IMG/VR virus record: IMGVR_UViG_3300042945_002480 | Location: 1-21,342 of that record | DNA length: 21,342 nucleotides | From: a virus | Strand: one strand, 5' to 3' | In this document: piece after piece, positions 1-21,342 of the stretch | How the letters are laid out: each line of letters begins with the position of its first letter | How positions within the stretch are numbered: position 1 is the stretch's first letter | Notes under the pieces: model-generated | Told to the model about the DNA's origin: nothing | Database searches by the model: none | What the model saw: only the letters and a program-made list of their open reading frames with translations | Made by a program: the position numbers and the translations under genes

Positions 1-443
1 AGGTTGTTGTAGAGCGGTGGCTTGCGTCGCTCGGCTTCCTCTTGCGCCAAGCGCTCGCCGAGTTCTAGATCAACGTGGTGCTGCGACAACTCGTTGATCC
101 GACTGATCACTTGCTCGGGGTCGTGGCCGCGACGAGCGAGGAAAGTCCGCGCCCACTCTCGCAAAGGGCGGTCCTGCTTCGAAGAGTTGCAGGAGTTGCA
201 CATGGTGATCAGGTTGCGAGGGTCGGACTCGCCGCCTTCGCCATGCTGCGATCGAATGTGATCTGCGGTCAACCCCGCGCCGTTACGTCCACCTCGGATA
301 CCGCAACAGGCACAAGCATGCCCGTCACGCGCGTAGATAGCGTGGCGCATGTCTCTGGGTAGCCAGTCAGACCCGCCGCCAGCCACGCGAGTGCGCGGTT
401 CCGTTGTGCGACGGCGCTGGAATGTGGTCTGGGGCTCAGCCAC
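1..443 (-). CDS. HNH endonuclease, C-terminus cut by the window edge
   Basis: This open frame enters from the left edge with no stop in the window, so only the first 147 residues are seen. The centre carries the HNH nuclease pattern: a CACC knuckle, then TADHIRSQ with the metal-binding and general-base Asp-His, a DPRNLITMC segment and a second knuckle, CNSC, followed by NSSKQDRPL. HNH proteins of this type nick or cut DNA using one divalent metal. In phages they are either homing-type nucleases or partners of the packaging terminase; nothing here separates the two. The GTG at 443 is chosen because GGGGGTG lies four bases upstream and it overlaps the end of the preceding gene by 8 nt. A later GTG or the ATG at about 344 are alternative starts, but the ATG would leave only a few residues before the knuckle. 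Confidence 0.85.
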   Translation of the reverse strand, partial: MAEPQTTFQRRRTTEPRTRVAGGGSDWLPRDMRHAIYARDGHACACCGIRGGRNGAGLTADHIRSQHGEGGESDPRNLITMCNSCNSSKQDRPLREWARTFLARRGHDPEQVISRINELSQHHVDLELGERLAQEEAERRKPPLYNN

Positions 444-750
444 CGAGCACCCCCATGATCCAGTCCACAATGGCCACTAAAGACTGGTCAGCATCGATCG
501 CGGATTCGTCAATCACGCCGTCTTCGATCCAAGCGACAGCGACGGTCTGCGCCCACCCCTTTGCAAGCCCTCGCGCCAGCTCCCTCGCCTTGACGCCCAC
601 CTTTCCGGTGGGCAGCGCACCCGCGTTGATCAACTCGGTGAGCTTCTCGCCGCCGATCTCGTCGTTCAAGTAGTGGTACAGATCAAGCGACTGCTGAGCC
701 TGCTTGTCTGGTGACTTTCGGTCGCCTGACCACTGAGAGAGATCGGCCAT
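436..750 (-). CDS. Hypothetical protein, 104 aa
   Basis: I do not recognise the family. The protein is mostly predicted helix, with a polar N-terminal half (SGDRKSPDKQAQQSLDLYHYL) and an amphipathic C-terminal half ending in the hydrophobic stretch VAIVDWIMGVLGG. It has no cysteines and no signal peptide. The ATG at 750 begins MADLSQWSG; a GTG three codons upstream is also open, and neither has a convincing Shine-Dalgarno. The gene starts 9 nt after the tagged Ala/His-rich gene and its stop overlaps the GTG start of the HNH nuclease, so it is translated within the same late-type operon. Codon use resembles its neighbours. Function unknown. Confidence 0.7.
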   Translation of the reverse strand: MADLSQWSGDRKSPDKQAQQSLDLYHYLNDEIGGEKLTELINAGALPTGKVGVKARELARGLAKGWAQTVAVAWIEDGVIDESAIDADQSLVAIVDWIMGVLGG

Positions 751-759
751 TGGAGTCAC

Positions 760-1584
760 TCACGCTTTCTTCACATAGCGCTTCTTGCCTGACTTGGTGA
801 CGACGAAGGTGCCGCCCTTCGCGCCATGCTGAACAGCCTGGTGCATTGCCCGATCGTGCGGGGTGTGCGTCGTCGCAGTGCCGTGCTGAGTCTGAGAGAC
901 CGCCTTGGCTCTCGGCTGCTCGTGGTGGAGCCCGAGCGCAGCACGCGCCGCGTGGAGGGTGCCTTGCGTCTGGGCTGCGAGGTGCGCGCCTCGACGCTCG
1001 TGTCGATCGGCCTGAGCCAAGTGCGCATCGCGGAGCTCACCAGTAGCGCGAGCAGCGGCAGCGTGATGCGCCCTGGCGGCAGCAGCATGGGCAGACTCGT
1101 GATCACGCCCGGCAGCCTGTGCCGACGAAGCCATGGCGTGGGCAGTCTCGGGCGAAGATCCGCCAGCGGTCAGACGAGCGAAGGTGTCACGAGGTCGCTC
1201 GCCTCGCGGGTACGAAGTAGCCATCGTTCGATCCGCGTGAGCCGTCGCAGCGGCGGACTGTCGACTGGTCATGGGGCGTTCCTGCGGTGCTGGCGCAGCA
1301 ACCCTCTGCGGCGACGCAGCACGCGCCTCGGAAGAGGTCGCATGCTGGCGCAGAGTGGTTGCCTCTGCGGTCAGTCCAACGCGCTCGGCAGCACTGGCCC
1401 CCGTGCGCGCGTGGGCTGCCGCAGCCCGGTGATGCATCGCAGCGCTCTCGTGGTCGCCACGCTGCTCTGCGATCGTCGCAGCTCGCTGCGAGAGCTCTGC
1501 CTGTCGCGTTGCAGTCTCGATCGTCGGGCGAGCATACGCCTGCTCACGCGCACGCCGCTCACGCGGGTCAACCCGTAGTCCCAT
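760..1584 (-). CDS. Ala/His-rich helical protein with basic KGGTF...YVKK tail, 274 aa
   Basis: The family is not recognised. The protein is rich in Ala, His, Arg and Gln, and has two similar helical stretches (about residues 25-70 and 150-205) with AA..AH patterns and a shared GDHES/RDHES element, which suggests repeated helical hairpins. It ends in GAKGGTFVVTKSGKKRYVKK plus Ala, a glycine-led two-strand basic tail. The same tail ends the otherwise different 102-aa protein at 10906-11214. ATG 1584 is preceded by GAGGT at a spacing of 7, and that Shine-Dalgarno overlaps the stop of the upstream gene. The place among structural genes and the basic tail would fit a virion or DNA-binding protein, but that is inference. 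Long plus-strand frames here are mirror images of the alanine-rich codons. Confidence 0.75.
   Translation of the reverse strand: MGLRVDPRERRAREQAYARPTIETATRQAELSQRAATIAEQRGDHESAAMHHRAAAAHARTGASAAERVGLTAEATTLRQHATSSEARAASPQRVAAPAPQERPMTSRQSAAATAHADRTMATSYPRGERPRDTFARLTAGGSSPETAHAMASSAQAAGRDHESAHAAAARAHHAAAARATGELRDAHLAQADRHERRGAHLAAQTQGTLHAARAALGLHHEQPRAKAVSQTQHGTATTHTPHDRAMHQAVQHGAKGGTFVVTKSGKKRYVKKA
766..825 (-). repeat. Copy 1 of a duplicated C-terminal tag segment
   Basis: These 60 bases encode the tail GAKGGTFVVTKSGKKRYVKK. The stretch is similar at DNA level to 10912-10971, including an identical 15-base block (ggtgacgacgaaggt on the plus strand, 796-810 here and 10942-10956 there). That looks like a copied or recombined module rather than chance convergence. 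Confidence 0.75.
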
Positions 1585-1593
1585 GGTCTTACC

Positions 1594-1980
1594 TCACGAA
1601 CTGATGACGCGATCCGTGCCGGGGCCACGATTGATCTCGACAATACAGTGGCTCGGTGCTTTCGCCAGTTGCTTCTCCATCGTGGGAGTGCAGTCCTTGC
1701 ACGCGTAGACGACAGAGCAGCGGAAGTAGGGTGACGTGCCCTTGCCGTCTGTATTCTTGATCTGCACACACTGCTTGAGCATGTCGCCGGGTGACACTGA
1801 GGCTAGCTGCGCCAGCGCTGCGTTCTTCATCGCTTCCTTCAACTCCATCATCACGATCGCGCGAGTGAGCGGTCGACGACCGCAGAGACAACGAGCGTTG
1901 ATCGGGAAGGCGTACTGCTGATGGATCTCTTCTGCTGTGCGCTGACCGTTGAACAGCTTGCGGCGATGAATGGTGGGCAT
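1594..1980 (-). CDS. Cys-containing hypothetical protein, 128 aa
   Basis: I do not recognise this protein. It has a CLC pair near residue 31 and a C-x5-CKDC group at residues 88-97, with a further Cys-rich spot (HC, 111-112). This spacing would suit one structural zinc site formed by C31, C33, C94 and C97. Between them lies a helical segment (TRAIVMMELKEAMKNAALAQLA). The chosen ATG at 1980 begins MPTIHRRKLF, 23 nt after the HAD gene; no clear Shine-Dalgarno precedes it, and the frame stays open upstream to 2046, so an earlier non-ATG start overlapping the HAD gene is possible. It ends 9 nt before the tagged Ala/His-rich gene. Role unknown. Confidence 0.7.
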   Translation of the reverse strand: MPTIHRRKLFNGQRTAEEIHQQYAFPINARCLCGRRPLTRAIVMMELKEAMKNAALAQLASVSPGDMLKQCVQIKNTDGKGTSPYFRCSVVYACKDCTPTMEKQLAKAPSHCIVEINRGPGTDRVISS

Positions 1981-2003
1981 GAGGGCGAGAATAGCCGAGC
2001 GGA

Positions 2004-2432
2004 CTACGCCAAGCCAGCGCCGTAGGTTTCTGCGACGGCTGACCAACCTCCCTCGCGAAACGGCGCGGAGCGATCGTCAATGAAGACGTCTGCGGCTGGC
2101 TTGCCCTGATGTTCCCAAACGAGCGAGAACACACCAGGAAGCTCACGCTTGACGAATGCAAGCATCTGCGTGTACCGCGCCCGATTGACGGCGAGAGACT
2201 GCGGGTTATCCCTAGCCTTGCGCAGCCCTGCGAGGACAAGTGGATCCATCTCAGGATTGCGGAGCAGCCACGGGTTCGCTCGACCGCTGTAGAGGATCAG
2301 CGCATGGTCGGCCGCTTTGAGCGATCGAAGTGCCTCCCGCGCGCCTGGCAGAAACCGCAGCGGCGTCTTCAGGTCGTCGTAGGCGTGGCGGTCATCCACG
2401 ATTGTTCCATCGAAGTCGACAGCCAGCAGCAT
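2004..2432 (-). CDS. HAD-superfamily phosphatase, 142 aa
   Basis: Small cytosolic phosphatase of the HAD fold. Motif I is DFDGT at residues 6-10, where the first Asp is the nucleophile and the second the acid/base; motif II is the YSG turn in ALILYSGRAN (about 44-53); the lysine of motif III and acidic motif IV appear together in GKPAADVFIDDRS (about 109-121). The cap domain is minimal. Phage HAD proteins of this size commonly act on nucleotides or on DNA 3' phosphate ends, but the substrate cannot be read from the sequence. ATG 2432 begins directly with MLLAVDFDG, so the start is well fixed although the Shine-Dalgarno is weak. It sits between two Cys-rich unknown genes in the same operon. 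Confidence 0.88.
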   Translation of the reverse strand: MLLAVDFDGTIVDDRHAYDDLKTPLRFLPGAREALRSLKAADHALILYSGRANPWLLRNPEMDPLVLAGLRKARDNPQSLAVNRARYTQMLAFVKRELPGVFSLVWEHQGKPAADVFIDDRSAPFREGGWSAVAETYGAGLA

Positions 2433-2461
2433 CGTCGATCAGCCCTTCTTCAACGGCATAG

Positions 2462-2743
2462 TCAGTTCACCGCAGCTTTCTTGCCTTGCGACGGCACCTC
2501 GTCAACAAAGTGAATCGAGGTCCACCAGTCGGGCGGGGAGCACTCTTCGCACCGGACGTGCGCGTGAGCCTGATCGACGCATTCTGCGGAGCACTGAGCG
2601 GAGCGGCAAGGCAAGCAGACAACGGTCATCGGGCGCTTGCACACCTCGCAGCGGATCAGGACTTTCTTGAGCGCTTCGTTCGGGTCGGTGAGCTTGGCAG
2701 CACTTTGGCCTGCACCGCGTCCATCTTTGCTGCCTTGATCCAT
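2462..2743 (-). CDS. Cys-rich zinc-finger-like protein, 93 aa
   Basis: The family is not recognised. After a polar N-terminus the protein has eight cysteines and two histidines in about 37 residues: C32-x2-C35, C43-x2-C46, C51-x3-C55, H60-x-H62 and C65-x2-C68. That is enough for two zinc ions, and the order is reminiscent of cross-braced B-box or RING-type fingers. A WW pair and an acidic hydrophobic C-terminus follow. ATG 2743 is preceded by GAGGAG at a longish spacing (about 11). The first 88 nt overlap the 3' end of the upstream gene in another frame, so the first 29 residues are less certain than the finger itself. Binding partner unknown. Confidence 0.65.
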   Translation of the reverse strand: MDQGSKDGRGAGQSAAKLTDPNEALKKVLIRCEVCKRPMTVVCLPCRSAQCSAECVDQAHAHVRCEECSPPDWWTSIHFVDEVPSQGKKAAVN

Positions 2744-3135
2744 GCGAGCACACTCTCCTCATCGCGACAGCGGAAGCGCTTGGTGGCTCCTCCGGTCTCG
2801 ATAGCTGCGTCAAGCCAACCTCTGTCGAAGAACGTGCGTAGCGTCTTCCAGTCCACGCCCCATCGATCAAGCCAGAACTCGGCGGTGCGCCACCCTTGCC
2901 GCAAGTCGAGCGCGCGTGGCTGAACAGCGCGGTACTCAATGCCGTCATCAGGATCGTAGTATGGAACGCCTGCGAGGAAGGGTGTGGTAGCTGCGCTCGG
3001 CTCGACGCGCTGATCGCGCAACAATGCCCCGTCTCGCCGAGCGGGGAAGACGGGCTTGATCAGGCGCCTGCGCGGGTCTTCGTAGTCACCCGAGGTCCAA
3101 GCGGCCTGACCGCCGATGAAGATCCGCGTCGGCAT
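2656..3135 (-). CDS. Hypothetical protein directly after portal, 159 aa
   Basis: Not recognised. The ATG at 3135 overlaps the portal stop as TGATG and has GAGGTG about 7 bases upstream, so translation is coupled to the portal gene. The N-terminus (MPTRIFIGGQAAWTSGDYEDP) looks like a compact strand-rich start. The middle contains DPDDGIEYRAVQPRALDLRQGWRTAEFWLDRWGVDWKT, and the C-terminal part (LRTFFDRGWLDAAIE... RCRDEESVLAWIKAAK) resembles a winged-helix or helix-turn-helix segment. The tail is basic. The position behind the portal suggests a head-related or adaptor role, but there is no motif to prove it. The last 88 nt overlap the Cys-rich gene. Confidence 0.7.
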   Translation of the reverse strand: MPTRIFIGGQAAWTSGDYEDPRRRLIKPVFPARRDGALLRDQRVEPSAATTPFLAGVPYYDPDDGIEYRAVQPRALDLRQGWRTAEFWLDRWGVDWKTLRTFFDRGWLDAAIETGGATKRFRCRDEESVLAWIKAAKMDAVQAKVLPSSPTRTKRSRKS

Positions 3136-5051
3136 CAAAGCACCTCAGCGGGCTCGCGCGGCTCAGACTCATCTGTCTCTTCCTTGGTCGGCACATCGGG
3201 CGTCTTGCTGGGCTGAGCGAACACCATCTGATCGACCGCGTACTCATCCAGGTTCGGGAAGGCACCGAGGATGACCTCCTTCGCCGCCTGCGCAGGCAGC
3301 GTGCCCGCATATACCTTCTCCAGAACGCCAACGAGGGCTGTGACCTGGGCGCCGTTGAGAGCCTCGCCGATTTCAGGCGGCGCACCGAGAGAGTCGAGCG
3401 AAGGTGCCGGTGCCTCCTCCACAGACGCTTCCTCAACAGGTGCGAGCGGCTCAGTGTAGGCAGCAGCAGGCTCAGGTTGCAGCGCAGCCGCGTCCGCCTT
3501 TTCGAGCTTCTCGATCAGCACATCAACGTCCTCGACGTTGAAGTACTCGGCGATGAAGCGAACGGCGTGCGCCTTGTCCATCAGCCCATAGTTGATGGCG
3601 CTACCGGCTGCATCCACCGCCTTCTTCGCATCGTCGATAGAGGGGTCGTACCAGCTCGGCCAATCAAGTTCGATCAACTCGCCATCGCCCAACTCGCGGG
3701 CCTTTCCAGTCTCCTTGTTTGGAGGAAGTTTGATCGTGCCGCGTACGATGCGCGCGACCTCACCATCCTGCACCGTGGTAGTCGCGGAGAGCTTGCGCGC
3801 GGCTTGAATGACGAGGTTGAGCAGCCGCTTGATCCCCTTCTCGCCATACTGCTCGCGGAGCACGTCAGCTTGCTCAAGCATGTTGGCGTAGTTTTGATCT
3901 ACCTCTTTTTCGGTGCGCGCTGGCCCTGAGAAGTTGTCATCAAGGACGCAGCGAGCGACGCGGAGGATGCGGCCCTCCAGCCTCTCGGCCATCTCCATCG
4001 CAGCCTTCGGACCAGAGCCATTGATCTCAAGATACTGCGCCGAACCGGCAGTCATTTTGATCGCGTTGTCGCTTCCCTTCTGAAGTGAGTCGAGCATCTC
4101 GTCAGGAGTGCTGATCACAAGAGTGGGGTCGCAGTTAGAGATCACGCCACGATTCGCCTGAGCGACGAGGGTATCCAGGGCCTCGATGTTCTCGTAGCAG
4201 CCATGGCAGTCGGAGTCGCCGTCAATGTCTTCGGCGTTCTCGGTGTTCTGCAACCAGATGACAGGAACGAAGCCCAAGTCGTGCTTCGTCTCGACGGAAC
4301 GGTAGCGGCGCCAGACGGGCTCGATGTCACTCACAGGAACCTTCGCCCAAACGACATCGACGTCGCGAGTGATCACCCGTCGATACCAGAACCACGCCTG
4401 CACCAGTTGGCCGTTATCGGGATCGCGAACGGTGTCCTGGTACTGGTAGCGCTTCTCGAAACGCTCCAGGGTCAGTTCTTCACGATCCGCAAACTCGGGA
4501 GTGCACCAGCGGGGATCGTGCACTTCGATGCGTGGCTGCCCATGGCGAAAGCCGAAGCCAATGGCGCAAGAACCCATCGCGCCACCATAGGTGCGCGCCT
4601 GCACCATGCGAGTCCAGAAGCGCGTAGCCTCCAGGAAGCCGTTAAGCCAGTCGGCGGTACGAGAGTCATCTGCAACGATGATCCTCGGGTGTTTCTTGGC
4701 ACCAAAGAGCAGCCCCGTGAAGCGATTGACGATCACTTTGCCGAGATAGTACGGCGCAGTCGGTCGTCGCTCACGAAGCGGCGCCATCTGGTTGCCTGCG
4801 TCGTAGTAGCCAGGTGGCACATACGACCCCGTCGCCATCAACTCCGCAGGCGGGGCTGCGCGACGCCCATCCCAATCGATCTTCCGATGCTCGTAGTTTG
4901 CGCAGCGGTAGAAGCTCCACCGCCGGTTGAGTTCCAACTGCCGATCCAGCACGCCGCTGGTGACGGCACCACCGGGCAGCAAGTCTGTTGCACTGTCGGA
5001 TCGAAGTAGCGCGCCGACCTCGGCGACGTTTGCGTTCGTTGCGCTGCTCAT
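3135..5051 (-). CDS. Phage portal protein, 638 aa
   Basis: Portal proteins form the dodecameric ring at one head vertex through which DNA enters and leaves, and they dock the terminase and the tail. The call rests on length (638 aa), position downstream of the terminase genes, and sequence features of the SPP1/phi29-like portal superfamily. These are an N-terminal alpha/beta region with NRFTGLLFG and a GGAMGSCAIGFGF segment, a strand-rich wing (QAWFWYRRVITRDVDVVWAKV), the FVPVIWLQNTENAED stretch, the long helix region with ENIEALDTLVAQANR, and AARKL before an acidic, Pro/Ala/Glu-rich C-terminal tail. ATG 5051 has GGAG about 10 bases upstream. It lies 30 nt after the 101-aa gene. Confidence 0.85.
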   Translation of the reverse strand: MSSATNANVAEVGALLRSDSATDLLPGGAVTSGVLDRQLELNRRWSFYRCANYEHRKIDWDGRRAAPPAELMATGSYVPPGYYDAGNQMAPLRERRPTAPYYLGKVIVNRFTGLLFGAKKHPRIIVADDSRTADWLNGFLEATRFWTRMVQARTYGGAMGSCAIGFGFRHGQPRIEVHDPRWCTPEFADREELTLERFEKRYQYQDTVRDPDNGQLVQAWFWYRRVITRDVDVVWAKVPVSDIEPVWRRYRSVETKHDLGFVPVIWLQNTENAEDIDGDSDCHGCYENIEALDTLVAQANRGVISNCDPTLVISTPDEMLDSLQKGSDNAIKMTAGSAQYLEINGSGPKAAMEMAERLEGRILRVARCVLDDNFSGPARTEKEVDQNYANMLEQADVLREQYGEKGIKRLLNLVIQAARKLSATTTVQDGEVARIVRGTIKLPPNKETGKARELGDGELIELDWPSWYDPSIDDAKKAVDAAGSAINYGLMDKAHAVRFIAEYFNVEDVDVLIEKLEKADAAALQPEPAAAYTEPLAPVEEASVEEAPAPSLDSLGAPPEIGEALNGAQVTALVGVLEKVYAGTLPAQAAKEVILGAFPNLDEYAVDQMVFAQPSKTPDVPTKEETDESEPREPAEVL

Positions 5052-5081
5052 GTCTTGTGCGCTCCAGGCTAGCAGTAGGCG

Positions 5082-5387
5082 CTACTTTTTGCCCATGATC
5101 TTTCGCGCCCAGTTCACACCAGTCGATCCACCCCAAAGAAGCCAAGCGATGCGACCTGCGCTCGGGCCACCGTCTGGCTTCTTCTCAGTGTTCTCGCCGC
5201 TCTTCCGATGCCGGTTGAACCCGGACATCTTGGCGACTGTCTCGCGACTGATCGCAGTCCCACGAGACAACTGCCGCGCACGCGCCACCCCAACCTCGGT
5301 CCCACCACGTCCCCACTTCTTGCGAAGTTCCAATCCGCGTTTAGCGTTGGAGGCAACGGATCCAGGTGGCTTGTAACGGTCAGGCAT
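5082..5387 (-). CDS. Small phage protein with PSAGRIAWLLWGG motif, 101 aa
   Basis: The protein is basic. Its order of motifs, PPGSVASNAKRGLELR at the N-terminus, VGVARARQLSRGTAISRETVAKM in the centre and PSAGRIAWLLWGGSTGVNWARKI at the C-terminus, is one I associate from memory with a recurrent phage domain found near or fused to head morphogenesis and protease proteins. I cannot name it with a family accession. It lies immediately upstream of the portal gene in the transcription direction, with 30 nt between them, and starts 6 nt after the preceding stop. An AGAGAG sequence precedes ATG 5387 at a long spacing. A structural or assembly role is inference from context. Confidence 0.75.
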   Translation of the reverse strand: MPDRYKPPGSVASNAKRGLELRKKWGRGGTEVGVARARQLSRGTAISRETVAKMSGFNRHRKSGENTEKKPDGGPSAGRIAWLLWGGSTGVNWARKIMGKK

Positions 5388-5393
5388 GACGAT

Positions 5394-5678
5394 TCAACTC
5401 TCTGCTGTGATGACAACACTCGGAGCGCCGGCTGTCCTGCGTAGCCAGATCTTCGTGGCGAGCTGATGGCTCGTGTAGGTGGTGCTAGATGTTGTCAGAG
5501 TTCCGTGAACGACAGTGTTGACACCATTGCCGTTGAAGCTGAACTGCACTGTGTGCAGATAGTTCTGCTCATACAGAGCGAGCGTGATTCGCTTCGGGAT
5601 AAAGGGGATGGTGACATCCGGCGATCCCGCTGCCGCGAACACGTCAGACGGTGCAACTGTGACACTGTAGATTGCCAT
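5394..5678 (-). CDS. Probable beta-rich virion-associated protein, 94 aa
   Basis: The protein is almost entirely alternating hydrophobic and polar residues typical of beta-strands (MAIYSVTVAPSDVF, PFIPKRITLALYEQ, TVQFSFNGNGVNTVVHGTL, LATKIWLRRTAGAPSVVITAES). From memory, small strand-rich proteins with an FSFNG...VHG...KIWLRR pattern occur beside portal and head genes in several phages, and some may decorate the capsid, but I cannot assign a family. It has no signal peptide and no cysteine. ATG 5678 has a GAGGT 12 bases upstream, which is long for a Shine-Dalgarno. It is followed after 6 nt by the 101-aa gene, so it is probably co-transcribed with the portal group. Confidence 0.7.
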   Translation of the reverse strand: MAIYSVTVAPSDVFAAAGSPDVTIPFIPKRITLALYEQNYLHTVQFSFNGNGVNTVVHGTLTTSSTTYTSHQLATKIWLRRTAGAPSVVITAES

Positions 5679-5711
5679 AAGAAAGAAGTTACCTCGGCAG
5701 TCCGTGAGTGT

Positions 5712-5903
5712 CTAGGCACCGACGCCACCACCCCGCGTATCGTCGATCGTGCCGCAACGCTTGACGCGGCAATACACCTTCTCGCCGCCACCCAGGCGAT
5801 TCCCTCGTCGCCGCTCACGGCTGGCGCGGCTCATCGACCACGCCTCACGACGCACGAAGCGCCCCGACAACTGCGCCTTGCGCAACGCTTCATCGAAGTT
5901 CAT
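5712..5903 (-). CDS. Small basic protein with a DUF2829-like N-terminus, 63 aa
   Basis: The first 22 residues (MNFDEALRKAQLSGRFVRRE plus AW) follow the pattern that opens DUF2829-type phage proteins, the family that includes the anti-Thoeris protein Tad2: a short helix, a Gly, a basic strand and a Trp. The remaining 40 residues are Arg/Gly-rich and do not resemble that family, and the usual length of about 80-100 residues is not reached. No simple frameshift to another long frame was obvious. ATG 5903 overlaps the preceding stop as ATGA. Either this is a short divergent member or only the first motif is shared. Confidence 0.5.
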   Translation of the reverse strand: MNFDEALRKAQLSGRFVRREAWSMSRASRERRRGNRLGGGEKVYCRVKRCGTIDDTRGGGVGA

Positions 5904-6166
5904 AGGTCGAACGCCTTGCCCTTGAGATGCGACAGACGCCCCACGGACTGTGCGTGGAGCTTGCGCCGCGTGAGCTCGTTTCGGATCGCGCTAAGGATCG
6001 CTGCCTCGCTCATGTGCTCGTTGAACTCGAACGTGATCGTGCCCATGAGCGCGAGCGGGTCGGCGCGACCGAGGAGCGCCGAGGCTTCGGCGTCGAGGTC
6101 GACGACGATGCGCAAGCGGCGGCCCTCTTCGGCGAGGTTTTCGATCTCTCGGAGTGTGTAGATCAT
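5900..6166 (-). CDS. Hypothetical protein, 88 aa
   Basis: Not recognised. It looks like a small folded alpha/beta protein: an N-terminal helix (MIYTLREIENLAEEGRRL), a strand RIVVDLD, a loop, a strand GTITFEFNEHM, then a helix SEAAILSAIRNELTRRK and a basic C-terminus. ATG 6166 overlaps the stop of the HTH regulator as ATGA and has GAGG four bases upstream; its own stop overlaps the next start in the same way. The tight coupling to the regulator suggests a shared expression unit, but no function can be given. Confidence 0.75.
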   Translation of the reverse strand: MIYTLREIENLAEEGRRLRIVVDLDAEASALLGRADPLALMGTITFEFNEHMSEAAILSAIRNELTRRKLHAQSVGRLSHLKGKAFDL

Positions 6167-6366
6167 GTTCCCTCGATGAGATCGGTGACGCTGACGCCGA
6201 GCAGCTCGGCCAACTGTCGCAGTTGCCCGACGCGCGGCTCTGTCTTGCCCTTCTCCCAGCTCGCCAGGGTCATCGTCGTCACTCCCACGGCCGTTGCGAG
6301 CCTTTGCTGGCTCTGCCCCAGAACTTTCCGATACGCAGTGATTCTCTGCCCGACTGTCGCTGTCAT
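6163..6366 (-). CDS. Cro/C1-type (XRE) helix-turn-helix regulator, 67 aa
   Basis: Small DNA-binding protein made of a single XRE domain. The five-helix pattern is visible: GQRITAYRKVLGQSQQRLATAVGV gives helices 1-2, TTMTLASWEKGKTEP is the recognition helix with the characteristic S/NxWExGxxxP signature, and QLRQLAELLGVSVTDLI forms the last helices. It would dimerise and bind a palindromic operator. ATG 6366 is chosen over an upstream in-frame ATG because GGAGGAGG sits 7 bases before it and the domain begins there. It lies 19 nt after the coiled-coil gene in the small-gene patch between terminase and portal. Its target is not evident; it could regulate this patch or be a passenger regulator. 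Confidence 0.9.
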   Translation of the reverse strand: MTATVGQRITAYRKVLGQSQQRLATAVGVTTMTLASWEKGKTEPRVGQLRQLAELLGVSVTDLIEGT

Positions 6367-6385
6367 TTCAGCACCTCCTCCGGGA

Positions 6386-6736
6386 TCACTTCTCCACTTC
6401 GACAAGCGTGTCGTTTGCAAGATCGCGTGCCGCGATCATCTCAGAAAACCCCCGCGTGTTCGGGTACGGAGTGCACCCAACCCACGGCAGGCACTCGACC
6501 AGCCGCGCACGGAGCTGCCTCTTCTCTGCCCGCAGCCGATCGACTTCGGCGAGAAGCGAGTCCAGCTCGGCAAGCAGATCGCACGCATCGCACCGCCCGT
6601 CGGGCGGCTCGTCGTGCGGCGGGTGCAGGATCTTTTCAAGCCTCGCGGCCGGCAGGGTCATCGTCCCGCCTCCGCTTTCTCGATCTCTCGCGTCCATCGC
6701 CTTGATCTCAATGGCGTTGCTTTCGTCCTCGATCAT
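6386..6736 (-). CDS. Coiled-coil hypothetical protein, 116 aa
   Basis: Not recognised. The centre contains a CDAC pair followed by a clear leucine-rich heptad run (LLAELDSLLAEVDRLRAEK, roughly residues 54-72) that predicts a short coiled coil, then a CLPWVGC pair. The N-terminus is acidic (MIEDESNAIEI) and the C-terminus ends with an amphipathic helix. The ATG at 6736 overlaps the stop of the immunity gene as ATGA, so the two are translationally coupled; the frame is open further upstream but the overlap fixes the likely start. Four cysteines could bind one zinc, or stay reduced. It could be a partner of the membrane protein encoded before it, which is inference from coupling only. Confidence 0.75.
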   Translation of the reverse strand: MIEDESNAIEIKAMDARDRESGGGTMTLPAARLEKILHPPHDEPPDGRCDACDLLAELDSLLAEVDRLRAEKRQLRARLVECLPWVGCTPYPNTRGFSEMIAARDLANDTLVEVEK

Positions 6737-6945
6737 GGCTTCTTGTTGCTCGGCCGCACGTTGTCCGAGAACGACCAGATCAGAGCGACGAGCCAGCCGA
6801 GGATCGACCAACCGAAGAACAGGTTGGTCAAGAAGATTGGCCCTGTGTTCCGGTGGTACCGCGAACTCGCCGTGATGAACGGCAGGAAGTACAGAAAGAT
6901 CAGAAAAAGACAGAACAACGCCGCCAAAACTTGATCACCTTGCAT
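6733..6945 (-). CDS. Superinfection immunity protein, T4 Imm-like, 70 aa
   Basis: Short inner-membrane protein with two hydrophobic segments: residues 7-25 (LAALFCLFLIFLYFLPFIT) and about 39-57 (LTNLFFGWSILGWLVALIW), separated by a polar loop ASSRYHRNTGPIF. The YFLPF...R.HRN....LTNLFFGW...GWLVALIW pattern matches the superinfection immunity family typified by T4 Imm, which blocks DNA entry by later-arriving related phages. The same domain also occurs in small bacterial membrane proteins of unknown role. ATG 6945 has an excellent AGGAGG seven bases upstream. It is the first gene after an 85-base gap holding an inverted repeat, so it may begin its own transcript, followed by the coupled coiled-coil gene. 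Confidence 0.85.
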   Translation of the reverse strand: MQGDQVLAALFCLFLIFLYFLPFITASSRYHRNTGPIFLTNLFFGWSILGWLVALIWSFSDNVRPSNKKP

Positions 6946-6995
6946 CTTCGCCTCCTATTGCAGCCCTCTTGATCTCGCGTCCAACCAGCGAGGAC

Positions 6996-7028
6996 GCACT
7001 ACACAGGACTGGGGGCAGCGTGTAGTGC
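6996..7028. promoter_or_regulatory. Inverted repeat GCACTACAC-N15-GTGTAGTGC, candidate operator
   Basis: The gap 6946-7030 between the zinc-finger gene and the immunity gene contains a perfect 9-bp inverted repeat (6996-7004 and 7020-7028). The same 9-mer occurs three times in front of the ribbon-helix-helix gene and once more at 7082-7090. Downstream on the minus strand there is only a weak promoter-like pair (TTGGAC, then GCAATA 17 bases later). No run of T follows the repeat, so it is not a standard intrinsic terminator. An operator controlling the immunity gene group is the favoured reading. Confidence 0.5.
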
Positions 7029-7030
7029 AC

Positions 7031-7240
7031 TCAACGCTTCTGTTCGCCGATCGAAACGATGTCTTCTGTGTGGGTTTTCGTGTGTAGTGCGTGCGCTGCG
7101 AGCACTTGTGCCGCTGCATGGACACAACTAGCGCAAATGGCCGCGCCCGGTTGCTCGGAAAGAATCGCACTAGCTTCTTCCTGGCCTTTGCCACAGAAGG
7201 AGCAAAACTTAGGGCCTCGATCGATTCTCATACGCTTCAC
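7031..7240 (-). CDS. Stand-alone ClpX-type C4 zinc-finger protein, 69 aa
   Basis: The protein contains KFCSFCGKGQ at its start and AICASCVHAAA about 20 residues later. This is the C-x2-C...C-x2-C pattern of the ClpX zinc-binding domain (CSFCGK.Q....I..GP...IC..C), including the Gly-Lys and Gln that mark the family. In ClpX this domain dimerises and binds substrates and adaptors such as SspB. Here it is alone, with no AAA+ domain; the rest is a short basic and polar tail. The start is either GTG 7240 or ATG 7231 (MRIDRGPKF), with no strong Shine-Dalgarno for either. It follows the large terminase by 26 nt. It could interfere with host ClpXP or bind nucleic acid; this is inference. Confidence 0.8.
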   Translation of the reverse strand: MKRMRIDRGPKFCSFCGKGQEEASAILSEQPGAAICASCVHAAAQVLAAHALHTKTHTEDIVSIGEQKR

Positions 7241-7266
7241 GTTAGTCTTGCGCGTTACCGTTAGTT

Positions 7267-8790
7267 TTAGCGCGAAAGCAGATCGAGATTGAACGTTCGC
7301 ACGCGGCTCTTAGGCTGCTGTCTGCTGGCTTCACGGGCGAACCAGGAGGCCATGAGATGGTCGCCCGTGTGCTGCCGTGGATCATAGTAGAGCATCTCTG
7401 TGACCCAGGCATCGATCTCCTTCGTCGCTGGTCGGCCATTGACGGAGGGGATAATCCACTTGTTGTTCGCCATCTCGGTCGCGAGAGACTCGACTCCGAA
7501 CTCGGGGTGAGCCTTGTTCTTTCCCGTGAAGAAGGGTTTGACTGGCACTGCGCTGGTGCTCTTGGTGAAGTCGACGATGAACTGCTGCGCTGCGTTGTTC
7601 TCGACGATCACGATGCTGTTGTACCTGCGATGGGTGTCGATGATTCTATCCACGATGTCCTTCGCAGCCCATCGGCCGCTCTCGACCCAAAGAACCTCAC
7701 GGTCTTCGTTGGGATGAAGGACGATTGTGAATAGCACAGTGAGATCGGCGCCGTGACGAGCGCGGACACCCAAGTCCACGCCAGTGAAGACCCTGTAGCC
7801 GTGGGGGATCGTGCTGAGAGCGTAGGTCGGGGTGAGACCGTCCCCGCGCTTGAGGCATTGCTCGATCCACTCGCGCTTGAATCGCGCTTGGCTCTCGTCT
7901 CGCGGGATGCAGAGCATGGATCGCGCGAACTCATGGGCGAGATACTCGCGGCGTTTCTCTTCGATCCGTTCCATCGGCCAGCGCTCAGGCCAGGTGGACT
8001 CGTTCGTCGTAGGATCTAGCACTGGAAACTTCTTCCATGTGTAATCTCCGGTTGCTGCGAGTTCGTGCATCAGGTCTTCGGGGTGGAAGGCGTTGCCGAC
8101 AAGCAGCACCTTCGCCTCTGGCGTCAGGCGGGACATGGGCACGGCGTAGTACCAGTCCTTCGCGGCCTGCCGATGCGAGGGGAGCATTGTGTTCTTGTGA
8201 TTGAGCAGATCGTCGCCGATGAAGCGGTCGGTTCGCGAACCGATCAACGACGCAATGCCGATGCTGGTAGCCTGCACTGAGGGATCCTTGGGCATTCCCT
8301 TTCTCGCCGGTTGCTCGACGGAGATGGCTGACGCGCTCCACACTGGGCCAGGCTTGAGATCAGGGAAGATGTCGTGGATGGGGCCAGGTGCTTCGATGTA
8401 TCGACGGATCGCAGAGACAATGCGCGAGGCGTACCGCGAAGTCGCCGATCCGACGACGAAGCGGAGGCGCGGGTTGTTCCCCAGCTCCCAGAGTGTGTGC
8501 CCGATGCTCAGTTGCGACGTCTTGCCACTCTCGACGTGACCCCAAACGAGTAGACGATTGTGCTTTGCTGCAAGCCGGTGAAACTCCTCATGGATCGGGG
8601 CCTGCTTGATCGGGCGCCCAGATTGTTCGTCGCGAAGAACAAGCTCGCAGAACTCGTTGGGATCGGTTCGAGCAACACGCACACGAAGCCAGTAGAGCTG
8701 CTCTCGGATAGCGGCTGCCTGCTTGGGGTTACGCCGAATCCAGTAGATCAGCTCGCTGCGCGGCATACCCCGGAGGTCTTCGAGATTCAT
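7267..8790 (-). CDS. terL: Terminase large subunit, 507 aa
   Basis: Packaging motor ATPase plus nuclease that cuts concatemeric DNA and pumps it through the portal. The ATPase domain has a Walker A variant, GHVESGKTS (84-92), and a Walker B-like RFIGDDLL (about 189-196) with its acidic pair at 193-194; VLLVGNAF (229-236) fits the coupling motif. The RNase H-like nuclease domain shows VFTGVDLGV with Asp 339, IVIVENN with Glu 397, and TGDHLMA with Asp 477. These are the three expected acidic metal ligands. Length is normal. ATG 8790 overlaps the stop of the small-subunit gene as ATGA. The Walker A lacks the second canonical Gly, as in many phage terminases. The portal gene lies about 2.2 kb downstream rather than adjacent. 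Confidence 0.95.
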   Translation of the reverse strand: MNLEDLRGMPRSELIYWIRRNPKQAAAIREQLYWLRVRVARTDPNEFCELVLRDEQSGRPIKQAPIHEEFHRLAAKHNRLLVWGHVESGKTSQLSIGHTLWELGNNPRLRFVVGSATSRYASRIVSAIRRYIEAPGPIHDIFPDLKPGPVWSASAISVEQPARKGMPKDPSVQATSIGIASLIGSRTDRFIGDDLLNHKNTMLPSHRQAAKDWYYAVPMSRLTPEAKVLLVGNAFHPEDLMHELAATGDYTWKKFPVLDPTTNESTWPERWPMERIEEKRREYLAHEFARSMLCIPRDESQARFKREWIEQCLKRGDGLTPTYALSTIPHGYRVFTGVDLGVRARHGADLTVLFTIVLHPNEDREVLWVESGRWAAKDIVDRIIDTHRRYNSIVIVENNAAQQFIVDFTKSTSAVPVKPFFTGKNKAHPEFGVESLATEMANNKWIIPSVNGRPATKEIDAWVTEMLYYDPRQHTGDHLMASWFAREASRQQPKSRVRTFNLDLLSR

Positions 8791-9557
8791 CGCTGCGCAC
8801 TCCGCTTCTCGCCGAGATTGACGACCTCCGCTTCCTCGTACGCCTCCGCAGGTAGATCGATAACGATGTTGCCATCCAGGTCGATGTAGGTCGTACCCGT
8901 CTCGCCCGGTGACACACGAACTGCCCGCGTGAGCGTGCGCTGGATGCCGAGCAGCTCATCAACAGCCTCCTCGCTGGTCAGGTCTTCTAGGTTCTGGACA
9001 CCTAGGATCGAGGAGGGCTGGTTGTTCTTCAAGCGCTCAAGCTCCATCGCGAGTCGGATGGCTTCGTTGGAGTGCCTGGTCACAGCAGCCGTGTCGCTGA
9101 TCAGCCTTGAGATCTCTTTCGGTGAGAGCGCGTTGGCATTCGCGCTCAATACCTCTTGCGCCTTGTTCGAGAGGGGCAGCATGGCCTTGAGCAAGCCCTG
9201 GAGAAGCGCGCCGACAGCGATGCTGTTCGTGCGTGCGATCTGAACAGCCCGCGCTTCATCTTCTGAGGCTCGCTGCGCGGCTCGACGAGACTCCTCGCGC
9301 TCTTTCTCAACTGCGCTGCGTTCATCCTCGGCAGCCTTGAGGCGGTCGCGACGAGCAATCTCCATCTCTTCGCGCAGCACTTCGCGAATCGGGCGAGCCC
9401 ACGCGTACTGCTTGATCCAACCGTGACTCCAGCCGCGCCGCGCCGTGCGTGGGTCACAACCCGCGTACCTCGCTGCGTGCGAGGCGTTGCCTGGCTGCTG
9501 CCGGTAGCCATCGACGATCGCGTTGTAGAACTCTTGTGTGATCGGCCTGCGTGCCAT
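8787..9557 (-). CDS. Probable terminase small subunit, 256 aa
   Basis: Likely the DNA-recognition subunit that brings the genome end to the large terminase. Evidence is its position immediately upstream with a 4-nt overlap, an N-terminal helix-turn-helix-like segment (QEFYNAIVDGYRQQPGNASHAARYAGCDPRTARRGW) typical of small terminases, and a long charged helical region (about 60-108) that would form the oligomerisation coiled coil. The C-terminal third (ILGVQNLEDLTSEEAVDELLGI to the end) is acidic and strand-rich, plausible for contact with the large subunit. ATG 9557 has GGGAGG seven bases upstream. No sequence match could be tested, so a generic DNA-binding protein is the alternative. Confidence 0.8.
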   Translation of the reverse strand: MARRPITQEFYNAIVDGYRQQPGNASHAARYAGCDPRTARRGWSHGWIKQYAWARPIREVLREEMEIARRDRLKAAEDERSAVEKEREESRRAAQRASEDEARAVQIARTNSIAVGALLQGLLKAMLPLSNKAQEVLSANANALSPKEISRLISDTAAVTRHSNEAIRLAMELERLKNNQPSSILGVQNLEDLTSEEAVDELLGIQRTLTRAVRVSPGETGTTYIDLDGNIVIDLPAEAYEEAEVVNLGEKRSAQR

Positions 9558-9569
9558 GCGCCACCTCCC

Positions 9570-9791
9570 TCAGAGTTCAACGATGAGGTCGGAGAGTTCT
9601 TGGCGGCTGCGTTTGCGCCGCCCGCCGTCTGTGCGCATGTCTGCCTCGACCTCGCGCTCCATCAGGTCGCGGATCAGTGCGGCGGCAGTCGTGCGACGAA
9701 CTGCTGCTACACGCTTGAAGCGTTCCCACAGCTCGTTCGGTAGCCGAATGGACTGCGGCGTTGAGTTAGCTCGATCTAGTACGCCAGTCAT
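9570..9791 (-). CDS. Ribbon-helix-helix DNA-binding protein, 73 aa
   Basis: Small regulator of the Arc/MetJ/CopG fold. The strand TPQSIRLP is followed by helix NELWERFKRVAAVRRTT and helix AAALIRDLMEREVEAD, the standard ribbon-helix-helix layout; the strand side chains Gln/Ser/Arg would read the major groove as a dimer. The C-terminal 20 residues are basic then hydrophobic. The ATG at 9791 abuts a cluster of three GTGTAGTGC-type repeats and has no Shine-Dalgarno, so translation may be leaderless or weak. Auto-repression through those repeats is the simplest model. The small terminase gene starts 12 nt after it, so it could control late packaging genes. Confidence 0.87.
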   Translation of the reverse strand: MTGVLDRANSTPQSIRLPNELWERFKRVAAVRRTTAAALIRDLMEREVEADMRTDGGRRKRSRQELSDLIVEL

Positions 9792-9826
9792 GTGTAGTGC
9801 AACACACTACACGGAACGCACTACAC
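9792..9826. promoter_or_regulatory. Three-copy GTGTAGTGC repeat cluster, candidate operator
   Basis: Between the 130-aa gene and the ribbon-helix-helix gene are gtgtagtgc (9792-9800), acactacac (9804-9812) and gcactacac (9818-9826). The first two make an 8-bp inverted repeat with a 5-base spacer. On the minus strand TTGACG just upstream, overlapping the previous stop codon, could be a -35 element, with TAGTGT 16 bases later as a weak -10. A repressor bound here would cover both the promoter and the start codon of the regulator gene. Confidence 0.6.
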
Positions 9827-9827
9827 G

Positions 9828-10220
9828 TCAAGCCATCGAGAGCTTCATGCGATCCCGGTCGTTGGGATCGCTGCCTGAAAGAAGCGCATGTTCAGCAACA
9901 ACGAGTTCCATCAGCTCAATAGCTTGAAGCATCTTCTTCCGCGACCACCATGCTTTGCGCCGACGCCCGTGCGTTTGATGTGTTGCTAAACCGCGCCGCA
10001 GATCGGATAGAAGCCTCGCTGGCCGCGAGATGTGAATGCGCTTCGGTGGCCCAATAGGGAGCGCATCAAACGCGCTTCCAGGCATACCGATGAGCATCGC
10101 CAACTCGTAGACGTGCCCATCCCAGCCTTCAGATGAGCACGCGGCCTGGAGCACCGCGAACCGTTCCAACCGTGTGAGATTGGAGAGTTCTGCGTTGGTG
10201 CGTTGACCTGGTGGGTTCAC
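9828..10220 (-). CDS. Hypothetical protein, 130 aa
   Basis: Not recognised. The first half is helical (NLTRLERFAVLQAACSSEGWDGHVYELAMLIGMPGSAF), then comes a basic stretch ISRPARLLSDLRRGLATHQTHGRRRKAWWSRKK that could contact nucleic acid, then a helix LQAIELMELVVAEHALL and a polar tail. The start is the GTG at 10220, overlapping the QueE stop as GTGA; the Shine-Dalgarno is weak, so translation is probably coupled to QueE. The gene ends exactly where the repeat cluster of the next gene begins. Nothing links it firmly to base modification or packaging. Confidence 0.72.
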   Translation of the reverse strand: MNPPGQRTNAELSNLTRLERFAVLQAACSSEGWDGHVYELAMLIGMPGSAFDALPIGPPKRIHISRPARLLSDLRRGLATHQTHGRRRKAWWSRKKMLQAIELMELVVAEHALLSGSDPNDRDRMKLSMA

Positions 10221-10885
10221 GGCAAGCCCGCCACTTTGTGCGTTTGAATCGACAGGCGCCAGTGCGGGTTCTTCATCACATAGTCGGCCGCTTGGCGCAT
10301 GTTCTCTCGGTCGAGCAAGCTCTTACCAACCTCTGCTGGAACGCACGACGCGCGCGGCTGCACGAAGTGATGCGACGCCAGCACACCGGCGTCGATGTAG
10401 CTCTGGGGGTCGTAATCAGGGAACACGACCTTGATCTCATCGACGTTGCGAAGAGCAAGACGGTGGGGCGCCACCTTGGGTGACATCGTCAGCCAGAGTC
10501 TCGGTGCGAGATCGTGCGGAGCATCGAGCGTGCCGTTGGTCTCGACAGCGACTACACGAGACCCGCGCTCCAGCATCTCGACGAGAGGAGCATCGATCTG
10601 GAGCAGCGGCTCGCCACCAGTCAGCACGACCAGCGGGACGTTTGGCAGCGCCGCGATTCGCTTGTCAAGCTCGTCGAGCGAGAGCTTCTCGCGCATCGCG
10701 AAGTCGGTGTCACACCATCGCGGACACTGGGCCTCGTGGCGAGCGGCATCCCGCTCACGATCTTGCGGCTTGCCGCTCCAGAGGTTGCATGCCGCGAAAC
10801 GGACGAACACCGCGCATGTGCCTGCGTGATAGCCCTCGCCCTGAATGGTGTGGAAGATCTCGGTGACTGCGTACTTGTTTCCCAT
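10217..10885 (-). CDS. queE: 7-carboxy-7-deazaguanine synthase QueE, 222 aa
   Basis: Radical S-adenosylmethionine enzyme that contracts 6-carboxytetrahydropterin to 7-carboxy-7-deazaguanine, the third step towards preQ0. Recognised by EIFHTIQGEG at residues 9-18, FAACNLWSG (30-38), WCDTDF (57-62), LTGGEPLLQ (88-96) for SAM binding, VAVETNGT (112-119) and SPKVAPH. The cluster cysteines appear to be C33, C54 and C58, giving C-x20-C-x3-C instead of the C-x14-C-x2-C seen in several characterised QueE enzymes. ATG 10885 begins MGNKYAVTEIFHTIQGEG, a typical QueE start, but has no good Shine-Dalgarno. It is separated from queD and folE by the ParB-like and tagged genes yet belongs to the same run. 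Confidence 0.93.
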   Translation of the reverse strand: MGNKYAVTEIFHTIQGEGYHAGTCAVFVRFAACNLWSGKPQDRERDAARHEAQCPRWCDTDFAMREKLSLDELDKRIAALPNVPLVVLTGGEPLLQIDAPLVEMLERGSRVVAVETNGTLDAPHDLAPRLWLTMSPKVAPHRLALRNVDEIKVVFPDYDPQSYIDAGVLASHHFVQPRASCVPAEVGKSLLDRENMRQAADYVMKNPHWRLSIQTHKVAGLP

Positions 10886-10905
10886 GCAGGAAGTCTTGCA
10901 CGCCG

Positions 10906-11214
10906 CTACTTCTTTTTCACATACCTCTTCTTGCCGGAAGCGGTGACGACGAAGGTCCCGCCCTTGGCGCCACGCTGTGTCGAAGCAGCAGCTCTCTTCT
11001 GATCTGCTGCGTAGAGCTCGGGGTGCGCGGCAACCATGTGCTGATGTCGCGCATGATCGTGCTCGCGCCGCCTCTTCGGGTCGCGCACGGTCTGGAGAGC
11101 TTCGACGTGCGCAGCTGCCGCGCGCACGTGCGCCTCACGAGTCCGAAGGTGGTTGGCCTCCTGAGTCAGCCGATGCGCTCTCGCTGATGCCGTCTCGCTG
11201 CGTGCCGTTGCCAT
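10906..11214 (-). CDS. Small basic helical protein with KGGTF...YVKK tail, 102 aa
   Basis: Family not recognised. Residues 1-80 are Ala/His/Arg-rich helix (TQEANHLRTREAHVRAAAAH is representative), and the last 21 residues are GAKGGTFVVTASGKKRYVKK plus Lys, nearly identical to the end of the 274-aa protein at 760-1584. ATG 11214 has a perfect AAGGAGG six bases upstream, which fixes the start even though it lies 80 nt inside the ParB-like gene in another frame. The protein is strongly basic, suggesting nucleic-acid binding. It sits between the ParB-like gene and queE, inside the modification cassette, so it may be a cassette component or may simply share a virion-type tag. Confidence 0.85.
   Translation of the reverse strand: MATARSETASARAHRLTQEANHLRTREAHVRAAAAHVEALQTVRDPKRRREHDHARHQHMVAAHPELYAADQKRAAASTQRGAKGGTFVVTASGKKRYVKKK
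10912..10971 (-). repeat. Copy 2 of a duplicated C-terminal tag segment
   Basis: These bases encode GAKGGTFVVTASGKKRYVKK. They align with 766-825 at both DNA and protein level; within the tag only one residue differs (Ala for Lys after VVT). Confidence 0.75.
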
Positions 11215-11908
11215 CCTGTGCCTCCTTGCTCTTCCTGGCCTTGCGCTTGCCCAGAGGCGGTGTGGGGCCCTGGGCGGGGTGCTCCTCGGCGTAGACGGTG
11301 CACAGGTGTGCAAGGGCCACGGCGAGGTCATCGGTCGATGCGTGTTGCTGCGCAGCGACGATAGCACGGTCGAGCGCCGCCCTCTGGTCAGCTGTGAGCT
11401 TGACCTTGAAGGTCTCCGCAGCCTCGCTGCCAGTCACACCAGCAGCATTCGCGTCGTCCTGCACGATGATCGAGTTGAGGTCGAAGGAAGCGATGTCGAG
11501 CATCCGCTGGATGTCTTCGGAGGTGTAGGGCAGCGCGGCCATGCCGACATCGCCGAGCTCCATGTGCAGGCCCGCGATCAACTCTGCGAGCTTGTTCGTG
11601 TCAGGCTCGCCACTGATCTCGTTCAGCGCAATGGTCAATCGCTTGGCCACGTGATCGGGAATCTCGCCCAGGTCGACCACTGCGATGTCGGCAACCCCTT
11701 CGAGCTTGGCCGCGCGCCAACGGTGCTCGCCGTCCACGACCTCGAAGCCGTCGATGCCCGGCACGCGCCGGACCGTGACGGGATCTACGAACCCGAACTC
11801 GCGGATGCTCCGGCGAGCCCGCTCGAACATGAACTCGCTCTGCTGATTCGGATTCCAGGGATTCGGCCGCAGGGACGCCGCGGGCACCACACGCACTTCG
11901 TTGATCAT
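11135..11908 (-). CDS. ParB/Srx-domain protein, 257 aa
   Basis: The N-terminal domain (about residues 3-90) has the ParB/sulfiredoxin-like fold signature: RPNPWNPN, then RRSIREFGFVDPVTVRR, then VVDGEHRWRAAKLEG with the GEHR motif at 60-63. This fold binds nucleotides and in several families cleaves CTP or ATP or nicks DNA. The middle is helical and the last 40 residues are basic then Ser/Gly-rich and look disordered. ATG 11908 is preferred to the GTG at 11920 because GGAG lies six bases before it. The gene follows dpdA by 12 nt. In bacterial dpd islands the transglycosylase DpdA works with DpdB, which I recall as DndB/ParB-related; a similar partner role here is inference. Confidence 0.88.
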   Translation of the reverse strand: MINEVRVVPAASLRPNPWNPNQQSEFMFERARRSIREFGFVDPVTVRRVPGIDGFEVVDGEHRWRAAKLEGVADIAVVDLGEIPDHVAKRLTIALNEISGEPDTNKLAELIAGLHMELGDVGMAALPYTSEDIQRMLDIASFDLNSIIVQDDANAAGVTGSEAAETFKVKLTADQRAALDRAIVAAQQHASTDDLAVALAHLCTVYAEEHPAQGPTPPLGKRKARKSKEAQDGNGTQRDGISESASADSGGQPPSDS

Positions 11909-11920
11909 TTCTCTCTCCAC

Positions 11921-12862
11921 CTATCGAATGCCGGGGATCGGTCGTGTCGGCGCTACGGTCACGCGCGAGTCGAGCCACTGCTGGAAGTCCGCATACGACT
12001 CCATGGATGCGAAGGCATGCCGATAGTACACGGTACGCTTCTTGAGCGCTTCGATCTCTTCGGGGAACCTCTTGGCCACGAGAGCAAGCCATCGCTGCCA
12101 CTCGGGTGAGTCCAACTCGAATGTCAGGATCTTGCCGTTACCCGTGTGCAAGCTTGACTGGTTGTACCGCACGCCAGAGATCCACGATGTCGAGTCGCAT
12201 GTGTATGCTAGCGGCGTCATCATCAACTCCGGCACCGTGCAGCCGAGCAAGTGGATCCTCGGCGGCAGCTTGCCTGCGTCCGCGCATGTCTTGTGGATCC
12301 GCTTAAGTAATGCGAACACCGCCTGCTTGTAGCGATCGCTACCCATCGAGTGCGTTCCACCGCCTACGGTCACCCGGAGCTCAGGGACAGAGAGCGCGAT
12401 GTAGTCCTGTTCGAGCGCGAGCTTGTCGAGGCCGTCGAGTCCCTCGGGCGCGTGCCAGACGTAGATCACTCGCCCGCCGAACGGCTTGAACTCCTCCCGC
12501 AATCGATGCGTCGCATCCATGCCGAGCAGCTTCTGCGTGTCGCTCTCGACGAACAGACCGCGGTAGCCAGCCTGATCGAGAGCCTCGATGTACCGTAGCG
12601 TGTAATCGCGGTACGCATCGAACGTGCGCGGCAGCATCCCTTTCTTCGTTCCGAACATCAGGGAGAAGAGGCCGCTGTCCACGATCAGCGAACCGGGCAC
12701 CGTGTCCTTGAGCGCGTCGTAGGTGCGGTTGCGGCGGCCAGGCCCGCCGAGCTCCAGGTAGGAGACCAGGACCCACAGGCCGCTCTCGCCGTTGCGCCAG
12801 CGCCGCTCGACCCAGAAGGCGCCAGGACCCTCCAGAGTCGCTGCGGCTAGATGGACCCTCAC
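11921..12862 (-). CDS. dpdA: DpdA-type DNA-guanine transglycosylase, 313 aa
   Basis: A member of the tRNA-guanine transglycosylase superfamily in its DNA-acting DpdA form, which exchanges guanine in DNA for a 7-deazaguanine base. VDSGLFS (61-67) corresponds to the DSGGFQ motif of TGT with its active-site Asp 62; HLLGCTVPE (204-212) matches the LLG substrate-binding segment; and CDSTSW (222-227) supplies the second, nucleophile-like Asp 223. The CxCxxC zinc site of tRNA-acting TGT is absent, and the protein is shorter than typical TGT (about 375 aa), as expected for phage DpdA. The start is a GTG at 12862, overlapping the transporter stop as GTGA with GGAGG just upstream; the frame stays open far upstream but that part lies under the transporter gene. 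Confidence 0.9.
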   Translation of the reverse strand: MRVHLAAATLEGPGAFWVERRWRNGESGLWVLVSYLELGGPGRRNRTYDALKDTVPGSLIVDSGLFSLMFGTKKGMLPRTFDAYRDYTLRYIEALDQAGYRGLFVESDTQKLLGMDATHRLREEFKPFGGRVIYVWHAPEGLDGLDKLALEQDYIALSVPELRVTVGGGTHSMGSDRYKQAVFALLKRIHKTCADAGKLPPRIHLLGCTVPELMMTPLAYTCDSTSWISGVRYNQSSLHTGNGKILTFELDSPEWQRWLALVAKRFPEEIEALKKRTVYYRHAFASMESYADFQQWLDSRVTVAPTRPIPGIR

Positions 12863-13476
12863 GACAGCCTCCGAACGCCTGCAATCGCCCCGTAGGAAGC
12901 GGGCAGGCCGCCGATGGCGCACACCAGCTTGAGCGCGTACTGCGCGCCGATCATCACAGCCAGTATGCCCCACGGCAGCACGAAGGCGAACGCCACCAGA
13001 ACGAACACGGTGGAGTCGACGGCCTGTCCGACCACCGTCGACCCGAGCTTGCGCAGCCAGAGCTTCTTGGGCCCGGTCCAACTCCGGATCAGGAAAAACA
13101 TCCGCACATCGACCAGGCCGCCGAGCAGGAAGGCCGCGAGTGAAGCGCCAACGATCCTCGGAGTCGTCGCGAACACCGAGGCGAAACACACGCCAGTGGC
13201 GTCTGCGCCGGCCGGTGGGATCGCGAGGGCAAGCGTCGAGAACGCAACCAACACCAGACATCCGACGAAGGAAGCCAGCACGACGTGCCGTGCGCGCTCT
13301 TCTCCGTAGAGCTCGGAGATCACATCCTGGAGCACGTAGGTCAACGGGTAGGCCAAGGCACCCACGGTGAACGGCCCGAGCCCGAAGTCGATCAGCTTGG
13401 CCGCGACGGCATTGGCCGTCACATGCCCGCCTACGTAGATCGCCAGCAGGAACGCAAACGCCTTCTCGCGCCGCAT
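12859..13476 (-). CDS. yhhQ: YhhQ-type queuosine-precursor transporter, 205 aa
   Basis: Integral inner-membrane protein of the vitamin uptake transporter (VUT, YhhQ) family, which imports preQ0 or preQ1. Hallmarks are TANAVAAKLIDFG (20-32), LAYPLTYVLQDVISELYG (41-58) with the conserved Asp and Glu, RMFFLIRSWTG (115-125), KLGSTVVGQAVDSTVF (133-148) and a hydrophobic C-terminal part with ALKLVC. About six membrane segments fit within the 205 residues; E. coli YhhQ is 221. ATG 13476 begins one base after the previous stop. It sits between the QueD-like gene and dpdA, so it most likely feeds the transglycosylase by scavenging a ready-made base or preserving supply when host synthesis is weak. Confidence 0.93.
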   Translation of the reverse strand: MRREKAFAFLLAIYVGGHVTANAVAAKLIDFGLGPFTVGALAYPLTYVLQDVISELYGEERARHVVLASFVGCLVLVAFSTLALAIPPAGADATGVCFASVFATTPRIVGASLAAFLLGGLVDVRMFFLIRSWTGPKKLWLRKLGSTVVGQAVDSTVFVLVAFAFVLPWGILAVMIGAQYALKLVCAIGGLPASYGAIAGVRRLS

Positions 13477-13477
13477 G

Positions 13478-13816
13478 TCACCACTCCACGCGCGCGCCGC
13501 ACTCGTCGTCTTCCCAGACCTCGATCGCAAGAACCGGAAACTGCGAGAGCAATGTTCGAAGAACGATCGCGATGTGCTCACAAGACCTAGCACCCCACTG
13601 GTACTCACCGTCACCGAGAGCGAGACGAACAGCGCGCTGAAGTGTGTGAAACTCAATCTCTCGATCGCCGTCTACGACTGCGCACTCGACCCTGAAGGTG
13701 AACAGATGCCGGTGCTGCTGAGAGAGATATGCGACATCTGCTGGCGCGTTGGGCCAGGCGTGGAATCCGACCTGCCTGTGCGTCACGATGACGCGCGTTC
13801 TGGGAAGTACGGGCAT
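13478..13816 (-). CDS. Divergent QueD-like T-fold protein, 112 aa
   Basis: It resembles the 6-pyruvoyl-tetrahydropterin synthase/QueD fold. GFHAWPNAP gives His19, and QQHRHLFTFRVE gives His35 and His37; these are equivalent to the three zinc-binding histidines of QueD (H14, H27, H29 in the neighbour). SCEHIA (78-83) matches QueD TAENIA, and EVWEDDECGARVE matches the IYETPTSCADY strand with the substrate-binding Glu. The catalytic Cys that precedes HGH in QueD is missing; the only nearby acidic element is D27. From memory, similar FHxWPxAP...HRHxF proteins accompany preQ0 genes in other phages and actinobacteria. ATG 13816 overlaps the folE stop as TGATG with GGAGGT five bases upstream. A role in the deazaguanine pathway is inferred; the reaction is unknown. 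Confidence 0.75.
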   Translation of the reverse strand: MPVLPRTRVIVTHRQVGFHAWPNAPADVAYLSQQHRHLFTFRVECAVVDGDREIEFHTLQRAVRLALGDGEYQWGARSCEHIAIVLRTLLSQFPVLAIEVWEDDECGARVEW

Positions 13817-14412
13817 CACTCACCTCCTGCCAAAAGACGCAGCACTTCCGCGCGCGCTGCGGGATCATCGCGGAATAGGCCGCGAAGCACAGATGTCGCC
13901 ATGTCCATACCGCTCTTGCGCACGCCACGGCAGGAGGCGCAGGAGTGCTCCGCTGTTACGAATACCGCCACAGCTCGCGGCTTTAGGTACTTCTCCAGAG
14001 CATCGGCTATCTGCGAAGTCATCTGCTCCTGTAGCTGCGGGCGCCGTGCATACACATCAACGAGTCGTGGGATCTTGGACAATCCTACGACACGGAGCTT
14101 ACCCGGTGCGCCTGCGGGGATGTACGCAACCGATGCTCTCCCGGTGAATGGCAACAAGTGGTGCTCGCACAAGGAACTGAACGCGATTCGACGTACCGCG
14201 ACGATCTCGTCGTAGTTCCCAGAATCAAACGTCACGCTCAGAAGCTTGTCGACGTTGACCTCCGCGCCCTGCGTCATCTCCAGCATCGCGTCAACGACGC
14301 GGCGAGGGGTGTCGCGGATACCTTCACGGTCCGGGTCTTCGCCGACGTACTCGAGCAACGCGCGAACACCCATCAAGGCAGCCTGCCGCAGCCCAGGATC
14401 ACGCCGAGGCAC
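13816..14412 (-). CDS. folE: GTP cyclohydrolase I FolE, 198 aa
   Basis: It converts GTP to 7,8-dihydroneopterin triphosphate, the first step shared by folate and 7-deazaguanine synthesis. Clear family motifs are GEDPDREGIRDTPRRV near the N-terminus, SLCEHHLLPF carrying the zinc Cys and catalytic His, GLSKIPRLVDVYARRPQLQE, and AEHSCASCRGVRKSG with the second zinc Cys. The canonical C...HH...HxC ligand set is complete, so it should be active as a decamer. The start is set at GTG 14412 because AGAGG lies five bases before it; GTG 14418 and ATG 14373 are alternatives. It overlaps queD by 14 nt and the QueD-like gene by 1 nt, marking one translation unit. A phage copy increases flux to the DNA base. 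Confidence 0.95.
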   Translation of the reverse strand: MPRRDPGLRQAALMGVRALLEYVGEDPDREGIRDTPRRVVDAMLEMTQGAEVNVDKLLSVTFDSGNYDEIVAVRRIAFSSLCEHHLLPFTGRASVAYIPAGAPGKLRVVGLSKIPRLVDVYARRPQLQEQMTSQIADALEKYLKPRAVAVFVTAEHSCASCRGVRKSGMDMATSVLRGLFRDDPAARAEVLRLLAGGE

Positions 14413-14848
14413 GATCACCTCTACAGTAGTCAGCGCAGGAGGTTGGAGTCTCGTAGATCTTGATGTTGGTCACTGAGACACCAGTACCAGCAAGCAGCTC
14501 GCCAGCCCGGTGATGCAGCTCGATGGCGATGTTCTCAGCAGTCGGCTCACCATTGAAGACGTAGGGAGGTCGCTTGCCTAGAGCGACATGCTCGTGCTCA
14601 CAAAACGCCATCAATGCCGCGTCTGCGCGGTTGACCAGCGTGGTGTGATCCCAAGTGTCGTCAATCCACTTGCCTACGCGCTCTTTGATCACGCTGAAGT
14701 CAACAACGCGCCCAACGCTATCAAGTGCTGGCGCGGTGACTGTGATCTCAGCGGCGTACCTGTGCCCATGCAGAGACCCACACTTTGACTCGTGCCGAAG
14801 GACACGGTGCGCGGAGTCCCACTCCAATCGCTTCGTTACAGTGATCAT
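14399..14848 (-). CDS. queD: 6-carboxytetrahydropterin synthase QueD, 149 aa
   Basis: It turns dihydroneopterin triphosphate into 6-carboxy-5,6,7,8-tetrahydropterin, the second step of preQ0 synthesis. All expected residues are visible: zinc ligands H14 (DSAHRV), H27 and H29 (SLHGHRY), catalytic C23 in KCGSLHGH, the DFSVIK strand, the WDHTTL Asp-His pair (67-68), PTAENIA and the substrate-anchoring E133 in YETPTS. Length is within the usual range (about 120-150). ATG 14848 has GGAGG five bases upstream. It begins the modification cassette 70 bases after the SbcC-like gene; that gap has no recognisable terminator, so read-through from the recombination block is possible. Confidence 0.95.
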   Translation of the reverse strand: MITVTKRLEWDSAHRVLRHESKCGSLHGHRYAAEITVTAPALDSVGRVVDFSVIKERVGKWIDDTWDHTTLVNRADAALMAFCEHEHVALGKRPPYVFNGEPTAENIAIELHHRAGELLAGTGVSVTNIKIYETPTSCADYCRGDRASA

Positions 14849-14918
14849 CTAGCCTCCACCCCGCGCTGCGTGTTTCGCAGTAGTCGCGGAAGGTGCCGGT
14901 ACCGTAACCGAGCATCGC

Positions 14919-16568
14919 TCAACTCGCAATCTCGATCCGTCCGCGGTCGACGTGAAGGCGTTGCACTACACGGAGTCGGCGCTTGATTGTGTCGTTGTGA
15001 CTGATCACAACGACACATCGATCTTTGGCGATTTCGTCTAGCACCGAACACGCAGCGTCCACGCCGGGGTCGTCTAGGGCGTCGAAGACCTCATCGAAGA
15101 ACATCGTGCCAGCAGAGACACCTAGAGCAGCCTCCGCGATCTCCGCGAGAGCTAGCATCAGCGCGATGTCGATGCGGCGGCGTTCTCCGCTGCTGGCCGC
15201 AAGGTAGCCGTGACCGTTGCCAGCACCAACAACCTCAAGGGAGATCGCATCCTTAACACCACCGGACGCCTTCTCTGAGTAGGGAGACAGCGCCAACGTC
15301 AGCCCGCCGCCACACAGCCGATCCAACCAAGCATTCGCCACCCCCTCCACGCCACCCAACGCCTGCCCGAGTAGATGTGCACGGACACCCCCCAAAGATA
15401 GGACGCGCTCAGCGGCGCTGAGGTTGGCGCAGGAGGCGCGGAGAGTCTCGACCGCCACCCCCCCACCCGCCAGAGCTTCCTGCGCCTCCTGGGCGGCGCG
15501 GCGCGCGACCGCAAGCGACTTCTGTAGCCGTGCCACTTCCGAAGCAGCCGCCGCAGCCGCACGTTGTCGTTCGGTGAGTGTCGCACGGCGCTCTCGCAGC
15601 GAGAAGACGGCTTGCGTCAGGCGGTTCAACTCCGCGCGGTGTGCACTGATCTGCACCGCCTTCTCGGCTAGCGAGTCCCTAGCGTGAACCTCAGCAGTCT
15701 TCGCCTGCTTGCGCAAGATGCGAAGATGCTCTCCCGAGATAGGCTGTGAGCAGGAAGGGCAGTCGCCCTCGATCTGTTCTGCCTTGCGCGCTCGCGTGTG
15801 CTTCGCTTCGATCTGTGCGCGCGTCTGCCGTATGTCTACGTCCAGCTCACGCTCTGCCAAAGAGACAGCACGCATCTGAGCTTCATGTCGTGCGATCATG
15901 GACTCAAGCTCTTCCAACTCCTCGTCGACCTCGCAATCCGCAGAGTGCTGCACCGCGCCTGCAACAGCCTCCTCCAAGTCCTGAACACGCCGAGTCGTTG
16001 TCTCGTGCTGAGACTCCAAACGCGCCAACGCTTGCTCAGCTTGAGCAAGCTCCTTCGCGCGATCACGAGAGTCGCGATTGACCGCTGCGTGAGCAGTGTC
16101 GAAACGATCCAACCCGAGCAGGTCTTCGAGCAGTCGCTTGCGCTCACCATCGGTCGAGCGAGAGAAGCTGTCTGCGTCAGATGATGAGAAGACATGCGTT
16201 CTGCGCCAAAGAGAATGCGATCCAGCAACCTGCTCAAGCGCTTCTTGCGCCTTCGTTTTGGTCTCAAACTCTGCGGAGCTAGCCAAAGTGGAGAAGTGCA
16301 ACGACGTCTTCGCTTTGACCCGAGCGCGCTTGATGAGGAGCGTCTCCTTACCCACCTCGGTCAAAAGCGCGATCTCTGCACGCTCAGACGCCCAGAGAGG
16401 CTTGCGGCGCAAAGACACATCCCACACGCCGACACTCACGGCCTCGATGATCGAACTCTTACCAGCGCCGTTTGCGCCAGTAACTAGGACCACCCCCGCC
16501 TTTGGTAGAGTGACCTTCGTCTGTGCGTGACTCATCACATTGGTCAGAGCTACTTCCAACACTCGCAT
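14919..16568 (-). CDS. sbcC: SbcC/Rad50-like (T4 gp46-like) ATPase, 549 aa
   Basis: The SMC-type ATPase subunit of a DNA end-processing nuclease, partner of the SbcD-like protein. It has Walker A GANGAGKSS (31-39), a coiled-coil arm running to a zinc hook CPSC at 270-273 and returning, the ABC signature SSGERRR (459-465), Walker B TMFFDEVFDALDD (about 488-500) with the D-loop, and the SHND switch His (about 524). At 549 residues it is short like T4 gp46 (560), not like bacterial SbcC (about 1000). ATG 16568 is chosen for its GGAG six bases upstream and because MRVLEVALTNVMSH is the expected first strand; the frame is open to a TTG at 16583. It overlaps the 124-aa gene by 110 nt. Confidence 0.94.
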   Translation of the reverse strand: MRVLEVALTNVMSHAQTKVTLPKAGVVLVTGANGAGKSSIIEAVSVGVWDVSLRRKPLWASERAEIALLTEVGKETLLIKRARVKAKTSLHFSTLASSAEFETKTKAQEALEQVAGSHSLWRRTHVFSSSDADSFSRSTDGERKRLLEDLLGLDRFDTAHAAVNRDSRDRAKELAQAEQALARLESQHETTTRRVQDLEEAVAGAVQHSADCEVDEELEELESMIARHEAQMRAVSLAERELDVDIRQTRAQIEAKHTRARKAEQIEGDCPSCSQPISGEHLRILRKQAKTAEVHARDSLAEKAVQISAHRAELNRLTQAVFSLRERRATLTERQRAAAAAASEVARLQKSLAVARRAAQEAQEALAGGGVAVETLRASCANLSAAERVLSLGGVRAHLLGQALGGVEGVANAWLDRLCGGGLTLALSPYSEKASGGVKDAISLEVVGAGNGHGYLAASSGERRRIDIALMLALAEIAEAALGVSAGTMFFDEVFDALDDPGVDAACSVLDEIAKDRCVVVISHNDTIKRRLRVVQRLHVDRGRIEIAS

Positions 16569-16833
16569 CGCTAGCTCCCTCAACTGGAACAGAACGCTTC
16601 ACACGAGACAGAGCCACGAGACGCGGTTCTGACTCCCCCTCGATCAACACAAGTACCAGGCTCCAGTACGCTCCCGTCTTGGTAGAGTGACACGGCGACT
16701 CCGCGTATCGTAGAGACGCCGGAGCGCAAACGACGGCACTGACCTCGCGGGGGTTCATGTAGGTTCTGGCGCCCCACTGCTCGACTGAGACTACTACACG
16801 CTCGCCGATCGCAGGCCATTCGGTACGCGGCAT
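16459..16833 (-). CDS. Hypothetical protein overlapping SbcC start, 124 aa
   Basis: Not recognised. The first 80 residues look like a folded strand-rich domain (GERVVVSVEQW, EVSAVVCAPASLRY, GAYWSLVLVLIEGE, PRLVALSRVKRS), perhaps a small barrel. The remaining 40 are Ser/Asp then Gly/Arg-rich, and are read over the first 110 nt of the SbcC-like gene in a different frame, so the tail may be a by-product of that overlap. ATG 16833 has an ideal AGGAG six bases upstream and follows the exonuclease stop by only 8 nt, which strongly supports the gene. Context suggests an accessory to DNA end processing, without direct evidence. Confidence 0.75.
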   Translation of the reverse strand: MPRTEWPAIGERVVVSVEQWGARTYMNPREVSAVVCAPASLRYAESPCHSTKTGAYWSLVLVLIEGESEPRLVALSRVKRSVPVEGASDASVGSSSDQCDESRTDEGHSTKGGGGPSYWRKRRW

Positions 16834-16841
16834 TCTTGCTC

Positions 16842-17441
16842 CTACTGCGAGCCTTCAGGAAGAGTCTTCCGAAGACCGTCTAGATCTAGAAAAGATCGAT
16901 AGAAGCGCAGCTCATCGAGCGCTGCAAGGCAGTCGTCGATTGCTCGGTGCCGGACGCTCGCAGATGGAAAGTAGGTGTCGACCTGCGGACCCACCCAGCG
17001 ACGAACAAGCCCACGAAGCGTTGAGACATCGACGTGCCTGTAGTCGATCCAGCCAGCAAGAGTTGGCATGTGCTCCTTGAGAAACGCCATGTCGAACTGT
17101 GGGCAGAAGCCCGCGATGGTCGCGCTTCCGTAAGCGATCTCCAAGCCTGCCAGGAAGCTGCACGCTCCACGCTCTGCCTCCTGCAACGAAACGAAGTAGC
17201 CATCGTTGAGTTCCGACAGCAAACCGCTCTTGGTGTGCATGTCGAAGACATACCCGCCCAGGCGAAGCCTCGCGCCAGATGGATGCGCCCACGGCGGTTC
17301 TACGTTCTTGCTCCAGTACGCAGTTGATTGCAAAGACACGCCGTCGACAACGCAGATGCCGATCTCCAAGATCGTGTCACGGGTTGGGTGTAGGCCGGTC
17401 GTTTCTAGATCAAGAAAGACCAGGCGAGTGTCTAGTGTCAT
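16842..17441 (-). CDS. Oligoribonuclease-like DEDDh 3'-5' exonuclease, 199 aa
   Basis: A DnaQ-fold exonuclease. ExoI is FLDLETTGL with D11 and E13, ExoII is CPQFDMAFL with D117, and ExoIII is HRAIDD with H165 and D170, giving the DEDDh set. The resemblance to oligoribonuclease (Orn) goes further: the HTKSGLL, HMPTLAGWIDYRHVDVSTLRGLVRRW and DELRFYRSFL segments parallel Orn [32 protein letters not shown] and ELAYYREH. Orn degrades 2-5 nt RNAs; in a phage the enzyme could recycle short oligonucleotides left by DNA end resection or act as proofreading nuclease. ATG 17441 overlaps the previous stop as ATGA and has GGAGGGAG in front; an in-frame extension upstream is dismissed. Confidence 0.9.
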   Translation of the reverse strand: MTLDTRLVFLDLETTGLHPTRDTILEIGICVVDGVSLQSTAYWSKNVEPPWAHPSGARLRLGGYVFDMHTKSGLLSELNDGYFVSLQEAERGACSFLAGLEIAYGSATIAGFCPQFDMAFLKEHMPTLAGWIDYRHVDVSTLRGLVRRWVGPQVDTYFPSASVRHRAIDDCLAALDELRFYRSFLDLDGLRKTLPEGSQ

Positions 17442-17761
17442 CGTGCTCCCTCCAGTGCTCGGGAAGTATCCTCGGCCAGTCGACGAAACAGCGCAGTCAA
17501 CCAGAACAACTGCTTTCCAGTGAGCGGTCGAGGGTTCCCGACGTGAGCGTTGTACTGTGCGTTGACGCTGGAAATGAAGCCGCGCTCCCACTCGTTGAAG
17601 ATCAGCTTAGTAGACATCCAGCGAGTCGACTTCTGCGCTTTCAGCAGAGAGTCGAGCATCAGCTCGATCTGATCCAGCGTGGTGTTCTCCAACAACCACT
17701 CCGGTGCCTCGGCTGGAGGGTTCGACGTAGATTTCGGCTTGCGGTGGTGGCCAACTCGCAT
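17438..17761 (-). CDS. Hypothetical protein, 107 aa
   Basis: Not recognised. After a basic, Pro-rich N-terminus (MRVGHHRKPKSTSNPPAEAP) the protein is mainly helix, with aromatic-rich segments TRWMSTKLIFNEWERGFISSVNAQY and GKQLFWLTALFRRLAED. The phrase LTGKQLFWLTALFRRLAE, together with WERGFISSV, resembles helical segments in phage proteins linked to replication or to DnaG/helicase-type domains, but no family can be named. ATG 17761 has AAGG seven bases upstream and lies 28 nt after the SbcD-like gene; the stop overlaps the exonuclease start as ATGA. It is placed between two nucleases, so an accessory part in DNA end processing is plausible. Confidence 0.75.
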   Translation of the reverse strand: MRVGHHRKPKSTSNPPAEAPEWLLENTTLDQIELMLDSLLKAQKSTRWMSTKLIFNEWERGFISSVNAQYNAHVGNPRPLTGKQLFWLTALFRRLAEDTSRALEGAR

Positions 17762-17789
17762 ACCAGTGCCTTGCGCGATTGTTCCAGAT

Positions 17790-18887
17790 TTACGAAGAAG
17801 CCAGGTAGCGTCTGACAAGCGCAAGAACCTCTCCGCGTGATGCGCCGTCAGGCAGAGCGAACCGCGCAACGTAGGAGTCCACCGCTGCGTCTATCGATGG
17901 AGCACTCCTCGCCAAGCGTGCAGCACCGCGCGCAGCGGCGTTCGCGGCAACACGGTCTGCTTTCACCTCTCCGTCTACGACTACACCTGCCGCAATGAGT
18001 TCGGCGAGCTTCGCTCGCGCTGCTGCCAACCGATCCGGCTGCGCGATGAAAGACAAGTAGATCCGCTCTCCACCCGCAGACAGGTCTGGCAGCTCTGTTT
18101 GGTCAAAGTCCTCGAAGACGCTGCGTAAGAACCGGGGTCCGGGAATGCTGACAACCTCTGGCGCGCGCCCATCCGTGTGCAAGACGACCTTGCCATAGTT
18201 GAGCCCTGGGTTGTCAAACCCTGTGGGCACCAGCGCGCCACACTGCGTGATGAAGCGCGCACCATCGTGCCACTGCTTCGGCGTATGCCAGTTCCCTGCA
18301 TACGCATACTCGAAACCATAGTGCCGCATCAGATCGAAAAGTTGCTGCGCGGAGACCGAGTCCGCAGAGGCTCGCATGAAGTCCGGCGTCTCCTCATCCG
18401 AGATACCTAGATGCAGCAGGAGCGTTCGTGGCCTCAGCTCTCTGATCGCAGCGGCCTCAGCCTCCAACGCACGCGGCAACCAGTCGCTCGCTGCGCCTAC
18501 GCGAAACGGGATCGCTGCGTAGTTCGCCGTCACTGCGGGGCGATCCAACACGGCGTCTGTTGGGTGCCAGTGGAATGGCGCCAGCGCGTTATCCGTGTCG
18601 GCGTCTGACGTGAGATCATGGTTCCCGAGCAGCAGCAAGGGATGCGGAGCGGCGGCGAGCACGCTCATTGCGCCGTACAGTTCACCCACACTCGGCTTGG
18701 AGGTGTCGAAGAGATCGCCGAGTACGACGAGGTTATCCACACCGCGCCCTACGGCGAGATCGACAGCCGAGAGAAGCACGCTCTCGATCTGTCGACAACG
18801 CTCATTTCGCCCGGCGCGCGTCACCCCACCGAAGCGTCGGTGGTTGGCGAGGTGCACGTCTGCAACGAATGCAGCTCGCCAGGTCAA
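17790..18887 (-). CDS. sbcD: SbcD/Mre11-like (T4 gp47-like) nuclease, 365 aa
   Basis: Calcineurin-type metallophosphoesterase, the nuclease subunit that pairs with the SbcC-like ATPase to open and trim DNA ends for recombination-dependent replication. The metal-binding motifs are DVHL (10-13), GDLFD (57-61), GNHD (88-91), LLLHLG (around 155) and GNWHTPKQW (around 200) with the final His. Length agrees with T4 gp47 (339) and SbcD (about 400). The start is a TTG at 18887, overlapping the previous stop as TTGA and preceded by GGAGG at a spacing of 6, which makes it credible despite the rare codon. The C-terminal part is Ala-rich and probably contacts the SbcC-like protein. Confidence 0.94.
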   Translation of the reverse strand: MTWRAAFVADVHLANHRRFGGVTRAGRNERCRQIESVLLSAVDLAVGRGVDNLVVLGDLFDTSKPSVGELYGAMSVLAAAPHPLLLLGNHDLTSDADTDNALAPFHWHPTDAVLDRPAVTANYAAIPFRVGAASDWLPRALEAEAAAIRELRPRTLLLHLGISDEETPDFMRASADSVSAQQLFDLMRHYGFEYAYAGNWHTPKQWHDGARFITQCGALVPTGFDNPGLNYGKVVLHTDGRAPEVVSIPGPRFLRSVFEDFDQTELPDLSAGGERIYLSFIAQPDRLAAARAKLAELIAAGVVVDGEVKADRVAANAAARGAARLARSAPSIDAAVDSYVARFALPDGASRGEVLALVRRYLASS

Positions 18888-19054
18888 GCCTCGCCTCCGC
18901 GTTGAACGACAAGAGGCGAAGCGCTGGTCAGCAGCAGCGTCTCTTCAAACGCTCGGCTGTCTGTCCGGCGTAGCAAAACGACGCGCCAACTTGACTGCAA
19001 CGTGGCGACGACCGCGTACTGCTGATGATCGACATCAATCAGCGTCCCCGTCAT
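18884..19054 (-). CDS. Small hypothetical protein between recA and sbcD, 56 aa
   Basis: Not recognised. It reads MTGTLIDVDHQQYAVVATLQ at the start, then a strand SSWRVVLLRRT, and ends with LLLTSASPLVVQRGGEA. The pattern of short beta-strands suggests a small barrel-like fold. The ATG at 19054 lies inside the poly-Asp coding repeat of recA, where the third frame is full of ATG codons, so the exact start is uncertain and no Shine-Dalgarno is visible; coupling to recA translation is likely. The 3' end provides the GGAGG that drives sbcD, and the stop overlaps the sbcD TTG. Conserved spacing supports a real gene, but evidence is limited. Confidence 0.6.
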   Translation of the reverse strand: MTGTLIDVDHQQYAVVATLQSSWRVVLLRRTDSRAFEETLLLTSASPLVVQRGGEA

Positions 19055-20153
19055 CATCGTCGTCATCATCGTCATCGTCGTCGGTATCATCCAAGTCCTC
19101 CGCTTCGTCATCGGTCCCAGCGTTTACCACGCTCTGCTCTTCCTCCGTTGGAAGCGGCACGCGCGACTGCCAACCCAGCGCCTCAAGCGCCTCAGCGTAG
19201 ACAGCCAGCCCCTCACGGCTAGGACCAGCGAAGCCGTCTGCGCGGCACTTGATCATCTTCATCACTTTGGCGTGCCAGATGGTGCTCCAGATGTTGTTGA
19301 AGCCTGTGGTGTAATCGAGTCGGACCTTCGCCTTGCGCCACGGCGAGCCGAGTCGGTTCTTGACTGCGAGCAGCGTGACGATCTTCGCAGTGTGCTGCCC
19401 TTTGCTATCTTTCACTGCCTTGCCACCGAGAATGGCAAGACGCTGCGAGGCGTAGAACTTGAGCGCGTTGCCGCCTGGTGTGGTCGTGTTGTCGCCGAAC
19501 ATGACGCCGATCTTCGCGCGCACCTGGTTGATGGCGGTGAGGTGCCCGTTGTGCTTGGCCAGCAGCGGTGGAAGCTTCTTCAGTTCATCAGACAGAATGA
19601 GCGGAACGTCTCCCACCTTGCGGTTGCCTGCGTCGCGCTTCTGCCCCTCCGCAGTGACCATTCCCGCCACTGAGTCCCACACGATCTCCATCGGGCCATC
19701 ATCAGCGTCATGTAGTGTGAGCACCTCTCGCATCTGATCGAGAGACTGCTCCAGCGTCGCAGGACGAAGGATCAGCAGTGCGTCCAGGTCGACACCGAAC
19801 ACCTGGGCTCGCGACTCGTCGATGCCGCCCTCACCAGGGGATTCGACCCAGACGCCGATGCCGCCCGCACGCTGCGCTTGCGCAATGGACTGATAGCCGA
19901 AGGAAGTCTTGCCGCTACCTTCAGGACCATAGATCTCCAAAATGCGCCCACGCGGATGACCACCACGCCCAAGAACATAGTGATCCAAGACGTCCACGCC
20001 TGTCGAGACAGTCTCGATCACTTGCTCGCCGGTCGGGATGGCGGCACTCATGCCGCCAAACTTCGACTGGATCATGCGAGCCATCGCAGCGGTGCGTGAC
20101 TCACTCTTCGCACTCGGCTTTCGCGCCGCAGTCTTCTTCGCGCCCTTCTTCAT
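19035..20153 (-). CDS. recA: RecA/UvsX recombinase with poly-Asp tail, 372 aa
   Basis: ATP-dependent strand-exchange protein. It has Walker A GPEGSGKTS (76-84), a catalytic-type Glu at 104 in VWVESPGEGG, Walker B MEIVWDSVAG (165-173), and the DNA-binding L1/L2 region around INQVRAKIGVMFGDNTTTPGGNALKFYASQRLAI, very close to bacterial RecA. So it is RecA-like rather than T4 UvsX-like. The C-terminus is unusually acidic, with 11 consecutive Asp (19050-19082) then GDAD; acidic RecA tails restrain DNA binding and the length here would strengthen that. ATG 20153 has GGAGG at a spacing of about 6. It is encoded with SSB and the SbcCD-like pair, giving a full recombination set. Confidence 0.95.
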   Translation of the reverse strand: MKKGAKKTAARKPSAKSESRTAAMARMIQSKFGGMSAAIPTGEQVIETVSTGVDVLDHYVLGRGGHPRGRILEIYGPEGSGKTSFGYQSIAQAQRAGGIGVWVESPGEGGIDESRAQVFGVDLDALLILRPATLEQSLDQMREVLTLHDADDGPMEIVWDSVAGMVTAEGQKRDAGNRKVGDVPLILSDELKKLPPLLAKHNGHLTAINQVRAKIGVMFGDNTTTPGGNALKFYASQRLAILGGKAVKDSKGQHTAKIVTLLAVKNRLGSPWRKAKVRLDYTTGFNNIWSTIWHAKVMKMIKCRADGFAGPSREGLAVYAEALEALGWQSRVPLPTEEEQSVVNAGTDDEAEDLDDTDDDDDDDDDDDGDAD

Positions 20154-20292
20154 TCATGGCCTCCGTGCCGCGCACGAGAGCAAGCTCAAACGCGGCACGC
20201 AGGCCATGACCCTGCGGGTAGTCGAAGCGGCGAGGGTAGTATGAGTGTGCAGAGCCTTGTGCTGCCTCTTGACCCTCGCGACTTCGTTTCAT
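20101..20292 (-). CDS. Possible small gene upstream of recA, 63 aa
   Basis: Not recognised. The core AHSYYPRRFDYPQGHGLRAA followed by FELALVRGTEA has protein-like composition and an amphipathic helix; the last 18 residues are very acidic (NEEGREEDCGAKAECEE) and are read across the start of recA in another frame, overlapping it by 53 nt. ATG 20292 has only CAGG nearby and lies directly after a hairpin; the frame is open to 20346. Without it, 235 bases between the ssDNA-binding gene and recA would be empty, unusual in this compact genome. It also contains the recA Shine-Dalgarno. Treat as plausible but unproven. Confidence 0.5.
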   Translation of the reverse strand: MKRSREGQEAAQGSAHSYYPRRFDYPQGHGLRAAFELALVRGTEAMNEEGREEDCGAKAECEE

Positions 20293-20295
20293 CCT

Positions 20296-20315
20296 GACGG
20301 GCCTACCAGCCCGTC
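20296..20315. other. Stem-loop GACGGGC-N6-GCCCGTC
   Basis: A perfect 7-bp GC-rich inverted repeat with a 6-base loop lies in the gap after the ssDNA-binding gene, ending three bases before the ATG of the possible 63-aa gene. It has no T-run on either strand, so it is not a complete intrinsic terminator. It could slow ribosome access to that start or act as an mRNA processing or stability element between two highly expressed genes. Confidence 0.45.
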
Positions 20316-20388
20316 GTGCCAGCAACCACCGCCTGCGATCTACCACTCGCGAGCGGTCCCTCGGACAGAGCGATGCTGCCGGATGACG

Positions 20389-21189
20389 TCAGATCTCTAT
20401 CTCAGCGTCCTCGATCTCTTCATCCATGCGACGCTGCGGCTTGCGCGCGGCCGGTCGTGCTTCATCCTCCTCGCGGCGACGGCGGGGGCTGCTGCTCTCG
20501 CCGCCATCCTCCCCATTGAGCTTTCGCTCGATCTGCTCATCGCTGAGCACACGAAGGAAACGGTCCAACGAAGGCTGCTCCTCGATCCACGTAGCCATCT
20601 GCGTCGCGTCGTCGCTAAGCGGCTTCGGTCCGCCAGTCTTGACGACCTTGTACTTGGTGTCGTTTTCGGTCTCGCCACTACGGCTAATCTTCAGATCAAA
20701 GCCAGTGACAGGGTGCGCGAAGTTACCACCGTCATCTTCGTCTCGGCGAATCTCGATCAACTGATCTTCGATCATCTTGCCGAAGCGGATGACGCGCACA
20801 CCGAGGTCTTCTTGGCCGCGAATGACTGCGCACATGAACAACTGCCGCTTAGCCTTGAGCTTGCGCGACTTCTTGAAGTCGATGTCCTCTCCTGTCGCGA
20901 GCAGCTCTGCTTCCTTCCGGCACACGGCGCAGCCCCGCTTCGCCATGAGGCGAGGACAGTTGAAGGATACCCGACCCACCCCTGGAACATCCAGGTAGTG
21001 GACGTAGGCCACTTTCATCAGCTTCTCGCCCTTCTTCGGTGGGACAACGCGGAGCACTGTGCGGCCTTGCGGAAACTTGTAGATCAGATTTCCGCCACTG
21101 TTCTCCTTTGCCTCACGCTCCAGCTCATTCGTGTCATCGAGCGTGAAATCGCCGTAGTTCACCAGCGCGTCGTCTTTCTTCTTCGTCAT
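20389..21189 (-). CDS. T4 gp32-like single-stranded DNA-binding protein, 266 aa
   Basis: Coats single-stranded DNA during replication and recombination. The zinc-binding group is H64, C78, C87 and C90 (VHYLDVPG..SFNCPRLMAKRGCAVC), almost the same positions as H64, C77, C87, C90 of T4 gp32. Around it are OB-fold strands (NLIYKFPQGRTVLRVVPP, RQLFMCAVIRG, GVRVIRFGKMIEDQLIEI), then GFDLKISRSGETENDTKYK. The C-terminus is a charged linker followed by EEIEDAEIEI, the acidic tip by which SSBs recruit partner proteins. The start at ATG 21189 is chosen over an earlier in-frame ATG at 21315, because AAGAGGA lies just before it and the extension overlaps the preceding gene. Length (266) is close to gp32 (301). 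Confidence 0.92.
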   Translation of the reverse strand: MTKKKDDALVNYGDFTLDDTNELEREAKENSGGNLIYKFPQGRTVLRVVPPKKGEKLMKVAYVHYLDVPGVGRVSFNCPRLMAKRGCAVCRKEAELLATGEDIDFKKSRKLKAKRQLFMCAVIRGQEDLGVRVIRFGKMIEDQLIEIRRDEDDGGNFAHPVTGFDLKISRSGETENDTKYKVVKTGGPKPLSDDATQMATWIEEQPSLDRFLRVLSDEQIERKLNGEDGGESSSPRRRREEDEARPAARKPQRRMDEEIEDAEIEI

Positions 21190-21241
21190 GCTGTCCTCTT
21201 TCTGCATAAGGCTATGATCGTTCGATCTCAGCCAGTGCTTC

Positions 21242-21342
21242 TCAACGCATGTCCTCGTACTCGATCGAGAACTCGTCATCTGTGCTGTGATTGGCTGCGA
21301 CGTCGCGGACGGCACGTCTGTCGCCGCGGATGCTGGGTGCGC
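21242..21342 (-). CDS. C-terminal fragment of an upstream gene, cut by the window edge
   Basis: The last 32 codons of a gene entering from the right edge. The readable tail is APSIRGDRRAVRDVAANHST followed by DDEFSIEYEDMR and a TGA at 21242-21244. It uses the same codon style as its neighbours and ends 52 bases before the ssDNA-binding gene, so it belongs to the same operon. There is too little to name a family; the acidic, strand-like end would suit an enzyme or interaction tail. The frame overlaps the non-coding upstream extension of the ssDNA-binding frame, supporting the later start for that gene. Confidence 0.6.
   Translation of the reverse strand, partial: APSIRGDRRAVRDVAANHSTDDEFSIEYEDMR

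Follow-up and report, generated by a model that had tools for sequence, protein, structure and literature searches.

Does a short word that recurs in the DNA of an uncultivated phage serve as the operator of a small ribbon-helix-helix (RHH) protein encoded next to it? The question arises in the virus fragment IMGVR_UViG_3300042945_002480, whose entire record of 21,342 bp is the window analysed here and the scope of all counts given for it. An earlier note on this DNA had proposed that a 9-mer repeated in two intergenic gaps is bound by the RHH protein and connects the expression of that protein with packaging and superinfection immunity. All seven copies that it placed were found exactly there, six of them exact copies of GTGTAGTGC and one, GTGTAGTGT, carrying a single mismatch:

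6996-7004, minus strand, exact copy
7020-7028, plus strand, exact copy
7082-7090, plus strand, exact copy inside the zinc-finger gene, 54 bp away from the inverted pair
9792-9800, plus strand, exact copy
9804-9812, minus strand, one-mismatch copy
9818-9826, minus strand, exact copy
14963-14971, minus strand, lone exact copy in the SbcC-like gene

The exact word was seen 6 times compared to 0.125 expected, the highest ratio of any 9-mer in the window, and in none of 300 order-2 Markov simulations did the best 9-mer match its log-likelihood score. When one mismatch was allowed there were 10 matches in the record, compared to 3.78 ± 1.87 in dinucleotide shuffles; none of 100 shuffles reached 10. 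Five of the seven copies lie in non-coding sequence, which amounts to 406 of 21,342 bp (1.9%) for a gene set picked by hand. The binomial probability of this, about 5e-8, overstates the significance, because clustered copies are not independent events. There are two clusters: A at 9792-9826 and B, which extends into the zinc-finger gene, at 6996-7090. The copy at 7082, which the earlier note had listed apart, was correctly placed and is better taken as a member of the cluster that holds the inverted pair. The statement that nearly all copies lie in or next to gaps applies to six of the seven, the exception being the isolated copy at 14963. Since chance alone would give about 0.1 exact copies, this one, which is probably a chance match, is not counted as a site.

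The genes around both clusters are on the minus strand; at cluster A the order is RHH, probable small terminase, large terminase. Those at cluster A, with the elements before them, are:

9804-9831, minus strand, promoter-like pair TTGACG (9831-9826), 16 bp, TAGTGT (9809-9804), overlapped by motif copies
9792-9827, minus strand, proposed operator, a 36-bp gap with three motif copies, proposed from the copies in the window and a matching array in the relative L007
9570-9791, minus strand, RHH gene (73 aa), proposed to encode the motif binder on weak family matches, a structural model and a homologue in L007
8787-9557, minus strand, probable small terminase, directly after the RHH gene and preceding the large terminase, no family match
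7267-8790, minus strand, large terminase (PHROG 38, E 4.7e-50)

Cluster A fills the gap from the stop codon of a 130-aa gene to the ATG of the RHH gene. The copies at 9826-9818 and 9812-9804 are direct repeats 14 bp apart, and that at 9800-9792 is inverted. The identification of the 73-aa product as an RHH protein, from sequence and model, is weak but consistent. It matched RHH_4 with an E value of 3.5e-4 and 21 bits, under the Pfam cut-off of 25, and Arc/CopG-like PHROGs at E 0.002-0.003; several further RHH families gave weak matches. The AlphaFold model (pLDDT 65) predicts helices at residues 19-31 and 36-54 and a C-terminal helix, with the N-terminal strand unformed in the monomer. Nearly all PDB matches to this model are RHH proteins, including Arc and CopG, none with an E value below 1. 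Searches of viral contigs and of phage records with the RHH protein sequence returned no relative.

A search with the large terminase led to a 77-kb contig, L007 (handle G001), with 75% identity, and to an 8-kb contig, L008, with 99%. L007 is a true relative because it has many further genes in common with the window, among them those for RecA, SbcC/D-like and gp32-like proteins, portal, QueE and FolE. Both records are classed as linear by IMG/VR. Directly upstream of the small terminase of L007 is an RHH homologue of about 70 aa (37% identity over 43 aa). In front of it are three GGTGTAGCT copies, spaced at 14-bp steps and of mixed orientation. No other 9-mer in the 77 kb is as over-represented as this word, which has 10 copies compared to 0.25 expected. 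Seven of these surround the RHH and terminase genes, at 61.0-63.7 kb, and several of the copies fall inside genes. GTGTAGTG itself does not occur in the L007 contig; the two words have a core, GTGTAG, in common and differ in the flank. The diverged RHH gene of L007 has, in the same place, a similar array of a diverged word, and this comparison favours the operator claim. CTACAC accounts for 10 of 41 Leu-His codon pairs in L007, where CTA is only 3.2% of Leu codons. An argument built on these codon pairs was dropped, since the CTACAC excess extends beyond the terminase region and the gene calls are automatic.

The pairing of RHH gene and array was seen in these two independent phages only. About 80 further terminase relatives, with 41-55% identity and many on short loci, had no detectable RHH homologue and no array of this word. 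That relatives without the RHH gene are also without the array again speaks for the operator claim. The genome contigs contained one relative of the large terminase at 50% and two remote ones, with neither an RHH homologue nor an array of this word. Among the matches listed from isolated phages, all large terminases were below 25% identity and of no help for synteny. When viral contigs were scanned for words paired at a 14-bp step, there were few matches, many of which were tandem repeats, and L007 alone had an RHH homologue.

Repeated sites lie directly before the RHH gene in both the window and L007, as in an autoregulatory RHH operator. The L007 counterpart of the promoter-like pair is TTGCGA-17-TAGCTT, and in each phage the pair ends exactly 12 bp before the RHH ATG, with the -10-like element inside a motif copy. 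About 1.2% of shuffles scored as high in each phage, by criteria set after the sequence had been seen; a stricter promoter scan found none at the RHH gap. Taken in order, the copies of the window are forward, forward and reverse, those of L007 reverse, reverse and forward. Despite this difference, the copy at the -10 position points forward in both, perhaps because the promoter-like pair lies there. Before the RHH start there is no Shine-Dalgarno-like sequence in the window or L007; in the window, the immunity gene and the small terminase gene do have one. From the promoter-like position the RHH transcript would be nearly leaderless and the sites would cover the promoter.

Several RHH systems bear comparison with this locus. 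The omega protein of plasmid pSM19035 binds non-palindromic 7-bp sites, in mixed orientation, over the promoters of several genes (PMC9499535). The resemblance to omega (ParB) and its parS heptads lies in a small RHH protein and in short, non-palindromic sites, direct and inverted; omega sites lie over the promoter of the omega gene and those of further genes, and a like overlap is predicted here. In contrast to the contiguous 7-bp repeats of pSM19035, the present sites are 9 bp long, are a different word and recur at 13-14-bp steps. The context is phage packaging, and no ParA partner gene was seen beside the RHH gene. An omega/ParB-type partition centromere was considered for the array and rejected, given the lack of contiguous 7-bp repeats and of any ParA family match among the window proteins scanned. 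MobC of plasmid RA3, an RHH protein, binds between -35 and -10 and thereby represses its own operon (PMC4175270). Like the RHH gene of the window, mobC heads an operon with a DNA-processing enzyme. Its operator lies between these elements, as is proposed for the window, where the promoter is putative; MobC, however, has one imperfect palindrome and a conjugation relaxase, where the window has three 9-mers and a phage terminase. Arc, a phage protein, and CopG are also small RHH proteins with a site at a promoter, which is putative in the window, but their sequences are not closely related to the present one. They use one palindromic operator rather than three separate 9-mers, and the RHH gene of the window precedes a terminase rather than lying in an immunity region.

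A putative promoter covered by sites, together with the precedents of omega and MobC, therefore makes repression of its own and the packaging genes the most likely function of the RHH protein. We infer that this protein is the binder of the 9-mer and that its binding would repress. The link to the packaging genes drawn in the earlier note is supported: in the window and L007 the RHH gene lies directly before the small and large terminases, and L007 has extra copies upstream of the terminase starts, at a distance of about 60 bp for the small terminase and of about 40 and 120 bp for the large one. The three copies, two direct and one inverted, cover the probable promoter of the RHH gene, and RHH dimers on the array would block RNA polymerase; less RHH protein would then be made, and less of the co-directional small and large terminases. 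On the sequence evidence the 9-mer is probably the autoregulatory operator of the RHH protein, also holding down the terminases, and cluster B may serve the immunity gene. As a gene switch this would be of a common type, in a phage that has not been described. For an uncultivated phage group that has no close relatives among isolates, it offers a candidate pair of regulator and operator, in which a single small repressor would govern the terminase genes and possibly also superinfection immunity. The two diverged protein-site pairs could be swapped to study how RHH specificity changes.

Cluster B lies partly in the end of the zinc-finger gene and partly in the gap that precedes the immunity gene:

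7031-7240, minus strand, ClpX-type C4 zinc-finger protein gene (zf-C4_ClpX E 4.8e-10)
6996-7028, second motif cluster, two inverted 9-mer copies (6996-7004 minus, 7020-7028 plus) in the gap ahead of the immunity gene
6733-6945, minus strand, superinfection-immunity-type membrane protein gene, possible second target (Imm_superinfect E 7.8e-17; PHROG 1039)

Through cluster B the same RHH protein may act before the superinfection-immunity gene. In the near-identical L008, whose contig does not cover cluster A, cluster B is kept, with the arms of the inverted pair unchanged and two substitutions between them. The link to superinfection immunity made in the earlier note is positional, the inverted pair lying in the gap before that gene. 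Against it, a scan of cluster B found no promoter-like sequence, and neither an immunity nor a zinc-finger gene was detectable in L007. Cluster B may plausibly control superinfection immunity.

In several phages the small terminase binds within its own gene or close to it. The copies might then be a packaging-initiation region of the pac or cos type, bound by the small terminase, and the RHH gene merely a neighbour. In the window and L007 alike the array immediately precedes the small terminase operon, and the small terminase has relatives in both phages; the probable small terminase of the window is 47% identical to the L007 protein in the same place, L007 being the sole relative returned by searches with it. 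It also aligns with the proteins at the same position in L011, L012 and L015. In L007, copies of nearly all one orientation run through the RHH, small and large terminase genes. Relatives such as L012 and L015, however, keep the probable small terminase family but have no array of this word, whereas the RHH gene is found together with the array. In the window no copy lies inside the terminase genes, the second cluster is downstream of them, and the array sits on the RHH start and the promoter-like pair. A packaging site bound by the small terminase is thus unlikely. It is distinctly unlikely as well that both functions are combined, the RHH protein repressing the packaging operon and marking the terminase region for packaging initiation, with protein and word diverging together. 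Such an arrangement would resemble the RHH auxiliary relaxosome proteins at oriT.

That the word acts as nucleic acid, in RNA hairpins at the starts or ends of genes or as phage -10 boxes, is quite improbable. Hairpins can arise from inverted copies: a perfect 15-bp inverted repeat in L007 has an RNA fold z of -6.9, and the inverted pair at 6996-7028 also folds well (z -2.7). At 9792-9826, however, the fold is no better than that of shuffled sequence (z -0.8), no T-run follows the hairpins, and single unpaired copies and direct pairs exist. There are -10-like hexamers within motif copies, but mixed orientation does not fit promoters of co-directional genes. Another DNA-binding protein is a very improbable binder. 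The window encodes a ParB-like (11135-11920) and a Cro/CI-type (6163-6420) protein, and ParB-like sequences are found in L007 too; yet neither gene has an array of its own, no homologue of the Cro/CI-type protein was found in L007, and in both phages it is the RHH gene that has the array. That a short word, picked after the fact in a single 21-kb sequence, recurs by chance is scarcely credible given the simulations, the strong clustering and the comparable, diverged array that L007 has at the corresponding position.

The reading of the 9-mer as an RHH operator apart, other repeat arrays were encountered among the contigs. L081 and L082 have a GTGTCCCC array before the large terminase and no RHH homologue. 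At 5028-5151 of L081, and also in L082, five exact copies of GTGTCCCCG and one variant lie in mixed orientation shortly before the terminase genes of what is a more distant relative. Upstream of the large terminase, the GC-rich contigs L013 and L018 carry repeated AT-rich elements of the ACTATAATAT type, close to repeated gene starts and perhaps repeated promoters. The mixed-orientation GTGTAGC arrays of L138 and L139 were set aside, having been picked by the word itself. They comprise six copies of GGTGTAGC within 180 bp (12600-12785 in L138), where GGTGTAGC is the core of TGCTACACC-type repeats, and adjoin a gene whose product resembles a virus helicase/primase; they are possibly origin-like.

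The window also contains genes of the 7-deazaguanine pathway at 10217-14848, possibly for modified phage DNA, in a region that includes:

10217-10885, QueE-like
11921-13261, queuine tRNA-ribosyltransferase-like
12859-13656, Vut_1 family transporter
13816-14418, GTP cyclohydrolase I
14399-14848, QueD-type PTPS protein

At 760-831 and 10913-10977, two genes have a 65-nt stretch in common that is 85% identical and encodes the C-terminal motif KGGTFVVT.SGKKRYVKK.

What the first reader, a model, noticed from the sequence alone, without database searches (positions are those of the whole stretch)
10217..14848. Phage 7-deazaguanine DNA-modification cassette with both synthesis and import genes but no QueC in view
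queD, folE, a QueD-like gene, yhhQ, dpdA, a parB-like gene and queE run in one direction with near-continuous overlaps. FolE-QueD-QueE make 7-carboxy-7-deazaguanine, YhhQ imports preQ0/preQ1, and DpdA inserts a deazaguanine into DNA. Phage cassettes of this kind are known to protect DNA against host restriction. QueC (CDG to preQ0), QueF and Gat-QueC are absent here, so the inserted base is undetermined: CDG itself, host-made preQ0, or a product of genes outside the window. Carrying both a de novo arm and a transporter is redundant and hints at two supply routes.
Basis: partly seen in the sequence, partly recalled or inferred. Interest (0 to 1): 0.85.

Follow-up and report, generated by a model that had tools for sequence, protein, structure and literature searches.

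The report
Phage deazaguanine cassette, QueC replaced
A virus fragment carries a gene set for swapping guanine in its DNA for a modified guanine, and comparison with about 170 related loci indicates that its small unnamed QueD-like gene stands in for the missing QueC, so the inserted base is most likely plain 7-deazaguanine rather than the usual cyano form.

Summary
The cassette is real: on the minus strand QueD, FolE, a 112-aa QueD-like protein, YhhQ, DpdA, ParB and QueE, with coupled or abutting ORFs up to ParB. The record is only a 21.3-kb fragment, so 'no QueC' cannot be read from it alone. Comparative data fill the gap. The small QueD-like gene ('QueDL') has a predicted QueD/PTPS fold, keeps the three presumed zinc histidines and the substrate-binding glutamates, but lacks QueD's catalytic cysteine and Asp-His pair. 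In 72 virus loci sampled by FolE (not by QueDL), 44 had QueC, 17 had QueDL, none had both; 94 loci sampled by QueDL had no QueC. QueDL occupies QueC's slot in otherwise identical gene orders, and the two were exchanged repeatedly (at least 7 well-supported switches on a FolE tree). QueDL therefore most likely consumes the QueE product CDG. The best fit is CDG decarboxylation to 7-deazaguanine, inserted by DpdA as dDG (the role I recall predicted for 'DpdL'; that paper was not readable here). Synthesis genes plus a YhhQ transporter is not unique: phage CAjan and two metagenomic loci share it. Side finding: QueDL cassettes often carry a GT-B glycosyltransferase (12/17, against 2/44 with QueC); none is visible here.

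The parts
14399..14848 (-). QueD, 6-carboxytetrahydropterin synthase (149 aa)
   Evidence: Pfam PTPS E=3e-28; phrog_2389 QueD-like E=6e-35; retains C23, H27, the HGH motif, D67-H68 and E133, columns conserved among phage QueDs; below the TIGR03367 cut-off (75 against 89 bits)
13816..14418 (-). FolE, GTP cyclohydrolase I (200 aa)
   Evidence: Pfam E=1.4e-65; TIGR00063 folE above cut-off
13478..13816 (-). QueDL: short T-fold QueD paralogue (112 aa, ATG start), proposed CDG-processing enzyme in QueC's place (candidate DpdL, CDG decarboxylase)
   Evidence: Family alignments with invariant H19, H35, H37, R52, E55, S78, E80, E102; hhalign to phage QueD 95%, E=3.8e-8, no match to FolE; AF2 pLDDT 94, best PDB match E. 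coli QueD, TM 0.75-0.80; mutually exclusive with QueC
12859..13476 (-). YhhQ/QPTR-family queuosine-precursor transporter (205 aa)
   Evidence: Pfam Vut_1 E=9e-42; TIGR00697 above cut-off
11921..12862 (-). DpdA, DNA guanine transglycosylase (313 aa, GTG start)
   Evidence: phrog_887 E=5e-19; D62, H204 and D223 invariant in its group; hhalign 100%, E=1e-61 to the CAjan/Bipper-type DpdA group, about 93% to the two other DpdA groups
11135..11920 (-). ParB-like protein (ParB_N domain), recurrent partner of DpdA
   Evidence: Pfam ParB_N E=3e-11; next to DpdA in many cassettes
10906..11214 (-). small ORF between ParB and QueE with basic tail GGTFVVTASGKKRYVKKK; role unknown, not clearly part of the pathway
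   Evidence: Pfam PBCV_basic_adap E=0.0017, below cut-off
10217..10885 (-). QueE, 7-carboxy-7-deazaguanine synthase (222 aa), three cluster cysteines C33, C54, C58
   Evidence: TIGR04508 E=4e-49 but below its cut-off; phrog_2076 E=2e-29; cysteines invariant in alignment

Best explanation
This is a phage 7-deazaguanine DNA-modification cassette of a QueC-free type. FolE, QueD and QueE make 7-carboxy-7-deazaguanine (CDG) from GTP (inferred from family membership). The small T-fold protein QueDL, which takes the place of QueC, consumes CDG; the most likely reaction is zinc-dependent decarboxylation to 7-deazaguanine (inferred). DpdA then exchanges guanine in phage DNA for this base, giving 2'-deoxy-7-deazaguanosine (dDG) and resistance to host restriction enzymes (inferred from the DpdA family). 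YhhQ is an accessory importer of queuosine precursors, scattered over cassettes of both types; ParB is a recurrent DpdA neighbour whose role is unknown. Shown here: gene content, coupling, predicted fold, loss of QueD's catalytic residues, exclusion of QueC and use of its slot. Inferred: the reaction, the base and the protective effect.
For: Gene identities and translational coupling. QueDL: QueD/PTPS fold; three His and the Glu/SCE residues kept while QueD's Cys and Asp-His region is gone. Exclusion of QueC: FolE-sampled loci with FolE+QueE gave 44 QueC only, 17 QueDL only, 0 both, 11 neither; QueDL-sampled loci gave 0 of 94 with QueC. Of 12 phage genomes with QueDL (whole records searched), 11 have FolE and QueE, 11 have a PTPS-family match (one of them sub-threshold), and none has a convincing QueC (one partial 33-bit match); of 48 IMG/VR contigs only weak partial matches, while the CAjan control scores 251 bits. 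Same slot: ParB-DpdA-X-QueD-QueE-FolE with X=QueC in nine loci and X=QueDL in two; five further shared orders. Repeated exchange: 16 changes on a FolE tree, at least 7 forced by well-supported branches; 7 of 7 independent pairs swap. Phage phiST has QueDL with FolE/QueD/QueE and no QueC, whereas phiSM has QueC and an annotated 7-cyano-7-deazaguanine reductase.
Against: No experiment shows what QueDL does; decarboxylation rests on pathway position, fold and a recollected published prediction (DpdL) that I could not read. Faecalibacterium phage Roos has QueDL, DpdA, ParB and a transporter but no FolE, QueD or QueE anywhere in its record, so there the substrate must come from elsewhere. The frequent glycosyltransferase beside QueDL is hard to explain if the product is a base with a bare C7. 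The window is a fragment, so later-acting genes may be missing.
Confidence: 0.6

Rival explanations
1. QueDL acts on CDG or on DNA-borne CDG but is not a simple decarboxylase: the final base is dCDG itself or another CDG derivative, possibly glycosylated in relatives.
For: QueDL replaces QueC, so CDG is the branch point. A GT-B protein neighbours QueDL in 12 of 17 QueDL cassettes against 2 of 44 QueC cassettes, and a nucleotide-sugar epimerase occurs in 23 of 107 QueDL loci. Phage Bipper shows that a cassette can lack QueC without QueDL, which Hutinet et al. read as possible CDG.
Against: If CDG itself were inserted, no extra enzyme would be needed and QueDL would have no role. The glycosyltransferase link is not significant after tree correction (median p 0.125), and no glycosyltransferase is in the window.
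Confidence: 0.17
2. The inserted base is preQ0 or preQ1 from the host or imported through YhhQ; the phage FolE/QueD/QueE only raise flux, with host QueC finishing the job.
For: YhhQ-family proteins import preQ0/preQ1 in E. coli (PMC6884629; PMC11130926); YhhQ is coupled to dpdA by a 4-bp overlap; Roos and phiFN37 have DpdA with a transporter and no complete synthesis set.
Against: It leaves QueDL, and its strict exclusion of QueC, unexplained. YhhQ is absent from most QueDL cassettes (74 of 78).
Confidence: 0.13
3. QueC or an amidotransferase-QueC lies outside the 21-kb fragment, and the cassette makes dPreQ0 or dG+.
For: The record is a linear fragment.
Against: 0 of 94 QueDL-sampled loci and none of the whole-record searches of 12 phage genomes and 48 contigs give a convincing QueC beside QueDL.
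Confidence: 0.06
4. DpdA here acts on tRNA and the cassette supports queuosine synthesis.
For: DpdA is a TGT homologue annotated as 'queuine tRNA-ribosyltransferase'.
Against: It groups with the CAjan/Bipper phage DpdA set, its neighbour is ParB as in other phage DpdA cassettes, and without QueC/QueF the genes in view cannot make preQ1.
Confidence: 0.04

Closest known systems
E. coli phage CAjan cassette (dPreQ0 group of Hutinet et al. 2019)
   Same: FolE, QueD, QueE, DpdA and a putative preQ0 transporter in one cluster; the two DpdA groups match over 244 columns
   Different: CAjan has QueC and no QueDL; the window has QueDL and no QueC
Cellulophaga phage phiST and Acidovorax phage ACP17 cassettes
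   Same: FolE, QueD, QueE and QueDL without QueC
   Different: Their DpdA groups differ from the window's; no YhhQ beside them; ACP17 has a glycosyltransferase between DpdA and QueDL
DpdL, the predicted CDG decarboxylase of dDG phages (Cui et al., NAR 2023; recalled, not readable here)
   Same: Expected pathway position (replaces QueC after CDG), and a phage setting without QueC
   Different: Identity of QueDL with the published DpdL sequence could not be tested
Mycobacterium phage Bipper cassette
   Same: DpdA, QueD, QueE and FolE without QueC
   Different: No QueDL detected (best, unrelated match 11 bits) and no YhhQ in the cassette; predicted possible CDG insertion (PMC6884629)
IMG/VR loci L064 and L131
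   Same: All seven genes of the window: QueDL, DpdA, ParB, YhhQ, QueD, QueE, FolE
   Different: Gene order differs; L131 has two ParB matches

Membership tests
Phage 7-deazaguanine DNA-modification cassette | DpdA homologue with the two catalytic Asp positions | tested here: met
   phrog_887 E=5e-19; D62 and D223 invariant
Phage 7-deazaguanine DNA-modification cassette | FolE, QueD and QueE beside dpdA | tested here: met
Phage 7-deazaguanine DNA-modification cassette | modified guanine in virion DNA | not testable with these tools
   needs LC-MS
preQ0 / archaeosine subtype (CAjan, 9g) | QueC or Gat-QueC | tested here: not met
   PF06508 no match; no SGGxDS motif, no QueC HMM match in six frames; fragment only
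QueD (TIGR03367) | catalytic Cys and Asp-His pair, for the 112-aa QueDL | tested here: not met
   absent in alignments with QueD; no Pfam PTPS hit
QueD/PTPS T-fold superfamily (for QueDL) | fold and three histidines of the presumed Zn site | tested here: met
   hhalign 95%; TM 0.75-0.80 to E. coli QueD; H19, H35, H37 invariant
DpdL (CDG decarboxylase) | sequence identity with the published DpdL | not tested
   paper not held in the library; recalled only
DpdL (CDG decarboxylase) | occurs in cassettes that make CDG but lack QueC | tested here: met
   0 of 94 and 0 of 17 QueDL loci with QueC
DpdL (CDG decarboxylase) | decarboxylates CDG | not testable with these tools
   needs enzyme assay
YhhQ/QPTR transporter (TIGR00697) | score above curated cut-off | tested here: met
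   127 against 51 bits
YhhQ/QPTR transporter (TIGR00697) | preQ0/preQ1 as substrate | not testable with these tools
   specificities differ within the family (PMC11130926)

The most novel reading that the evidence does not exclude
QueDL defines a second, QueC-free branch of phage deazaguanine chemistry that has displaced QueC many times, and in a large share of phages its product is glycosylated by a linked GT-B enzyme, perhaps at the exposed C7 carbon of 7-deazaguanine, giving a kind of DNA base not described so far as I know. The window would carry the unglycosylated or only partly visible form of this branch.
Probability: 0.12. Interest if true: 0.8.

Novelty: new member of a known kind. 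Interest (0 to 1): 0.5.

Why it matters
7-deazaguanine removes N7, a major-groove contact used by many restriction enzymes, so such DNA would be a compact way to escape restriction. The link between QueDL and glycosyltransferases points to possible further base chemistry.

Tried and rejected
A spare-QueD reading of the 112-aa gene: rejected, since catalytic residues are missing and a full QueD is present. DpdA related-loci scan with the single window protein: no relatives. QueE profile scan: not conserved enough, so FolE was used as the neutral probe. First YhhQ tblastn used a wrong frame and was repeated. The NAR 2023 paper on dDG/DpdL and the 2024 review were not held; paper searches for DpdL, DpdA3 and dCDG gave nothing useful. 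QueDL in phiFN37 and Bipper: not found. PDB sequence searches with DpdA: no meaningful hit. The glycosyltransferase link was tested on the FolE tree: same direction in about 4 of 7 independent pairs and opposite in 0.3, median p 0.125, so it stays suggestive. The first interval for DpdA (start about 12775) was wrong; the GTG at 12862 is used. Of the 11 'neither' cassettes, most begin within about 500 bases of a contig end, but a few (such as L124, L154) do not and may be a third, Bipper-like kind.
Full report
Observation. The window is a whole IMG/VR virus record of 21342 bases, linear and probably a fragment. On the minus strand, 14848 to 10217, it encodes QueD, FolE, a short QueD-like protein, YhhQ, DpdA, a ParB-like protein and QueE. 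Junctions are tight: QueD/FolE overlap by 20 bp, the FolE stop overlaps the QueDL ATG, YhhQ starts 1 bp after QueDL, DpdA starts at a GTG at 12862 that overlaps the YhhQ stop by 4 bp, and ParB abuts DpdA. A small basic-tailed ORF sits between ParB and QueE. Flanking genes are ordinary phage genes: SSB, UvsX/RecA, exonuclease and SbcC upstream, large terminase and portal downstream. No QueC is in the record.

The short QueD-like gene. It has no Pfam or NCBIfam match, only a PHROG of unknown function. Homologues in sequenced phages lie mostly beside FolE, QueD or QueE. The family has invariant H19, H35, H37, R52, E55, S78, E80 and E102. Profile comparison with phage QueDs gives 95% over the full length, and none with FolE. 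AlphaFold2 gives a confident model (pLDDT 94) whose best solved matches are E. coli QueD structures (TM 0.75-0.80). The residues QueD uses for catalysis (the Cys before the HGH motif and the Asp-His pair) are missing, while the three histidines, the final Glu and the SCE motif (QueD's T-x-E) remain. That the histidines bind zinc is by analogy with QueD. So it looks like a pterin- or deazapurine-binding, zinc-dependent enzyme with another reaction. I call it QueDL.

QueDL replaces QueC. To avoid sampling by QueDL, FolE was used as probe: 80 IMG/VR loci, 72 with FolE and QueE, of which 44 have QueC, 17 have QueDL, none both and 11 neither (Fisher 1.6e-9, not corrected for kinship). In 94 loci sampled by QueDL, none has QueC. 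Whole-record searches agree: of 12 sequenced phages with QueDL one has a partial 33-bit QueC match and no other exceeds the cut-off, and of 48 contigs only weak partial matches appear, while the CAjan control scores 251 bits. Six gene orders exist in both versions, for example ParB-DpdA-X-QueD-QueE-FolE with QueC (nine loci) or QueDL (two) as X. On a FolE tree of 120 cassettes, QueC and QueDL change places at least 16 times, 7 of them forced by well-supported branches, and all 7 independent pairs swap. The window's nearest FolE relatives include both kinds. QueC's substrate is CDG, so an enzyme that takes its place in cassettes that make CDG most likely uses CDG.

Mechanism. FolE, QueD and QueE make CDG; QueDL most likely removes the carboxyl group to give 7-deazaguanine; DpdA inserts it into DNA as dDG. 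DpdA is of the CAjan/Bipper group (hhalign E=1e-61 against about 1e-7 for two other DpdA groups) and keeps the catalytic Asp positions D62 and D223. From memory, Cui et al. 2023 (NAR, gkad657) reported dDG in phage DNA and predicted a CDG decarboxylase named DpdL; I could not read that paper, so identity of QueDL and DpdL is a lead, not a test. It fits that phiST carries QueDL without QueC while phiSM carries QueC and an annotated 7-cyano-7-deazaguanine reductase.

YhhQ. Synthesis plus transporter is precedented: CAjan has a putative preQ0 transporter inside its cassette, L064 and L131 share the window's full gene set, and L162 and L186 pair YhhQ with QueC. YhhQ appears in 7 of 120 cassettes by 7 changes, in both types. 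It is best seen as an accessory gene; its substrate is open because QPTR proteins differ in specificity.

Weak points. Phage Roos has QueDL, DpdA, ParB and YhhQ but no FolE, QueD or QueE, so its QueDL must use a host or imported substrate. QueDL is also linked to a GT-B protein (AF2 pLDDT 90; PDB matches are GT4-type enzymes), present in 12 of 17 QueDL against 2 of 44 QueC cassettes. This is suggestive but not significant after tree correction. If real, some QueDL phages may carry a glycosylated base, which a plain decarboxylase does not explain easily.

Verdict. The cassette is a new member of a known kind, and the added value is the evidence that its third gene is a QueC replacement, which makes the base predictable and testable.

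Noticed in passing
L017:7448-8557, L035:11321-12379, L003:4966-5994 and about 60 other loci: A GT-B glycosyltransferase family sits beside QueDL (57 of 107 loci within 2 kb; 12 of 17 QueDL against 2 of 44 QueC cassettes), with nucleotide-sugar epimerases in 23 loci; it hints at glycosylated deazaguanine DNA.
   Followed up: partly
L002 (Faecalibacterium phage Roos) 6291-8887: ParB-QueDL-DpdA-YhhQ module with no FolE, QueD or QueE anywhere in the 54-kb record: a salvage-only version of the cassette.
   Followed up: partly
window 10217-10885: QueE has an unusual cysteine spacing (C33-x20-C54-x3-C58) compared with CX14CX2C in L064; relative L016 shows an intermediate spacing.
   Followed up: no
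window 760-1584 and 10906-11367, minus strand: Two ORFs share the basic C-terminal tail GGTFVVTxSGKKRYVKKx, weakly like the PBCV-specific basic adaptor domain.
   Followed up: no
L005:5464-6345, L007:5221-6372, L023:~9.3-10.4 kb: QueDL occurs as the C-terminal part of longer proteins; in phage MA9V-3 the N-terminal part looks like an HNH endonuclease by eye.
   Followed up: no
L154 and Bipper (L110:977-4320): Cassettes with DpdA, QueD, QueE and FolE but neither QueC nor QueDL away from contig ends: possible direct CDG insertion.
   Followed up: no
QueDL loci, clusters 7 and 11: A phosphoribosyltransferase (34 of 107 loci) and a dCTP-deaminase-like protein (27 of 107 loci, alongside phiST-type DpdA) recur near QueDL.
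   Followed up: no
L013 (Fusobacterium phage phiFN37) 5426-7735: ParB-DpdA-unknown 145-aa protein-transporter block similar to the window's order but without QueDL.
   Followed up: partly
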